Assembly: GCF_023920705.1 (NCBI RefSeq)
Contig: NZ_CP094657.1
Location: forward strand, 62,001-126,000
Reading direction: 5' to 3'
Origin: Acinetobacter sp. XS-4
GTDB lineage: Bacteria; Pseudomonadota; Gammaproteobacteria; Pseudomonadales; Moraxellaceae
Length of the DNA: 64,000 bases
The position numbers were made by a program, and so were the translations under genes. Shown in pieces: positions 1-64,000 of this stretch; the first letter of the stretch is position 1, and the number at the start of each line of letters is the position of its first letter. The notes under the pieces were generated by a model. The model was not told the DNA's origin. It worked only from the letters and a program-made list of their open reading frames with translations, and did not search any database.

Positions 1-817
1 CCTGACCATAAATCAGCAGAGTAAACACGCCTGTACCCCCAATAATATTGCCAATGGTGGTTGGAACAAGGAAAGTAAATAGATAGTCATTAATGGAAGC
101 ATCTCCTTGCCAGACGAGATAGGACATTTCTGTAGAACCCACCACTACATGGGTAAAGTCACCCAGTCCTATCAAATATGTCATGAAAAAGATGAGCAGG
201 AACTTATTACTGACTGAAGGCAACATCCAGACCAAAGCTGCAATTAACAGCCCTGACATAATACCTTTGAGCATATTCTGGGTTGCAGAAAAGGAACCGA
301 CATGATGAGCAAGTTCATCTAGCGCCTTGTCAATATCTGGAGTAAACAGGTGAGTAGTGAGGAAAAATAAACTCGCCAAAGCTGTTCCAATGATATTACA
401 TAGAATCACAATCCCCCATAAGCGGCCCACTGCTCGTAATTTATCGAAGGTAAAGGGTTTGAATAAAGGCACAACAGTGGTGATGGTATTCTCGGTAAAG
501 AGCTGCATGTGACCCAAAATAGCGATTAGGAACCCAATGGTATAACCGATATTGGTGATTAAATCGGTCCAGATCGCATCAGTTGGGAGATAAGAGGCAA
601 TAATCGCTTTAAATACAAATGAAAAACTGATAACTAAACCCGCAGCAATCCCTGAAAAGATCAGTGCAGCCGTTGGACGATCCAGCTCTTCGGCGCCATC
701 ACGGCGGATAATTTCATAGACCAAACGGGGTGACAGTTTTTCATGTTCTTCAACTGCCATTTTTTCACGCCAGCTTAAGGTTTTCTCGACCTTTTTTTCC
801 TCTATTTCATGATCCAT
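1..817 (-). CDS. Formate/nitrite transporter family membrane protein (C-terminus cut by window edge)
   Basis: Partial gene, read on the minus strand from an ATG at 817; about 272 codons are present and the C-terminus lies beyond position 1. After a charged N-terminal stretch of about 55 residues (with EEHEKLSPRLVYEIIRRDG) come five to six hydrophobic helices. They carry features of the formate/nitrite transporter (FNT) family, such as GHMQLFTENTITTVVPLF and GLGDFTHVVVGSTEM. The long soluble N-terminus resembles YfdC-type members more than FocA or NirC. Its role is probably passage of a small monocarboxylate or similar anion across the inner membrane; the substrate cannot be read from sequence. 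No partner gene is adjacent. Confidence 0.85.
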   Translation of the reverse strand, partial: MDHEIEEKKVEKTLSWREKMAVEEHEKLSPRLVYEIIRRDGAEELDRPTAALIFSGIAAGLVISFSFVFKAIIASYLPTDAIWTDLITNIGYTIGFLIAILGHMQLFTENTITTVVPLFKPFTFDKLRAVGRLWGIVILCNIIGTALASLFFLTTHLFTPDIDKALDELAHHVGSFSATQNMLKGIMSGLLIAALVWMLPSVSNKFLLIFFMTYLIGLGDFTHVVVGSTEMSYLVWQGDASINDYLFTFLVPTTIGNIIGGTGVFTLLIYGQ

Positions 818-980
818 CAGATTTACTCCTCTCTGAATAAATAATTTATATTTCTTATTTTTATTTATTGATAAGGCAGTGCTCAGGATAAATCCAGTCG
901 ATTCCTAACAGCTTTATGTGTCTTTTTATAAATTGCATGAGGCTGAAAACGAGTACTTACAGTAAGGTAGAACAAGAATA

Positions 981-1184
981 TTAAAGAAGTGTATAAGCTC
1001 TTAAAGTGCGGATGAGTGCCATGTAGTCGCCTTGAGAGGCCTTAGCAATAACAGATTCAACCTCTGCCTGACTCCAGCCTTGTTTTAAAGCGGAACTACT
1101 AAAGTTAGTTAATAAGACTAAAGGATTTTCACCAAAATGGACTGAATGATTCATTAATTTCTTTTCAAGCTTAGACATTTCCAT
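981..1184 (-). CDS. Small hypothetical protein, 67 aa
   Basis: Short gene with a good ribosome-binding site (AGGA, 7 nt before the ATG at 1184), which favours the first ATG over the one two codons later. The product is soluble and mostly helical by composition, with a central SQAEVESVIAKASQGDYMALIRTLR segment and no signal peptide, cysteines or recognisable motif. I do not recognise the family. It stands alone between the FNT channel gene and the purC terminator, with AT-rich sequence on both sides. It is probably a real, genus-level gene rather than a chance frame because of the ribosome-binding site and balanced composition. Confidence 0.55.
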   Translation of the reverse strand: MEMSKLEKKLMNHSVHFGENPLVLLTNFSSSALKQGWSQAEVESVIAKASQGDYMALIRTLRAYTLL

Positions 1185-1331
1185 CGTTTTATCCTAGTTT
1201 TGAAATTTAATTATTGTGAAGTGCTTAGTATTTTTTTAGATTTTAGTGTTTTAAATTGAGTTTGTGCAAGTACTAATTTATTTTAATAGACAAATCTGTC
1301 TACGCTATTTATTTTCTAAAGTACCTCATAT

Positions 1332-1359
1332 AAAAAACCGGGCTTTAGCCCGGTTTTCC
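1332..1359 (-). terminator. Intrinsic terminator after purC
   Basis: On the minus strand, AAACCGGGC-taaa-GCCCGGTTT is followed by a T run, 16 bases past the purC stop codon. The A run on the other flank could also stop transcription entering from the left. Confidence 0.85.
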
Positions 1360-1374
1360 ATGAAGTTTGAACGA

Positions 1375-2094
1375 TTAGATAGCAGATAAATCTACGCCTA
1401 AACGAGCAGCAACTTCTTCATAAGCTTCAACAACACCGCCTAAACCTTGACGGAAACGGTCTTTGTCGAGTTTCTTCTTAGAGTCTTTGTCCCATAGACG
1501 GCAGCCGTCTGGAGAGAATTCGTCACCAAGCACGATACGGTCATGGAAAACACCGAATTCAAGCTTGAAGTCTACCAAGATCATGTTGCCTTCAGCAAAT
1601 AATGCTTTTAATACATCGTTTACTTGGTAAGTTAACACTTTCATTTGCTCTAATTGTTCAGCAGTCGCCCAATCTAAAGCAATCGCTTGAGATTCGTTAA
1701 CCATTGGGTCGCCTAAACCGTCATCTTTATAGAACAATTCAAATGTAGGAGGAGTTAACTCTTTACCTTCTTCTACACCTAAGCGACGGCATAGAGAACC
1801 AGCTGCGTAGTTACGAATTACACATTCAACTGGAATCATTTGAAGTTTTTTAACAAGCACTTCAGTTGGAGAAAGCAATTTTTCAAAATGCGTTTCAATA
1901 CCCGCAGCAGCAAGTTTTTCCATAATGAAGGCGTTAAAAAGGTTGTTCACCTTGCCTTTACGATCTAGTTGTTCGATTTTTTCACCGTTGAACGCAGAGG
2001 CATCATCACGAAAGACTAAAATCAGATGGTCGGCATTGTCTGTTTCATATACAGATTTTGCTTTACCAGTATAGAGCAAGGTTTGTTTTAACAT
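1375..2094 (-). CDS. purC: Phosphoribosylaminoimidazole-succinocarboxamide synthase (SAICAR synthetase)
   Basis: Joins aspartate to CAIR using ATP to make SAICAR, a step of purine biosynthesis in the cytoplasm. The 239-aa length is typical of bacterial PurC. Family motifs are clear: [10 protein letters not shown] near residues 10-19 (nucleotide-binding loop), the [11 protein letters not shown] segment, [17 protein letters not shown] near the middle and [12 protein letters not shown] in the C-terminal third. It lies downstream of dapA-bamC on the same strand, but a hairpin and T run overlapping the end of bamC separate them. It therefore probably has its own promoter or depends on read-through. 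A strong terminator follows. Confidence 0.97.
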
Positions 2095-2106
2095 GAGGGA
2101 ACCTTT

Positions 2107-2135
2107 TAAAAAAAATGCCTAGTAAACGACTAGGC
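2107..2135 (-). terminator. Intrinsic terminator overlapping the bamC stop codon
   Basis: Minus-strand stem GCCTAGT-cgttt-ACTAGGC followed by ATTTTTTTT. The bamC stop codon (2130-2132) lies inside the stem. Only a short leader separates the T run from the purC start at 2094, so this is either a terminator or an attenuator between bamC and purC. Confidence 0.75.
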
Positions 2136-2738
2136 TGGCCAATTTTGGTAAATCTGGTTTAACACTTCAGCAGCCACATCTGGGCTTGCAAAAGTGTTGT
2201 CTACATTAAATAGAGCAAGAGTATGACTTGAACCTACACCAGTAAGTTTAAGCACATAAGTATTGTCATTTACTTTAATCGTCGCCTGATTACTGCCTTG
2301 AGCGATGATGTTGTAATTTAAAGTACTTAATGTCGCTTTGGTGTATTGCCAGATCTCGGTCGTATTCCCATCAACTTTTAATAATGGGTTTTTATTACCG
2401 TCGGTCACAAGCTGAGGACGTCCAAGCGCAGTGGTCGTTTGAGCAGATGCATCTGCTGTTGCATTACCACCCTGTGTTTGTTCAGGACGTGGCAAAGCAA
2501 AACGGTTACCACGCTGGTTTTCAAACTTCGGCGCGTGCTCGATAGCGAGCTGGTCAACAGTTGGTGCAGGATACAAAGGTGTCGCTGGTCGTACAGTTGC
2601 GTCGGCAGGATACTCAAGCGGGGCAAGTTGCTTGGCATTTTTATAATCTAAAGAGTGATTATTAATTGCGAAGCGACCACAACCAGCTAAACTTAAGGCT
2701 GAAACTGCAAGGACTAAACCAAGACGTAATTGCATCAT
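2130..2738 (-). CDS. bamC: BamC/NlpB-like outer-membrane lipoprotein
   Basis: A lipoprotein: hydrophobic signal with lipobox LAGC placing the lipidated cysteine at residue 20. A low-complexity linker rich in Pro, Gln and Ala follows, and then a globular C-terminal domain from about residue 120. BamC is an accessory lipoprotein of the BAM complex that inserts beta-barrel proteins into the outer membrane. At 202 aa this is much shorter than the E. coli protein, so only one of the two helix-grip domains may be present. The dapA-bamC gene order is conserved in gammaproteobacteria and is a main reason for the call. The ORF starts 12 nt after the dapA stop, implying co-transcription. Divergence in sequence makes the gene name less certain than the lipoprotein call. 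Confidence 0.75.
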   Translation of the reverse strand: MMQLRLGLVLAVSALSLAGCGRFAINNHSLDYKNAKQLAPLEYPADATVRPATPLYPAPTVDQLAIEHAPKFENQRGNRFALPRPEQTQGGNATADASAQTTTALGRPQLVTDGNKNPLLKVDGNTTEIWQYTKATLSTLNYNIIAQGSNQATIKVNDNTYVLKLTGVGSSHTLALFNVDNTFASPDVAAEVLNQIYQNWPA

Positions 2739-2750
2739 AAATTGCTCTTA

Positions 2751-3644
2751 TTAAATAATTCCCGCATCTTTTAGGGCATTGCGGAGAGGTTCGCGATATT
2801 GCTCAGCGAGAGGAGTGAGTGGTAAACGAATACCAGTATCAATCAGTCCCATCTCATGTAGTGCCCATTTCACAGGAATTGGGTTTGATTCGCAAAATAG
2901 AATATTGTGTAAATTTGCAATCTTATTGTTAATCGTCTTCGCTTGTTGTTCATCTTTGGCAATTGCAACAGCACATACTTGACTCATTGCTTTAGGTGCA
3001 ACATTTGCAGTAACCGAAATATTACCGTCTGCACCGAGAAGCATAAGTTCCCATGCAGTTTCGTCGTCACCAGAGTAGACAGCCATCTTACCGTTTAAAG
3101 CCTCGATTAAAGCTTTGCCACGAGGCACATCACCTGTCGCATCTTTAATACCAACAATATTAGGGATCTCTGCTAAACGTACAGCTGTATCGTTTGCAAG
3201 ATCTACACCAGTACGGCCTGGTACGTTATAAAGAATAAGAGGTAGTTCTACGGCTTCAGCAATCGCTTTATAGTGTTGGAATAGGCCTTCTTGAGTTGGC
3301 TTGTTATAGTATGGCGTCACAAGTAAAGCTGCATCTGCGCCAAGATCTTTCGCAGCTTTAGTTAATTCGATTGCTTCACGGGTTGAGTTTGCACCAGTAC
3401 CGGCAATAATTGGAATACGTTTATTGGCTACACGAATAATTTCTTTAATAACCTGTGTGTGCTCTTCCATGCTCAATGTTGAGGCTTCGCCGGTTGTACC
3501 GACGGCTACAATACTGTTTGTACCTTGTTCTATGTGCCACTCAACCAGCTTCTCAAGACCCTTCCAATCTACACCGCCGTCTTTCAACATAGGTGTGACG
3601 ATTGCGACGATTGAGCCTTGAATGGTCTGTGCTTGCTGAGTCAT
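2751..3644 (-). CDS. dapA: 4-hydroxy-tetrahydrodipicolinate synthase
   Basis: First committed step of the lysine/diaminopimelate pathway: condenses pyruvate with aspartate semialdehyde. It feeds both lysine and peptidoglycan synthesis. The 297-residue TIM barrel shows the GTTGE motif at 49-53, the active-site Tyr139 (LILYN), Arg144 in NVPGRTG and the Schiff-base lysine Lys167 (VGIKDATG). All catalytic residues are present. It is transcribed away from pncA and heads the dapA-bamC pair. The upstream 330-bp gap must hold its promoter; I see no lysine riboswitch in it. Confidence 0.97.
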   Translation of the reverse strand: MTQQAQTIQGSIVAIVTPMLKDGGVDWKGLEKLVEWHIEQGTNSIVAVGTTGEASTLSMEEHTQVIKEIIRVANKRIPIIAGTGANSTREAIELTKAAKDLGADAALLVTPYYNKPTQEGLFQHYKAIAEAVELPLILYNVPGRTGVDLANDTAVRLAEIPNIVGIKDATGDVPRGKALIEALNGKMAVYSGDDETAWELMLLGADGNISVTANVAPKAMSQVCAVAIAKDEQQAKTINNKIANLHNILFCESNPIPVKWALHEMGLIDTGIRLPLTPLAEQYREPLRNALKDAGII

Positions 3645-3973
3645 TTTTAAAAATATCCTATTTATCCATCCGAATCTGAGGTAAGAAAAACAAAATGTGG
3701 GATGGTTGCAGTATTTTGATTGTCCAGTTCTAACAATAACAGATTGTTGAATGACAATTATGCAAATTATGACTGATCAGACGCATAAGAACAATATGCC
3801 TAACGGATAATCGCGATGTAAACTTGAGGAAAAGATAGGATGTGTTGGTATTGCAGGGGTGAGAAGGGTCAGTAAATATAACAATACAGCTTGATTCAAC
3901 TGAGCCCTACTTAATATGGGCTCTTTTTATGGCAAGATAGAATGCAATTTTCCCGGTTGGGATTGAAGATGAC
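3645..3973. other. dapA-pncA divergent intergenic region with an orphan terminator
   Basis: About 330 bp without an ORF. It must contain the divergent promoters for dapA and pncA. Its one clear structure is the plus-strand hairpin at 3902-3928, which has no coding gene upstream of it on that strand, so a short untranslated transcript is possible. No tRNA-like fold is visible. Confidence 0.5.
3902..3928 (+). terminator. Orphan intrinsic terminator upstream of pncA
   Basis: GAGCCC-tacttaatat-GGGCTC followed by TTTTT on the plus strand, about 45 bases before the pncA start. No coding gene on this strand ends here, so it terminates either an unannotated small RNA or premature pncA leader transcripts. 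Confidence 0.6.
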
Positions 3974-4618
3974 ATGAATATGAATAAACAACCACAAAAT
4001 GCGGCTTTAATCGTAGTTGATGTACAAAATGGTTTTACACCGGGTGGAAATTTAGCAGTTGTCGATGCCGATACAATTATTCCAACGATTAACCAACTTG
4101 CTGATTGTTTTGAAAATGTTGTTCTGACACAAGATTGGCATCCCGATAATCATATCTCTTTTGCACAAAACCATTCGGGCAAGCAGCCATTTGAAACCAT
4201 TGAACTCGACTATGGACCGCAAGTGCTCTGGCCTAAGCATTGCGTACAAGGGACTCAAGATGCCGAGTTTCATCCAAATTTAAATATTCCAACTGCTCAA
4301 CTCATTATTCGAAAAGGCTTTCATGCTCATATTGATAGTTACTCTGCTTTTATGGAGGCAGATCACATCACAATGACGGGTTTAACGGGTTACTTAAAAG
4401 AGCGTGGCATTGATACGGTCTATGTAGTCGGAATTGCGACAGACTTTTGCGTGGCATGGACTGCTTTAGATGCAATGAAGCAAGGTTTTAAAACTTTAGT
4501 GGTTGAAGATGCTTGCAAAGGTATTGATCTGAATGGTTCATTAGAACACGCGTGGCAAACCATGCAGCAACAAGGAGTTGTCCGTATTCAATCGATTGAT
4601 CTGTTGAGTGGGTGCTAA
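3974..4618 (+). CDS. pncA: Nicotinamidase
   Basis: Hydrolyses nicotinamide to nicotinic acid and ammonia in the NAD salvage pathway (also acts on pyrazinamide in other species). The 214-aa isochorismatase-fold protein shows the catalytic triad Asp16 (VVDVQNGF), Lys114 (IIRKGF) and Cys159 (GIATDFCV). Metal-site residues Asp54, His56 and His60 lie in QDWHPDNH, with His89 in WPKHC. The start at 3974 is supported by a weak GAAG five bases upstream; a second ATG lies two codons later. The next enzyme of salvage, PncB, is also encoded in this window but 36 kb away. The downstream transporter gene follows after 40 bp on the same strand. Confidence 0.95.
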   Translation: MNMNKQPQNAALIVVDVQNGFTPGGNLAVVDADTIIPTINQLADCFENVVLTQDWHPDNHISFAQNHSGKQPFETIELDYGPQVLWPKHCVQGTQDAEFHPNLNIPTAQLIIRKGFHAHIDSYSAFMEADHITMTGLTGYLKERGIDTVYVVGIATDFCVAWTALDAMKQGFKTLVVEDACKGIDLNGSLEHAWQTMQQQGVVRIQSIDLLSGC

Positions 4619-4658
4619 TTCTGTTGGTCTAGTATTTTAATTTTTAGGGATAGAAAGT

Positions 4659-5621
4659 ATGTCTGCATTACTGCGCTTTACCCAATTTATTCAAAAAACT
4701 TTTGCTCTATGGGTGATTGTTTTTGCAGCACTAGCGCTATGGCAGCCTGAGTTTTTTGTTTGGCTTAAAGCTTATATTCCATGGATCTTGGGCATTATTA
4801 TGCTTGGTATGGGAATGACCATGACCATAGACGACTTTAAAGGGGTATTACAAAGTCCGAAAGCTGTGTTGATTGGGGTGGTGGCACAGTTTGTGGTGAT
4901 GCCCGGTTTAGCATATGTTCTATGTAAATTATTTAATTTACCTCCTGAAATTGCTGTTGGAGTTATTTTGGTCGGCTGTTGCCCAGGTGGAACTGCTTCA
5001 AATGTGATTACCTATATGGCTAAAGGCAATGTGGCTTTGTCGGTGGCTTGTACATCGGTATCTACGCTTTTAGCGCCAGTGTTGACACCTGCGATTTTCT
5101 ATTTGCTTGCCAGCCAATGGTTAAAAATTGATGCAGCTTCGATGTTTATTTCGATTTTGCAGGTAGTGCTACTGCCTATTGTCGTTGGTCTAATTTTAAG
5201 AACATGGCTCAAGCGTCAGGTCGAGTCCTATATCCAGGTCATGCCTTTAGTTTCTGTTATTGCAATTGTAGCGATTGTGGCCGCTATTATTGGTGGGAGC
5301 AAAGCAGCCATTCTACAATCGGGCTTGCTCATTTTGGCTGTAGTGATATTGCATAATGGGTTTGGATATTTATTAGGTTTTGCAGCAGCGCGGTTCTTTA
5401 AATTGCCTTATGCGGACAGTAAAGCCATTGCTGTTGAGGTAGGGATGCAAAACTCAGGTTTAGGTGTTGCGCTCGCAGCAGTACATTTTGCGGCTTCCCC
5501 GATTACCGCAGTGCCAAGCGCGATTTTTAGCCTTTGGCACAATATTTCTGGGCCTGCACTTGCGACTTATTGGGCAAGTCGTATAGAGGTAGACAAACCC
5601 ATTCAAGTAAAAGCTGACTAA
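4659..5621 (+). CDS. Bile acid:sodium symporter (BASS) family transporter
   Basis: Integral membrane protein of 320 aa with nine to ten hydrophobic helices. It carries SBF/BASS family signatures: [11 protein letters not shown] near residue 50, [20 protein letters not shown] around 105-125 (first discontinuous helix) and [14 protein letters not shown] near 265 (second). Such proteins couple Na+ entry to uptake of organic anions. Related bacterial members (PanS, YocS) move keto acids such as ketopantoate, but the substrate here is unknown. The start at 4659 is preceded by AGGGATAGAAAGT. It may be co-transcribed with pncA. It converges with the DUF523 gene, with only four bases between stop codons. 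Confidence 0.88.
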
Positions 5622-5625
5622 TTCA

Positions 5626-6096
5626 CTAAAGAGGATGGGTTGCTAACCAATCTTTAATCTCATTTTCAGAAATCACCTTGAAACCATGGCGCTGTAGTAG
5701 TGCTGTGGTAATCCCAACTCCTACAATTTTCTCTCCTTGAAAAGTACCGTTATAAATTTTTTGACTACCACAAGAAGGGCTATTTTCCTTTAAGACCACA
5801 CAGCTCGCTTTTATTTGCTGTGCAATTTCGAGAGTGCGGTAAGCGCCTTTTAAATATAAGTCTGTTACATCTAGACCAGATGAATCGGTAATTATAGCTT
5901 TGCCATCAAGCACATCTTGGCCTGTTCCTCCTACAACTTCTGCGGGTGAGCGTGGAGTGGTAAAGCCACCTAATAACTCTGGACACAATGCTTGGGCTTT
6001 TTTATTAACTACCAGTTGTTTAAGTAAAATATTTAGGCAAGATTGACCATCGTAACGGACGGGTTCACCAATTAAACATGCACTGATTAAAAGCAT
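5626..6096 (-). CDS. DUF523 family protein
   Basis: A 156-aa cytoplasmic protein matching the DUF523 (YbbK-like) family: N-terminal LISACLIGEPVRYDGQS, the central CPELLGGFTTPRSPAE and the SCVVLKENSPSCGSQKIYNG block. The conserved cysteines (in SACL, CPE and SPSCG) suggest metal or Fe-S binding, though the biochemical role of the family is not established. No extra uvrA- or DUF1722-type domain is fused. It ends four bases from the stop of the convergent BASS gene with no hairpin between them. Confidence 0.85.
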   Translation of the reverse strand: MLLISACLIGEPVRYDGQSCLNILLKQLVVNKKAQALCPELLGGFTTPRSPAEVVGGTGQDVLDGKAIITDSSGLDVTDLYLKGAYRTLEIAQQIKASCVVLKENSPSCGSQKIYNGTFQGEKIVGVGITTALLQRHGFKVISENEIKDWLATHPL

Positions 6097-6205
6097 AGTT
6101 TTCCAAAATTAAAACAATTGAGGCTTATTGAATATAAAGAATCATAAACAGAATATGAAAGATGACAATTCATTTTAAAAATAGACAAATTAAAAGATTA
6201 CCAAA

Positions 6206-6242
6206 ATTATGTAATTCATAATCAAGTTATGTATTGCATAAT
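6206..6242. promoter_or_regulatory. Tandem 17-bp palindromic operators upstream of hpd (putative IclR-type sites)
   Basis: Two palindromes of the form RTTATG-N5-CATAAT at 6206-6222 (ATTATG-taatt-CATAAT) and 6226-6242 (GTTATG-tattg-CATAAT), exactly 20 bp apart. The same tandem arrangement occurs between fahA and the aromatic permease gene at 11483-11519, so one regulator probably controls both. The nearby IclR-family gene (7748-8527) is the obvious candidate. Confidence 0.7.
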
Positions 6243-6285
6243 TTAATTGTTTTTAGTAGCATCTAATTCAAGGTAAATGGCCATT

Positions 6286-6312
6286 GGAGATCCAACAAGG
6301 ATGTTGGTCTCC
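6286..6312 (+). other. Leader hairpin upstream of hpd
   Basis: GGAGA-t-CCAACA-agga-TGTTGG-TCTCC: eleven base pairs with one bulged T and a four-base loop. It lies about 45 bp downstream of the tandem operators, so it would fold near the 5' end of the hpd transcript. No T run follows, so it is not a terminator. An mRNA-stabilising or regulatory leader stem is possible. Confidence 0.55.
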
Positions 6313-6404
6313 ATAAATCTATAAATGATTTTTAGGAAAAGACGATTTTTAAGGGTTTATTGAAAAATCTCAATCGTACTTTTAGATAAGAAAGGACAGT
6401 GTGT

Positions 6405-6476
6405 ATGGAAAATAAACACCACATGGAACGGAAATTAATCATCAAAGGCTTCACGCTCATCATATCTTCGTTTTAA
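6405..6476 (+). CDS. Possible 23-aa leader peptide in the hpd 5' region
   Basis: ATG-initiated frame encoding MENKHHMERKLIIKGFTLIISSF, preceded by AAAGGA with eight bases of spacing, a good ribosome-binding site. It lies in the roughly 350-nt leader between the operators and hpd. The peptide has a polar N-terminus with two histidines and a hydrophobic C-terminus. It has no run of Tyr or Phe codons, so classical attenuation by tyrosine is not supported. It may be a real leader peptide or small protein, or chance. Confidence 0.35.
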   Translation: MENKHHMERKLIIKGFTLIISSF

Positions 6477-6625
6477 TGATTCGTTTTTTTCTCATAGGAT
6501 GCGTTGGGTTAAGGCATTTTGACGGTTCAAATACTCACCCAATGATTACGTATTCTATAGAGAAAGGAGCTGAGTTCATCAGCAATAGAGATAAACGGAA
6601 CAGGTAATCACCAGAGGGAAACTAG

Positions 6626-7681
6626 ATGGATATTTTAGAGAACCCATTAGAATTATGCGGTTTTGCATTTATTGAGTTTGTTTCAAAAGAAAATGAATTA
6701 GATCCAATTTTTGAAACAATCGGCTTTTCAAAAGTAGCCAAGCATAAATCGAAAGAAGCGTACTTATGGCGTCAAGGAAATATCAATATTATCCTGAATT
6801 ATCAGCCAGAATCTTACGCTTCATTCTTCTTTAATGAACATGGTCCATCTGCTTGTGCGATGGGTTTCAAAACACGTGATGCAGCAAAAGCTTTCCAAAA
6901 AGCAGTAGAGCTTGGCGCTGAACCAATGTATTCAAAAGTTGGGCCAATGGAGCTTAACATTCCGGCAATTAAAGGTATTGGTGGCATGCCAATCTTCTTA
7001 GTTGACCGCGATATTTATGAAAATGACTTTGTCTTCTTTGATGATGCGAAAAGACATCCAGTAGGGGCAGGTTTAAAAGAGATTGACCATTTAACTCATA
7101 ATGTCTACAAAGGCCGTATGGAGTATTGGGCAAACTTTTATGAAAAAATCTTTAACTTCCAAGAAATTCGCTACTTTGATATTAAAGGTGAATATACAGG
7201 CTTAACGTCTAAAGCATTAACAGCGCCAGACGGCATGATCCGTATTCCGTTAAATGAAGATTCGGACAAAGGAAACGGCCAAATTGCAGAGTTCCTTTCT
7301 GATTTTAATGGCGAAGGCATTCAACATATCGCGTTTATTTGTGATGACTTAATTTCGACTTGGGATAAGTTAAAGGGCCTCGGTCTGAAATTTATGACAC
7401 CGCCGCCAAATACCTATTATGAAATGCTACCAGAACGTTTACCTGAGCATGGTGAACCGACTGATGAGTTAAAACAGCGTGGGATTTTGTTAGACGGCAA
7501 TACTAAAGATGGTCAGAAGAAACTGTTATTGCAAATTTTCTCTGAAAATATGATTGGTCCAGTCTTCTTTGAATTTATTCAACGTAAAGATGATGACGGT
7601 TTTGGGGAAGGTAACTTCAAGGCGTTATTTGAGTCTATTGAACGTGACCAGATTCGCCGTGGTGTTTTAGAAACTAAATAA
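6626..7681 (+). CDS. hpd: 4-hydroxyphenylpyruvate dioxygenase
   Basis: Fe(II) enzyme that turns 4-hydroxyphenylpyruvate (from tyrosine) into homogentisate. The 351-aa protein has two VOC-type halves, with the iron triad in the C-terminal half: His155 (EIDHLTHNV), His234 ([10 protein letters not shown]) and Glu316 ([10 protein letters not shown]). The C-terminal [18 protein letters not shown] is a hallmark of the family. The start is supported by GAGGG, seven bases before ATG. It is transcribed alone from a long leader carrying tandem palindromic operators. The downstream pathway genes fahA and maiA lie on the opposite strand across the iclR gene. Confidence 0.97.
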
Positions 7682-7702
7682 GCTGAGCTTTATTCCTGAT
7701 CT

Positions 7703-7736
7703 AAAAAAACCAAGAGTTTGATCTCTTGGTTTTTTT
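7703..7736. terminator. Bidirectional terminator between hpd and the iclR-family gene
   Basis: CCAAGAG-tttgat-CTCTTGG flanked by an A run on the left and a T run on the right. It serves hpd on the plus strand and the convergent regulator gene on the minus strand. Confidence 0.85.
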
Positions 7737-7747
7737 ATGGCTATTGA

Positions 7748-8527
7748 TTAGCGGCTTTTAATATATTGATTGATGAGCTTTACTTCATTTTTTAAGATTT
7801 CAATCGTTTTACTGTGAGGGTCGACTGGTAAAAACATTTCGCTATCCAGGGCGACAATACAAAATTCAATGCTTTGATTTGAGTTAAACACAGGTAAACC
7901 CACCGCATTAATTCCTGTCAATAAATCACCTTTCGCTGCTGACATTTCTTGCTGGCGAATCGTTTCTTTAAGCTCTGTAAACGCTTGCCAGTTTTGTGGT
8001 GCAATGTGTAAACCAAGCTCTTGATGCTTTTGCCATTCTGTTTCCATTAAAGGGCGAACAAAATGCTCTGGAAGATATGAAGCAAATAAACGTCCCGCAG
8101 CAGAATTGACTAAAGGCATAATCGAGCCGACTTTAGTGACAATTGAAATAGGGTGGTTTGATTCAATGGACTGAACAACCACAGGACCTTTCGGTGACCA
8201 TTTACTGATTTGTATGCCGCAACCAATTTTGTTTTGTAGGTCGTAAATTAAATGCTGTACCAGCTGTAGTGTGTCGCTATGCTGAACACAGTTGAGACCT
8301 AAGCGCCATGCCTGATCACCTAAAGCATATTGCCCATCATCAAGCTGTTTTGCATATTCCATGCGAATAAGACTGACCAGATAGCGATGCACTTTGGCAG
8401 GATGCATTTCTAGCTTGCTCGATAGATCTTTGAGAATAATAGGTTGATTGTGCTCTAAAAGGGCGTTTAGTACAGATAAACCGACTTCAAGTGATTGAAC
8501 CCCCCCAGATACTTTTTCTTCAATCAT
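7748..8527 (-). CDS. IclR-family transcriptional regulator of the tyrosine/homogentisate locus
   Basis: A 259-aa regulator with an N-terminal winged helix-turn-helix (about residues 10-70, with ILKDLSSKLEMHPAKVHRYL). The C-terminal IclR effector domain is seen in the SIVTKVGSIMPLVNSAAGRLFASYL block and in INAVGLPVFNSNQSIEFCIVAL. IclR-type regulators such as HmgR control homogentisate pathways in pseudomonads and usually bind short palindromes. Placement between hpd and the fahA-maiA operon, plus shared palindromes at both promoters, makes it the likely local regulator. Whether it represses or activates, and with which ligand, is not evident. No copy of the palindrome lies just upstream of its own start. 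Confidence 0.85.
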   Translation of the reverse strand: MIEEKVSGGVQSLEVGLSVLNALLEHNQPIILKDLSSKLEMHPAKVHRYLVSLIRMEYAKQLDDGQYALGDQAWRLGLNCVQHSDTLQLVQHLIYDLQNKIGCGIQISKWSPKGPVVVQSIESNHPISIVTKVGSIMPLVNSAAGRLFASYLPEHFVRPLMETEWQKHQELGLHIAPQNWQAFTELKETIRQQEMSAAKGDLLTGINAVGLPVFNSNQSIEFCIVALDSEMFLPVDPHSKTIEILKNEVKLINQYIKSR

Positions 8528-8746
8528 TTAAATACCCTTAATAAATTTACTTCAGCTGTTAAACACTGACGATCAAAACATAAATTGAAATTGCTGCGTT
8601 TTACATCATGCCTGAGCCTAGTGAAAAATAGAAATCACCTTTTTCTATTAGCGAAATTGACATGTTTAATAATCAACAATTTTCTAAAATCACCATACTC
8701 TCATTTATAGCGCGATTTTCTAAAAATTAGCGGTTTTAAATAATAT

Positions 8747-8802
8747 AAATCGGCATTGATATAGAACCGTTCATTCAAACAATTCTAATCAATGCCGACT
8801 TT
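8747..8802. repeat. Long inverted repeat downstream of the VOC gene
   Basis: Arms AATCGGCATTGAT and ATCAATGCCGACTT flank about 26 bases, forming a stem of about twelve pairs. It sits just past the end of the fahA-maiA-VOC operon on the minus strand. The following sequence is AT-rich but lacks a clean T run, so it may act as a terminator or as an mRNA 3' end stabiliser. The surrounding 8528-8820 gap otherwise shows no gene. Confidence 0.55.
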
Positions 8803-8820
8803 TAATTTACTCTTTTAAAA

Positions 8821-9369
8821 TTAGGTTCCTAACTCTGTTTCATGTAAGAAATGGGTGTGGTGCGGAGCACGTTTAGTTTTGCTCCATTCCTCAAGCATTT
8901 CGGCTTTCATTTCTTCAGTAATTTTTGCAATTTTTTCTTCAGCATGTACATCGTTATAAGTCAGTTCTAAACGGTGTCCATTTGGGTCGAAGAAGTAAAT
9001 CGAATGGAAAATGCCATGGTTGGTTACGCCTAAAACTTTCACAGCGTTTTCTTCTAAATGTTGCTTCGCAGCCATCAAAGCATTTAAGTCTTCAACTTCA
9101 AAAGCAATATGTTGTACCCATTGAGGCGTATTTTCGTCTCGGCCCATGTCTGGTTGAGTTGGCAATTCAAAGAAAGCCAAAACGTTGCCTTGGCCTGCAT
9201 CTAAGAATAAATGCATGTAAGGGTCGAAAGCTTTAGTTGACGGCACATGGTCTTCAGCAAAAGCTAAAATGAAGTCCATGTTGAGCATTTTTTTATACCA
9301 CTCAACTGTTTCTTTCGCATCCTTACAGCGATATGCAACGTGATGTATTTTTTTAATGGCAAATGTCAT
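8821..9369 (-). CDS. Single-domain VOC metalloprotein, candidate homogentisate ring-cleavage dioxygenase
   Basis: A 182-aa vicinal-oxygen-chelate (glyoxalase/extradiol dioxygenase) protein. The start at 9369 (MTFAIKK) is chosen because AAGGAG lies nine bases upstream; an upstream in-frame ATG at 9396 lacks such a site and overlaps maiA. The three VOC metal ligands are visible: His10 (KIHHVAY), His87 (VQHIAFEVE) and Glu135 (HRLELTY). The C-terminal about 35 residues are charged and His-rich. It is the last gene of fahA-maiA-VOC, and no hmgA-type cupin dioxygenase is present in this locus. Its position therefore suggests that it acts on homogentisate, giving maleylacetoacetate for MaiA. That activity is inference; a glyoxalase or other lyase role is also possible. 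Confidence 0.8.
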   Translation of the reverse strand: MTFAIKKIHHVAYRCKDAKETVEWYKKMLNMDFILAFAEDHVPSTKAFDPYMHLFLDAGQGNVLAFFELPTQPDMGRDENTPQWVQHIAFEVEDLNALMAAKQHLEENAVKVLGVTNHGIFHSIYFFDPNGHRLELTYNDVHAEEKIAKITEEMKAEMLEEWSKTKRAPHHTHFLHETELGT

Positions 9370-9386
9370 ATTAAAACTCCTTTTTA

Positions 9387-10019
9387 CTATTCCCAATCTG
9401 GTTGTTGTTCTGGTGCCGCGTTATAGAAGGCTGGGATAGACAAACAATGGTGATAAATCGATTCAATTTTTGGAAACGCAGATAAATCAATCTTGAAGCG
9501 TTTCGCGTTGTAAACCTGTGGAATCAGACAGCAATCGGCAATTGTGGCTTGTTCTCCAAAGCAAAATTGTCCGTTTGAATCTTGAAGATGCTGTTCGAGA
9601 TTTTGAAAGCCTTCAATAATCCAGTGCTGATACCAATAATTTTTTTGTTCGTCTGAAACGTTTAAATCATTTTTTAAATATTTCAGAACACGTAAGTTGT
9701 TTAACGGGTGAATATCGCAAGCGATTGCTTGGGAAAAAGCTCGGATTTTGGCTCTCTCTTGCACATCGCTTGGAAGTAATTTGGTTTCTGGATATTGCTC
9801 ATCCAGATATTCCAAAATACTTAATGATTGAGACAAGGTTAAATCGCCATCAATTAAGGTCGGGACCAGAGCACTAGGGTTTAACTTTAAATAGTCTTCG
9901 CTTTGCTGTTCATTTTTTACCAGATGAACTGGAACAGTCTCATAAGCTAAACCTTTAATGTTTAGACCAATCCGTACTCTGTAGGCTGCAGAGCTACGAA
10001 AGTAACTATACAGCTTCAT
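9387..10019 (-). CDS. maiA: Maleylacetoacetate isomerase (zeta-class glutathione S-transferase)
   Basis: Isomerises maleylacetoacetate to fumarylacetoacetate with glutathione. The 210-aa protein has the thioredoxin-like N-terminal domain with YFRSSAAYRVRIGLNIKG (zeta-class SSxxxRVRI active-site motif). It also has NPSALVPTLIDGDLTLSQSLSILEYLDE for glutathione binding, and an all-helical C-terminal domain. The start at 10019 (MKLYSY) has GGAG seven bases upstream and overlaps the end of fahA by 14 nt, implying translational coupling. An upstream ATG at 10043 lies inside fahA and is less likely. The VOC gene follows after 17 nt. Confidence 0.93.
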   Translation of the reverse strand: MKLYSYFRSSAAYRVRIGLNIKGLAYETVPVHLVKNEQQSEDYLKLNPSALVPTLIDGDLTLSQSLSILEYLDEQYPETKLLPSDVQERAKIRAFSQAIACDIHPLNNLRVLKYLKNDLNVSDEQKNYWYQHWIIEGFQNLEQHLQDSNGQFCFGEQATIADCCLIPQVYNAKRFKIDLSAFPKIESIYHHCLSIPAFYNAAPEQQPDWE

Positions 10020-11313
10020 AGTCTGGCTCCGAAGTTTCTGCAAAATCGAACGTTAATGCAGGAAGAACCGTGTTTCGAACTTCACCAAAGCCAATTCGAA
10101 TACCATTTTTTTCACAGTGGCCTTTCATGATGAGCGTATCGCCATCTTGCAAGAAACCACGAGTTTCACCATTCGCAAGTGTTAAAGGCTTGGTGGTGTT
10201 CCATGTAAGCTCAAGCAAGCTACCATATGAATCTGGTGTAGAACCTGAAATGGTACCCGAACCCATTAAGTCACCAACCTGAACGTTACAACCAGCAATC
10301 GTGTGATGAGTGAGCTGCTGAGACATAGACCAATACATATATTTAAAATTGGTTTTGCAGATTACGTCGCTTTGTGCAGATTTCGGGGTTTGAATTTCAA
10401 CACTTAAATTAATGTCGTAACTATTGGCAACACTTTCTTGTAAATAAGCCAGTGGTTTTGGTTCTTGTTTCGGGCCTTCAACTTTAAATGGCTCAAGTGC
10501 TTCAAGCGTTACCACCCAAGGTGAAATCGAACTTGCAAAAGTTTTAGCATTAAATGGCCCGAGTGGAACATATTCCCATTGCTGAATATCACGTGCTGAC
10601 CAGTCATTGAGTAATACCATTCCAAAAATATGGTCCCACGCATTTTCAATCGAGATTGGCTGGCCAAGCTGAGTCGGCTTACCAATAACAAATGCTGTTT
10701 CAAGTTCGAAATCGAGTTTACGCGATGCAGAAAAAACTGGGCGCTCTTCATTTGGAAGTTTAATTTGTCCAGACGGACGCACAACTTGAGTGCCACTGAC
10801 TACAACAGAGCTAGCACGACCGTTATAACCAACAGGCAATTCAGTCCAGTTTGGCAGTAAGGCATTTTTTGGATCGCGGAACATGCAGCCCACATTGGTG
10901 GCATGTTCTTTAGAAGAATAGAAATCGGTATAACCAGGCACCTGAAGAGGTAAATGTAAAGTAACGCTGTCTTGCTTAACTAAAACTTCTTGGCGTAATG
11001 CTTCATTTTCTTGAAGTGTTAAATTTTCAACTGAAAGAAGAGACTGTAGTGTCTTACGAACTTTTGACCAATTGGCTTTGCCAGACTCGATAAATTTATT
11101 CAGTGTAGGCTGGTTAAAGTATGTGTCTTGTTCTGAAAGTTTTAAAATTCCGTGCTTTTCAAGAGCAGCGAGATTAATGACCCATTCACCAATTGCTACA
11201 CCGACTTGACGCTCGCCATCAACTGTTTTGCTAAAAATACCATAAGGCAAATTATAAATAGTGAAATCTGATTGAGGTGAAACTTCAATAAAAGAGTTTA
11301 GTTTTTGTTCCAT
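10006..11313 (-). CDS. fahA: Fumarylacetoacetase
   Basis: Last step of tyrosine breakdown: hydrolyses fumarylacetoacetate to fumarate and acetoacetate. The 435-aa length fits the family. An SH3-like N-terminal domain (LPYGIFS, VGVAIGEWVINL) is followed by the catalytic domain. The latter has YTDFYSSKEHATNVGCMFR (catalytic His), KLDFELETAFVIGKP (metal-binding acids), LLNDWSARDIQQWEY and MGSGTISG. The start at 11313 is preceded by AAGGA with seven bases of spacing; an upstream in-frame start at 11349 is rejected for lack of a site. It heads the fahA-maiA-VOC operon and diverges from the aromatic permease gene over a region holding tandem palindromes. Confidence 0.96.
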   Translation of the reverse strand: MEQKLNSFIEVSPQSDFTIYNLPYGIFSKTVDGERQVGVAIGEWVINLAALEKHGILKLSEQDTYFNQPTLNKFIESGKANWSKVRKTLQSLLSVENLTLQENEALRQEVLVKQDSVTLHLPLQVPGYTDFYSSKEHATNVGCMFRDPKNALLPNWTELPVGYNGRASSVVVSGTQVVRPSGQIKLPNEERPVFSASRKLDFELETAFVIGKPTQLGQPISIENAWDHIFGMVLLNDWSARDIQQWEYVPLGPFNAKTFASSISPWVVTLEALEPFKVEGPKQEPKPLAYLQESVANSYDINLSVEIQTPKSAQSDVICKTNFKYMYWSMSQQLTHHTIAGCNVQVGDLMGSGTISGSTPDSYGSLLELTWNTTKPLTLANGETRGFLQDGDTLIMKGHCEKNGIRIGFGEVRNTVLPALTFDFAETSEPDYEAV

Positions 11314-11482
11314 TTTCGCGTCCTTGTCTTTATCTCGGGTCTTATACAAATAAAAGTTCGGTCTAGGACTGAGCTACTCAATAAGTTTTTAATCTTTGCT
11401 TAGATCATCTTTTGTCTTATGAGTTTGATATAGACCGAGCACAACCAATTGCTTCATGGCTCTATAATACTGAATTCATAAA

Positions 11483-11519
11483 ATTACGCAATACATAATT
11501 TAATTACACATTTCATAAT
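11483..11519. promoter_or_regulatory. Tandem 17-bp palindromic operators between fahA and the permease gene
   Basis: ATTACG-caata-CATAAT (11483-11499) and ATTACA-cattt-CATAAT (11503-11519), again exactly 20 bp apart as upstream of hpd. The first copy is nearly identical to the reverse complement of the second hpd copy. Confidence 0.7.
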
Positions 11520-11612
11520 AATTGTCATTTCTTGTATTTTCTGTTTTCATTCGCGGTCATGAGAAAAGTCACGCAATTATTTTTTCATGAATCTCTATGA
11601 AAGTTTGATCAA

Positions 11613-11629
11613 TTTATGATATACGTAAT
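11613..11629. promoter_or_regulatory. Third, weaker copy of the palindrome near the permease start
   Basis: TTTATG-atata-CGTAAT, matching the hpd/fahA operator pattern, 42 bp before the permease start codon. It would sit over or just downstream of a permease promoter, so binding here could repress uptake. Confidence 0.5.
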
Positions 11630-11670
11630 TTATTGGAAAAAAATTACGTGACAAGGATGAGAATAATCAT

Positions 11671-13059
11671 ATGTCAGCACAAGAGCAAGGAAACCTGAAA
11701 CATGGTTTGAGTAATCGGCACATCCAGCTTATTGCATTGGGTGGGGCGATTGGTACAGGGCTTTTTCTTGGTATATCACAATCGATTAAATTAGCAGGTC
11801 CATCGGTCATCCTTGGCTATGCAATTGCAGGATTTATTGCTTTTTTAATGATGCGTCAGCTTGGTGAAATGGTGGTTGAAGAGCCAGTAAGCGGGTCTTT
11901 TAGTCATTTTGCCTACAAATATTGGGGACCATTTGCTGGGTTCATGTCTGGATGGAATTACTGGGTACTCAATGTTCTGGTCTGCATGGCTGAATTAAGC
12001 GCAATTGGTCTTTATATTCAATATTGGTGGCCGCAAATTCCAACGTGGGCATCTGCTTTAACCTTCTTTGTCTTAATTAATGGCATTAATTTGCTACACG
12101 TTAAGTTTTTTGGCGAAATGGAATTTTGGTTTTCTATTGTCAAAATCTTGGCGATTTTAGGAATGATTGGTTTTGGTTCATATTTACTTGCAACTGGTAC
12201 AGCAGGTCCACAAGCAAGCATTTCGAACCTTTGGGCACTTGGCGGTTTCTTCCCATTTGGTGTTGAAGGCTTAGTCATGGCAATGGCGGTCATTATTTTT
12301 GCTTTTGGTGGTATTGAGCTTTTTGGTATTACTGCGGCTGAAGCACGTGACCCTGATAAAACTTTACCTAAAGCTGTAAATCAAATTATTTACCGTATTT
12401 TGATTTTCTATATCGCGACACTTTTTGTTTTATTCTCGCTATTCCCTTGGAACCAAATGGCACAAGGCGGTAGTCCGTTTGTGATGGTATTTGCTTCTTT
12501 AGATAGCCAAGGAATTGCAACGTTATTGAACTTTGTGATTTTGACTGCTGCGGTTTCAGTTTATAACGGTACGAGTTATTGCAGTAGCCGTATGTTATTG
12601 GGCCTTGCGCAACAAGGAAATGCACCAAAAGTATTTGCACGTATTAATAAACGCGGTATTCCAACCAATGCAGTGATCCTTTCTGCTGCGGTGACTATTT
12701 TATGTGTACTGTTAAATTATATTTTCCCTGAAAAAGCATTTGGTTTACTTATGATGCTTGTGGTTGCAGCTATTGTGATTAACTGGGTTGTAATTTCATG
12801 GACACATTTAAAATTCCGCAAATATATGCAGAGCCAAGGTCAAACCACTAAATTCCCAAGCTTTATGTACCCATTTAGCAACTATTTATGCATCGTGTTT
12901 ATGTTGGGCATTTTAATTGTAATGTCTTTAACACCAGATATGCGTACTGCAGTCATGATGATTCCTGGTTGGATCTTATGTTTGATGGTAGCGTATCAAT
13001 TTAAACGCCGAAAATTAAAGGCTGAGCAGTCTTTAACTGCTGTTAAAGCGGATATTTAA
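11671..13059 (+). CDS. aroP: AroP-type amino-acid permease (probably aromatic amino acids)
   Basis: Inner-membrane amino acid-proton symporter of the APC superfamily, 462 aa with about twelve transmembrane helices. The N-terminal GLSNRHIQLIALGGAIGTGLFLG and [18 protein letters not shown] are signatures of the AroP/GabP/PheP group. The start is at 11671, with AAGGATGAGA upstream. It diverges from the tyrosine catabolic operon and shares its palindromic operators, so uptake of tyrosine and/or phenylalanine is the likely role. It is closely similar in layout to HutT (21761-23173) in this window. Exact substrate range cannot be read from sequence. Confidence 0.85.
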   Translation: MSAQEQGNLKHGLSNRHIQLIALGGAIGTGLFLGISQSIKLAGPSVILGYAIAGFIAFLMMRQLGEMVVEEPVSGSFSHFAYKYWGPFAGFMSGWNYWVLNVLVCMAELSAIGLYIQYWWPQIPTWASALTFFVLINGINLLHVKFFGEMEFWFSIVKILAILGMIGFGSYLLATGTAGPQASISNLWALGGFFPFGVEGLVMAMAVIIFAFGGIELFGITAAEARDPDKTLPKAVNQIIYRILIFYIATLFVLFSLFPWNQMAQGGSPFVMVFASLDSQGIATLLNFVILTAAVSVYNGTSYCSSRMLLGLAQQGNAPKVFARINKRGIPTNAVILSAAVTILCVLLNYIFPEKAFGLLMMLVVAAIVINWVVISWTHLKFRKYMQSQGQTTKFPSFMYPFSNYLCIVFMLGILIVMSLTPDMRTAVMMIPGWILCLMVAYQFKRRKLKAEQSLTAVKADI

Positions 13060-13082
13060 TAAGATAGTAAGTTGTAGTTATC

Positions 13083-13112
13083 AAAAGGACGTATTTCATA
13101 CGTCCTTTTTTA
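13083..13112 (+). terminator. Terminator after the aromatic permease gene
   Basis: AAAAGGACGTA-tttca-TACGTCCTTTTTT: eleven-pair stem followed by T-rich sequence, about 25 bases past the stop codon. Confidence 0.9.
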
Positions 13113-13147
13113 TTTTTAAAATTTAGCAACAGAAATTAAAAGATTTT

Positions 13148-13173
13148 ATCATTGTTATAATATAACATTTCTT
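13148..13173. promoter_or_regulatory. Zur box upstream of zrlA
   Basis: Contains TGTTATAATATAACATTTC (13153-13171), built on the perfect odd palindrome TGTTATA-A-TATAACA. It matches the right 19 bases of the classical gammaproteobacterial Zur operator. It lies about 55 bp before the zrlA start, so repression by zinc-loaded Zur is expected. Confidence 0.8.
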
Positions 13174-13223
13174 CAATTTAATGATGAGCAGTTTTCCCCT
13201 TTGGGTGAAGATAGAGCATATTT

Positions 13224-13904
13224 ATGAAGCGTTATTTAGGTTTACTTTTATTATCTCTCACAGCTTGTAGTACTCAAACTCCCAAACCCACAACTCCTTT
13301 GAACACTCAGACGTCCTTACCACAGCCTAAAAAAACAGTGGTTAGAATAAAACAACAACCCGAAGATTATGTTGCTTGGTTAGCATCATCAGATCACGGA
13401 CAGTCTGTACAAGCTTATAAGCAGTTTCTTAAGCAAAAAGGGCTTGCCAATTTAGTTCCAGACCATGAGTTATTACGTTCGGCGCGCGACTGGCAAAAAT
13501 GTGGAGTTGAGCCGTATGCGGTGCCACCAAGAGAGATTTGGTCCAATATCGTTCCGACACTCAGCATCTTAAAAGCATTAGTTGACGATGGGGTGGTTAA
13601 CGATTTTGAAGTGACTTCGGTCTATCGGGCTTTATCTCTAAACCGCTGTGCTGGTGGTGCAGATGCTTCTCGACATGTCTTTAATGCAGCGCTTGATTTT
13701 CGAATTGGAGCAGAACAGCCTACAGATTTAGACCAGTTCAATATTCAACAAACCAAAACCAAACTTTGTCAGTTCTGGGAAACCAAGGGCCAAGCACTTA
13801 ACATGGGGCTGGGTGTTTATGCTTCAGGACAAATCCATATTGATAGTCAAGGATTCCGTTCATGGGGACCTGACCATCACTATAGAACCTCGATTTGTCA
13901 GTAA
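13224..13904 (+). CDS. zrlA: Zinc-regulated M15-type peptidase lipoprotein (ZrlA-like)
   Basis: A 226-aa lipoprotein: signal peptide with lipobox LTAC and lipidated Cys15, a Pro/Gln-rich linker, then a peptidase M15-like domain. The zinc ligands of that fold are visible: His151 and Asp158 (ASRHVFNAALDF) and His205 (QIHIDSQGF). Members cut peptidoglycan cross-links or D-Ala-D-Ala ends in the periplasm. A Zur-regulated lipoprotein peptidase called ZrlA, needed for envelope integrity during zinc starvation, is described in A. baumannii. The Zur box upstream and zigA downstream fit that gene. Membrane side (outer versus inner) is not decided here. Confidence 0.85.
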   Translation: MKRYLGLLLLSLTACSTQTPKPTTPLNTQTSLPQPKKTVVRIKQQPEDYVAWLASSDHGQSVQAYKQFLKQKGLANLVPDHELLRSARDWQKCGVEPYAVPPREIWSNIVPTLSILKALVDDGVVNDFEVTSVYRALSLNRCAGGADASRHVFNAALDFRIGAEQPTDLDQFNIQQTKTKLCQFWETKGQALNMGLGVYASGQIHIDSQGFRSWGPDHHYRTSICQ

Positions 13905-13975
13905 CTATAAAAGCAATTTTTTCAAAGACTAAATGACTTGGCTTAAATAAAACTGGAATAAAAACTTGATCAATA

Positions 13976-13993
13976 GTTATGTTATAACATAAC
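13976..13993. promoter_or_regulatory. Zur box upstream of zigA
   Basis: Perfect 18-bp palindrome GTTATGTTA-TAACATAAC about 110 bp before the zigA start at 14089. It shares the ATGTTATAACAT core with Zur operators but lacks the extra central bases of the zrlA box. Confidence 0.75.
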
Positions 13994-14028
13994 ATTATTG
14001 TGGTTTAGAAATAGATTACGCCTGTGAT

Positions 14029-14050
14029 CTGGCCATATTTAAATGGCCAG
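14029..14050 (+). other. Hairpin in the zigA 5' leader
   Basis: CTGGCCAT-atttaa-ATGGCCAG: eight GC-rich pairs with a six-base loop, three bases before a possible upstream ATG (14053). If transcribed, this stem would mask initiation at 14053, favouring the ATG at 14089. It may also influence leader stability. Confidence 0.5.
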
Positions 14051-14088
14051 CCATGATCAGTTTAAATATTATTCAAAGAGATCAAGCC

Positions 14089-15318
14089 ATGCACACTGCA
14101 ATCGCCAACTCATTTGCCAAGCTTCCCGTCACTGTTTTGTCTGGCTTTTTGGGTGCAGGAAAGACCACATTACTTAACCACATTTTAAATAATCGGGAAG
14201 GCCGCCGTATTGCTGTGATCGTAAATGACATGTCAGAGGTGAATATTGATGCGGCGTTAGTACGTGAAGGCGGGGCGGAGCTTTCAAGAACAGATGAAAA
14301 GCTGGTTGAAATGAGTAATGGCTGTATCTGTTGCACGCTAAGAGAAGATTTACTGGTTGAGGTTAAACGTTTAGCTGATGAAGGGCGCTTTGATCAATTG
14401 GTGATTGAGTCTACTGGCATTTCTGAACCGTTGCCTGTTGCAGAAACTTTTACTTTTGAAGATGAAGATGGAAACTCTCTCAATGAGTTTGCTCGACTCG
14501 ATACCATGGTTACGGTAGTCGATGCTTTTAACTTTCTTAAAGATTACGGTTCAATTGACTCCCTGCAACAACGTGGTGAGTCCTTGGGTGAACAAGATGA
14601 GAGAACTGTGGTTGACCTTCTCATTGATCAAATCGAGTTTTGTGATGTAATCGTGTTGAATAAAATTGACCTGATTGATCAGGCCCAGCAACACCAGCTC
14701 ATCGCAATTTTAAAAACTCTTAACCCGCGTGCTCGCATTGAAATTGCTCAATTTGGAAAGATTGCTTTAGATAAAATTTTAAATACTCAACTATTCGATT
14801 TTGATGAAGCCGCACAAGCACCGGGATGGTTAAAAGAGTTACGTGGTGAGCATACGCCAGAGACTGAAGAGTATGGAATCAGTAGCTTTGTTTACCGTGC
14901 CCGCCGACCGTTCTATCCAGAACGTTTTTATGATTTGGTACAGGCTGAATGGCCGGGTGTCGTCCGTTCTAAAGGCTTTTTCTGGTTGGCTGCTGAACCG
15001 ACATTGGCTTATTCATGGTCACAAGCGGGCGCGATGGCGCGGCATGGTTTGGCAGGTTATTGGTGGGCCGCTGTTGCAGAAGAAGACTGGCCGAGTGACT
15101 TAGACAGCATCGAACAAATTAAAAAGGTTTGGGATGCTCAAACAGGTGATGCACGTCAGGAGCTGGTTTTAATTGGTATGCAAATGGATGAGCAAGCTTT
15201 AATACAATGCTTAGACCATTGTTTATTAAGTGATGAAGAAATGGCTTTAGGGCCACAAGCTTGGCAGAACTGGTCTAATCCTTTTAAACAAGAAGATGAA
15301 ACCATGTTGATCGCTTAA
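14089..15318 (+). CDS. zigA: COG0523 GTPase, zinc metallochaperone candidate (ZigA-like)
   Basis: A 409-aa G3E-family GTPase. Walker [10 protein letters not shown] is at residues 19-27, the metal-binding CxCC motif of COG0523 proteins is Cys79-x-Cys81-Cys82 ([10 protein letters not shown]), IESTGISEP follows, and NKIDL is near 200. A CobW C-terminal domain covers the last about 110 residues. These proteins deliver metal to client enzymes under shortage. In A. baumannii, ZigA is described as Zur-controlled and linked to histidine catabolism and release of histidine-bound zinc, matching the hut genes that follow. The start at 14089 is preferred; a second ATG at 14053 in the same frame has no site and lies against a hairpin. 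Confidence 0.93.
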
Positions 15319-15320
15319 TT

Positions 15321-15355
15321 AAAAAAGCCCCTATTTTAAAGGGGCTTTTTTTTAT
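15321..15355. terminator. Bidirectional terminator between zigA and the acyltransferase gene
   Basis: AAGCCCCT-attttaa-AGGGGCTT with an A run before and a T run after, between convergent genes. The right end of its T run overlaps the acyltransferase stop codon. Confidence 0.9.
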
Positions 15356-16464
15356 GATTTATCTTTAATGAAAACCTTTCGAATGTAGCTGTTAAGCGGG
15401 GTGGAATAATATTTTTCAATTGCTGCGCTGATAATAAAGGTCAGAATCAGATAGCTAATTAAAAGTATAATTTTGATGCTAGCGTCGGTTTGAGCTGGAA
15501 TAAAAGCAACTTTCATTAGACCCAGCACAACCAGATGAAACAAATAAGTTTCATAACTTCTTTGCCCTAACCAGACCATGATTTTTGTAAATAGACTATG
15601 CGCTTGCGTTCCGGAAGAATGTTGAAAACACAAAATCAGTAAACCAGTAGCAAGAGCAAATAAGCTAATACCCCAAGTACTCACTTCTTTAATTGGCGCA
15701 TATAAATATAGAGTGGTCATACTCAAAATAATTAACCACGAAAGAGGTTTTTTATAGTGCCAATTTGGCTGATATTTATGAGAAAAAATCGCTGTTAAAC
15801 AGCCAATTGTTATACCATCAAAACTCGAAAAATAATGATATAAATAGGCACCACTTTCTTCTCCAAAATGGAGAGATCTAAAATAAGGCCCGTATAAAAT
15901 TACTCCAATCAGTACAGCAATAAAGACCTTATTACTACGCGTGAGTAGGCACAATAATGGAAAAACAAAGTAAAAAACTTCTTCTACAGAGAGCGACCAC
16001 AACACACCTAAAGCGTAGTTGACCCAACCGAATTTAATAATCAGGATATTCATCCAGAAGGTTAAAGCCGCAAAAATTGTTAGCGGATAGGAAACCTCAA
16101 TACCATTGGGTGCTTGGTTCATAAAGGGTTTTAAGTCAAATGCCCCAAGTATGCTTACACCTAAAATGAGTAAAACCAGACACGGTAAAATACGCGCTGC
16201 TCGTCGGATATAAAAATGCTTGAGGTTAATTGCGGAGAATTGTTTGTCTCTTTTTAAAGTGTGATGGGTAATTAAAAAACCCGAGATCACAAAAAACATG
16301 GTGACGCCATAATTTCCGTTTCTTGCGATGACTGTGCTAAATGCTTCACCTAAGAAATCAAAACCTAACCATGTATCTTTAAGTTTATAGGGAATATTAA
16401 AATGATGTAAAAGAACCAAAAGGATAGAGATTCCTCGAAGAATATCTATTTTATAATTACGCAT
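15352..16464 (-). CDS. Acyltransferase 3 family membrane protein
   Basis: A 370-aa integral membrane protein with ten or so hydrophobic helices and the acyltransferase-3 signatures: N-terminal RNYKIDILRGISILLVLLHH (conserved His pair at 21-22), GVTMFFVISGFLITH and the central SLSVEEVFYFVFPLL. Such OafA/YrhL-like proteins O-acetylate or otherwise acylate surface glycans, using a cytoplasmic acyl donor. No C-terminal SGNH domain is present. It stands alone between zigA and hutC with no polysaccharide genes nearby, so the target glycan is unknown. The locus position between zinc and histidine genes looks incidental. Confidence 0.88.
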   Translation of the reverse strand: MRNYKIDILRGISILLVLLHHFNIPYKLKDTWLGFDFLGEAFSTVIARNGNYGVTMFFVISGFLITHHTLKRDKQFSAINLKHFYIRRAARILPCLVLLILGVSILGAFDLKPFMNQAPNGIEVSYPLTIFAALTFWMNILIIKFGWVNYALGVLWSLSVEEVFYFVFPLLCLLTRSNKVFIAVLIGVILYGPYFRSLHFGEESGAYLYHYFSSFDGITIGCLTAIFSHKYQPNWHYKKPLSWLIILSMTTLYLYAPIKEVSTWGISLFALATGLLILCFQHSSGTQAHSLFTKIMVWLGQRSYETYLFHLVVLGLMKVAFIPAQTDASIKIILLISYLILTFIISAAIEKYYSTPLNSYIRKVFIKDKS

Positions 16465-16818
16465 TCGATGTGCTTCCAGTTTTATTAATATACTGTGTGG
16501 CAGAAGAATACTATCGATCAGTTATTTTAAATAAAAATTTTAAGCATCATTTCGTAAACCAGAAAAGGCTCTACATTTTTATATTCTTGAGTGAAGCACA
16601 GGGCTAGCAGAAATAACTATTAAATAAATATTAATAAAATACTAATATATTTGAATTTCTCTACATAAAACTTTAAATTAGCTCTTGTTGAGCTATGTTT
16701 ATTTTTTAAACTTTTTAAAATCTATTTAATTCATAAATTAACATGTTGTATGTAGTTGTATATACATAGCATGTCAACTAAAATACCTTTTTGCCTGCTG
16801 CCTTTTTGAGTATTTGTT
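16465..16818. other. Acyltransferase-hutC intergenic region
   Basis: About 350 bp, strongly AT-rich, with no ORF of note. It carries the divergent promoters of the acyltransferase gene and hutC, and a HutC-like operator near its right end. I see nothing else in it. Confidence 0.5.
16757..16766. promoter_or_regulatory. HutC operator upstream of hutC
   Basis: Palindrome TGTATATACA, about 50 bp before the hutC start. The same ten bases recur upstream of hutU at 18309-18318. GntR-family HutC repressors bind TGTA-N2-TACA-type sites, so this is the likely autoregulatory operator. Confidence 0.7.
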
Positions 16819-17571
16819 ATGCCCAGAACATCAAAACAAGAACATACTGAGCTTTCGATTGAAGCTGATAGTCCCGTTCCTTTATATCAACGCGTAAAAC
16901 AGCTGATTTCACAAAAGATTTATGAAGGCTCATGGGCTGTAAATAAAAAAATTCCTTCGGAAAGTGAGTTGGTCAATCAACTCGGCTGTAGCCGCATGAC
17001 GGTAAATCGTGCGCTACGTGAGTTAACGACAGAGGGCCTACTTGTTCGAATTCAAGGTGTTGGCTCTTTCGTTGCCGAAGGACAGGGCCGTACTGCACTT
17101 TTTCAGATTAACAATATTGCTGAAGAGATTATTGCACGAAACCATAAGCATCATGCTGAAGTTTTAGTCTTAGAACAAATTTATGCAAATGCAGAACAAA
17201 GCGTGTTAATGCAGACTCGCGAAGGGCAAAGATTATTTCACTCGATTATTGTGCATTATGAAAATGATGTACCTGTTCAGGTCGAAGATCGTCTGGTTGA
17301 TGCAGCACTTATTCCAGATTATCTACAACAAGATTTTAAAACGATTACCCCAAATGCTTATTTGATGGCAAAAGCACCTGTGTCAGAAGGTGAGCATATT
17401 GTCGAGGCAGTTTTAGCATCGCCGCAAGAGTGTAAGTGGTTAAAGATTACTAAAGCTGAACCGTGTTTACTGATCCGTCGCCGTACGTGGTCAAACAAAC
17501 AACTCATTTCAAGTGCACGTTTGATTTATCCAGGTAGTCGCTATTATCTCGAAGGGAAATTTAACCCATGA
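16819..17571 (+). CDS. hutC: Histidine utilisation repressor (GntR/HutC family)
   Basis: A 250-aa GntR-family repressor. Winged helix-turn-helix at about residues 20-85 (PLYQRVKQLISQKIYEGSW, KIPSESELVNQLGCSRMTVNRALREL) is followed by a UTRA ligand-binding domain (FHSIIVHYENDVPVQVEDRLVD, ending in ARLIYPGSRYYLEGKF). HutC proteins release DNA when they bind urocanate, inducing histidine breakdown. Its own promoter and that of hutU both carry TGTATATACA. The gene overlaps hutD by four bases (ATGA), so the two are co-transcribed and translationally coupled. Confidence 0.96.
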   Translation: MPRTSKQEHTELSIEADSPVPLYQRVKQLISQKIYEGSWAVNKKIPSESELVNQLGCSRMTVNRALRELTTEGLLVRIQGVGSFVAEGQGRTALFQINNIAEEIIARNHKHHAEVLVLEQIYANAEQSVLMQTREGQRLFHSIIVHYENDVPVQVEDRLVDAALIPDYLQQDFKTITPNAYLMAKAPVSEGEHIVEAVLASPQECKWLKITKAEPCLLIRRRTWSNKQLISSARLIYPGSRYYLEGKFNP

Positions 17572-18143
17572 TTGAATTGATCAGGGCCGATCAATATACA
17601 AAAATGCTTTGGAAAAATGGTGCTGGCTTTACTTTAGAAATTGCTCGAAGCCAAGGTGAAGCTGATTTCGATTGGCGTATTTCGATGGCGGATGTGACAA
17701 CTTCTGGGCCATTTTCGCTATTTCCCAATAAGCAGCGAATTATTAGCGTGCTTGATGGGAAAGGTATGGTGCTGCATGTCGATGATCTTCCTGCCAAAAC
17801 GCTAAACCAAGGTGATATTTTCGCTTTCCATGGTGAGAGTCAGGTCCAAAGTGAACTGATAGATGGGGTAATTCGAGATCTAAATTTAATTTATGATCCT
17901 GCAAAATTTCATGCCCATTTTCAGAGAGTAGATGGTACAGAAGCACAGACCTTTTTAAGTTCGGCAGACCTGTTTTTTATTTTTAATAGTGGTTCCGAAA
18001 CAGAAGTGGCCATTGAGGGCAAAACCTTTTTGCTTGCTGCTCATGAGACTTTAAAAATTGAGAGAACCGCTGCGATGACCTCAGTTCATTTCCCTCAAAA
18101 TTGGGCAAAAAATTGTTATGTTATTGAGTTAATTCAACGTTAA
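17568..18143 (+). CDS. hutD: HutD family protein
   Basis: A 191-aa cupin-fold protein of the HutD family, with signatures near the N-terminus (MLWKNGAGFTLEIA) and FDWRISMADVTTSGPFSLFPN, followed by the RIISVLDGKGM cupin strand. HutD proteins accompany hut genes in many proteobacteria and have been proposed to limit excessive hut expression, perhaps by sensing formylglutamate or urocanate. A catalytic role is not established. The start codon overlaps the hutC stop (ATGA). A terminator follows, separating hutCD from the hutU operon. Confidence 0.92.
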   Translation: MIELIRADQYTKMLWKNGAGFTLEIARSQGEADFDWRISMADVTTSGPFSLFPNKQRIISVLDGKGMVLHVDDLPAKTLNQGDIFAFHGESQVQSELIDGVIRDLNLIYDPAKFHAHFQRVDGTEAQTFLSSADLFFIFNSGSETEVAIEGKTFLLAAHETLKIERTAAMTSVHFPQNWAKNCYVIELIQR

Positions 18144-18163
18144 AACTAAAAAAATTACTTTTT

Positions 18164-18201
18164 AAAAGCACATGTCTAGTGAAAAGATATGTGCTTTTTT
18201 T
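18164..18201 (+). terminator. Terminator after hutCD
   Basis: AAAAGCACAT / ATGTGCTTTT stem with a 15-base loop, followed by TTT. It lies about 20 bases past the hutD stop. Confidence 0.75.
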
Positions 18202-18308
18202 ATGCGATAAATAAAAATAAATTATTTAAATTCATTTGCTTATTTAATTTTTTCAAAAAAATATCAGCAAGCCTCTTCACGCCGTAAAATATTTGTGTAG
18301 TATATGGA

Positions 18309-18318
18309 TGTATATACA
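18309..18318. promoter_or_regulatory. HutC operator upstream of hutU
   Basis: Palindrome TGTATATACA about 75 bp before the hutU start, identical to the site before hutC. It is well placed to control the hutU-hutH-hutT-hutI-hutG operon. Confidence 0.7.
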
Positions 18319-18393
18319 AGTTAATACATTACTATACAAATGCAGAAACAAGTGATGTTCTGCTGATGTAAGCTCAAAGGAAGGAGTCCGCCT

Positions 18394-20070
18394 GTGACAA
18401 CAATGACAACAAAATTTCGTGATGTAGAAATTCGTGCGCCGCGCGGCACTGAATTGACGGCTAAAAGTTGGTTAACTGAAGCTCCATTACGTATGTTGAT
18501 GAATAACCTTGATCCAGACGTTGCAGAAAACCCGAAAGAGTTGGTCGTATACGGTGGTATTGGCCGTGCAGCACGAAACTGGGAATGTTTCGACAAAATT
18601 GTAGATACTTTAAAAAATCTTGAAACTGATGAAACTTTATTAGTTCAATCAGGCAAACCAGTCGGTGTATTTAAAACTCATAAAGATGCACCACGCGTTT
18701 TAATTGCAAACTCAAACCTTGTACCGCACTGGGCAAACTGGGAACATTTCAACGAGTTAGACGCTAAAGCTTTGGCAATGTACGGTCAAATGACAGCAGG
18801 TTCTTGGATCTACATCGGTAGCCAAGGCATTGTACAAGGTACTTACGAAACTTTCGTTGAAGCTGGCCGCCAACATTACAATGGTGATTTAAACGGTCGT
18901 TGGGTTCTTACTGCTGGTTTAGGCGGTATGGGTGGTGCTCAGCCTTTAGCTGCAACACTTGCAGGTGCTTGTTCTTTAAACATTGAATGCCAACAAGCAA
19001 GTATCGATTTCCGTTTACGTACGCGTTATGTAGATGAACAAGCGACTGATTTAGATGATGCTTTAGCGCGTATTGATCGTTACACGAAAGAAGGTAAGGT
19101 TATTTCAATTGCACTTCATGGCAATGCTGCAGAGATTTTACCTGAGCTTGTTCGCCGTGGTGTACGTCCTGACATGGTAACTGACCAAACAAGTGCCCAC
19201 GATCCACTCAATGGCTACCTACCAGTAGGCTGGACTTGGGATGAATACCGTGAACGTGCGAAAACTGAACCAGAAGCTGTTGTAAAAGCTGCAAAACAGT
19301 CGATGGCAAAACACGTACAAGCGATGCTCGATTTCCAAAAAATGGGTGTTCCAACATTTGACTACGGTAATAACATCCGTCAAATGGCGAAAGAAGAAGG
19401 TGTAGAAAACGCTTTTGATTTCCCTGGCTTCGTACCTGCTTATATCCGTCCATTGTTCTGCCGTGGTATTGGTCCATTCCGTTGGGCAGCGCTTTCTGGT
19501 GACCCAGAAGACATTTATAAAACAGATGCCAAAGTTAAAGAATTAATTCCTGATGATGAACATTTACACCACTGGTTAGACATGGCACGTGAACGCATTA
19601 GCTTCCAAGGCTTACCAGCGCGTATTTGCTGGGTTGGTCTAGGCTTACGTGCAAAACTTGGTTTGGCATTTAACGAAATGGTTCGTAGTGGTGAATTATC
19701 AGCTCCAGTTGTGATTGGTCGTGACCACTTAGACTCAGGTTCAGTTGCGAGTCCAAACCGTGAAACTGAAGCAATGCAAGATGGATCAGATGCAGTATCA
19801 GACTGGCCTTTATTAAATGCATTGCTCAATACAGCGGGCGGCGCAACTTGGGTATCTCTACACCATGGTGGCGGTGTAGGTATGGGCTTCTCTCAACACT
19901 CAGGCGTTGTGATTGTGTGTGACGGTACAGATGAAGCTGCTGCACGTATTGCTCGTGTACTGACCAATGACCCTGCAACAGGTGTTATGCGTCATGCCGA
20001 TGCCGGTTATGAAATTGCGATTAACTGTGCGAAAGAGCAAGGCTTAAACTTGCCAATGATCACTCAATAA
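18394..20070 (+). CDS. hutU: Urocanate hydratase
   Basis: NAD-dependent enzyme that adds water to urocanate, giving imidazolone propionate; second step of histidine breakdown. The 558-aa length matches Pseudomonas HutU. Conserved blocks include [34 protein letters not shown] (NAD-binding), [27 protein letters not shown] with its cysteine, and [16 protein letters not shown]. The start is a GTG with AAGGAG seven bases upstream; an ATG three codons later is a weaker choice. It is first gene of the hutUHTIG operon, preceded by a HutC operator. Confidence 0.97.
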
Positions 20071-20157
20071 AAATACATGGAAGAACTGGCGGTGCTTTTT
20101 GCAATTGTGAAAAGCGCTGTCTCAGCAGAATATAGTGCAAAAAATTAGGAAGCCAAC

Positions 20158-21696
20158 ATGGAATTACTGATCCAACCGGGAAAATTAACCTTAGCTGATT
20201 TACGTCAAGCTTACCTCAACCCGATTAAAGTTAAATTAGATGAAAGTGCTTCAGCTGCAATCAACGCAAGCGTGGCTTGTGTAGAACAGATTGTAAATGA
20301 AGGGCGTACAGCTTACGGCATTAACACAGGTTTTGGTTTACTTGCTTCAACCAAGATTGCTCCTGAAGATTTAGAACAATTACAGCGTTCGTTAGTTCTT
20401 TCGCATGCAGCAGGTGTAGGTGAAGCACTTGATGATGCAATGGTTCGTTTAATTATTTTATTGAAAGCAAATAGCTTGGCACGTGGCTTCTCAGGTATTC
20501 GCCGTAAAGTGATTGATGCTTTGTTGGCTTTAATTAATGCTGAAGTTTATCCGCATATTCCTCTTAAAGGTTCAGTAGGCGCTTCAGGTGACTTGGCACC
20601 ACTTGCACACATGTCATTGATTTTACTTGGTGAAAGTAAAGCTCGCTACAAAGGTGAATGGTTACCAGCAGTTGAAGCTTTAAAAATTGCAGGCTTAGAA
20701 CCAATTTCTTTAGCAGCGAAAGAAGGCTTGGCACTTTTAAATGGTACACAAGTTTCGACTGCTTATGCTTTACGTGGTTTGTTTGAAGCTGAAGATTTAT
20801 TTGCTGCTGCGACAGTTTGTGGTGGCTTAAGTGTTGAAGCAATGCTGGGTTCACGTTCACCTTTTGATGCTCGTATTCATGAAGTACGTGGTCAACGTGG
20901 TCAAATTGATGTGGCGGCGGCTTATCGTGACTTATTGACTGATTCGAGTGAAATTGCACATTCACACGAAGACTGTAGCAAAGTTCAAGATCCGTATTCT
21001 TTACGTTGCCAACCACAGGTGATGGGTGCATGTTTAACCCAAATCCGTCAGGCTGCTGAAGTTTTAGAAATTGAAGCAAATGCTGTATCTGATAACCCGC
21101 TTGTTTTTGCAGAACAAGGTGATGTGATTTCTGGTGGTAACTTCCATGCAGAACCTGTAGCAATGGCAGCAGATAATTTAGCATTGGCAATTGCAGAAAT
21201 TGGTTCACTTTCAGAACGTCGTATTTCGATGATGATGGACCGCCATATGTCACAGCTTCCACCGTTCTTGGTTGCAAATGGTGGCGTGAACTCAGGTTTC
21301 ATGATTGCTCAAGTTACAGCAGCAGCTCTTGCGAGTGATAACAAAGCACTTGCACATCCGGCGAGTGTTGATAGTTTGCCAACTTCAGCGAATCAGGAAG
21401 ACCATGTATCAATGGCTCCGAATGCGGGCAAACGACTTTGGTATATGGCTGATAACGTTCGTGGCATTTTAGCTGTCGAATGGTTAGGCGCTTGTCAGGG
21501 TCTAGACTTCCGTGAAGGCTTAAAAAGCTCGCCTAAACTTGAACAAGCTCGTAAAATCCTGCGCGATCAAGTTCCTTACTACAGTGAAGACCGTTTCTTT
21601 GCTCCTGATATTGAACAAGCAAGTGAATTACTTTCGAGTGGCTGTTTAAACAAGTTACTTATTCCAAAACTACTCCCTAGTTTATCTGAAGTGTGA
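20158..21696 (+). CDS. hutH: Histidine ammonia-lyase (histidase)
   Basis: Removes ammonia from L-histidine to make urocanate, the entry step of the pathway. The 512-aa protein contains the Ala142-Ser143-Gly144 tripeptide ([14 protein letters not shown]) that cyclises to the MIO cofactor, plus Tyr53 (GINTGFG region). It also has [19 protein letters not shown] and the SADQ-like C-terminal block. The ribosome-binding site is AGGA, eight bases before ATG. It lies 87 bp after hutU. In A. baumannii this enzyme is linked to zinc release from histidine complexes during starvation, consistent with the nearby Zur-regulated zigA. Confidence 0.97.
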
Positions 21697-21760
21697 TTGA
21701 TAAAACGGTCACATGGAGTGGCCGAATCTAACTAAATTTCCTCAAGGATTGGAGATTATA

Positions 21761-23173
21761 ATGTCACAAAACTCCACACTACAGCGGGGATTGAACACCC
21801 GCCATATTCGTTTCTTGGCATTGGGCTCAGCAATTGGAACTGGGCTTTTCTATGGTTCGGCTACCGCTATTAAAATGGCGGGGCCTTCAGTATTGTTGGC
21901 GTATATCGTTGCAGGGATTGCAATTTATATCGTTATGCGCGCACTGGGTGAAATGGCTGTCCATAACCCAGTATCCGGTTCATTTAGTCACTATGCATCA
22001 CAATACATTAGTCCTTTGGCAGGTTTTACTACGGGCTGGACTTATGTTTTTGAAATGGTGATTGTAGCGATTGCCGATGTCACCGCGTTTGGTATTTATA
22101 TGGGGTTCTGGTATCCCGATGTGCCACGGTGGATCTGGATTTTATCTCTCATTATGTTCTTGGGTGCCATTAACCTGATTCACGTTAAAGTCTTTGGTGA
22201 ACTCGAATTCTGGTTGTCCATTATAAAAGTTACTGCCATTGTCGCGATGATTGTAGGCGGAATAGGCTTAATGTTCTATGGCTTCCATGCTGACCATAGC
22301 AGTGTGGTACCTGGGCTTCAAAACTTATGGATTTATGATGGCTTTATGCCACATGGTATTGCTGGTTTAGTTGCATGTTTATCTGTCGTTGTATTTGCTT
22401 TCGGTGGTATCGAAATTATCGGTTTAACTGCTGGCGAATCACAAGACCCGAAAACCACTTTGCCAAAAGCAATTAATGCTGTTCCAGTACGTATTTTACT
22501 TTTCTATGTACTGACCATTTTTGTTTTGATGTCGATTTTCCCATGGAATCAAATTGGTAGCCAAGGTAGCCCATTTGTACAAATTTTTGAAAATTTAGGC
22601 ATTAAGTCTGCTGCGAATATTCTAAATATTGTTGTGGTAACTGCTGCGATTTCAGCAATTAATAGTGATGTATTTGGCGCTGGCCGTATGCTTTACGGTA
22701 TGGCAAATCGTGGTCAAGCACCTCGCATTTTCCAAAAATTATCGCGTAATGGTGTGCCTTGGATGACTGTTGTGGTTATGGCTGGCGTGCTGTTAATTGG
22801 CGTGGTGCTGAACTATCTGATTCCTGAAAATGTATTCATGATCATTGCATCAATTGCGACTTTTGCAACGGTTTGGGTGTGGCTCATGATTTTGCTTTCG
22901 CAAGTTGCGATGCGCCGTAAATTATCTACTGCTGAAATTAAAGCACTTGATTTCCCTGTATGGGGTTGGCCAGTTGCACCTGCGTTCGCGATTGGTTTTA
23001 TGGTGTTTATTTTAGTGATGATGGGTTATTTCCCTGATTCACGTCCTGCAATTTATGTCGGAATAACATGGCTTGCACTCTTAACTATTGCTTATCGCAT
23101 ATGGGTAAAACCACAGCAAAACTTGGGAAAGGAAAGTAATCCTATCCAGCAAAATGTTGAGATAGAAAGCTAA
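21761..23173 (+). CDS. hutT: Histidine permease (APC family)
   Basis: A 470-aa amino acid permease with about twelve transmembrane helices, closely related to the AroP/ProY/HutT group ([43 protein letters not shown]). The start at 21761 has GGAG six bases upstream; an in-frame ATG at 21713 would extend the protein by 16 residues without a ribosome-binding site. Its position between hutH and hutI identifies histidine as the likely substrate, although urocanate uptake cannot be excluded. It is clearly paralogous to the aromatic permease at 11671-13059. Confidence 0.9.
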
Positions 23174-23224
23174 CAAATGAACTGCCCAATGGTTTAACTA
23201 TTGGGTAGTTTTGAGGAAAGGCTC

Positions 23225-24430
23225 ATGAAAAAACTTTGGCAAAATTGCCACATTGCGACCATGCAAAATGGGCAATACTCCTACATTGAAGATGCTGCAA
23301 TTGTTACCGAAGGGCATCTCATTCAATGGATTGGAAAACAACAACAACTTCCCACCGACACTTATTCCGAAACAGTTGACTTAAAAGGCGCTTGGGTGAC
23401 CCCAGGGTTCATCGACTGTCATACGCATAGTGTATTTGGTGGCAACCGTAGTGTTGAGTTTGAAAAACGCTTACAAGGCGTAAGTTATGCTGAAATTGCA
23501 GCAAGCGGTGGTGGTATTGCCAGTACAGTACGTGCAACCCGAGAAGCAAGTGAAGAACAATTACTGAAATCAGCCCTTAAGCGTATTCGTTGCATGCAAC
23601 AAGATGGTGTCACCACTATCGAAATTAAGTCTGGTTACGGACTCAATTACGAAAATGAGCGCAAAATGCTGCGTGTGATCCGTCAAATTGGTGAAGCTTT
23701 ACCAATGACGGTAAAAAGTACTTGCTTGGCTGCGCATGCTTTACCGCCAGAGTACAAAGATCAAAGCGATGCATATATTGAGCATATTTGCACGGAAATG
23801 TTGCCTAAATTGCATGCTGAAGGTTTAGTCGATGCAGTTGATGCGTTCTGCGAGCATTTAGCATTTTCACCTGCTCAGGTCGAACGTGTTTTTAAAACAG
23901 CACAATCATTGGGTCTACCCGTTAAGCTTCATGCTGAACAGCTTTCATCGCTAGGTGGTTCAAGCTTGGCAGCACGTTATCATGCTTTGTCAGCAGACCA
24001 TTTAGAGTACATGACCGAAGATGATGTCAAAGCCATGGCAGAGTCGGGCACGGTTGCAGTGTTACTACCGGGTGCCTTTTATTTATTACGTGAAACACAA
24101 TATCCACCGATTGAAAGTCTGATTAAACATGGCGTGCGTATTGCGCTGTCGAGTGATTTAAATCCGGGGACATCTCCAGCACTTTCTGTACGTTTAATGC
24201 TCAACATGGGCAGTACGCTCTTCCGTTTAACGCCAGAGCAGGCATTAGCTGGTGTCACCATTCATGCTGCACAAGCGCTCGGTTTAGAGCAAACACACGG
24301 CAGTTTAGAGCAGGGTAAAGTCGCTGACTTTGTGGCTTGGGATATTGAGCATCCATCTGAAATTGTTTACTGGCTTGGCGGAGATTTGCCTAAGCGAGTC
24401 ATTCAGCATGGACAAGAAGTTATTTTTTAA
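23225..24430 (+). CDS. hutI: Imidazolonepropionase
   Basis: Opens the imidazolone ring to give N-formimino-L-glutamate, the third step of the pathway. It is a 401-aa amidohydrolase-fold enzyme: metal ligands His66 and His68 in [13 protein letters not shown], the EIKSGYGL block, [10 protein letters not shown] and the catalytic [12 protein letters not shown] near the C-terminus. The start at 23225 follows AGGAAAGG; an in-frame ATG at 23201 is less plausible. It lies 51 bp after hutT and 10 bp before hutG in the operon. Confidence 0.96.
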
Positions 24431-24440
24431 ACGGTGTCAT

Positions 24441-25364
24441 ATGAATCACACATTTAAATGGCAAGGCCGCCATGATGGCGAAGGTGAAGCACACCAACGT
24501 ATTCACCATATTATGAATAAAACCCAACATGCCGAATTTGCGCTGATTGGTTTTAGCTCTGATGAAGGCGTGAAACGTAATAAAGGTCGAGTCGGTGCTG
24601 CCGATGCGCCAGATGCAATCCGTAATCAGCTTGCCAATTTACCTATCCATCGTCCAGTGAGTATGGTCGATTTAGGTACAGTAACTTGTGAATATGGCAA
24701 TTTAGAGCAAGCCCAAACCGAGTTGGCGGAGCAAGTCGCAACTAGCCTACAAAATGGTTTAAAACCTATTGTACTTGGTGGTGGACATGAAGTTGCATTT
24801 GGTAGCTTTAGCGGCTTATTCCAATATGTACAAGCTCACGCACCAGATAAAAAAATAGGCATTATTAATTTCGATGCCCATTTTGATTTGCGTGAAGCAG
24901 AGCATGCCACCTCTGGAACACCTTTTTTACAAGCAGCGCGACTTTCAGAACAGCATCAAAAACAATTTAATTATTTATGTATTGGGGTCGCCAACCATGC
25001 CAATACTAAAGTTTTGTTTGATACAGCCGATGCGCTAAATTGTTCATATTTACGCGATCATGAGGTTAATATTTTTAACCTAAACAACGTGCTTGCGGCG
25101 GTTGATGCTTTTATTGAAAAAGTAGACTGTTTGTACGTTACGATTGATTTAGATGTCTTTGCTGCTGCGGTTGCACCTGGTGTAAGTGCGCCAGCTGTAA
25201 AAGGAATTGATTTAGCCACTTTTGAGGCAATTTTTAAGCATCTTCAAGAGAGCGGCAAGATCAAACTTTTAGATATTGCCGAGTGCAATCCAAAATTTGA
25301 TTTAGATAATAGAACAGCAAAACTGGCTGCATATATTGTTTATCAATACTTATTTAATCAATAA
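24441..25364 (+). CDS. hutG: Formimidoylglutamase
   Basis: Hydrolyses N-formiminoglutamate to glutamate and formamide, completing histidine breakdown by the four-enzyme route. The 307-aa arginase-fold protein has the binuclear manganese motifs GGGHEVAFG, NFDAHFDLRE and the DLDVF block with following acidic residues. The start at 24441 lies ten bases after the hutI stop with a weak GGTG site; longer in-frame starts would overlap hutI heavily. Release of formamide by this enzyme is notable because a putative formamidase/acetamidase is encoded 19 kb downstream (44197-45417). Confidence 0.95.
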   Translation: MNHTFKWQGRHDGEGEAHQRIHHIMNKTQHAEFALIGFSSDEGVKRNKGRVGAADAPDAIRNQLANLPIHRPVSMVDLGTVTCEYGNLEQAQTELAEQVATSLQNGLKPIVLGGGHEVAFGSFSGLFQYVQAHAPDKKIGIINFDAHFDLREAEHATSGTPFLQAARLSEQHQKQFNYLCIGVANHANTKVLFDTADALNCSYLRDHEVNIFNLNNVLAAVDAFIEKVDCLYVTIDLDVFAAAVAPGVSAPAVKGIDLATFEAIFKHLQESGKIKLLDIAECNPKFDLDNRTAKLAAYIVYQYLFNQ

Positions 25365-25385
25365 GTTAAATAATATGATTTTAAG

Positions 25386-25412
25386 TCAGGTCTTCAGTTA
25401 AGGCCTGATTTA
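25386..25412 (+). terminator. Terminator at the end of the hut operon
   Basis: TCAGGTCTT-cagtt-AAGGCCTGA (nine pairs, one T-G), followed by TTT, about 20 bases past hutG. Confidence 0.6.
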
Positions 25413-25482
25413 AAAGGGCACTAAAAATATAATATAATAATGAAAAATAGAGTTTCTTTTAGAATTTTAAATTGGAAAAATA

Positions 25483-26283
25483 ATGGACCAGAAGAATAAC
25501 CCGATTGGAATGATTGATTCTGGTTTAGGTGGGCTGTCTCTATTTAAATACATTCGGCAGGCGCTTCCGAATGAAGATATTATTTACTTTGCAGACTCAA
25601 AATATGTTCCTTATGGCGACAAAGATAGCGACTGGATTGTTTCAAGAACTACTCATTTAATCTCAAATCTTATAAATGACGGGAATTGCAAAGCGATTGT
25701 TGTTGCTTGTAATACGATGACTGCTGTAGCGATTGAAACGATTAGAGCGCAAATTAATGTGCCACTTATTGCCATAGAACCCGCGGTAAAACCTGCTGTA
25801 GCAATCACACAAAGTAAGCATATTGCTGTCTTGGCAACTGCAACTACGGTTAAAGGAAAAAATCTAGAAAGTTTAATTGAGACTTACGCACAAGATATCA
25901 AAGTGTCTTTAGTGCCATGTATTGGTCTGGCCGAAAAAATTGAAAATGGCAAAGCGCATACTGCTGAGGTTAAAAGCTATCTAAAAAATATCTTAGATCC
26001 ACTGGTAGAACAAAAGGTTGATACGATTATTCTAGGTTGTACACACTATCCATTTGTTTCAAATATTATTCAGGGTCTTGTTGGCTCTGATATCCAAATT
26101 ATTGAGCCATCAGAAGCAGTTACAGCGCATTTAATCCGCCAGTTAAAGAAATATGATTTAAATTCACAAAGTCCAAATGAGGGGAGTCATATCATTTGGA
26201 CCAGTTCAGACCCGTTGGAAGTTGCGGATGTTAGTTTTTCTTTGTTAGGTAAGCATTTACCTGTAAAAGATATTGCAATATAA
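25483..26283 (+). CDS. murI: Glutamate racemase
   Basis: Converts L-glutamate to the D-glutamate used in peptidoglycan. The 266-aa protein has the two catalytic cysteines, Cys76 (VVACNTMTA) and Cys186 (ILGCTHYPF), with the N-terminal GMIDSGLGGLS and ADSKYVPYG blocks typical of MurI. No cofactor domain is present, as expected. It stands alone after the hut terminator. The region beyond it, up to glmS, looks accessory. Confidence 0.94.
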   Translation: MDQKNNPIGMIDSGLGGLSLFKYIRQALPNEDIIYFADSKYVPYGDKDSDWIVSRTTHLISNLINDGNCKAIVVACNTMTAVAIETIRAQINVPLIAIEPAVKPAVAITQSKHIAVLATATTVKGKNLESLIETYAQDIKVSLVPCIGLAEKIENGKAHTAEVKSYLKNILDPLVEQKVDTIILGCTHYPFVSNIIQGLVGSDIQIIEPSEAVTAHLIRQLKKYDLNSQSPNEGSHIIWTSSDPLEVADVSFSLLGKHLPVKDIAI

Positions 26284-26338
26284 ATTTTATAAAGATGGTA
26301 AGAGAGCTTTCTCTTGCCATCTTATGTTCTAGCTCAAA

Positions 26339-27559
26339 TTAAGCTCTTTTAAGTTCCCAATGCTGACTTGGGTCATCAGATCGATGACTGATATATACAT
26401 GCGTATCACCTAAGCATGTCAGTACTGCATCTGGTTTACCTTCTACAAAGATATAGCCATCTTCAAATGCCCACTTAGTTTGATACTGACGACCAGCGCC
26501 TTGTAAGAAAATATCACCACCATACACATTAACTGCTTGTAATTCTTTACCATTGGTACTGTTTAATGCTGTTTGGAGCTGCTCAAAAGACTCATTTGAC
26601 TTTAAGCCTGTCTGCAAAATCTTTTTGGCAGTATTTATATTTTTTTCATTGGTACTTAAATTGAGGGCTTTGCTAAGTTCGTGAATAATTTTTACTGCTT
26701 CTTTTTGAGGGTCTTCTACATTTTTAAACTCTGTCTGTACTTTATTTTGTAGTTTCTCAAGATTATCTTTTTTAAGATTTTCTAGAAGACGATTAATATT
26801 TTGATGTCTTAAATGCAACCTGAACTGTGAATATGAACTCCAATCTTTTTGATCCAAGATATCTAATTGAATAGAGACAAGAATGATCTTATAGAGTTGT
26901 TCATTGTGCTGAGTGAAAGGATTTGCGGACAAACCTTCAAGTTCAGGAATATTTAAACCTAGAAAAGGAGAGGAAGCATATTCGTGGAACTTCTGCTCAA
27001 TGCCACGAAGTGCATCATGAGCCAATGCATTGTTTAAATATTCATCTAACTTTTTATCATCAAGTTTACCAATCAGTTCCGATTTAATCGTTTCTTCGCC
27101 ATTAATATCAATAAATGTTTCTAATAAATGAACAGTATCCAGAAAATCACTGGTTCTTAAGTGAGCTAGGGTTTGTTCATCTTGTTTTGGTAAAAGCTCA
27201 AGAAAGTTTTCTAAGTCTTTATCTAATAATTTATAGGCAACTGGCTTTGCCTCAACAGAAGCGCCTAATACCCAACTAGAACGGATATCTTTAACTTTGT
27301 TGTATAGCATATTCACTCTGTAACCCCAACTGTCTGCGTGACTGTCAAAATACCAAAGCTCTTCTTCTATGTTTTTAACCTTGTCATGTACCGTAAATAG
27401 TCGGTCATTTGTATGAGAGTAAGCTAACTTACCCGTTTCACCACGTGCAGTTACTGCATCTTGTAAACTATGGGTTTGGCCACCGTATTGACTTGCGATA
27501 CATGCACCTGTCGCTTTGTTAACGATTCTAAAGTTTCCTTCTGGGAATCCGTTAGCCAT
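26339..27559 (-). CDS. Unrecognised 406-aa protein with lectin-like (beta-trefoil-like) ends
   Basis: No family recognised. Three parts are visible: a Gly/Trp/Tyr-rich N-terminal region (residues 1-110, beginning GFPEGNFRIVNKATGACIAS) and a helical, charged, Leu/Lys/Glu-rich middle (about 110-330). A second beta-rich segment closes the protein and ends in SQHWEL, with Gln399-x-Trp401. The FRIVN...TGxCI opening and the QxW ending resemble pieces of ricin-type beta-trefoil repeats, as if a trefoil were split by a helical insert; this is inference. There is no signal peptide or membrane segment, so it is either cytoplasmic or exported by another route. The start at 27559 is preceded by AAGGAGTGACTTATC. 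It converges with murI and lies next to an unusual AT-rich region. Confidence 0.7.
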   Translation of the reverse strand: MANGFPEGNFRIVNKATGACIASQYGGQTHSLQDAVTARGETGKLAYSHTNDRLFTVHDKVKNIEEELWYFDSHADSWGYRVNMLYNKVKDIRSSWVLGASVEAKPVAYKLLDKDLENFLELLPKQDEQTLAHLRTSDFLDTVHLLETFIDINGEETIKSELIGKLDDKKLDEYLNNALAHDALRGIEQKFHEYASSPFLGLNIPELEGLSANPFTQHNEQLYKIILVSIQLDILDQKDWSSYSQFRLHLRHQNINRLLENLKKDNLEKLQNKVQTEFKNVEDPQKEAVKIIHELSKALNLSTNEKNINTAKKILQTGLKSNESFEQLQTALNSTNGKELQAVNVYGGDIFLQGAGRQYQTKWAFEDGYIFVEGKPDAVLTCLGDTHVYISHRSDDPSQHWELKRA

Positions 27560-28016
27560 GATAAGTCACTCCTTATAATTAGAAAGTTTTTGTAATTGTC
27601 GAAATTAATAGTTATCAAGTAAATTTCGAAGCGTGATTTATACCATAATTTCCCACATATAAACCCAACTGTTTTTGTTGGTTTTTGTATATAACATATT
27701 GATTTAATTGTATTTATTAGAATTGCTTAATAAAAGGCTGCCACTATGTTTTTGAGCTTTATGAACGCAATAAAAAATTCCAATATGTATTTCAAAGACA
27801 TATCAGGCTTTTTAATAGATGAGTTATCAAAGTTATGGCTGCTTTGACAACGATATATTTTTAAATTACTTAACGATTAATCTATTTTATTAACTAAAAA
27901 TATATAACCCAATTCTATATTTTAAATTTAATTAAAAGATGTAAATATAAAAATAAGGATAATATTATTTGAACATTAATTAAATTATTATATTTAAACT
28001 TTTTCATTAAAATAAA

Positions 28017-28045
28017 TTGACGTTCTTTATTATACCGATTATTAT
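28017..28045 (+). promoter_or_regulatory. Near-consensus sigma-70 promoter of the structured RNA
   Basis: TTGACG (28017-28022), 17 bp, then TATTAT (28040-28045). Expected transcription start is near 28052, exactly at the base of the first hairpin of the RNA element. Confidence 0.65.
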
Positions 28046-28051
28046 TTCGTT

Positions 28052-28283
28052 GCTGGCCTACATTGCCAGACGGTTTTGACAGACCGTAAGTCCCCATAGC
28101 GGATTATAGTTCTACTATAAGTCGTTAGACCCTTGCGTCCCCTTTCTTTGCGGTAGGACGGAAGGGGGACGCCCCGTGCGTGCTGGTCTCTATGGGCACC
28201 AGTCTGTCAACCCTCTTTCGTTCTGCCACCCTAATCAATTGACGGTGATTTGGTGGTAGGACTCCATTTTTAAGGAGTTGGCT
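28052..28283 (+). ncRNA. Candidate structured non-coding RNA with a regulated micro-ORF
   Basis: Paired elements in order are as follows. The 5' hairpin is CTGGC-ctacatt-GCCAG (28053-28069). A long closing stem TTGACAGAC/GTCTGTCAA (28076-28084 with 28202-28210) continues inward as CCCATAG/CTATGGG (28093-28099 with 28190-28196). It encloses hairpin A, TTATAGT-tct-ACTATAA (28104-28120), and hairpin B, AGACC/GGTCT then GCGTCCCC/GGGGACGC (28127-28189) with a 14-base loop. Downstream, CTGCCACC/GGTGGTAG with inner AATCA/TGATT forms a further stem (28223-28259). A final ACTCC/GGAGT stem (28261-28278) buries the ribosome-binding site of an 11-codon ORF. Such dense perfect pairing in an AT-rich background is unlikely by chance. 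I cannot assign a known family with confidence; a C4-like phage antisense RNA is one possibility. Confidence 0.65.
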
Positions 28284-28319
28284 ATGCCACTATTCAAACT
28301 CATTTTCTCTCTTATTTAA
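28284..28319 (+). CDS. 11-codon hydrophobic micro-ORF with a strong, sequestered ribosome-binding site
   Basis: Encodes MPLFKLIFSLI then TAA. AAGGAG lies six bases before the ATG, an ideal site. The GGAGT of that site can pair with ACTCC eight bases upstream, so translation would be blocked unless the hairpin opens. The peptide is hydrophobic with a single lysine, as in some membrane-active small toxins or in leader peptides. No known family is recognised. Confidence 0.4.
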   Translation: MPLFKLIFSLI

Positions 28320-28511
28320 CTATTTTATTTATTTAAAATTTGGGTTTTTGCAACCTTGTATTTTAAATTTATAATTTTTTTTATTTTAAAATCTTAATTA
28401 TTTTATTTTCCTGTATTTGTGGGAGGATTAATTATTATTTAAAAAATATTTTAATATTTAACGAATAATATTTTTATTTTATTTAAAGATATAAATAATC
28501 ATGAGAATAAT

Positions 28512-28796
28512 ATGAAATTTCATAAATTTATATTGTTTTTAAACCTTGTGGTCGGTGCTTACAGTATTACAAATGATGACGCCAATGCTCAGCAGGAATT
28601 TAAAAGAATTTGTTTGTCAGGTGAACACATGCAAGCCAGTTGCGATTGTATTTGCCAACAGCTTGAACAGGTTTATTCACCTCAAACCGTACAACGTTTA
28701 AAACACACCAGTTTGCAAAGTCCTGTTCTCCCACAGGACTTTGCCCCTAACTTGTTTAGCAGCATTCAACGCTGCAATAAAACTGAAATGGGCTAA
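28512..28796 (+). CDS. Small putative exported protein, 94 aa, four cysteines after the signal
   Basis: Begins with a signal-like sequence (KFHKFILFLNLVVGAYSI) ending near DANA, suggesting cleavage and export. The mature part is short, with Cys residues at CLSGEHMQASCDCIC and one more near the end (QRCNKTE), compatible with disulfides or metal binding. Codon composition is clearly more balanced than the AT-rich sequence before it, which supports a real gene. The ribosome-binding site is weak. I do not recognise the family. It lies between the structured RNA and the 3' side of glmS, on the opposite strand to glmS. Confidence 0.55.
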   Translation: MKFHKFILFLNLVVGAYSITNDDANAQQEFKRICLSGEHMQASCDCICQQLEQVYSPQTVQRLKHTSLQSPVLPQDFAPNLFSSIQRCNKTEMG

Positions 28797-28816
28797 GTTC
28801 GCTTAGCTCCTTTATC

Positions 28817-28884
28817 TCTGTGTCGCAATGATCTCTCAAACTTTAAATCAGCGCAAAAGTAAAAAGTCCGTTGTGGCACAGAGT
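28817..28884. repeat. 13-bp inverted repeat with a 42-base loop downstream of the small exported protein gene
   Basis: CTCTGTGTCGCAA pairs with TTGTGGCACAGAG (two G-T wobbles). It lies in the 237-bp gap between the small protein gene and glmS. It could be the core of a small RNA or an mRNA 3' structure; strand is undetermined. No T run follows it. Confidence 0.5.
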
Positions 28885-28946
28885 CCTAGGGGAGTGTTCT
28901 CTATTTTCTTTCACGGGAAAGGGGCTGTGTAGCGATATGAATGCAA

Positions 28947-28986
28947 TAAAAAAGCCCGATATGACTTACACATATCGGGCTTAATC
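28947..28986 (-). terminator. Terminator after glmS
   Basis: Minus-strand AAGCCCGATATG-tgtaagt-CATATCGGGCTT followed by TTTTA, about 50 bases past the glmS stop. It closes the long ribBX-to-glmS run of genes. Confidence 0.9.
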
Positions 28987-29004
28987 AATCAGTTATTAAA
29001 GCAG

Positions 29005-29069
29005 GTGATGCCTTAATAATGATCTTTTTTGAATTACTCTACAGTTACTGACTTAGCCAAGTTACGTGG
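29005..29069 (-). other. Probable attTn7 target site, unoccupied
   Basis: Tn7 family transposons recognise the last codons of glmS and insert about 25 bp beyond its stop, here near 29009. The C-terminal codons (NLAKSVTVE) are intact, and the sequence runs straight into the glmS terminator, with no Tn7 end visible. The site therefore appears empty in this strain. Confidence 0.45.
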
Positions 29070-30872
29070 CTGGTCAACGTCTGTACCACGTAATACAGCA
29101 ACGTGATAAGACAACAACTGAACTGGTACGCTATAAACAATTGGAGCTAGCCATTCGTTTACTGCTGGAATATGCACAACATGTTGACGGTCTTTTTCAT
29201 TGATTCCGCTATTTTCATCAGCGAAAACAAATAATTCACCACCACGTGCCTGAACTTCTTCCATATTTGATTTTAGCTTATCAAGCATTTCATCATTTGG
29301 AGCAAGAATCACGATTGGCATTTCATTATCAACGAGTGCCAATGGCCCATGTTTTAACTCACCAGCCGCATAACCTTCTGCGTGAATATATGAAATTTCT
29401 TTCAGCTTTAATGCACCTTCTAATGCGATTGGATAATTCGTACCACGACCTAAGAATAAGCAGTGATTTTTTTCAACGAATAATTCAGACAAACGCAAAA
29501 TTTCTGGGTCATTTTTAAGCGTATCAAGAATAACTTTCGGGCTGTGCCATAGCTCACGCGTAATTTCTTCAAGAACAGCAGGGCTAACACGTTGTTTAAC
29601 TTGACCAATTTTTAAGATTAACAACATAAGCGCAGCGAGCTGAGTCGTAAACGCTTTAGTTGATGCAACACCAATTTCAGGACCCGCAAGAGTCAATAAG
29701 TGATGATCAGTTTCACGAACCATTGAAGACGTCGCAACGTTACAGATAGTCAAAGTCTGAATATCGATATTGTTTGCTTTCGCACGTTTTTGAGTTTCAC
29801 GTAGTGCCGCTAAAGTATCAGCAGTTTCACCTGACTGTGAAATACAAATATAAAGTGTATTTTCAACAATTACAGGGGTGCGATAGCGGAATTCACTCGC
29901 GATTTCAACTTGGCAAGGCACACCAATCAGTTGTTCAAACCAATATTTCGCAATCATTCCTGAGTGGTAACTTGTACCACAAGCAATGATTTGTACGCTT
30001 TGAATTTTGTTGAAATCTGCTTCAGAATTTTTCAAGAAATCATCACGTAAACTGTTGCCATCAAGCGCTTGAGAAATAGTTTGCTTGATTGCTTCTGGTT
30101 GCTCATAAATTTCTTTGAGCATGTAGTGCTTGTATTCACCTTTTGATGCACTACTTACGGTTGCATCAAGCTCTCTTACTGGACGTTCAACAGGTTCGCC
30201 ATTTACAAATACTTCAATTGAAGTGCGAGTAAGACGTGCAATATCACCTTCTTCTAGGTACATAAAGCGGTTTGTCACTGGTAAAAGTGCAAGTTGGTCT
30301 GAACTAATAAAGTTTTCACCAATACCTACGCCAATGACTAAAGGTGAACCTTCACGTACAGTAATGAGTTCATCTGGATAATCGCTGTGGATAATACCTA
30401 GCGCGTAAGCACCTTTAAGCTGAGGTACAACAGTTTCAACGGCTTCTAAAAGGCTATCTGTGCTTTTTAGAGCTTCAGCAACTAAGTGAGCAACAACTTC
30501 AGTATCTGTTTGAGAAGTAAAAACATAACCTAAAGCTTGAAGGTCATCTTTTAGTTCTTGATAGTTTTCAATGATACCGTTATGTACAACAGCAACCTTA
30601 CCAGACATATGCGGGTGAGCATTGTTTTCAGTTGGCTTACCATGGGTTGCCCAGCGTGTATGCGCAATGCCGATAGCGCCTGTCAGTTGGTGTTCAGCAA
30701 CTGCATCTGCAAGATTGATGACTTTACCTACACGGCGCTCACGTAAAATTTGTTGATTATTTAGTAAAGCAACACCCGCAGAATCATAACCACGGTATTC
30801 AAGACGTTTTAAACCTTCAATTAGAATTTCGGTTACACAACGCTCTGCAACGCCTCCGACGATACCACACAT
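29034..30872 (-). CDS. glmS: Glutamine--fructose-6-phosphate aminotransferase (isomerising)
   Basis: Makes glucosamine-6-phosphate from fructose-6-phosphate and glutamine, the first step toward UDP-GlcNAc for peptidoglycan and lipopolysaccharide. The 612-aa protein starts with the Ntn glutaminase (Cys2 in MCGIVGG, LEYRGYDSAGVAL, THGKPTENNAHPH). Two SIS sugar isomerase domains follow (ACGTSYHSGMIAKYW, SQSGETADT; GRGTNYPIALEGALKLKE), ending with the catalytic lysine Lys607 in NLAKSVTVE. It lies 12 bp after glmU in the same operon. No glmS ribozyme is present upstream, as expected for this phylum. Confidence 0.98.
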   Translation of the reverse strand: MCGIVGGVAERCVTEILIEGLKRLEYRGYDSAGVALLNNQQILRERRVGKVINLADAVAEHQLTGAIGIAHTRWATHGKPTENNAHPHMSGKVAVVHNGIIENYQELKDDLQALGYVFTSQTDTEVVAHLVAEALKSTDSLLEAVETVVPQLKGAYALGIIHSDYPDELITVREGSPLVIGVGIGENFISSDQLALLPVTNRFMYLEEGDIARLTRTSIEVFVNGEPVERPVRELDATVSSASKGEYKHYMLKEIYEQPEAIKQTISQALDGNSLRDDFLKNSEADFNKIQSVQIIACGTSYHSGMIAKYWFEQLIGVPCQVEIASEFRYRTPVIVENTLYICISQSGETADTLAALRETQKRAKANNIDIQTLTICNVATSSMVRETDHHLLTLAGPEIGVASTKAFTTQLAALMLLILKIGQVKQRVSPAVLEEITRELWHSPKVILDTLKNDPEILRLSELFVEKNHCLFLGRGTNYPIALEGALKLKEISYIHAEGYAAGELKHGPLALVDNEMPIVILAPNDEMLDKLKSNMEEVQARGGELFVFADENSGINEKDRQHVVHIPAVNEWLAPIVYSVPVQLLSYHVAVLRGTDVDQPRNLAKSVTVE

Positions 30873-30884
30873 ACTTCAATCCTC

Positions 30885-32249
30885 TTATTTTTTAACCTTT
30901 TGGGGACGTTGATAATTTGCTTTAGAAATTTGTTGCGCACGTTCAAAGGATAGACTTTGTTCAGCTACATCTTTCGTAATCACAGAACCCGCACCGACTG
31001 TTGCACCATTCCCAATGGTCACAGGAGCAACCAGCGAGCTATTAGAACCGATAAAAACTGCATCGCCAATAGTGGTTTTGTGTTTATTTGCACCGTCATA
31101 ATTGCAAGTAATTGTACCTGCCCCAATATTTGATTCAGCACCAATTTCTGCATCACCTAAATAGGTGAAATGATTAGCTTTACTACCTAATCCAATTGAT
31201 GTGTTTTTAACTTCAACAAAGTTGCCAATATGCACTTCATTTGCCAATTTAGCCCCTGGGCGCAAGCGTGCAAATGGTCCAATCTGAGCATTTTCACCTA
31301 CAACTGCGCCATCAAAAACGCTATAGGCCTGAACTTTAGTGCCTGCTGCAATTTTGGTGTTCTTTAGAATACAGCCAGCGCCGATTTCTACAAAATCACC
31401 AAGCTCACATTCACCTTCAATAATAACATTGATGTCAATACGAACGTCTTGTCCAACTTTTACAGAGCCACGTAAATCAAAACGTGCAGGATCAAAGAAC
31501 ATTACGCCTTGCTGCATTAGCTTTTTGACTTGTTCTTGCTGGAACTGGCGTTCTAGAGCTGCAAGTTGTAAGCGGTCATTAACCCCTTCAACTTCAAAAG
31601 CAAGCTCTGGTTCAACAGAGGCAACTTCTAAGCCATCTGCAATTGCCATTGCAACGATGTCTGTTAGGTAATATTCACCCTGTGCATTTTCATTTGAAAG
31701 TTTAGGCAACCACTCATGAAGTTTTGCGTTGCTAACACAGTAAATACCTGTATTGAACTCTTTAATTTGGCGTTGTGCTTCATTTGCATCTTTATGTTCA
31801 ACAATGGCTTGAATTTTGCCATCTTGGCGCACAATACGGCCATAACCTGTTGCATCATCTACAGTGAGCGTAACTAAGCCAATTCCTGTTTGGGTCGATG
31901 CATCTAATAATTTTTGTAGCGTATTAGCATTAATACATGGCACATCGCCTGATAAAATCAGTGAAACACCTTCTTTAGGAAGTACGGGCAAGGTCATTTG
32001 TACAGCATGGCCTGTACCAAGTTGTTCAGCTTGTTCAACCCATTGAACATTTTCTTGGGCAAATGTTTGTTGTACGCGGTCACCACCATGACCATAAATC
32101 GTAATAATATTTTTAGCTTGTAATTGTTTTGCTGTTTGAATGACATGCCCTAATAGTGGGCGACCTGCTAAAGGTTGTAATACTTTAGGAAGCTGAGAAC
32201 GCATACGCGTTCCTTTGCCAGCAGCAAGAATAATGACAGTAGTTGACAT
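30885..32249 (-). CDS. glmU: Bifunctional UDP-N-acetylglucosamine pyrophosphorylase / glucosamine-1-phosphate N-acetyltransferase
   Basis: Performs the last two steps to UDP-GlcNAc. The N-terminal uridyltransferase domain shows [30 protein letters not shown] and EFNTGIY. The C-terminal left-handed beta-helix acetyltransferase shows hexapeptide repeats ([43 protein letters not shown]). Length 454 aa is typical. It is followed 12 bp later by glmS, and preceded 15 bp upstream by pgpA, so it probably belongs to the same transcript as the rib-nusB-thiL genes. Confidence 0.97.
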
Positions 32250-32264
32250 GTATAACTCTAATGA

Positions 32265-32780
32265 TTAAGTCAAATGGATAATAATTAGTGTACAAAGAGC
32301 AGCCCATACACCGGCAATAATATCGTCAAGCATGATACCAAAACCACCATGCACTTGACGATCAATAACACGTATAGGCCAAGGTTTCCAAACATCGAAA
32401 ATTCGAAATAATATGAAGCCGACGATCACCCACATCCAGTTCATTTGTTGTAAATAAATGAGAGGAAGAAAGGTAATAGATTGCCCTGCAAATTCATCCC
32501 ACACAATTCGACCATCATCGTGTACATCTATGACTTTTGCCGTTTGCCCACAAATATAAATTCCGACCAAGGACATGATAATCATCGCGATTAAGCTTAA
32601 GTTAAATCCAAGCGATAACCAGATCGGAACGAAGAGTAGGGCAAAGGCAGAGCCAAAGGTACCAGGGGCTTTAGGTGCGAGACCAGATCCGAAACCAACT
32701 CCACAGAAAACGATGCAGCGGTTGAACCAAGACATGTCTTTAAAATGAATCGGCGGCTTATGCAAAGTGTTGGTATCCAT
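32265..32780 (-). CDS. pgpA: Phosphatidylglycerophosphatase A
   Basis: Dephosphorylates phosphatidylglycerophosphate to phosphatidylglycerol at the inner membrane. The 171-aa protein has the family motif GSGLAPKAPGTFGSAFA near its start, DDGRIVWDEFAGQ in the middle (catalytic acidic residues) and four hydrophobic helices, ending with GFGIMLDDIIAGV. The start at 32780 is chosen to match the family length; a TTG further upstream would lie deeper in thiL. The start overlaps thiL by 23 nt. The thiL-pgpA order is conserved in gammaproteobacteria. Confidence 0.92.
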   Translation of the reverse strand: MDTNTLHKPPIHFKDMSWFNRCIVFCGVGFGSGLAPKAPGTFGSAFALLFVPIWLSLGFNLSLIAMIIMSLVGIYICGQTAKVIDVHDDGRIVWDEFAGQSITFLPLIYLQQMNWMWVIVGFILFRIFDVWKPWPIRVIDRQVHGGFGIMLDDIIAGVWAALCTLIIIHLT

Positions 32781-33675
32781 GAATTTGCAATGGGTAATCC
32801 GAACCCAAATGCTCAAAAGTTAGTTGAGTTTGCTCAACGATCTGTCCGATCATTGTAATCTTAATGTCTAGTTGTTTTTGCAAAAGTTTTTCATAATTTT
32901 GCGGTGTTATTGTAAAACATAATTCGTAGTCATCACCACCAGCTAGTGCATATTGCCAGCGCTGCTGTTCTGGTAGTTTTTCTAGCGTTGAATCAATCGG
33001 TAACTTTTCTAAAAATAATCGAGCACCGACATGCGAGGCTTTTAAAATATGGCCTAAATCTTGGGCTAATCCATCAGAAATATCAATCATGCTAGAAGCA
33101 AGGCCCTTCAACTGTTGTCCAAGCTGACAACGTGGTGTGGGGTAGTCTAGTCTTTTTTGTAATGGATGACCTAGGTGTTGTAAACCATAAGCTGCATCCC
33201 CAACTTGACCACTTACACAAACATAGTCACCGACTTTTGCACCTGAACGTAACACAGCTTGTCCAGCTTCAATCCAGCCCATTGCCGTAACCGTAATAGT
33301 CAGATGTGGACCTTGGGTTGTATCTCCACCAATGAGAGCAACACCAAATTGATTACAGCAGTCATAGATGCCTTGACTGAATCCTTCGAGCCATTCATGG
33401 TCAATGGTAGGTAGGCTTAACGCAAGTAAAATACTATGGGGTTTAGCACCCATGGCAGCAATATCTGAAAGATTTACAGCCACACTTTTCCAGCCAATTG
33501 CATGCGCAGAGGTATTCAGAGGAAAGTGACGACCAGCAACTAGTGTATCTGCACAGATCACCAATTGTTGATTTTGGGGAGGGGTGATTAAGGCTGAGTC
33601 ATCTCCAATACCTAAGGTGACATCTGTATAAGATTGTCTGTTAAAGTATTGGTCAATAATAGAAAACTCAGCCAT
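32758..33675 (-). CDS. thiL: Thiamine-monophosphate kinase
   Basis: Phosphorylates thiamine monophosphate to thiamine pyrophosphate, the active cofactor. The 305-aa PurM-like protein has the N-terminal MAEFSIIDQYF, TLGIGDDSALI (metal-binding), AVNLSDIAAMGAKPHSILLALSLP, IGGDTTQG and the C-terminal ISDGLAQDLGHIL and GGDDYELCFT. The start at 33675 is preferred because its N-terminus matches the family and GAAG lies upstream; an in-frame start at 33717 overlaps nusB. It sits in the conserved rib-nusB-thiL-pgpA cluster. Confidence 0.95.
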   Translation of the reverse strand: MAEFSIIDQYFNRQSYTDVTLGIGDDSALITPPQNQQLVICADTLVAGRHFPLNTSAHAIGWKSVAVNLSDIAAMGAKPHSILLALSLPTIDHEWLEGFSQGIYDCCNQFGVALIGGDTTQGPHLTITVTAMGWIEAGQAVLRSGAKVGDYVCVSGQVGDAAYGLQHLGHPLQKRLDYPTPRCQLGQQLKGLASSMIDISDGLAQDLGHILKASHVGARLFLEKLPIDSTLEKLPEQQRWQYALAGGDDYELCFTITPQNYEKLLQKQLDIKITMIGQIVEQTQLTFEHLGSDYPLQIHGYQHFA

Positions 33676-33691
33676 ATCAACTTCAAACCTA

Positions 33692-34141
33692 TTAGTTTGC
33701 TTGTTGTTTTTCAGCACTACGTAGTGTTGAACTTAAACGATCTAAAACGCCATTAATGTATTTATGGCTATCTGCTCCACCAAAGTGTTTGGCGAGTTCA
33801 ATGGCTTCATCAAGAACTACACGATAAGGTACTTCTAAATGATCACGTAACTCATAAGCACCTAAACGTAAGGTTGCGAGCTCTACACCATCAAGTGCAT
33901 CAAGTTCACGGTCAAGTACCGGAATGAGTAATGCATCAAGTTCGTCGCGTAGTGCAATCACTTGCGTTAATAGTTCGTGATAGTAATTTAAGTCTACCTT
34001 GTGCATGGCATTTTCAGCACGAGTACGTGCTTCGATTTCATGTACAGGATTGTGACTCATTTGCCACTCATAAATACCTTGTACAGCAAAACGACGTGCT
34101 TTGCGTTTTGCTGCATAAGCGGCTTGCAGTGTTTGAGACAT
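33692..34141 (-). CDS. nusB: Transcription antitermination factor NusB
   Basis: All-helical RNA-binding protein that joins NusE (S10) on boxA sequences to allow complete rRNA transcription. At 149 aa the product shows the family blocks [19 protein letters not shown] at the N-terminus and [31 protein letters not shown] at the C-terminus, both typical. It starts three bases after ribH ends, so it is clearly in the riboflavin operon, as in E. coli. Confidence 0.96.
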
Positions 34142-34144
34142 GCT

Positions 34145-34615
34145 TTAAATTGCCTTTAATAAATTAACCATTTCAATTGCAGTTAAAGCAGCTTCGCTAC
34201 CTTTGTTTCCTGCTTTTGTACCTGAACGTTCGATGGCTTGCTCGATGCTATCAGTAGTTAATACACCATTGATGACAGGCAAGCTGCTTTCTAACGCGAC
34301 TACACCTAAACCTTTTGCACATTCACCAGCAACGAAGTCAAAGTGTGGTGTGCTACCACGAATAACTGCACCAAGTGCGATGATTGCATCAAATTGATTT
34401 GATGTAGCTAATTTTTTAGCAACAATCGGGAGTTCCCATGCGCCAGGAGCATGAATAACAGTAATGTTATCTTCATTTACACCATGACGTTTTAATGTGT
34501 CGATTGCACCATCCAATAAGTGTTCAACAACAAAACTGTTGAAACGACCCACTAAAATCGCATAACGTCCTTCGCTTGCGAGATGTAATAAACCTTCAAT
34601 ACGGCGAATTGCCAT
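34145..34615 (-). CDS. ribH: 6,7-dimethyl-8-ribityllumazine synthase
   Basis: Condenses the RibB product with the aminouracil intermediate to form lumazine, the precursor of riboflavin. The 156-aa protein shows the conserved [40 protein letters not shown] and the [12 protein letters not shown] block, with the active-site histidine in STPHFDFV. It usually forms pentamers or 60-mer capsids. It starts eleven bases after ribBX, in the same operon. Confidence 0.96.
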
Positions 34616-34626
34616 AGCAACCTCGA

Positions 34627-35748
34627 TTATTTCGTTGTGATTTGATCAGCAGTGATATATTCCACTACTTCTAAATTAAAGCCAGATAAAGCATTGAAAC
34701 GTAATGGTGAGCTAAGAAGCTTCATTTTTTCAACACCTAAGTCACGCAAAATTTGAGCGCCTACACCAATGGTTTGATATTGATGTGAAAGTGCTGCATT
34801 GGATTTCACCGGTTTCGGCTTATTTAAATCATCCAGCGCTGGTCCCAAGTCTTGCAAATGATCTTGCCCGATCCAGACTAAAACACCGCGATCACTCGCT
34901 GCAATTGTCTGTAGTGCACGGTCTAGATTCCACGCAGGTTCACCATCAGCTTTATTTAGCTTAAGTAAATCGCGAATTGGACTGAAACCATGTACACGTA
35001 CTGTTGTAACACCTTCTTTTGGCTCGCCTTTGACTAAAGCCAAATGGATGTCCGGGTTACCAATCTCACGATAACGATAGAGTTCAAATGAACCATATTC
35101 TGTTTGAATGGTTTTTTGATCCAGACGTTCAACCGTTTGCTCATTGGTCATGCGGTAGTGAATCAAGTCCGCAATTGTACCAATTTTTAAGCCATGCTTC
35201 TCGGCAAAAATTTCTAAATCTGCACGGCGTGCCATTGTGCCATCTTCATTGATGATTTCACAAATGACAGACGCTGGTTCAAGACCTGCTAAGCGTGTTA
35301 AATCACAGCCCGCTTCGGTATGACCCGCACGATGTAGAACTCCACCTGGTTGTGCCATTAACGGGAAAATATGGCCCGGCTGTACAATATCACTTGGCTT
35401 TGCATGCGCTGCGACAGCAGCTTGAATTGTATGTGCACGCTCTGCTGCTGAAATACCAGTCGTAATACCTTCAGCGGCTTCGATTGATAAGGTAAAGTTT
35501 GTACTATGCTGAGCACCGTTTTGGTCAACCATCAACGGAAGGTTTAACTGCTTACAGCGCTCACGGCTTAACGTTAAGCAAACTAGACCACGTGCATGGG
35601 TAATCATGAAGTTAATATCTTCAGGACGAACATGCGTTGCTGCAATGACAAGATCACCTTCATTTTCGCGATCTTCGTCATCCATCAAGATAACCATTTT
35701 GCCTGCACGAATATCGGCGACAAGATCTTCAACACGACTCAGCGGCAT
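34627..35748 (-). CDS. ribB: 3,4-dihydroxy-2-butanone 4-phosphate synthase with degenerate GTP cyclohydrolase II-like domain
   Basis: The N-terminal about 205 residues form an intact RibB domain: [16 protein letters not shown] with metal-binding acids, and [18 protein letters not shown]. It makes the four-carbon precursor of riboflavin from ribulose-5-phosphate. The C-terminal about 165 residues have the GTP cyclohydrolase II fold ([16 protein letters not shown]), but the three zinc cysteines normally found after RVH are missing ([20 protein letters not shown]). That half is therefore probably inactive, a RibBX-type arrangement, and a separate RibA must exist elsewhere. It is first gene of the rib-nusB-thiL-pgpA-glmUS run. 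No FMN riboswitch is visible upstream. Confidence 0.93.
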
Positions 35749-35940
35749 TCGCTTTCACCTTTTTTTGTCGTTAGACAATTTCTATTTAATAAATTTTGCA
35801 TAGTTTACGCTGTTTAGAGAATTTTGCCTATGATTCTGATTTATCCAACTTTGCAACGAGATAGAATAGATCCAGCTTTATTTATACAAATAAATCATAA
35901 GAAAATGGAATAATTTAAAATAAAAACAATGAATTTAAAT

Positions 35941-35968
35941 AAAAAAAACCTAGCCAAAAGGCTAGGTT
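35941..35968 (-). terminator. Terminator after the YtjB-like gene
   Basis: Minus-strand AACCTAGCC-tttt-GGCTAGGTT followed by a run of eight T. It lies 20 bases past the stop codon. The 240-bp gap to ribB must also hold the ribB promoter. Confidence 0.9.
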
Positions 35969-35988
35969 CTGATATACGCAGTTATTTT

Positions 35989-37296
35989 TTATGAAGCTGC
36001 ACTACTTGGACTATCATTTTGTGGGATTGATTTTTTCCCCATCAAAATCTCAGTCCGAATATTTTGAGCAAGTTCAGCACACTCTGCATTCATGCCATTG
36101 ATCATAAAGGCATGACGAGTCATCACATTACTTGGGTTTGGCATTGCAACCAGTTGATAGCTGTCTTGAATTGCCTTGAGTTGATCATTCTCAAGATATA
36201 AAGCAGATTCTTTTGCATGAAGATGCTGTGCTAAACGTTGAGCAGCCTCTTTCGCATCAATTTGCATCGCTTCTACAGCATTACAAGTTGCACTACGAGT
36301 TTGCAAAGCAAAGCGTTTATCTTCACGGTAACGTTTATATAAAACGTCAGAGAGCAATTGGAATACGGTTCCAATCATGAGTAAACACTCTATAGCGTGA
36401 GTATGCGAGGTTGAAATCGCAAGTGTAGCGCCGTCAGCATTAAATTCATTTACAACTTCAATGTCTGCTAACTTTAATTGGTAATGTTTCACGCATAACT
36501 CAATACTCTTGTTTAAAAAGAGCTGACAGAGTTTAAAGTACGGAACAGATACCGATTGGTTAACACTGCTTAATAACTGTTTAGGGTCATAAAACTGAAT
36601 ATTGAGTGCCAAAGTATGTTGATCAGCTGAATCTGAAGTTTTTTCGGCTTGTTGGCGGACTGCTGGTTTAGCTTTGGCTTGTTGCTGAGCTTGAGCAACC
36701 AACGTTACCGTATTTTGTTTTTCTAGAGCCAGTGCTTGAGTTAACTGCTGAATTTCATGTTTCAAGCGGTTTTCTTCGTTAATGCGTGCCAAGTATTCGC
36801 TACGAGTTGGACGAGCAATCGCGCGATAAGCAAGCCATAATAAAACATGCAAAAACAGAGAAGCTAAGATTGCCAGCCATTGAGTGCGCAGAATTTCACC
36901 AATACTTGGCTGAATAAGCGTAATCTCGATAGAGCCCACTTTCTTTTCGTTTTGCAAAGCATCGCGAGCAAAAATCTCACCTTGGCGAGTTTTTGAAATT
37001 CCGCTCGTTGCCAGCACTTGTTTGTTGGCATCAAGAATGCGAATAGACGCAACGCTTGGATTGGTCGCATAGCGATTGGCAATCAGAGCTAAAGACACCG
37101 TATTGGCAGGTTCTAGCTCAGATAAGCTGTCTGCAACGAGCTGACTGGTCATGAGCTGACCTTGACTAGCACGGTTTTCATTGAGCTGGTGTGTCGTTGC
37201 AATCACCAATAAAAAGGTATGCAATGCAAAACTAACGATCAGTAGGCTAGCAAATAGCCCTTGTCTAGGCGCAATCAAGTTAAACTTCCAAGGCAA
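35989..37296 (-). CDS. YtjB/AhpA-like membrane protein
   Basis: A 435-aa protein. One transmembrane helix at about residues 13-33 is followed by a periplasmic domain of about 115 residues (SIRILDANKQVLATSGI, PAS/Cache-like composition) and a second helix near 150. A long cytoplasmic part then has a coiled-coil stretch (about 165-215) and a globular C-terminus. A gene of this type (ytjB/smp, once called a haemolysin-like virulence factor) lies divergent from serB in many gammaproteobacteria, which supports the call. Function is not established. No kinase, GGDEF or HAMP motif is recognisable. The C-terminal tail is low in complexity. Confidence 0.65.
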   Translation of the reverse strand: MPWKFNLIAPRQGLFASLLIVSFALHTFLLVIATTHQLNENRASQGQLMTSQLVADSLSELEPANTVSLALIANRYATNPSVASIRILDANKQVLATSGISKTRQGEIFARDALQNEKKVGSIEITLIQPSIGEILRTQWLAILASLFLHVLLWLAYRAIARPTRSEYLARINEENRLKHEIQQLTQALALEKQNTVTLVAQAQQQAKAKPAVRQQAEKTSDSADQHTLALNIQFYDPKQLLSSVNQSVSVPYFKLCQLFLNKSIELCVKHYQLKLADIEVVNEFNADGATLAISTSHTHAIECLLMIGTVFQLLSDVLYKRYREDKRFALQTRSATCNAVEAMQIDAKEAAQRLAQHLHAKESALYLENDQLKAIQDSYQLVAMPNPSNVMTRHAFMINGMNAECAELAQNIRTEILMGKKSIPQNDSPSSAAS

Positions 37297-37355
37297 TTAT
37301 ATTGAAATTCGATTATGATTCTTACAATAGTTGTCACTCAGACTAGAGTCAATTC

Positions 37356-38579
37356 ATGCGAGAAATCATTCTTATATCCTTTTTAGGACCAGACCAACCA
37401 AACCAGTTTACCCGATTAATGCAAGTACTATCCGTACATTCATTGCAAATACTGGATGTAGGTCAGGCTGTTATTCATAATCAACTCACATTGGGCATTG
37501 TAGTCGCTTCCGATAATGAAACTGCGACCGCATTGGCAATGAAAGAAATTCTGATTTTAGCACATGATATTGGCTTAACAGTGCGCTTTAAACCAATCAC
37601 AGGCGCAGAATACGATCAATGGGTAACTGAAGGTGGTCGTACTCGTTATATCGTCACGGCTTTAGCCCCTGAACTCACTGCTGCACACTTACAAGCAGTT
37701 ACACAAATTGTGTCTAGCCAAGGCTTTAACATTGAAACTGTTACCCGTTTATCGGGCCGTGTCGACTTTGAAAAGGATAGCGCATTCCCACGTCGTGCAT
37801 GTGTACAGTTTGGTTTAAGTAGCGGTCCAACTTTAGATGCACAAGCTATGCGTGCAGCATGTTTACTTCTTTCAAGTGAATTAAATATTGATGTTGCTGT
37901 TCAAGAAGACAATGCTTATCGACGTAACCGTCGTTTAGTTTGTTTTGATATGGATTCAACACTCATTGAACAAGAAGTGATTGATGAGTTGGCGATTGAA
38001 GCAGGGGTAGGCGCACAAGTTGCTGAAATTACTGAAAGAGCGATGCAAGGTGAACTTGATTTTCAGCAAAGCTTCCGTGCTCGTGTTGCATTATTAAAAG
38101 GGCTCGATGCTGCTGTTTTACCTAAAATTGCAGAGCGTTTAACCATTACTGAAGGTGCAGAGCGTCTTATCTCGACCTTAAAAGCACTGGGTTATAAAAC
38201 GGCAATTTTATCTGGTGGATTCCAGTATTTTGCTGAATATCTACAAGGTAAACTTGGTATTGATGAAGTTCATGCCAACATTTTAGATGTGCAAGATGGT
38301 TTTGTAACGGGTGAAGTGAAAGGTGCGATTGTTGATGGCGCCCGTAAAGCTGATCTATTACGCGAACTTGCAAATAAAATGGATATTTCTTTAGAACAAG
38401 CCATGGCAGTAGGCGATGGCGCAAACGATTTACCAATGCTTGCTATTGCAGGGCTTGGTGTAGCTTATCGTGCTAAACCTTTAGTTCGTCAAAATGCAAA
38501 TCAGGCAATTTCAAGTGTTGGCTTAGATGGGGTGCTGTATTTACTTGGCATGCATGATAAAGATTTAAACCGTGCTTAA
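37356..38579 (+). CDS. serB: Phosphoserine phosphatase
   Basis: Last step of serine synthesis: removes phosphate from L-phosphoserine. The 407-aa protein has an N-terminal regulatory region with two ACT-like repeats (residues 1-170) and a C-terminal HAD phosphatase. The nucleophile and acid are Asp198 and Asp200 in CFDMDSTLIEQEVID, followed by ILSGGFQYFAEYL and VGDGANDLPML. The ACT region is longer than in E. coli SerB and suggests feedback by an amino acid. It diverges from the YtjB-like gene and is followed by a strong terminator. Confidence 0.96.
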   Translation: MREIILISFLGPDQPNQFTRLMQVLSVHSLQILDVGQAVIHNQLTLGIVVASDNETATALAMKEILILAHDIGLTVRFKPITGAEYDQWVTEGGRTRYIVTALAPELTAAHLQAVTQIVSSQGFNIETVTRLSGRVDFEKDSAFPRRACVQFGLSSGPTLDAQAMRAACLLLSSELNIDVAVQEDNAYRRNRRLVCFDMDSTLIEQEVIDELAIEAGVGAQVAEITERAMQGELDFQQSFRARVALLKGLDAAVLPKIAERLTITEGAERLISTLKALGYKTAILSGGFQYFAEYLQGKLGIDEVHANILDVQDGFVTGEVKGAIVDGARKADLLRELANKMDISLEQAMAVGDGANDLPMLAIAGLGVAYRAKPLVRQNANQAISSVGLDGVLYLLGMHDKDLNRA

Positions 38580-38594
38580 CCTATAGGGCTAAGC

Positions 38595-38628
38595 TTTAAG
38601 CGCTACTTCAGAGTAGCGCTTTTTTTAT
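38595..38628 (+). terminator. Terminator after serB
   Basis: AAGCGCTACT-tcag-AGTAGCGCTT followed by six T, 18 bases past the stop. Confidence 0.92.
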
Positions 38629-38988
38629 GCAGAATAGTCATAAAAACAAGCATGTTATGCTCAAATCGTGCACAGAAAAAAGGCAATAAAAAAATCTGAA
38701 AAAAACTTATTTTGGTCCTTAAAAACAGCATATTTTTTTGTAATGACACGCCAGAATTGATGCCATATAGGAAATCGAACTTTTTGAATTTTACAAAAAT
38801 GTAATGACAAAAGAATGTTGCGACAAAATATGTCGCATTAAGAAAAAACGGGTCTTTTTTTCTAAAAAAAAACATCCATAATGCATCCTAAGCTTCAACA
38901 CAAATTATGAATTAAAGTTGTTTTTGGAATGAGGTCGGGTTTTTAAGACCGAATCTTTTTAGACGTTTTCATTAAGACGGAGGTTTCT
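38629..38988. other. serB - small membrane gene intergenic region
   Basis: About 360 bp, AT-rich, with several homopolymer A or T runs. It presumably holds the promoter of the downstream 111-aa gene. A weak GGTC/GACC stem with a following TCTTTTT near 38933-38962 could be an attenuator. No coding frame or RNA family is supported. Confidence 0.4.
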
Positions 38989-39324
38989 ATGGTAACAGCG
39001 AATTTTGCCGCTATCGCCGGATTCAGCTTGATCGCTGTCGCGCTTGTTGCTGTTTTCTTTTCTCCTTACCGTCGTTGGCTTGGTTTTATGCTTGCAGGGA
39101 TGTTCTTTTGGGGGCTATTGGAAGTGGTCCGTTTTGGAGTTCAAGTCACTTTTGAAATGCCAGTCACATATAGTTATTTAACTGCACTAAGTCTAGCGAT
39201 GGTAATGGTTACATTTGTTTTGTTACGTGAGGATAAACAGGCACAAAAGGCTTTGGCAAATCGCCAATATATAGAACACACGCCAGTATATGAAGATGAT
39301 CAGCAGCAATGTTCTAGCCGATAA
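38989..39324 (+). CDS. Small membrane protein of unknown function, 111 aa
   Basis: Three predicted transmembrane helices (about residues 5-24, 30-52 and 58-78) are followed by a hydrophilic, Gln-rich cytoplasmic tail (KQAQKALANRQYIEHTPVY). The ribosome-binding site GGAGG, five bases before the ATG, is strong. A terminator follows, so the gene is monocistronic. I do not recognise the family. It is probably an inner-membrane protein conserved in the genus. Confidence 0.7.
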   Translation: MVTANFAAIAGFSLIAVALVAVFFSPYRRWLGFMLAGMFFWGLLEVVRFGVQVTFEMPVTYSYLTALSLAMVMVTFVLLREDKQAQKALANRQYIEHTPVYEDDQQQCSSR

Positions 39325-39344
39325 TTAAATTGTTATCTAACGGT

Positions 39345-39372
39345 AAAGAGGTATGCACAGCATGCCTTTTTT
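39345..39372 (+). terminator. Terminator after the 111-aa membrane protein gene
   Basis: AGGTATGC-aca-GCATGCCT (one T-G pair) followed by TTTTT. Confidence 0.8.
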
Positions 39373-39569
39373 ATTTACGAAACGTGATTTTTATTATACA
39401 AAGCATTTATTAAAAAATAGCCAGTTATGCTAGGATATACGCGTCTGTTGACGTTTCATTTAGATTGCGTTGCCAGCTAAAAATTATCAGTTGATGCACA
39501 AAACACAGGCAACGGTATGTCCTTGCTGAGTTTTGCTATACAGTTTTCATAAAAATACAATAGGCGTGA

Positions 39570-40055
39570 ATGTTCATGAAACTTTCTTCTATACCTGTAG
39601 TTAAATTACCTCTCGTTGATGTCAGTACAGACCCGTTAGATTTATTGGTAGCAGGTTTAGTGCTGCGTATGAAGCAATTGGCACGTACTAGCCCTAAGTT
39701 TATTGAATTGATTCATGACCGCGCGTTCCGTATTCAGATTGGTACGGATTTAGGTGTTGCACGTCAGATCATTATTAATAATGGACAGATTGATACTGTT
39801 GCAGGTGCAGCTGAAAAAGCTGACTTTATCTTGCAGTTTGCAGATAGTGAGCAGGGTGTAAAAACTTTGATTAAAGGTGACCCAACAGCATTTATGACAG
39901 GCATGCAAAACGGCAGTATTAAAATGGAAGGAGACTTCAGCCTACTCGTTTGGTTTAACCAAGTGGCTAGACTTATTCCACCTAAGTTGCCAAAACCAGT
40001 TAAAGAGAAAGTACGTCAAGCACGTGCTTTTATTAAAGAGAAAACTGGTCGTTAA
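39570..40055 (+). CDS. SCP2 sterol-binding domain protein
   Basis: A 161-aa protein with an SCP2-like lipid-binding fold: FRIQIGTDLGVARQIIINNGQI, DFILQFADSEQGVKTLIKGDPTAFMTGMQNGSIKMEGD. E. coli UbiT (YhbT), an accessory factor for oxygen-independent ubiquinone synthesis, is in this family, and UbiJ has a similar domain. Neither ubiU nor ubiV is adjacent here, and Acinetobacter is an aerobe, so the name UbiT is not applied. Two ATG codons (39570 and 39576) are possible starts. A terminator follows, shared with the convergent dtd gene. Confidence 0.75.
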   Translation: MFMKLSSIPVVKLPLVDVSTDPLDLLVAGLVLRMKQLARTSPKFIELIHDRAFRIQIGTDLGVARQIIINNGQIDTVAGAAEKADFILQFADSEQGVKTLIKGDPTAFMTGMQNGSIKMEGDFSLLVWFNQVARLIPPKLPKPVKEKVRQARAFIKEKTGR

Positions 40056-40062
40056 TCGCCAG

Positions 40063-40098
40063 ATATAAAAAAACTCCCATTTGGGAGTTTTTTTATAT
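40063..40098. terminator. Bidirectional terminator between the SCP2 gene and dtd
   Basis: AAACTCCCA-tt-TGGGAGTTT flanked by A and T runs. It ends immediately before the dtd stop codon. Confidence 0.88.
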
Positions 40099-40542
40099 CT
40101 ACGCTTCGACTTCTAGATTGAACGTCACAGGGCCATCATTAATGAGATGAACCTTCATATCGGCTGCAAAAATACCGGTTTGAACTTTTTCAAATTGTGA
40201 ATGGGTATATTCAACCAGCTGCTCATATAACGCTTTGGCATCTGCTGGTGGCATAGCTGGACCAAAATCTGGACGTAAACCTTTTTGCGTTTGAGCCATC
40301 AGGGTAAATTGTGAAACAAGCAGGATTCCACCATGTGCTTGAGAGACATTCCAGCCCATTTTGCCTTGTTCGTCATCAAAGATACGATATTTCAAAATCT
40401 TATCAATAAGCTTTTGGCCAATTGCTAAAGTGTCATCACGGCCGATGCCTAAAAAAACCAGTAGTCCGTGTTGGATTTCACCAGTAGTCTTACCGTCAAC
40501 CACCACTTTGGCTTCAAGAACTCGTTGTATTAAAGCGCGCAT
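40099..40542 (-). CDS. dtd: D-aminoacyl-tRNA deacylase
   Basis: Proofreading enzyme that hydrolyses D-aminoacyl-tRNAs such as D-Tyr-tRNA. The 147-aa protein begins MRALIQRVLEAKVVVDGK, a hallmark N-terminus, and carries the SQFTLMAQTQKGLRPDFGPAM block and the C-terminal cis-Pro motif in NDGPVTF. The start at 40542 is chosen because its N-terminus matches the family; a start seven codons upstream (40563) has no better ribosome-binding site. It is monocistronic, divergent from pncB. Confidence 0.94.
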   Translation of the reverse strand: MRALIQRVLEAKVVVDGKTTGEIQHGLLVFLGIGRDDTLAIGQKLIDKILKYRIFDDEQGKMGWNVSQAHGGILLVSQFTLMAQTQKGLRPDFGPAMPPADAKALYEQLVEYTHSQFEKVQTGIFAADMKVHLINDGPVTFNLEVEA

Positions 40543-40710
40543 AGTTAAAGCAAATTTCTGCAATTAATTGAATTGATTTAGTTTAGCAGAATTTAAATTA
40601 AATGATTTTTAAAAGGAAATTTCATGGAATTGCAACAATGGTCTAAAAGCTCGCAATTGATTTATAAAAATATGCTTTAATGCTAAGAAGCAAGCGAATA
40701 ATCATTGACT

Positions 40711-41925
40711 ATGTCTCCAATTATCCATTCTTTACTAGATACAGACTTGTACAAATTTACGATGTTACAAGTGGTTTTGCATAAATTCCCGCAAACCCAT
40801 AGTGTCTATCATTTCCGCTGTAGAAATTTAGAAGACACAGTCTACCCACTAGTAGATATTCTGGATGATTTAAACGAGCAACTCGACTACTTATGTAGCC
40901 TTAAATATAAAGAAGACGAGCTTCAATATTTGCGTAAATTACGCTTTATAAAAAGTGACTTTGTTGATTATTTAGAACTATTTCAGCTGAAGCGACGCTT
41001 TATTCAGGCAAGCATCGATGCCGAAGGCCGTTTGGATATTCATATTGAAGGTCCGATGGTTCAAGCCATGATGTTTGAAATTTTTGTATTGGCAATTGTA
41101 AATGAACTTTATTTTAGCCGTATCAAAACCGATGAAGTATGGGCTGAAGGTGAACGCCGTTTAAAAGCCAAGCTTGAATTGATTCAGGAATATGAAAAAA
41201 CACAAAAACCGAATGACCCGCCATTCTTAGTTTCTGATTTTGGTACACGTCGCCGTTATAGCTTCGTATGGCAAAAACATGTGGTGGCAGCCTTTCATAA
41301 AACAGTACCAAATGTGTTCCGTGGTACAAGTAATGTCTTGCTTGCAAAAGAGTTAAATATTACCCCAATCGGTACGATGGCTCATGAATTCCTACAGGCT
41401 TTTCAGGCACTTGATGTACGACTGCGTGATTTTCAAAAAGCTGCTTTAGAAACATGGGTACAAGAGTATCGTGGCGATTTAGGAATTGCCCTAACTGACG
41501 TCGTTGGTATGGATGCTTTCCTCAGAGATTTTGACTTGTATTTTGCGAAACTCTTTGATGGTTTACGTCATGACAGCGGTGACCCCTATGAATGGGGCGA
41601 TAAGGCCTATGCGCATTATCGTAAATTAAAAATTGATACCAAAACCAAGATGCTGACTTTTAGCGATGGTCTTAATTTGCCAAAAGCATGGGAATTACAT
41701 CAATACTTCAAAGATCGTTTTCAGGTAAGTTTCGGTATTGGAACTAATTTGACCAATGACATGGGCCAAAAGCCGCTCAATATTGTGTTAAAACTAGTCG
41801 AATGTAATGGTCAGTCGGTTGCGAAAATCTCTGATAGTCCCGGTAAAACTATGACTGATAACGATACTTTCTTGGCCTATTTACGTCAGGTTTTTGAAAT
41901 AGAAGAACTTGAAGAAGTGGTTTAA
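40711..41925 (+). CDS. pncB: Nicotinate phosphoribosyltransferase
   Basis: Converts nicotinate to nicotinate mononucleotide using PRPP and ATP; it follows PncA in NAD salvage. The 404-aa protein has [20 protein letters not shown] at the N-terminus, [54 protein letters not shown] and [12 protein letters not shown], all typical PncB blocks. The ATG at 40711 is chosen over a TTG two codons upstream. It is separate from pncA, which lies 36 kb upstream in this window. A strong hairpin without a T run follows the gene. Confidence 0.95.
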
Positions 41926-41975
41926 GTAAAAAATAGTCTCACTATTTTGTATCTTTAAAAGTAAGAATGCCGATA

Positions 41976-42010
41976 TCTGATTTTCTGCTAAAGAGTAGCA
42001 GAAAATCAGA
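41976..42010. repeat. Perfect 15-bp inverted repeat between pncB and the rhodanese gene
   Basis: TCTGATTTTCTGCTA-aagag-TAGCAGAAAATCAGA. The stem is long and perfect, but only GTTTGTT follows, not a good T run, so it is a weak terminator at best. An mRNA stabiliser or protein-binding palindrome is possible. Confidence 0.6.
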
Positions 42011-42066
42011 GTTTGTTAGATATATGCTTATGCTAATATGAAATTATGCTGGTATAAAAAGAAACC

Positions 42067-42921
42067 ATGACGATGACACTCCCGGATTTTAAACTCGATT
42101 TATTAATTGAAGCAGAAGAATTAGTACCGTATTTAGGCAATGAATATATTCGCATTGTAGATTTGAGCCGTGCGTCTGTTTATGAGCAACTTCATATTCC
42201 ACATGCCATTCACTTACAGCCTAAATGGTTAGTAGCCCAACACGAAGAAGCCACTGGCATTTTGCCAGATGAAGCGGGTTTACAAGCACTGATTGAAAAA
42301 TTGAATATTTCACCTAATCATCATGTTGTGGTCTATGACGATGAGGGCGGGGCATGGGCTGGACGTTTAATCTGGAATTTGCATTGCTTAGGATTCACCC
42401 GTACCAGTTTAATTAATGGCGGTATTCATGCGTGGTTAGGAGCTGGGTTGCCAACTACAGCAGAAGTCGAAAAAGTTTCTCCTGTTGCAGACTTAATTCA
42501 AATTGATTTATCACACACTGCTCAGTTTCGTGTGAACTATGAAGAACTACGTCAACAAGTTGAACAAGAAAATGTTCAATTGTGGGATTGCCGGACGAGT
42601 GATGAATATAGTGGGGTCCGTTTAGCAGCGCGACGCGGCGGTCACATTCCAAATGCCCTCCATTTTGAATGGAGTACTGCACTTAATCGTCAAAATCATC
42701 TAAAATTGCACCCGCTTGAACGCACGCGGCAGCGCCTTGAACAACTCGGGTTCGATTTACAGCAACCTGTAGTCGTGTACTGCCAGTCACATCACCGTTC
42801 TGGTTTGGCCTATATTTTGGCTAGGCTCTTGGGCTGGGAAGCCAAAGCCTATGATGGTGCGTGGAGTGAATGGGGCAATCGCCTCGATAGTCCTATTATT
42901 ACTGGAGAATCACCGTCGTGA
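42067..42921 (+). CDS. Two-domain rhodanese-like sulfurtransferase
   Basis: A 284-aa protein with two tandem rhodanese domains. The N-terminal domain (about 10-130) retains the fold ([39 protein letters not shown]) but lacks the catalytic cysteine. The C-terminal domain carries it: Cys239 in [13 protein letters not shown]. Such SseA/thiosulfate sulfurtransferase-like enzymes transfer sulfane sulfur to acceptors such as cyanide or thiols. The active loop CQSHHRSG differs from typical sequences. The stop overlaps the psd start by three bases (GTGA), so the two are coupled. Confidence 0.87.
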
Positions 42922-43769
42922 GTTTCACATCTCGATTAAAAAAAGAATTATTTATTAAGGCACAAAACCTTGTACCACAGCATCAATTGAGCCGTGTGGT
43001 AGGTAAAGTTGCTGCGAGTGAAAATCCAGTTGTAAAAACTGCTGTTATTCATGCATTTAAAACCAAATATGGGATTGATTTATCGATTGCTGAACAAGGC
43101 AATGCACTGAAATATAAATCTTTTAATGACTTTTTTACTCGTGCTTTAAAAGATGGTGTGCGTCTAGTTGACGAAAATACAGATAGCATTGTGTCACCTG
43201 CTGATGGTGCTATTTCTCAGATTGGTAAAATTACTGCGGGTGAAGTATTTCAAGCAAAAGGCCAAAGCTTCTCTGTAGAGAAACTCATTGGCGATCCTCA
43301 ACTTGCTCAGCCGTTTCAAGAAGGCGAGTTCGCGACAGTCTATCTATCTCCACGCGATTACCACCGTGTACATATGCCGTTTGCAGGTACATTAACTGAA
43401 ACTTTGTATGTACCAGGTGAGCTATTTTCGGTCAATCAGGTGACTGCTGAAAATGTACCGGGGCTATTTGCCCGCAATGAACGCATGGTGTGTTTGTTTG
43501 ATACTGAACTTGGCCGTATGGCTGTTGTGTTAGTGGGTGCAATGATTGTTGCTGGTATTGAAACTGTGGCGACAGGTAAAGTGAAACCTTCAGGTCGTAT
43601 CGAATTACAGCATCATCAGTTAAAGCTAGAGAAAGGTGCTGAGCTTGGACGTTTTTATTTAGGTTCTACAGCAGTTATTTTATTTGAAAAAGATAAGATC
43701 GAATGGGAACAACGTTTTAAAGCTGAGTCTGTGGTTGTAATGGGCGAGCGCATGGGACATACAGTTTAG
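42918..43769 (+). CDS. psd: Phosphatidylserine decarboxylase proenzyme
   Basis: Makes phosphatidylethanolamine from phosphatidylserine at the inner membrane. The 283-aa proenzyme contains the self-cleavage motif LGST (Gly249-Ser250), where Ser250 becomes the pyruvoyl group of the alpha chain. Also typical are [40 protein letters not shown] and PGELFSVN. The start is GTG, overlapping the rhodanese stop (GTGA), and a strong terminator follows, so the pair is a two-gene operon. Confidence 0.95.
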
Positions 43770-43794
43770 TCACTTTTATAGCTCGTATCATACA

Positions 43795-43833
43795 AATAAG
43801 CCCTGAATTTAATTATTCAGGGCTTATTTTTTC
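43795..43833 (+). terminator. Terminator after psd
   Basis: ATAAGCCCTGAAT-ttaatt-ATTCAGGGCTTAT followed by TTTTT. Confidence 0.92.
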
Positions 43834-44196
43834 TTTCAATTAATAAAAGTAAAATATATAACCATGTCTGAATTTATATTATATGTAAATGTAATTATTA
43901 TTAAGTGATCTAATTTGGTACGTTATATAAGCTAGTCTATAAATATGTATATGAAGAGAGCAAAAATATTAATACGATTTAAAATTAATGAATAAAAATA
44001 GAAATAAATATTTAAGTTAGACTTAAGTCGTAGTTTTAGTTTTATTTAAAGATAAGTTATTAAATATAAAAAATTATTTATTTTTTTCTAAACGTGAAGC
44101 GCTTTTTAGATATTACACAGCCTTTAGCCTTGGCACAATGCTTGCTAACTATTCAAGACCTTACTGTAATTTTCATATTTTTTAGGTTCTGAAATC
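43834..44196. other. psd-acetamidase intergenic region
   Basis: About 360 bp, very AT-rich, with no ORF or RNA fold that I can support. Its one clear signal is the sigma-54-type promoter at 44130-44146. Upstream activator sites, if any, should lie between 43900 and 44100, but I see no clear palindrome of the NtrC type. Confidence 0.5.
44130..44146 (+). promoter_or_regulatory. Sigma-54 (RpoN) promoter upstream of the acetamidase gene
   Basis: TTGGCACAATGCTTGCT matches the -24/-12 consensus TGGCACR-N4-TTGCW, with the GG and GC dinucleotides at the exact required spacing. It lies about 50 bp before the start codon. Confidence 0.75.
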
Positions 44197-45417
44197 ATGT
44201 TAAAAGTTAAACGCCTGACAGCTTCGGTTTTATCTGTACTTTGTATTTCACTCACTCATGCCAATGATTTTAAAGTTTTAAATCAAATTTCAAAACAGCC
44301 TACTCAACTTCAAAGTGGCGAATATAAAGGTAATTATTACGTTCCTTCTACTTTAAACACCATCATATGGGGTTATTTACCAAATCGGGACGCTAAACCC
44401 GTGCTTACTGTTCCGTCGGGCAGTGTTGTGACATTTGATACGGTTTCTCATGAGGGTTTGCTTGAAGACCAAGGACGTAACGCTGAAAAGTTCTTTCAAT
44501 CGAAAGGAGTAAAATCTAATGAAATCTTGGAAGATGCAAAAAAAATTACGCAGTCAAATTTAAAGCATGATTTTCATAAAGATGGACCACATATTGTGAC
44601 AGGCCCTGTTGCGATCGAAGGTGCACAACCCGGTGATATTTTGAAAGTTGAAGTGCTTAAAGTTGAGCCGCGTGTTCCTTATGGTGTTATTTCAAATCGA
44701 CATGGTAAGGGTGCTTTAGTGGGGGAATTTCCTAAAAAAGCAAAGCAAGAAAATGCGTCGGCTGAGCATCCTGAACGTTATGGGAATGTCTCAATTTTCA
44801 CACCAATTGAAAAAAATGCTCAAGGTGAATATGAAGGTGTATTAAAAACAGAATCGGGTAAATCAATACGTTTCCCGTTGTATCCTTTTATGGGAATTAT
44901 GGGCGTAGCGGCAAATACTTCTGAGCCTGTGCATTCTGTACCACCTGCGATGTATGGTGGAAATATTGATATTAATGAACTAGGTGCAGGTTCAACAGCC
45001 TATTATCCGGTTCAGGTCAAAGGCGCATTATTCTATACGGGTGATAGTCATTTTGCGCAAGGGGATGGTGAAGTTGCATTAACTGCACTAGAAGCTTCAG
45101 CACGTGCGACCCTAAAATTTACCTTGCTCAAAGCAGGTAAAGATAAAATACCGGGTAAAGATTTAAAACAACCTTTAGCTGAAAATGCTGAGTTTTGGAT
45201 TACGCCGGGACTTGATGAAGATTTAGATGAAGCCATGAAAAAATCTACACGTGAAGCTATTCGTTTCTTAAATCAAGAATATGGTATTGATGAAGCAACA
45301 GCGTATGCGTATTTAAGTGCCGCAACTGATTTTGAAGTTTCACAAGTTGTAGATAAAACCAAAGGCATTCATGCAAAAATCAGAAAAGCTGATTTTAAAG
45401 AATTTGAAAGTAAATAG
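44197..45417 (+). CDS. Exported acetamidase/formamidase family protein
   Basis: A 406-aa member of the FmdA/AmdA family. A signal peptide (residues 1-22, ending SLTHA) directs it to the periplasm. The catalytic part has family blocks: IEGAQPGDILKVEVLKVEP, FPLYPFMGIMGVAAN, PAMYGGNIDINELGAGSTAYYPV and FYTGDSHFAQGDGEVALTALE. Such enzymes hydrolyse short amides such as formamide or acetamide to the acid and ammonia. An exported form with a sigma-54 promoter suggests nitrogen scavenging from amides. Formamide is released by HutG in this window, but that is cytoplasmic. Exact substrate is unproven. Confidence 0.88.
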   Translation: MLKVKRLTASVLSVLCISLTHANDFKVLNQISKQPTQLQSGEYKGNYYVPSTLNTIIWGYLPNRDAKPVLTVPSGSVVTFDTVSHEGLLEDQGRNAEKFFQSKGVKSNEILEDAKKITQSNLKHDFHKDGPHIVTGPVAIEGAQPGDILKVEVLKVEPRVPYGVISNRHGKGALVGEFPKKAKQENASAEHPERYGNVSIFTPIEKNAQGEYEGVLKTESGKSIRFPLYPFMGIMGVAANTSEPVHSVPPAMYGGNIDINELGAGSTAYYPVQVKGALFYTGDSHFAQGDGEVALTALEASARATLKFTLLKAGKDKIPGKDLKQPLAENAEFWITPGLDEDLDEAMKKSTREAIRFLNQEYGIDEATAYAYLSAATDFEVSQVVDKTKGIHAKIRKADFKEFESK

Positions 45418-45419
45418 TT

Positions 45420-45446
45420 AAAAAAGGGAGCTAGGCTCCCTTTTAA
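45420..45446. terminator. Bidirectional terminator between the acetamidase and ModA-like genes
   Basis: AAAAGGGAGC-tag-GCTCCCTTTT between the two convergent genes. Confidence 0.85.
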
Positions 45447-45447
45447 G

Positions 45448-46209
45448 TTATTTAGTCCAACCATATTTTTTGAAAATAATACTTCCTTGTTGAGACGATA
45501 AAAACTCTAAGAAACGTTTAGCTTCAGCATCTTTTAAACTATGTTTGGTTAAAGCAACACCCGTATCGCGATAGATAACCAGCTCTGGTTCGATAGGGAT
45601 AATTTGCCCAACATCTGGATTACTAATTCCCCAAATATTAAAAACTAACCAAGCATCATAATTGCTATTTTCTTCCCAGTTTTTCTTGGCAATACCTGTG
45701 TTGGCTGCATAGGTGACAATATTTTTTCGAAAGGATTTGGTTAATTGGATATTGCCAGTTCTACCAGCAATATCCTCCCACATACCGACCTGACCTGCAC
45801 CGTGAGTAACTAAAACTTTAATATTGGATTTAGCTAGGTCTTTAAATCCTTTAATATTTTTAGGATTTCCCTTACGTACTAAAATGGCTGCGGGACGTAA
45901 ATATAAAGGTTCTACCGAGTCTTTTATAATTTGCTCAGAAAAAGCATTTTCGAAATCCGACATCATGGCTTCGGAACCACTATATATAACATCGGCATCT
46001 AGTTTCGCTTTGTCAGACCATTGAGAAGTAGGTCCAGACGTTACATGAACTGCTATACCCGTTTTATTGGTGAATTGTTTGGCGGCTTCTTTCATTGCGG
46101 GTGCTGGTCCACCAGGACCATATACTTGTACGTCTGCAAAGCTATAGATGGGTAGAGAACCGAGAATAAGACAAATCAGGTAGGGTATAAATTTATATTG
46201 TTTTGACAT
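45448..46209 (-). CDS. ModA-like periplasmic solute-binding protein
   Basis: About 253 aa from the start at 46209 (MSKQYKF), which gives a clean signal peptide ending YSFA-D. Longer in-frame starts up to 46284 exist without ribosome-binding sites. The mature protein has the type II periplasmic binding fold, with VQVYGPGGPAPAMKEAAKQF, DVIYSGSEAMM, RPAAILVRKGNPKNI and the C-terminal AKRFLEFLSSQQGSIIFKKYG. It resembles molybdate/accessory-type binding proteins, but no permease or ATPase gene is adjacent. It may be an orphan binding protein, and its ligand is unknown. Confidence 0.75.
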   Translation of the reverse strand: MSKQYKFIPYLICLILGSLPIYSFADVQVYGPGGPAPAMKEAAKQFTNKTGIAVHVTSGPTSQWSDKAKLDADVIYSGSEAMMSDFENAFSEQIIKDSVEPLYLRPAAILVRKGNPKNIKGFKDLAKSNIKVLVTHGAGQVGMWEDIAGRTGNIQLTKSFRKNIVTYAANTGIAKKNWEENSNYDAWLVFNIWGISNPDVGQIIPIEPELVIYRDTGVALTKHSLKDAEAKRFLEFLSSQQGSIIFKKYGWTK

Positions 46210-46451
46210 TTTAATCGCTATAGTCATTAGGAAAATATCAGCATATATTTTTATTATTGAAATGGGATTAATTTTTGCAACCATATTTATAATACGTTTC
46301 TTTAAAATATATTTTAATTAAATTTTAAGTGGTTATATATAAATGTAATTTATTTTGAGTTGAATATAAATCTAGATGATTTTATGGTAATTTATATTTT
46401 ATAAATTAATTATTTAAATAGATGTATTGTAAATAATAGAGGATTAATCCC

Positions 46452-47648
46452 TTGATTAGAAAAACTAATTTTCTTTTAAAAATTTTATTTAGTAGCGCTT
46501 GTTTGGTGTCGGGCTCTGCTATGGCTGCTCCAATTACAGATTTGGGTAAGCAAATTGTGAGCGAAAAACCAGGTTCAATACTGTCTCTAGAACAGCAAGA
46601 TGTGACGGATTTATTTCCTCATGCTGATCAGCGTTTGTTGGTCAATTATCGTAGTCGAGGTATTCAGGGCGAGCCCATTGTGGCATCGGCTTTTATTTTA
46701 TTACCGAAAGGCACGCAGCCAAAAAATGGCTGGCCAATACTCGCTTGGGCGCATGGCACAACTGGAGTAGCTGATACTTGTGCACCTTCGGGTGATTATG
46801 TTGGTGGGCCAGTTCATTCATATCAAGAAGTGGCTTCTAAAGCTTTAGATGGTTGGCTTGCACGTGGCTATGCAGTTGTCGCACCTGATTATCAGGGTTT
46901 AGGTACGTCAGGTGGGCATCCTTATATGAATGCAAAGAGCCAATTGCATACAGTGGTCGATGCAGTGCGTGCATTACATTTACTTGAGCCCAAGAGTTTT
47001 AATAAACAGTGGTTGGTAATGGGTCACAGTCAAGGCGGGGCTGCGGCAATTGCTGTGTCTGCCTATGGTCAAAAAGATGCGCCCGAACTAGATTTAAAAG
47101 GGGCAATTGCTCTTGCGCCTGGCGGCTATCAATATGAAGGCATTGCAGAATATGTGCAGACCCATCCAAACCCAGAACCTAGTGTGGCAGCATTTTTCCC
47201 GATTGTGTTATTAGGAGCACAAGCAGCAGAACCAAGTATTGTTCCTGAGAATTTAGTCAGTCCAGAAATGAACGCAGTACTGACTCAAGGGCGCAGCCGT
47301 TGTTTATCTGAACTTCAGGCTGATTTGAAGAAATCTCCTTCTCACATATTTCGATCTGATGCGGACTTAAAGCCTCTTTTGACTTATCTAAAACAACAGT
47401 CCATTGAAAATATGGTACCTACCGTACCGTTAATGATTGTTCAGGGTTCTAAAGATCATTTAGTCGATCCTAGAGGGACATCTGCTTATTACCAGCAGCT
47501 ATGTAAATTAAAAAAACCAACTATATATCAAACAATTGATGGTGGAGATCATCGCGATGCATTACGCCAGAGCAATACTTTTGCCACTAAGTTTTTAAAT
47601 GTAATAGACAAAAATCAGACGAAATCATATTGTTCTAATTTTAAGTAA
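46452..47648 (+). CDS. Exported alpha/beta hydrolase (secretory-lipase type)
   Basis: A 398-aa protein. The signal peptide is clear (hydrophobic stretch 8-20, ending SAMA). The hydrolase domain has the oxyanion AWAHGTTG (about 98-105), the nucleophile Ser193 in MGHSQGG and the histidine in GGDHRDAL near the C-terminus. It resembles fungal-type secretory lipases and related bacterial esterases. The start is TTG at 46452: in-frame stops lie just upstream, AGAGGA gives a good ribosome-binding site, and the first ATG would remove the signal peptide. Substrate unknown; a bidirectional terminator follows. Confidence 0.82.
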   Translation: MIRKTNFLLKILFSSACLVSGSAMAAPITDLGKQIVSEKPGSILSLEQQDVTDLFPHADQRLLVNYRSRGIQGEPIVASAFILLPKGTQPKNGWPILAWAHGTTGVADTCAPSGDYVGGPVHSYQEVASKALDGWLARGYAVVAPDYQGLGTSGGHPYMNAKSQLHTVVDAVRALHLLEPKSFNKQWLVMGHSQGGAAAIAVSAYGQKDAPELDLKGAIALAPGGYQYEGIAEYVQTHPNPEPSVAAFFPIVLLGAQAAEPSIVPENLVSPEMNAVLTQGRSRCLSELQADLKKSPSHIFRSDADLKPLLTYLKQQSIENMVPTVPLMIVQGSKDHLVDPRGTSAYYQQLCKLKKPTIYQTIDGGDHRDALRQSNTFATKFLNVIDKNQTKSYCSNFK

Positions 47649-47663
47649 ATTATTTTAAATAAT

Positions 47664-47699
47664 ACAAAAAAGCCGACTTTTCGTGAGTCGGCTTTTTAT
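47664..47699. terminator. Bidirectional terminator between the lipase-like gene and phoR
   Basis: AAAAAGCCGACT-tttcgtg-AGTCGGCTTTTT between convergent genes. Confidence 0.9.
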
Positions 47700-47715
47700 T
47701 TGAAGAGAGGTGACT

Positions 47716-49074
47716 TTAGGTCATGTTATAAAGTCTTTCTTTTGGAAAAACTACAGTAAATGTTGAACCTTCATTTTCTTTAGATTGCACATCTAAATAG
47801 GCACCGTGTTGCATAAGCACGTGTTTTACAATCGCCAAGCCTAAACCTGTACCACCTGTTTGGCGACTACGGTCGCTGTCAACACGATAGAAGCGCTCAG
47901 TTAAACGTGGCAAATGTTTTGGGTTAATTCCAATACCTGTGTCTTGTACGCTAAAGTAAGCATGTTCACCATCATCATGCCAGCCAATCGTAATGGTTCC
48001 ACCTTTTGGCGTGTACTTGATGGCATTGGTAATTAAATTACTAAATGCACTGGCGATTTCCATGTCTGAACCAATCAGGTCACAGTGGCTATCAATGTGT
48101 AAATTGAGCGTGTGTCCATAATCGGCATTGTAGGCCTGAGCATCATCAAAAAGTTGACTCATTAAACTCGGCATTTCAATAATCTGATTCTTTGCAATTT
48201 TTTTATTATTTTCTAAATTCGATAACAGTAGTAAATCATTCACCAAAGCATTCATACGTTTGGTTTGTGACTGCATCTGATCAAACGCACGTTTCCAACG
48301 CGGACTAATATCTTCCTGATCTGTAAACGTTTCGATATAACCACTTAGTACAGTTAATGGTGTGCGAAGTTCATGAGAAATATTATCGACGAAGTCTTTA
48401 CGCATCTGTTCAAGGTTGTGCATACGTGTAACGTCGTAAGCCACCAATAAGCGACTTTCTCCACCAAATCTTGTGAGTTTGACCTGTACATAGCGGTCAT
48501 CATCAAAATTTGAGTGAAGCTTAATCCCATCGGGTGCCTGATCAATATTGTTAAAATATTCAATAAAGGTCGGCTGACGTAAAATCGTTAATAGATTTCG
48601 GCCGCGGTCGAGAGGACTGATTCCTAACAAACGTTCAGCAGCAGGGTTCCACCACTCGATTTGATGTTGGTCATCAATTAAAACAACGGCTTCGGCAAGT
48701 GCAACTAACGAAGATTGAGCTCGATCAATTAAACCGACCATTTCGGCTTGAACAATTCGTTCTTGGCGCTGAGCACGGTAAACATTAAATAATAATGCCC
48801 CCCAAATCCCATTAAGATTTGGAGGAACGTCATAAGGCTTATTCGCAATCCAGTCATTGACCAGATATAAAGAACGCAACTGGAGTGTAAAAAACACCAC
48901 GAAGGCGATAAAAATACAGCTCCAGAAATACCCAAGGCCTAAACCGATTAAGCCGGCAATAATTAGAAAAAATAATAAAAGCCGTAAATCTTGTTTGGCA
49001 AACGTCCATAAACTACTGTAGCGGGAAAGTTTTTGTTCACGTACCTGTTCGGGGACGGGGTAGGGTTCATACAT
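47716..49074 (-). CDS. phoR: Phosphate regulon sensor histidine kinase PhoR
   Basis: A 452-aa membrane histidine kinase. Two close transmembrane helices (about 30-70) have almost no periplasmic loop, as in PhoR. A PAS domain follows (AEAVVLIDDQHQIEWWNPAAERLLG). Then come the dimerisation/phosphorylation helix with the phospho-histidine in DFVDNISHELRTPLTVLSGY and the ATP-binding domain (NLITNAIKYTPKGG, DTGIGINPKHLPRLTERFYR, GGTGLGLAIVKHV). It senses phosphate through the Pst/PhoU system. It follows phoB by nine bases, in the order phoB-phoR. Confidence 0.95.
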   Translation of the reverse strand: MYEPYPVPEQVREQKLSRYSSLWTFAKQDLRLLLFFLIIAGLIGLGLGYFWSCIFIAFVVFFTLQLRSLYLVNDWIANKPYDVPPNLNGIWGALLFNVYRAQRQERIVQAEMVGLIDRAQSSLVALAEAVVLIDDQHQIEWWNPAAERLLGISPLDRGRNLLTILRQPTFIEYFNNIDQAPDGIKLHSNFDDDRYVQVKLTRFGGESRLLVAYDVTRMHNLEQMRKDFVDNISHELRTPLTVLSGYIETFTDQEDISPRWKRAFDQMQSQTKRMNALVNDLLLLSNLENNKKIAKNQIIEMPSLMSQLFDDAQAYNADYGHTLNLHIDSHCDLIGSDMEIASAFSNLITNAIKYTPKGGTITIGWHDDGEHAYFSVQDTGIGINPKHLPRLTERFYRVDSDRSRQTGGTGLGLAIVKHVLMQHGAYLDVQSKENEGSTFTVVFPKERLYNMT

Positions 49075-49083
49075 AAATCTTGG

Positions 49084-49794
49084 TTAACCTGCGGCTAAAT
49101 CTGCACGTGTTGAGAAACGGTAGCCAGTTCCACGCACAGTCTGAACAAATCGGTCTACACCAAAAGGTTCTAAAACTTTACGCAAACGACGAATGTGCAC
49201 ATCGATAGTGCGGTCTTCGATATATACATTACCGCCCCACACCTGATCGAGCAACTGGGCACGTGTATATGCACGCTCTGGATGGGTCATAAAAAATGCA
49301 AGTAAGCGATATTCAGTTGGGCCCATATCTAAAATGCTGTTGCCAAAGCTAACACGCTGGCTTACAGGATCAAGAATTAAGCCATTGGCATCAATAGTTT
49401 TTTCACCACTTAATGCATTAGCACGACGCAGAACTGCCTTAATACGTGAAACCAGTTCGCGTGTTGAAAAAGGCTTGGTCATGTAGTCATCTGCACCTGC
49501 GTCAAGACCTTGTACTTTGTGGTCTTCTTCTCCGCGGGCAGTCAACATAATGACCGGAATTTCTGCTAGGTTTTCATCTCGTTTTAAGCGGCGACATAAA
49601 TCGACACCACTTACGCCTCCAGGTAACATCCAATCAAGCAAGATAAGCGCCGGACGTTGGTCGACGATAATTTGATGAGCTTGTTTGGCATCTTCTGCCT
49701 GTAAACACTGAAAGCCTGCCATGTCCAAAGAAGTATGGATCATTTCGCGAATAGGAAGCTCATCATCGACAATTAAAATATAGTCATCTTTCAC
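49084..49794 (-). CDS. phoB: Phosphate regulon response regulator PhoB
   Basis: A 236-aa OmpR-family response regulator. The receiver domain carries the acidic pocket (VDDELP) and the phospho-aspartate Asp54 in [11 protein letters not shown], with Lys near 105 in [10 protein letters not shown]. The winged-helix DNA-binding domain shows [25 protein letters not shown] and [18 protein letters not shown]. The start is GTG at 49794 with AGGA upstream. A Pho-box-like direct repeat about 45 bp upstream suggests autoregulation, as in E. coli. Confidence 0.96.
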
Positions 49795-49837
49795 AGCGCA
49801 ATATCCTATAGATTTAACGGTGAACCGTTTTGTAGTT

Positions 49838-49855
49838 ATGACAGGCTTATTACAA
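49838..49855 (-). promoter_or_regulatory. Pho-box-like site upstream of phoB
   Basis: Minus-strand TTGTAAT-AAGC-CTGTCAT: two seven-base repeats 11 bp apart, one exact and one 5/7 match to the CTGTCAT half-site of the Pho box. PhoB binding and autoregulation would be expected. Confidence 0.5.
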
Positions 49856-50048
49856 AGATTAATTATGACAATTTCATTGCAGAAAAGTCTATAAAATTAA
49901 ATTTAGCAATAAGTTGTGACAAAACCAAGGCAAAGGTATGACCAAATGATGACATGAATATTTTAGTTTTCTTAAAATCATTCAATAGCTTATCAATGAA
50001 GTAGTTTAACTGGTTTTGCACATTTATCGCTGTCAAAAAACTTTAATA

Positions 50049-50720
50049 TTATTTTGAAACTTGCGCTAATAAAGATAAGAAAACGATACGGCATGCGGTT
50101 AAAACCTGCTCAAGAGACTGTTCAAACCCTCCCATGACCCATCGAATTGCAATTTGAGTAACATATCCATTTAAGCCAGTTGCGATTAAAGAGAGCTCAT
50201 TTTCGTGGTGTTGAATTTGCGGCATGGTCAGCATAACAAAGGCTTGAATCATGCGGTCAAATTGCGCAAGTGTTTCTTGAATGGTGGCTTGATTATGTAA
50301 CTCTTGTACCAAAACTGCGTCGACATAGACAATACGAGCTAATCTCGGATCTTCTTTTAATGTTGTTAGCAGTGCTCGCAATCCCGCATCGACCATTTTT
50401 TCTGGATCGGGGGTAGCTTTAATCACAGCTTGCATCAGGTTTTGCTGTAATTCTTCAATCATTTTTAAAAAGATGGTTTGAAATAAATCTTCACTTTTCT
50501 TAAATGATTCATAGAAATAGCGTTCTGTGAGTTTTGCCTCTTGGCAGACATCTTTGACCGTTACGGAAAAAAAGCCGAGTGTTCCATAAGTCGCGATACC
50601 CGCTTCAATCAGTTTTTCGCGGCGTGCCTCTTTACGTTCAGATAAAGATAACCCTTTGAACTGACGTTCTTTACTCACAGTTTTTGTTTTCTTTTTACTG
50701 GTTGAGTCGTTTGTCGCCAT
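50049..50720 (-). CDS. TetR-family transcriptional regulator
   Basis: A 223-aa TetR-type repressor. A Lys/Ser-rich N-terminal tail (residues 1-25) precedes the helix-turn-helix (about 35-80: KEARREKLIEAGIATYGTLGFFSVTVKDVCQEAKLTERYFYESF), and a helical ligand domain follows. The start at 50720 is an ATG; an upstream TTG at 50771 is less likely. It diverges from an SDR gene across 212 bp containing a perfect 20-bp inverted repeat, its probable operator. Inducer and target reaction are unknown. TetR/SDR pairs of this kind are common in lipid or alcohol metabolism. Confidence 0.88.
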   Translation of the reverse strand: MATNDSTSKKKTKTVSKERQFKGLSLSERKEARREKLIEAGIATYGTLGFFSVTVKDVCQEAKLTERYFYESFKKSEDLFQTIFLKMIEELQQNLMQAVIKATPDPEKMVDAGLRALLTTLKEDPRLARIVYVDAVLVQELHNQATIQETLAQFDRMIQAFVMLTMPQIQHHENELSLIATGLNGYVTQIAIRWVMGGFEQSLEQVLTACRIVFLSLLAQVSK

Positions 50721-50838
50721 AAATAAGTCGTTTCCTAAAGAATGGTTTCCTAATTTATAGGTTTTACCCAAATATGCTCACTATGATAAAGCCCTCAGCA
50801 GAATTGTGCCATTCTATCTGAATTTACAGTGTACTATA

Positions 50839-50858
50839 TTGACAATGGATATTGTCAA
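50839..50858. promoter_or_regulatory. Probable TetR operator between the regulator and the SDR gene
   Basis: TTGACAAT-ggat-ATTGTCAA, an 8+4+8 perfect inverted repeat in the divergent promoter region, 119 bp from the regulator start and 75 bp from the SDR start. Confidence 0.7.
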
Positions 50859-50932
50859 AATTATATTAAAGGTGTCTAAACTGCACATGCAATGAACCGA
50901 CTGTGCAAATATCGAAAAACAAAGGATGGACA

Positions 50933-51766
50933 ATGAAAAATTTTAAAAACAAAGTCGCTGCAATTACGGGCGCGGGTTCTGGCATTGGACAACAGTTAGC
51001 AATTCTTTTGGCAAAACAGGGCTGCCATCTTTCGTTGAGTGATATTAATGAAAAAGGATTACAGCAAACTGTCGAGCTTTTAAAACCATACAGCAATATT
51101 ACTGTTACCACCAAAAAGCTTGATGTTTCTGACCGTGAAGCGGTAAAGCAGTGGGCACAAGAAACTGTGCAAGATCATGGTTCTGTTAACCTGATTTTTA
51201 ACAACGCCGGTGTTGCGTTAGGTTCGACTGTTGAAGGTGCGACCTACGAAGATTTAGAGTGGATTGTTGGGATTAACTTCTGGGGTGTGGTGTACGGAAC
51301 TAAAGAGTTTTTACCGTTCATTAAGCAAACTCAAGATGGTCATATTATTAACATATCGAGCCTATTTGGTTTAACTGCTCAACCGACGCAATCTGGTTAT
51401 AACGCGACTAAATTTGCTGTGCGTGGTTTTACCGAATCATTACGCCAAGAGTTGGATATTGAAAAAAGTGGCGTAAGCTCGTTGTGTGTACATCCGGGCG
51501 GAATCCGCACCAATATTGCTAAATCTGCAAAAATGAGTGATAGCTTGAATAGTTTGGGTATGGACCCGACGAAATCGATTCAAAACTTTGACAAGCTACT
51601 ACGTACTCCACCTGAAGAAGCCGCTCGTCAAATTTTACAAGCTGTATTAAAAAATAAGCGCCGTTTATTGATTGGTAGTGACGCAAAAATTCTTGATGCA
51701 TTCCAGCGTTTATTCCCAACGGGATATCAACGTGCTTCAACCATTGTGACCAAATTAATGAAATAA
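50933..51766 (+). CDS. Short-chain dehydrogenase/reductase
   Basis: A 277-aa classical SDR. The cofactor motif TGAGSGIG is at 12-19, NNAG near 90, the catalytic tetrad segment has ISSLFG with the active Ser, and SGYNATKFAVRG supplies Tyr and Lys. The PGG/TN region after the active site and a longer C-terminus (KNKRRLLIGSDAKILDAF) suggest a substrate-binding extension. The start at 50933 has AAGGA seven bases upstream; an upstream in-frame ATG at 50903 is weaker. It is divergently controlled with the TetR gene. Substrate unknown. Confidence 0.9.
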   Translation: MKNFKNKVAAITGAGSGIGQQLAILLAKQGCHLSLSDINEKGLQQTVELLKPYSNITVTTKKLDVSDREAVKQWAQETVQDHGSVNLIFNNAGVALGSTVEGATYEDLEWIVGINFWGVVYGTKEFLPFIKQTQDGHIINISSLFGLTAQPTQSGYNATKFAVRGFTESLRQELDIEKSGVSSLCVHPGGIRTNIAKSAKMSDSLNSLGMDPTKSIQNFDKLLRTPPEEAARQILQAVLKNKRRLLIGSDAKILDAFQRLFPTGYQRASTIVTKLMK

Positions 51767-51773
51767 TTTTTTA

Positions 51774-51808
51774 ACGAAAAAAAGCCATCAAATGATGGCT
51801 TTTTTTAT
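51774..51808. terminator. Bidirectional terminator between the SDR and MATE genes
   Basis: AAAGCCATCA-aa-TGATGGCTTT flanked by A and T runs. Confidence 0.88.
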
Positions 51809-51823
51809 GTAGTTTGAATGGTT

Positions 51824-53191
51824 CTAAATAAGAACTTTGATCTTCTTTTTCTTCCAAATGAATTGGTAATATAAGCCTTGAATAATACATAAACTGACAA
51901 ATGCCAAGGCATAGGCAACCCAGATTCCTTTAAGCCCCCACATTGAACTAAACCAGTAAGCACATGGAATTTCAATAAATAAAATAGCAGAGATGTTTAA
52001 CAGCATTGGAACGGTCACGGTTCCGCTGGCACGCATGATCGATGCAAAAATGGCACCTGCACCAAAGAATAAAATTGCCCAAAGTACAATAAATAAAAGC
52101 TGTTGGCCTAACACGACCACAGTTGGGTCGGTAATAAACAAAGCCATTAAATATTTTGAAAATAGATAGCCAAGTGCAATTAAGGTGCCTGTAAATAAGA
52201 AGTTCATTCCCAAAGCTGTGCGGGTTACTCGTGCTAACAGATCTGATTTGCCAGCACCAATTGCTTGTGCTGCAAAAATTGAAGCTGCAATTGAGATTGA
52301 TAAAGCAGGAAACTGAATGTAGTTGAGCACCTGATTCACTGCACCATACGCTGCTGTAGCATGCGATCCGTAATGGTTAACCAACCCAACAATAACCAAG
52401 CCAGCCATTGAGGTCATAATCATTTGAATGCCGGTTGGTACGCCTAAGCGCAAAATGATTTTGCTCAGTTCTGGATTATGACGGATATGTTGCAGAAGCT
52501 GCCGATTAGGTCTAAGTGGATGATTTTTCTTGTTCAGATAAATTGCCAGAAAAATCAAAATTGCAACATAACCCGTGATTGTTGCAATTGCTGGAGCAAT
52601 AATTCCCAGAGCTGGTAAACCAAAATAACCTTTAAGCAATATCGGGGTAATCACCAAACCAATTACACTGGTTAAAGCCAATGCAAGTAAGGGCGTTGTA
52701 CTGTCGCCTACACCACGTAAAATTGAGGTATAAATAATATAAACAAATAGAAGCGGGCTACCCGCCAGCATCCATTGCACATAAGGCAAAGCAAGATGCA
52801 TTACCTTTGGATCTGTGCCCAATAACTCTAAAATATCGTGGGCAAAAAACACACCGATAATCGCGGTAATTACCCCACCAATCAGTGTCATAAACAGGGT
52901 AGAACCGACCACACTTTGGACTTTCTCTATATTTTGTGCGCCCCACGCTTGCCCTACTAAAACAGTAGTACCTGTTGAAATCCCGATAATAAAAGCGAGG
53001 AGCAAGAATAAAATAGGGAAAAAAACCGAGACGGCAGCAATTGCATCAACTCCCATCATTTGACCAACGAAGATGGTGTTAATCGTCCCCGACAAGTTTT
53101 GCAAAATATTGGTTGCAATCAGGGGGAGCAAGAAAACAAAAAATGTTTTCCATAGATTTTGCTGGTGAATTAAAGATTGTCTTGGTGGCAT
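51824..53191 (-). CDS. MATE-family multidrug/metabolite efflux transporter
   Basis: A 455-aa inner-membrane antiporter with twelve predicted helices. It shows MATE family traits: an N-terminal repeat (TNILQNLSGTINTIFVGQMMG, GQAWGAQNIEKVQSVVGSTL) and a second repeat with AAQAIGAGKSDLLARVTRTAL. Such proteins export cationic compounds using Na+ or H+ gradients, and several are known in Acinetobacter. The start at 53191 (MPPRQS) has GGAG five bases upstream; earlier in-frame starts to 53245 are less likely. The upstream neighbour is the aminotransferase gene, on the same strand. Confidence 0.9.
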   Translation of the reverse strand: MPPRQSLIHQQNLWKTFFVFLLPLIATNILQNLSGTINTIFVGQMMGVDAIAAVSVFFPILFLLLAFIIGISTGTTVLVGQAWGAQNIEKVQSVVGSTLFMTLIGGVITAIIGVFFAHDILELLGTDPKVMHLALPYVQWMLAGSPLLFVYIIYTSILRGVGDSTTPLLALALTSVIGLVITPILLKGYFGLPALGIIAPAIATITGYVAILIFLAIYLNKKNHPLRPNRQLLQHIRHNPELSKIILRLGVPTGIQMIMTSMAGLVIVGLVNHYGSHATAAYGAVNQVLNYIQFPALSISIAASIFAAQAIGAGKSDLLARVTRTALGMNFLFTGTLIALGYLFSKYLMALFITDPTVVVLGQQLLFIVLWAILFFGAGAIFASIMRASGTVTVPMLLNISAILFIEIPCAYWFSSMWGLKGIWVAYALAFVSLCIIQGLYYQFIWKKKKIKVLI

Positions 53192-53297
53192 GTGTTCTCC
53201 ATCGCCCATCTCTTTGATGAGCGGGGCAGACATCCAACTTAGCATAGTTGGAGCGAATAACTTGTAGTGTTTTTACTGTGCTAAGTAGCTAAATTTA

Positions 53298-54452
53298 TTA
53301 ACATTCATTCAAGATTTCTCCTGCTTTTTGCAGAGTCTCATCATTTTTAGCAAAGCAGAAACGAATCAGGCGTAAAGACTCTGGTGCTTGCTGATAAAAC
53401 ACCGAAACAGGAATAGCCACAATTTTATGTTGCTCGGCTAAAAACTGGCACATTTCTACATCGTTTAAGTCTGGTCTAATTTGACTGTAATCAAGATTTT
53501 GGAAATATGTCCCTTGAGATGGTTTTAGCAAGAAATGGCTATTATGAATTGCCTGATTAAATCGATCTCGCTTAGTCTGGTAAAACTGCGAAAGCTCTTG
53601 AATATGTTCTGGATGTTGCTCCATATATTGAGCTAGGGCAATCTGACAAGGTGTCGTGCCACAGAAATTTGCATATTGATAAATCTGGCGAAATAAACGC
53701 ATTAACTCAGGTAAAGCGACGCAATAACCTGTTTTCCAGCCCGTCACATGAAAGGTTTTTCCAAAAGACCCAATCACAAAACTGCGCTCTCTGAGCTCTG
53801 GAAAATGCAATGCGCTAAAGTGTTGTTGACCATCAAAGACCAGATGTTCATAGACTTCATCTGATAAAACCACAATGTTTTTATCTTGAATCAGTTCAAT
53901 GAGTTCTAACCAGTCTTGTTTATCCCAGATGGTACCTGTTGGATTATGGGGAGTATTCACCACAATCATACGGGTTTTGTCATTAATCAAATCTTTAACT
54001 TGCTGCCAGTTCACCTTAAAGTCAGGTGCTTCAAGTGCAATATGAACTGCTTTACCACCTGCTAATTGCACAGAAGGGCTGTAGCTGTCGTAACTTGGGT
54101 CAAAAATAATGACTTCATCACCTGCATTGATGCAGGCTTGTATGGCACAAAAAATTGCAATGGTTGCGCCGGGAGTAATCGTGATTTGAGTTACAGGGTC
54201 AAGTTGAAGTTGGTCACGTTGCTGAAATTGTAAAGCGAGTTGTTCACGTAAACCGAGAATACCGTCACCGGGTGGGTATTGATTATGCCCAGCTAAAGTC
54301 GCCTGAGATAAAGCTTCCAGTAAGGCTTGTGGTGCCGGAAAATCTGGGAAGCCTTGTGACAGGTTGAGAGCACCTAATCGATGTGCCATTGCCGTCATGG
54401 TACTAAAAATAGTCACGCCTTGAGTGGCCAATTTTGACTGTAGCTGTAGCAT
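53298..54452 (-). CDS. PLP-dependent aminotransferase (methionine/aromatic type, YbdL-like)
   Basis: A 384-aa class I/II aminotransferase. PLP-binding lysine Lys232 lies in IGSFGKTFHVTGWK; NTPHNPTG (about 166-173), SDEVYEHL (with Asp198 and Tyr201) and the C-terminal RLIRFCFAK complete the fold. The N-terminal LNLSQGFPDFPAP is typical of the YbdL/kynurenine aminotransferase subgroup. Likely a methionine or broad-specificity transaminase. It lies between a MATE gene and a DUF445 gene on the same strand, so co-transcription is possible; spacing of about 30 bp to each neighbour supports that. Confidence 0.87.
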   Translation of the reverse strand: MLQLQSKLATQGVTIFSTMTAMAHRLGALNLSQGFPDFPAPQALLEALSQATLAGHNQYPPGDGILGLREQLALQFQQRDQLQLDPVTQITITPGATIAIFCAIQACINAGDEVIIFDPSYDSYSPSVQLAGGKAVHIALEAPDFKVNWQQVKDLINDKTRMIVVNTPHNPTGTIWDKQDWLELIELIQDKNIVVLSDEVYEHLVFDGQQHFSALHFPELRERSFVIGSFGKTFHVTGWKTGYCVALPELMRLFRQIYQYANFCGTTPCQIALAQYMEQHPEHIQELSQFYQTKRDRFNQAIHNSHFLLKPSQGTYFQNLDYSQIRPDLNDVEMCQFLAEQHKIVAIPVSVFYQQAPESLRLIRFCFAKNDETLQKAGEILNEC

Positions 54453-54480
54453 ATTGTTCTCTTATTAAAAATATTTAAAG

Positions 54481-55791
54481 TTATAAAATTGATTCAATCA
54501 CTGCCCGAATTACACCCAGTGTCAAACCAATAAATGCACCTACTACAACGCCATTTACTCGGATCATATGTAGGTCGCCACCGACTTCATTTTCAATTTT
54601 CCCGATCATTTCGCGTGAATCCCATTCATGAATGCGTTCACTGACATAGCGTATGATTTTATGGCTATATTGATCTGTAAAAGTCAGCGCAAGTCCTGTC
54701 ATTTCTTTGTTTAGCACTTCACGTACTTTGGCATTTTGAACGAGGTTTTCACCCAGTTGTTGAATAGCAGCTCTTAGGTTCATTGCAATGCCAGAGTCTT
54801 CTTTCATTAAATCTTCTTTAATGGCATTACACAAAATAGTAACAGCACCACTGATGAAATTGAGGACTTGTGGACTATCGAGAAGGGCATCTTTACCGCT
54901 GTTGAGGCGTTGGCTAGCAACGCTGTCTGGTTTTGCCAACTCAAGCATGAGAGAGTGGGCAATGGTTTCAATTTCTTGTCGCCAAGGATGTTCATCGTCT
55001 GCCAACATCGATTCTACTTTTTCAACGAGTGAGTCGATGGTACGTTGTTGAACATCAATACCAATCCAGCTTGCGCCTTTTGCAAGTGACCAGACACCAA
55101 GCGCTTTAAACATTTTTCGGGTTAATTCACGGGTTTTATCTGGGTTTTGTACCACCCATTCATGCGCGATATCGAGTCCACGCTGTAAGACATCTTGGTG
55201 GAAATCATTTTCCAATACCGCGCGTAGCATTTCACTTGCGAGTTTATTGACTTCAGTATTACGCACCCATTGCACACTATTATTTTGCACAAAATTGGCA
55301 ATTTGATCTTGGCTAACAAACTCAAAAATTTTCGGTACGGTTTGCTGAATGAGCTGTACCACTTGAGTATTGTTTTGTGGGCTTGCCAACCATTGACCAA
55401 TTGCGAGGCTCAAGTCAGTTTTTTCTAAGCTTCGTTCGACCACTTGAGGTGAAAGAAAATTTTCTTGTACAAAACGTCCCATTGATTCTGCAATGCGAGC
55501 TTTGTTGCGTGGAATAATTTCGGTGTGGTCGCGTAAAAACTTAGGAATGGGTAACTTACCAAAAGGGTTCCGAAATAGAACGGTAATCGCGTACCAGTCA
55601 GCTAAGCCACCGACGACACCTGCTTCTGCCCCTAACATTAGAATATGAATAAAACCTGTGTACTCTGGCAGAAAACGATCAGCCACCATCAGTGCAATCC
55701 ACAGCACAACGACAATAATAAGCGCCAGAGTAGCAAAATATTTGCTACGTTTAAGACTGGGCACGTGGTGAACTTCTTCTGCCATGTTCAT
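54481..55791 (-). CDS. DUF445 family membrane protein
   Basis: A 436-aa protein with two N-terminal membrane helices (about 20-60), a long helical central part with coiled-coil character, and a C-terminal hydrophobic helix (VVGAFIGLTLGVIRAVI). DUF445 signatures include GGLADWYAITVLFRNPFGKLPIP near 60-82 and IPRNKARIAESMG. The E. coli homologue is YjiN. The function is unknown; structural or membrane-trafficking roles have been suggested. It is 28 bp from the aminotransferase gene. Confidence 0.85.
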   Translation of the reverse strand: MNMAEEVHHVPSLKRSKYFATLALIIVVVLWIALMVADRFLPEYTGFIHILMLGAEAGVVGGLADWYAITVLFRNPFGKLPIPKFLRDHTEIIPRNKARIAESMGRFVQENFLSPQVVERSLEKTDLSLAIGQWLASPQNNTQVVQLIQQTVPKIFEFVSQDQIANFVQNNSVQWVRNTEVNKLASEMLRAVLENDFHQDVLQRGLDIAHEWVVQNPDKTRELTRKMFKALGVWSLAKGASWIGIDVQQRTIDSLVEKVESMLADDEHPWRQEIETIAHSLMLELAKPDSVASQRLNSGKDALLDSPQVLNFISGAVTILCNAIKEDLMKEDSGIAMNLRAAIQQLGENLVQNAKVREVLNKEMTGLALTFTDQYSHKIIRYVSERIHEWDSREMIGKIENEVGGDLHMIRVNGVVVGAFIGLTLGVIRAVIESIL

Positions 55792-55804
55792 AAATTTATC
55801 CTAT

Positions 55805-56368
55805 TCATTTTTGTTTTACTGGAGGCTCAGGCGGTGGCAACAGCTCTCCTGTCGGACTCAATCCATATTTTTGTCCGATTGATTTCAAGATCAAGGTTGC
55901 ATCAAAAGCATCCTGTGGAGCCTGCTTTTGATCCCGATAACATTCAATAGTATACGATACTTGAACAGGGTCGATATTGACCACTTGTGGGTAATCATAG
56001 AACGGATCATGCCAAAAACCTGGGTAGCGACGACCATAACCATATGGGTAAAAGCTTGGAGCTGATGGATAAACCACAGCCTGACGTGGTGGTTTCTGGC
56101 TCTGATTACTTGGATCATTTTGCACTTTAAAAAAGCGGAAACCTTTTTGTATAGTCGTTTGTGCTGATTTCACCAAGGTAATTTCTTCAGCTCTGCCATA
56201 ACTCATATTGGGGTCGGCTTGAAAACTAATACGGAACGTTTGGGCATTTAGAGGGTATGCTGAAAACTGCCCAAGCTGATCAAAGGTTTTTGGTTTACTT
56301 GGAGTCGTTGCACACGCAGTTAAAGTTAAGGCAGTGCCTAAGGCTAAACAAAGAGAGAGATATTTCAT
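55805..56368 (-). CDS. CC0125/CC1285-type lipoprotein
   Basis: A 187-aa lipoprotein: signal peptide with lipobox LTAC and the lipidated cysteine near residue 19. A beta-rich domain follows with YPLNAQTFRISFQADPNMSYGRAEEITLVKSAQTTIQKGFRFFKV, which matches the CC0125/CC1285 family. The middle is Pro/Tyr-rich (PSFYPYGYGRRYPGFW). The start at 56368 has GGGAG six bases upstream; an in-frame start seven codons earlier lacks a site. Function unknown; outer-membrane location is expected but not shown. It may be co-transcribed with the DUF445 gene, 13 bp downstream. Confidence 0.78.
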   Translation of the reverse strand: MKYLSLCLALGTALTLTACATTPSKPKTFDQLGQFSAYPLNAQTFRISFQADPNMSYGRAEEITLVKSAQTTIQKGFRFFKVQNDPSNQSQKPPRQAVVYPSAPSFYPYGYGRRYPGFWHDPFYDYPQVVNIDPVQVSYTIECYRDQKQAPQDAFDATLILKSIGQKYGLSPTGELLPPPEPPVKQK

Positions 56369-56427
56369 GATGAACTCCCAGCTGAGCATTAAAAAATAAA
56401 TGACTCAGCATTAAAATTTAAGAAACT

Positions 56428-56967
56428 TTAAAAACTACTGTTCGGTTCTAATAAAAATTCAGTTTCCTCTGGAGTAGAAACACGCCCGAGAATGGTATTT
56501 CGATGAGGATAGCGTCCAAAGCGATCAATAATGACTTTATGCTTTTTCTCAAAACTTAAATTAATTTCATTGCCGAGACGTTGAAAGAGTTTCAAGGCAA
56601 ACTCATGAATCAATTTTGATTCACTATGCATAAACGGCATATATAAAAAAGAACGTTGCTCTGGATTAAGCTGTGCATCGAGTTGCAAGCTAATCGCTTC
56701 TTGTGCCAAAGCTAATGCCAAGCTGTCGTAGGCAAAAGATTGGGGTTGATCACGATAAATGTTGCGAGAAAACTGGTCTAGTACAATAATCTCTGCCAGA
56801 CGGCCTTCAGCTGTTTTTCGCCATGACCACAATTCAGCTTGAGTTGCCTGTCGATGAACGTCAGAAAAAGTTTCGCAAATTTTTTTGTCAAAATCATCAC
56901 TTTTTGCAAACCAAAGTGAACGGTGTTCAGGAGAAAACCAAAAGTTTAAAATGTCTTGTTCGTTCAT
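56428..56967 (-). CDS. DUF924 family protein
   Basis: A 179-aa cytoplasmic helical protein of the DUF924 family: N-terminal ILNFWFSPEHRSLWFAKSDDFD, central AEIIVLDQFSRNIYRDQPQSFAYD, and the C-terminal DRFGRYPHRNTILGR. The family is common in bacteria and its biochemical role is not known. It stands as the first gene of the minus-strand group here, divergent from gshA. Confidence 0.88.
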   Translation of the reverse strand: MNEQDILNFWFSPEHRSLWFAKSDDFDKKICETFSDVHRQATQAELWSWRKTAEGRLAEIIVLDQFSRNIYRDQPQSFAYDSLALALAQEAISLQLDAQLNPEQRSFLYMPFMHSESKLIHEFALKLFQRLGNEINLSFEKKHKVIIDRFGRYPHRNTILGRVSTPEETEFLLEPNSSF

Positions 56968-57135
56968 GATATTGACAACTCTTTAGCAATTATTCTTCAA
57001 TAAAATCACAATTCTTTCGTGTCTTAAATAACAAGATTGTGATAAAAATTGCCAAACTGGAATGATGTGAGTATATAAATAGCCGTATCATCTCACGATT
57101 TTGTATATAGTGATCTTTAATAAGCGAGCAAATGC

Positions 57136-58713
57136 ATGAGTCAACCCACTACACCCTCTCAATCAGTTATTCCTGCTTGGGTGGATTCGTCGCTACTACA
57201 AGGCATGTTACGTGGAATAGAGCGTGAAAGCCTACGTATGCAAAGTAATGGGTTCTTATCACAAGAGTTACATCCGAAGGCTTTAGGCTCGGCTTTAACA
57301 CATCCACAAATTACGACTGATTATTCAGAAGCATTGATGGAGTTTATTACCTCGCCCAAGCCAACCATTGAAGAAGCTTTGCATGAGCTCACCGATATTC
57401 ATGCGGTTGTGCATCGTCATTTAGAAAATGGTGAAAAACTTTGGCCGCTGTCTATGCCATGTATGTTAGACGACAATGAAGAACGAATTCGTCTAGCACA
57501 ATACGGCACCTCTAATATTGGTCGTTTTAAAACACTATATCGCCGTGGGTTGGGCATTCGATATGGCCGTCGTATGCAGACCATTTCAGGCGTGCATTAC
57601 AATTTATCTTTTCCGGATACACTTTTTGCCGAGCTACAAGCTCATGAAACTGACGAACAATTAAAATTATTAAATTTGCAGGATTATCGTAGCCATCGTT
57701 ATTTTGGACTTATTCGTAACTTTATCCGTTTAACACCACTGGTTATGTTTTTAGTGGGCGCTAGCCCAACGGTATGTCGTTGTTTCTTAACTGGACATAA
57801 ACATCAGTTATTGCCTTTAATCAAAGGTTCATACTATTTACCGTATGCTACAGCTTTGCGTATGGGACGATTGGGCTATCAAAACTCAGCCCAAAAAAGC
57901 TTAGGTATTCACTACAACAATTTGACTGGTTATCTGGATGGTTTACAAAAAGCCGTTCATTCTCCTTACCCGCCATTTAGCCGTTTAGGGTTAAATGATG
58001 CCTCTGGTGAGCCGTTGCAAATTAATGATCATGTTTTGCAGATCGAGAATGAATATTACAGTCTTGTACGTCCGAAACAGGTGCCTCAATCAGGTGAAAC
58101 ACCGTCTCAAGCCTTGAAAAATCGAGGTGTAGGATATGTTGAACTACGTGCTGTTGATGTAAACCCATATTCGGCAATTGGTGTTGATGAAACGACGGCA
58201 GGTTTCCTTGAAGTGTTAGCACTTTATTGTTTGCTAAGTGACAGCCCAGAGCTATTAGGCCCTGAGCAAGACTTGGTTGAGAAAAATCAGACCGAGGTGG
58301 TAAACCGAGGGCGAGCGCCGAACGCAACTATTACAGATTTAATAGGGTCATACCACATCGAAGATTGGGCACGGTTATATATTGCAAAAATGCAAGATTG
58401 TGCACAGCTACTCGATCAGACCTATTCAACGGACTTGTATGGCTCAGCATTAGCGATCATGCAAGCACGAATTGATGAAGTTGATGAGACTTTATCTGCC
58501 CATGTCATTGACGATACGTTAAAACATGGTGGAACTTGGAGTTTTGGTAGCCACATGGCGCAATTACATGCTGAAAGTTATGAAGAGCATGAGATTAGTG
58601 TGGAAACCTTGAAACATTTTGAACAATTGGCTGCACAGTCGTTACAGCAGCAAGAACAACTTGAGCAAGATACTCAGGTCAGTTTTGACCAATATCTTGA
58701 ACAATATCGATAA
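57136..58713 (+). CDS. gshA: Glutamate--cysteine ligase
   Basis: First step of glutathione synthesis, joining glutamate to cysteine with ATP. The 525-aa protein belongs to the gammaproteobacterial GshA family: [63 protein letters not shown] and [21 protein letters not shown]. Glutathione is needed by MaiA in this window, among others. dsbB follows after 16 bp on the same strand, so the two may be co-transcribed. Confidence 0.96.
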
Positions 58714-58729
58714 TAAAACGAGGTTTTAC

Positions 58730-59245
58730 ATGCGATTAAGTTACCGTTTGGTGAGTGGACTACTTGTTTTAGCAAGTATTGTCGGCATGTCTTTTGCGTT
58801 GTATCTGGAACATGTAAAAGGTTTAGAGCCATGTCCGCTCTGTATTTTTCAACGTGTTGGCTTAATGGCGATGGGTTTTGTGGCGCTCATAGCATTTTTG
58901 CATAACCCGGTTTCCAATGCGGTTAAACGCTTTTATGCATTTTTGGCTGGCATCGCAATTTTATGGTCAGTCGGAGTGGCAGGCCGTCATGTTTGGATAC
59001 AGCATTTACCAGCAGATCAAGTACCGAGTTGTGGACCAGGTTTAAACTATTTAGTTGATGCCTTACCTATGAAAGCCGTTTTACAAGAAGTGCTTGCTGG
59101 TTCAGGTGAATGTGCTGCAATTGATTGGACCTTTTTAGGTCAATCTTTACCAGTTTGGTCATTGGTTTATTTCCTTTTGCTATTACTGGTATGTTTATGG
59201 CAGTTGTTCCGTTTTTATCCAGTATTTAAGACTGCGAAAAAATAA
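58730..59245 (+). CDS. dsbB: Disulfide bond formation protein B
   Basis: Inner-membrane oxidase that re-oxidises DsbA and passes electrons to ubiquinone. The 171-aa protein has four transmembrane helices and the two essential cysteine pairs: Cys35-x-x-Cys38 (EPCPLCIFQ) and Cys101/Cys128 ([15 protein letters not shown]). The start at 58730 has GAGG seven bases upstream; longer frames reading back into gshA are not used. A terminator follows, shared with the convergent hydrolase gene. Confidence 0.94.
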
Positions 59246-59256
59246 GTTTAAACAGA

Positions 59257-59291
59257 TAAAAAAAGCCCAACTTAAGTTGGGCTTTTTTTTA
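59257..59291. terminator. Bidirectional terminator between dsbB and the alpha/beta hydrolase gene
   Basis: AAAAAAAGCCCAACTT/AAGTTGGGCTTTTTTT between convergent genes; the arms are contiguous, so the loop is small. Confidence 0.88.
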
Positions 59292-60632
59292 CGTCTCTAC
59301 AATTCCTTCTAAATCTTCGAGCGTATAGTTCGGCATATCAATAATATGGGTTTGAATACCTTCTTGCACATAATCATTAACATTAGGATATAGCCAGCGA
59401 GTAATCTGTTCCGCGACACTCGAGTGATACTGAATTTCAAAGTGATTTAGGCCATAGAACACGGCTTTGTGCGAATCTGGAACTTTGAGCTGAAAACGTG
59501 GATTCGGGTGTTCACCCAGCGCGCTTTTCACACTCACTAGGTAGTCGCCAATCACGGTAAGCGCTTTGTTACGTACTTTTTCAAACTCGAGTGTGCCTGC
59601 CACTAAAAAGGTATTGATATGAGACGGCAATGGAGCAGGTGCACGGTTATCATCCATCATGCCAATACGGGCATCCATATATTCCCAGTCATCATCACGA
59701 ACGCTACCGTGGCGTAGGTCTAAAATGCCGTTACTACGAATATTAACCAGTTGACCGAGTAAACCCACAAAAGGGAAGGCTCCGAGCTTATCTTGTATGG
59801 TAAAGCCAAAGCGCTCCAAGACAGCACCATGATGCGGAGAACCAATGCAGACCAGATTCTCGACCATATGAATCCATTGATACATATTTTGTTTGCCGTA
59901 AAACAGAGCACTTCGAGAAACTAATCCACCCATGCTATGGCCAATGATATCAATACTGGTAATTCTCGGGTTACGTTGTACTAAGTCTTCTAATACATTT
60001 GAAAAGCTGCGGCCATTAGCTGAAATACGTCGACCTGTATTGTAATTTAAATACAGCATAGTGTTATGGTCACGCTGTGCTAACAGACGTTCTCCAATAC
60101 CACCATAATGTGCGTTTGACCAACTAAGATGATTCATACACAAACCATGAACCAAAATCACAATACGTCCTGCAAGTTCCCCTTGTTGTATTGCACCGTA
60201 GTGATCGTATAGCACCATTGGTAAGGCCAGTGGACTATGTTGTTTAAGTAGGTAATCCCCAAAAATTCCATTCAAAATTCCGACTAAAAAATGTAGGCTT
60301 GGGGTGAGTGGCTTTTCATGAAGTGTGGGATATTTTTCAATAATGTGACGTAAACTTGGCGCTAAAAAGTGACTACCATATTTTTGTAATGCGCCATAAG
60401 AAAATTGATATGCCTTTTGCACAAATGGTCGTTTTTGAAAGTTTTTTGCATTTTGTGTGCTCACACCAAAAGCATTTTTTAATACTTCAATATTAATAAC
60501 TTGTATTAATTCATGTACACCATTTAAGCTGGTGCTGAACAGTTGAGCTAAACCTTCTAGTACGTCTGCCTGACTCGGTGGCGTACGATCCCATTTACAA
60601 TAAGTTTCATGTAGTGGTGTTAAGCTCGGCAT
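59289..60632 (-). CDS. Alpha/beta hydrolase, PGAP1/lipase-like
   Basis: A 447-aa hydrolase. The catalytic part begins with the oxyanion-type VILVHGLCMNHLSW (about 157-171) and carries the nucleophile Ser233 in IIGHSMGGLVSR, with following SPHHGA. A C-terminal histidine is plausible in the GLNHFEIQYHSS block. The 150-residue N-terminal extension is helical and unrelated to known domains that I can name. There is no signal peptide. It resembles PGAP1-like and triacylglycerol lipase-type esterases, but the substrate is unknown. It is transcribed towards dsbB. Confidence 0.83.
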   Translation of the reverse strand: MPSLTPLHETYCKWDRTPPSQADVLEGLAQLFSTSLNGVHELIQVINIEVLKNAFGVSTQNAKNFQKRPFVQKAYQFSYGALQKYGSHFLAPSLRHIIEKYPTLHEKPLTPSLHFLVGILNGIFGDYLLKQHSPLALPMVLYDHYGAIQQGELAGRIVILVHGLCMNHLSWSNAHYGGIGERLLAQRDHNTMLYLNYNTGRRISANGRSFSNVLEDLVQRNPRITSIDIIGHSMGGLVSRSALFYGKQNMYQWIHMVENLVCIGSPHHGAVLERFGFTIQDKLGAFPFVGLLGQLVNIRSNGILDLRHGSVRDDDWEYMDARIGMMDDNRAPAPLPSHINTFLVAGTLEFEKVRNKALTVIGDYLVSVKSALGEHPNPRFQLKVPDSHKAVFYGLNHFEIQYHSSVAEQITRWLYPNVNDYVQEGIQTHIIDMPNYTLEDLEGIVET

Positions 60633-60842
60633 ATCTTTTCCCCATATACGTTATAACCGACGTTTTAAGCTGTACTTTTTATCAACGGCAGTAAACGTTT
60701 CCATCTTAGTAGTTTAAATAACACATTTTTTTAAAATACTGATGAATGGTTAGTTGAGTGGTTTTTCTTGTCTGACAATTGTGCTTTTCTATACAAACTG
60801 AGAACAAAATTGTGAAATTTGTCTCAATTTAGAGGGGAATAT

Positions 60843-61424
60843 ATGAATATTATCTACCTCCATGGTTTTAATAGTAGCTCTCTTTCGATTAAAGGACTGA
60901 GCTTAAGGCAGTATTGTAGCGAATTAGGGATTAATGTGCATTTGCCAAACCTGAATAGATCTCCAGATCAGGTGGTTGAGCAAGTTTCAGAACTTATTGA
61001 AAGTCTGGATGATGTTGCATTGGTTGGTAGTAGTTTAGGTGGTTTTTTTGCGACATATTTTGTCGCGAAATATAATATTCCGGCTGTACTGATTAATCCT
61101 GCTATGCAACCATGGAAGCTGTTTGATGAGTTGTTTCAAGTTGAAAGCATGCCCTATGTGGTGAATGATCAATGGTCAATTGATCATGTTCAGTTGCGAC
61201 AATTACAACAACTGGAACTGAAACAACCTAAAAATGCCGACAAAATACTCGTCTTGTTGCAACAAGGCGACGAAATTTTGGATTATCGTCAAGCACAACG
61301 CTATTATAGTGCTGCAACGCCATCCTCATTGATTTTGACGGATGCTCATGGCAATCATGCTATGGAAGATTTTGAAGAAAAATTACCGTTAGTGATCGAA
61401 TTCTTTGCGCACACCATCAAATAA
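60843..61424 (+). CDS. yqiA: YqiA-family esterase
   Basis: A 193-aa alpha/beta hydrolase of the YqiA/UPF0227 family: N-terminal NIIYLHGFNSS, the nucleophile Ser in VGSSLGGFFATYF, and the C-terminal DAHGNHAMEDFE containing the histidine. Length matches the E. coli protein. The start at 60843 has GAGGGG upstream; the next downstream gene is parE, exactly as in E. coli (yqiA-parE), which supports the name. Esterase activity towards short esters is reported for the family; the native substrate is not known. Confidence 0.9.
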   Translation: MNIIYLHGFNSSSLSIKGLSLRQYCSELGINVHLPNLNRSPDQVVEQVSELIESLDDVALVGSSLGGFFATYFVAKYNIPAVLINPAMQPWKLFDELFQVESMPYVVNDQWSIDHVQLRQLQQLELKQPKNADKILVLLQQGDEILDYRQAQRYYSAATPSSLILTDAHGNHAMEDFEEKLPLVIEFFAHTIK

Positions 61425-61438
61425 GGAAAACGTACAAC

Positions 61439-63322
61439 GTGACACAATATACGGCTCAATCGCTTGAAGTCCTTTCTGGTTTAGACCCTGTTCGCCGTCG
61501 TCCAGGGATGTATACCGATACGACTCGACCTAACCATTTAGCTCAGGAAGTTATTGATAATGCTGTTGATGAAGCATTAGCGGGTCATGCCGACAAAATA
61601 TGTGTCACAGTTTATAAAGATGGTTCATTGTCGGTTGAAGATAATGGTCGTGGTATGCCGGTTGATATTCATCCTGAATATGGTCAATGTGGTATCGAAA
61701 TTATTTTGACCAAGCTCCATGCTGGCGGTAAATTTAGTACTGATAACTACCAGTTTTCTGGTGGTTTGCATGGTGTGGGGATTTCGGTTGTAAATGCTTT
61801 ATCAACACGTGTTGAAGTCGAAGTACAACGTCAGGGTAACCTATATCAAATGGCGTTTGAGCAGGGTGAACCAGTTGCACCATTAGCCGTTCTCGAGGGT
61901 AAAACACCAAAACGTGCGACAGGTACAACAGTACATTTTTGGCCTGAAGCAAAATATTTTGATAGTCCGAAATTTGCTTTAAAAGCCCTAAAACACAATT
62001 TAAAAGCCAAAGCTGTTTTAGCGGCTGGCTTAAAAATTATCTATATCGATCAAATTAACGATGAAAAAATCGAATGGCAATTTGAAAATGGCCTCGTCGA
62101 TTATTTGATGGATGAATTGCAAGACCGCGAAATTTTGCCAAATCCTGCTTTTGTGAGTAATGGTCAGGCAGACCGTGCGGCGTGTGAATTTGCGATTTGC
62201 TGGAATGTAGAAGGTGGTGAGCAGGTTCAAGAAAGTTATGTCAACCTGATTCCAACCGCACAAGGCGGTACTCATGTGAATGGTTTACGCTCAGGTGTAA
62301 CGGAGGCTTTACGTGAGTTCTGTGAGCTGCGGAACCTGTTGCCAAGAAATCTCAAACTATCGGCAGAAGATGTCTGGGATGGTGTGAACTATATTTTGTC
62401 ACTTAAGTTCCAAGAACCACAGTTTTCAGGTCAAACCAAAGAGCGCCTTTCTAGTCGAGAAGCATCAAATATTGTTTTAAATATTGCCAAAGATGCTTTT
62501 TCACTTTGGTTAAACCAACATGCTGAAGTTGCCATGCAACTGGCAGAAATGGCGATTTCTAAAGCAGGTCGTCGTTTAAAAGCAGCGAAAAAAGTTGAGC
62601 GTAAAAAGATTGTTTCTGGCCCTGCTTTACCGGGTAAATTGGCTGACTGTGTTGGGCAAACCCGTGAAGACACTGAGCTATTCATTGTCGAGGGTGACTC
62701 AGCAGGTGGTAGTGCCAAGCAAGCACGTGATAAAAACTTTCAAGCTATCATGCCAATTCGTGGAAAAATCTTAAATACGTGGGAAGTTTCTTCTGACGAG
62801 GTTTTGGCTTCTCAAGAGGTTCACGATATTGCGATTGCCATTGGCGTAGACCCAGGTAGTGATGATTTATCAGAGCTACGTTACGGCAAAATCTGTATTT
62901 TGGCCGATGCTGACTCGGACGGTTTACATATTGCGACTTTGCTTTGCGCTTTATTCGTTAAACACTTTCCTACCTTGGTTGAAGAAGGCCATCTGTTTGT
63001 AGCAATGCCACCATTGTTCCGTATCGACATTGGTAAAGATGTCCATTACGCGCTTGATGATGATGAGCTTGAAGTCATCTTGAAAAATGTAAAAGGCAAT
63101 CGTAATCCGCAAATTACCCGATTCAAAGGATTGGGTGAGATGAACGCGAGCCAGCTACGTGAAACAACCATGGATCCAAACACTCGTCGTTTAGTGCAGC
63201 TCGATCTAGATGATGCTCATTTTACAGCTGGTTTACTTGATAAGTTACTTGCCAAAAAACGTTCGGCAGATCGTAAGCAGTGGCTTGAGCAGAAAGGTAA
63301 CTTAGCTGATATCACTGTTTAA
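61439..63322 (+). CDS. parE: DNA topoisomerase IV subunit B
   Basis: ATPase subunit of the enzyme that decatenates daughter chromosomes. The 627-aa protein has the GHKL ATPase blocks (LDPVRRRPGMYTDTTRP, DNAVDEALAGHADK, NGRGMPVDIHPE, GGLHGVGISVVNALS) and the TOPRIM segment EGDSAGGSAKQARDKNF and ILADADSDGLHI, followed by MPPLFRIDIG and RFKGLGEMN. The start is GTG at 61439 with AAGGA upstream. It follows yqiA by 14 bp. The partner parC is not in this window. Confidence 0.97.
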   Translation: MTQYTAQSLEVLSGLDPVRRRPGMYTDTTRPNHLAQEVIDNAVDEALAGHADKICVTVYKDGSLSVEDNGRGMPVDIHPEYGQCGIEIILTKLHAGGKFSTDNYQFSGGLHGVGISVVNALSTRVEVEVQRQGNLYQMAFEQGEPVAPLAVLEGKTPKRATGTTVHFWPEAKYFDSPKFALKALKHNLKAKAVLAAGLKIIYIDQINDEKIEWQFENGLVDYLMDELQDREILPNPAFVSNGQADRAACEFAICWNVEGGEQVQESYVNLIPTAQGGTHVNGLRSGVTEALREFCELRNLLPRNLKLSAEDVWDGVNYILSLKFQEPQFSGQTKERLSSREASNIVLNIAKDAFSLWLNQHAEVAMQLAEMAISKAGRRLKAAKKVERKKIVSGPALPGKLADCVGQTREDTELFIVEGDSAGGSAKQARDKNFQAIMPIRGKILNTWEVSSDEVLASQEVHDIAIAIGVDPGSDDLSELRYGKICILADADSDGLHIATLLCALFVKHFPTLVEEGHLFVAMPPLFRIDIGKDVHYALDDDELEVILKNVKGNRNPQITRFKGLGEMNASQLRETTMDPNTRRLVQLDLDDAHFTAGLLDKLLAKKRSADRKQWLEQKGNLADITV

Positions 63323-63328
63323 AATAGA

Positions 63329-63366
63329 ATAAAAAAATCCCCGCTCAATAGGCGGGGATTTTTTAT
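63329..63366 (+). terminator. Terminator after parE
   Basis: AAAATCCCCGC-tcaatag-GCGGGGATTTT followed by TTT, just after the parE stop. Confidence 0.92.
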
Positions 63367-63442
63367 GTAAATCTAAATTGTTGGAAATCACCACAACGGT
63401 TTCTGTCATTAAATTAAAATAGACCGATCTGTTTATTTTAAT

Positions 63443-63946
63443 TTAGGTCGTAATTTTTATAGCAAGTGGAAATTGAAAAACATCACAATTCGCTCCACCT
63501 CCAATTCGATCTACCACTGCAAAATCACTCGGTGCTTCAAAGGTAAGCAAAGGATGATGCCATGTACCCGCCCGATAATTGATACTTTGCTTTCCATTTG
63601 AAACAAATGCACATAGCTTTGAAATATCAGGAGTGTTTTCATCGAAAGCGGGCGCGACAATAATTAAAAACTTTTGTTGCTGTAGTGGAATAAATGCCTG
63701 AGACCCTTTCGGATGACGCTCTAGCATTGAAATTTCCAGAGGTAACAGGCTGGCTTTAATATTACGAAAAATACTAATTCCTGCTTTTGCTTCCCCTTCA
63801 ATTTCAGTTTCAACGAGCGCGTGGTAGCGCTCGGTGTGGGCATCGTTAATATGAAAAAAGTCATGCCCGTCGCAACAGATGACCTCTCCGAAGGGCTGAA
63901 AGTTTTCAATGGTTAAGGGCTGAATTTGAACATTCTTCATGATCAT
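63443..63946 (-). CDS. allA: Ureidoglycolate lyase
   Basis: Splits ureidoglycolate into glyoxylate and urea in allantoin breakdown. The 167-aa cupin-type protein shows PLTIENFQPFGEVICCDG, the SMLERHPKGSQAFIPL metal-site region, INYRAGTWHHPLLTF and VDRIGGGANCDVF. The start at 63946 overlaps the preceding stop codon (ATGA), giving translational coupling with the allantoicase gene; an ATG two codons later is possible. Ends far from parE, with a separate terminator between. Together with alc it forms the end of a ureide operon running in from the right. Confidence 0.93.
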   Translation of the reverse strand: MIMKNVQIQPLTIENFQPFGEVICCDGHDFFHINDAHTERYHALVETEIEGEAKAGISIFRNIKASLLPLEISMLERHPKGSQAFIPLQQQKFLIIVAPAFDENTPDISKLCAFVSNGKQSINYRAGTWHHPLLTFEAPSDFAVVDRIGGGANCDVFQFPLAIKITT

Positions 63947-64000
63947 GACTTGGCAATTTTTCCCCATAAACGAACACGACTAATACCACCGTCTGGAATC
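63943..64000 (-). CDS. alc: Allantoicase, C-terminal end only (truncated by window edge)
   Basis: The last 19 codons on the minus strand read IPDGGISRVRLWGKIAKS then TGA. The PDGGISRVRLWG segment is a hallmark of allantoicase, which converts allantoate to ureidoglycolate and urea. Its stop codon overlaps the allA start (ATGA). The rest of the gene lies beyond position 64000. Confidence 0.75.
   Translation of the reverse strand, partial: IPDGGISRVRLWGKIAKS

Follow-up and report, generated by a model that had tools for sequence, protein, structure and literature searches.

The C4 antisense RNAs of Acinetobacter are, judging from sequence, leaders of the genes that follow them, which we report here as new. 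The copy studied lies in a 64,000-nucleotide stretch of the chromosome of Acinetobacter sp. XS-4, hereafter called the window, across which C4 (RF01695) was the sole Rfam family above cut-off, with a score of 58.1 bits against a gathering threshold of 45. The matching segment, 28146-28233 on the plus strand, shows the hallmarks of C4, a long closing stem with inner hairpins plus the a' and b' segments, both when folded alone and in the consensus of its class of copies (class C), and we regard its C4 identity as secure. A preliminary description of this DNA had listed a C4-like antisense RNA among its candidates and named Rfam as a check, and the match bears this out. The same description had placed in the window a promoter, a GC-richer structured block with a first hairpin, a leader with a masked short ORF, the octamer GGTAGGAC (at both 28152 and 28255) and the motif CCTAC (at 28057), all of which were recovered at their coordinates; it had captured the element itself but missed the downstream gene, the genome-wide family and the conserved loop partner a1 (28093-28099).

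The genome of the window contained 26 C4 matches above cut-off, compared with none in 14 control genomes. Six genomes, this one included, carried 20-26 matches each, and 18 of 20 further Acinetobacter species carried C4 (72 matches). Outside the genus there were at most four matches in any sampled genome, under stricter filters than those applied to the six close relatives.

Anatomy of the window element

The element forms a block (28052-28283) with a GC content of 52%, compared with 19% in the flanks, and the RNA from 28046 to 28319 has a predicted folding energy of -95.5 kcal/mol (z = -4.30), with none of 200 shuffled sequences as stable. All parts described here lie on the plus strand. A sigma-70-type promoter (28017-28045) consists of TTGACG as the -35 box (28017-28022), a 17-nt spacer and TATTAT as the -10 box (28040-28045). 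The corresponding pattern, TTGA[CT] followed after 16-18 nt by at least four of the six letters of TATAAT, occurred in 1.9% of shuffles and in every one of the 96 elements, among 126 collected, that had a recognisable 5' hairpin. The 5' hairpin GCTGGCCTACATTGCCAG (28052-28069) corresponds in sequence to the Region 1 stem-loop of the Group 1 sRNAs, the loop consensus being taken from the available part of PMC5320573. It is followed by b1 (28074-28085), which is complementary to b' of C4, by a1 (CCCATAG, 28093-28099), which is complementary to the a' loop, and by a segment (28135-28145) that is predicted to pair with the C4 5' arm in an alternative fold.

Within C4, the 5' arm (28152-28172) starts with GGT and is followed by the a' loop CTATGGG (28190-28196), by b' (AGTCTGTCAA, 28201-28210) and by the 3' arm (28220-28230), which may pair either with the 5' arm or with 28252-28262. 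The latter segment, GGTGGTAGGAC, is complementary to the 3' arm and is here called the arm mimic; it is preceded by a b2-like site, TTGACGG (28239-28245), which is a partial complement of b'. The ribosome site AAGGAG at 28272 is masked by a hairpin (28261-28278) between ACTCC (28261-28265) and GGAGT (28274-28278), and the leader ORF behind it (28284-28319) has 11 codons, MPLFKLIFSLI, and is C-rich and G-free after its start codon, making it a possible Rho-use site.

The feature is longer than first noted. In all 20 examined loci that resemble the window copy, homology reaches about 520-560 bp or more downstream and includes a 94-codon ORF, which belongs to the shared stretch. This gene (28512-28796) is predicted to encode a Cys-rich protein of 94 amino acids with a signal-like N-terminus, and both homology and coding constraint identify it as coding. 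Its pN/pS ratio was 0.36 in 13 of 15 copies, the other two falling outside the length filter (one of these is the G008 copy at murI-glmS, the inner part of which is missing), and one copy of the gene has lost its start. Four cysteines were invariant in an alignment of 12 sequences, and a lipobox-like cysteine was present in 10 of the 12 but not in the window protein. There were 79 homologues, and those shown with a name were from Acinetobacter, except for one labelled Klebsiella. A Pfam search with the protein gave no family above cut-off, the predicted model had a pLDDT of 68.6, and comparison with the PDB gave no match at E <= 0.001. A terminator-like hairpin overlaps the end of the gene (28790-28809; one found, 0.8 expected by chance). 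Between the leader ORF and the gene we found no intrinsic terminator-like site; a second promoter-like site in this interval (28347-28375) is present in 1 of the 15 copies. On the other side of the leader, a 406-aa ORF on the minus strand (26339-27559) lies between it and a murI-like gene.

Downstream genes and leader ORFs

In the six genomes, 124 of 132 C4 matches (three of which score below the gathering cut-off) precede a member of either a TetR subfamily or the Cys-protein family, and eight have neither. Counted from the genes, all 91 TetR matches with E < 1e-40 are preceded on their own strand by a C4 at a distance of 270-377 nt, as compared to 1 of 22 weaker matches, the one being a fragment of an interrupted strong member. 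Matches to the 94-aa protein have a C4 in 25 of 32 cases and lack it in seven, two of the 32 being halves of one gene. The 20 further species gave seven TetR matches with E < 1e-50, each with a C4 274-306 nt upstream, and three weaker ones, near 1e-21, without C4. We consider the linkage of C4 to these gene families secure.

The ORFs after the 26 copies in the window's own genome encode TetR regulators, small Cys-rich exported proteins and one exported protein of 465 amino acids, and three of the copies lie in the interior of a tandem array; most of the 26 appear to precede regulator genes that are apparently of a phase-switch family (see below). At 20 loci in other species, the genes after C4 were, in our reading of the translations, small Cys-rich lipoproteins (7), larger lipoproteins (4), phage-borne-looking genes (6) or unassigned (3). 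At L163, L165, L172 and L182, all from other Acinetobacter species, C4 is followed by genes whose lipoprotein-like products have about 370 residues, and on plasmids of A. johnsonii and A. soli (L080 4001-6469 and L081 4001-6674) a C4 match lies before a gene of 609 bp and one that encodes a CAP-domain protein.

The arrangement of the copies varies. At G000:C1:232520-233098 (L018, L007, L003, L001), three C4 units stand in direct tandem and are followed by a full leader and a TetR gene, and in G008 several C4 matches are clustered at 2707289-2707979. In L024, L026, L117 and L121, different sequence, similar among these copies, takes the place of the promoter, the 5' hairpin and the 5' end of C4; L121 has also lost the start codon of its downstream gene. 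We considered a phage or plasmid origin of near-identical copies and rejected both: in our judgement the contigs named 'Acinetobacter phage MD-2021a' are probably chromosome pieces, as are NZ_CP121565 and NZ_CP040085, where the neighbouring genes look chromosomal. Megabase 'plasmid' records that hold the same elements are probably bacterial chromosome sequence as well.

A rule-based search identified a leader ORF in 92 of 106 elements, and several of the other 14 are inner units of tandem arrays. By length the peptides fall into three classes (18, about 30 and 11 residues) with a common position and spacing, and the first two classes share a short motif. Constraint on the peptide residues was not significant, with pN/pS-like values of 0.76, 0.70 and 0.49 for the three classes and column shuffles at or below the observed value in 77, 74 and 24 of 200 cases, respectively, which speaks against the peptide as the selected product. 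ORFs of the 11-codon class are almost without G and contain 28% C; the window ORF has nine C and no G in 33 nt, a composition equalled by 38 of 127934 sequence windows.

Copy-specific pairing and predicted folds

The match between the a' loop and a1 averaged 6.77 nt for the same copy and 3.54 nt for other copies, which was not reached in any of 2000 permutations. These figures come from 77 elements: of 106, 5 were unparsed for the loop, and the b1 pattern was absent in 24 of the remaining 101. Within genomes, the copy's own a1 was the strictly best partner of a' in 49 of the 77 elements and tied for best in 21. For class C, to which the window element belongs, the values were 7.08 and 4.23 nt (0 of 5000 permutations) in 13 of 15 copies, the two copies without a 5' part being left out of the statistics and of the class consensus. 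The letters of a' and a1 differ among class C copies and yet the match is kept, also across species at the murI-glmS locus; in G000, all 20 a' loops were distinct. Across the family, the match of b' to b1 exceeded all 2000 permutations, and none of 2000 equalled that of the C4 3' arm to the arm mimic.

The permutations for the sites downstream of C4 omitted 13 of the 126 elements, which lack a ribosome-site motif. The a' loop complements the ribosome site in the class with ORFs of 30 residues and in the loci from other species, 14 of 20 of which entered the test (0 of 2000 permutations each). In the 18-residue class 83 of 2000 permutations were as good, which we count as no match, and in class C the fit was no better than chance, with 1784 of 2000 as good. 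Nor did b' match the downstream part above chance in the 18-residue class (554 of 2000) or in class C (1647 of 2000). Direct pairing of C4 with the ribosome site was not found at the window locus, and because both a' and b' match the downstream part there at chance level only, direct C4 repression of the 11-codon ORF is unsupported. In the 18-residue class as well as in that of the window, the ribosome site lies inside the ACTCC/GGAGT hairpin.

Fold predictions point to two mutually exclusive structures. C4 alone folds at -41.1, and the predicted full-length fold (the anti-C4 fold) dismantles it: a'/b' are held by a1/b1, the 5' arm of C4 by the upstream segment and its 3' arm by the mimic. In single-sequence ensembles, the 5' arm preferred its upstream partner in 89 of 94 elements and the 3' arm its downstream partner in 88. 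The RNAalifold consensus of 13 class C RNAs disagreed with these predictions: it showed the ribosome-site hairpin together with the C4 fold instead of the anti-C4 fold. The underlying alignment was gapped in the a1 and a' parts, so that a1-a' pairing could not weigh in the consensus. The C4 fold of the consensus comprised 26 pairs with 100% of the cells paired, and only two pairs had compensatory changes. The predicted anti-C4 fold leaves GGAG of the ribosome site largely base-paired and so would not open the site by itself.

These results bear on two proposals of the preliminary description. Its mutually exclusive pairings survive in the predicted single-sequence folds, but the class C consensus shows the C4 fold, and the switching pair it named, CCTAC with GTAGG, is possible at the window and not kept in all copies, with L015, L016 and L019 having the loop CCACATT yet keeping GGTAGGAC in the C4 arm. 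Covariation across homologues, which it had named as a check, is seen between the loop and a1 of the same copy, and in the C4 stem it is confined to the two pairs above.

The order of parts in the Acinetobacter elements, b1-a1-C4-b2-arm mimic-ribosome site-ORF-gene, is like that of the c4-icd-ant module of phage P1, where X15639 inspected by eye gives b1-a1-C4-b2-a2/ribosome site-short ORF-regulated gene. Common to both are the C4 fold and the upstream a1/b1 segments complementary to a'/b'. An a2 at the ribosome site, as in P1, is present in the 30-residue class and in the loci from other species, whereas the window locus has an internal hairpin instead; at b2 it has TTGACGG, for which the class C match was at chance level as given above. 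The 11 codons of the window's leader ORF also differ from the P1 module, and the regulated gene is an antirepressor in P1 and the gene for a 94-aa exported protein without a Pfam family above cut-off in the window. In its anatomy the window element resembles the P1 design with the last gene exchanged. A c4-a1b1 motif, presumably equivalent to the upstream a1/b1 segment, is named beside C4 in a table in the available part of PMC2864571.

Proposed regulation of the downstream gene and a possible link to colony phase switching

We hold, with rather more conviction than doubt, that the fold of the C4 leader sets translation of the 11-codon ORF and hence readthrough into the 94-aa gene. Transcription from the sigma-70-type promoter would yield a leader RNA with C4 and the 11-codon ORF that runs on into the gene. 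In the anti-C4 fold, a1/b1 would sequester a'/b' while the two arms of C4 are taken by the upstream segment and the mimic; in the C4 fold, cleavage by RNase P might set C4 free, and the downstream part would close the ACTCC/GGAGT hairpin over the ribosome site. Rho binds C-rich, G-poor, unstructured RNA. With the leader ORF untranslated, its G-free, C-rich stretch could load Rho and transcription would end before the 94-aa gene, whereas with the ORF translated transcription would pass into it; we infer which fold would mean ON at the window locus. In P1, C4 reportedly acts on ant via icd translation and Rho, as Biere, Citron and Schuster are said to have described in 1992. A mechanism of translation and Rho is likely at the window locus too. 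Translational coupling or RNA stability might take the place of Rho-dependent termination, given that the role of Rho is read from sequence and that the predicted anti-C4 fold leaves the ribosome site unexposed, but the 192 nt between ORF and gene (28320-28511) make direct coupling unlikely and the composition of the ORF, rich in C and free of G, suits a Rho-use site; we think this variant rather improbable.

An action of C4 solely in trans, on unlinked mRNAs and with the downstream gene incidental, has been discussed by Weiss et al. 2016, and it would agree with the high expression and apparent processing reported for the family in the available part of PMC5320573 and with the differing a' loops of the copies. 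It is, however, difficult to reconcile with the linkage to two gene families, with the own-copy match of a' and a1 and, in the 30-residue class, with the match of a' to the linked ribosome site, and we consider it unlikely, even if C4 may still act on other copies. The type I toxin of the preliminary description, with the peptide as toxin and C4 as antitoxin RNA, would account for a short, mostly hydrophobic ORF whose strong ribosome site is masked, and the C4 3' arm does match the arm mimic of the leader in antisense, a' having no match at the ribosome site. Yet peptides of 11, 18 and about 30 residues share one place with no residue constraint detectable against the column-shuffle null, and a larger conserved gene follows 124 of the 132 C4 matches; such a system seems very improbable to us. 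Hardest to credit is the non-functional phage relic, also suggested at the outset. C4 is known from P1-like phages and some copies are damaged (the 5' part is replaced in L024 and L026), but there are 26 copies in the genome, the promoter pattern is present wherever the 5' hairpin is recognisable, loops covary with the partners of their own copy, the downstream gene is under constraint, and transcription of the family has been reported (PMC5320573, available part).

According to the available part of PMC5320573, 21 C4-type RNAs of A. baumannii AB5075 constitute the 'Group 1' sRNAs, which are transcribed, highly expressed and apparently processed at GGW; the GGT at 28152, the start of the octamer, fits these read starts. 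Group 1 sRNAs combine a Region 1 stem-loop with a CUACAUU or CACAUU loop and a C4 part, and the window element has both. One of them, ABUWs001 (art1), covers 92,978-93,245, that is 268 nt; the window segment 28052-28319, which begins with the first hairpin and ends at the stop codon of the leader ORF, has the same length. The window locus is situated at 90 kb of its chromosome, with a position and strand like those of ABUWs001, and from map position, strand and length we infer that the two may be the same locus. The available text of PMC5320573 treats Group 1 as sRNAs and mentions neither a leader ORF nor a linked gene, TetR or otherwise; ORFs were called there with a cut-off of 30 aa.

The available part of PMC9802203 describes 11 TetR-type regulators (TTTRs) and one pseudogene in AB5075, random activation of four of which switches the colonies. 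Introduced lacZ fusions of TTTR promoter regions reported the ON/OFF state in translucent variants, and autoregulation of the regulators was not found. The words 'antisense' and 'upstream' are absent from the main text of PMC9802203, and the window gene differs in not being a TetR gene. For the 12 listed TTTR genes, the mean distance to a Group 1 RNA is 11.3 kb and the largest 21.5 kb, closer than in any of 20000 random placements. These distances are about the error of interpolating the gene positions from locus numbers on a chromosome with an assumed length of 3.972 Mb, and they fit adjacency rather than show it. In this comparison of map positions, not sequences, the C4-linked TetR regulators appear to be the published TTTR phase-switch family. 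We found no published link between C4 RNAs and these regulators in the part of the literature surveyed. ABUW_1645 is reported in the available part of PMC12742793 to be toxic at high expression and to be greatly reduced in a relA mutant, which may hint at how the switch is set. We also considered SrvS as a sponge for C4, comparing a 150-nt piece of the p1AB5075 aadB leader (L162) with the 26 precursors of the window's own genome. The complementary runs were no better than in shuffles, 39 of 40 of which scored at least as high as observed, and a simple sponge role is disfavoured because complementarity to the leaders is not above chance.

As TTTR fusions report the state of the cell without autoregulation (PMC9802203, available part), a diffusible locus-specific factor is called for, and C4 with its copy-specific loops could be one. 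C4 might then be a copy-specific, self-propagating switch and thereby a self-sustaining RNA memory, a proposal that we regard as doubtful. Free C4 would bind a1/b1 of a new precursor and free the a'/b' of that precursor, which would be cut as new C4, so that OFF would propagate itself; ON, with precursors in the anti-C4 fold and no C4 made, would also be stable. The class C consensus, in showing the C4 fold, has slightly lowered our confidence both in this memory and in the leader mechanism at the window locus.

If the memory exists, the copy-specific loops would give each locus an address of its own, and about 20 paralogous regulators could hold independent, heritable and randomly flipping states, which could be the missing mechanism of the opacity switch of A. 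baumannii described in the available part of PMC9802203. C4 as a leader appears to join two separate published observations, the abundant C4-type sRNAs and the randomly activated TetR switch of colonies. The elements also show a phage immunity RNA serving as a leader on the chromosome, with its anatomy preserved and another gene in the place of the regulated one, and they suggest a testable RNA basis for colony phase switching.
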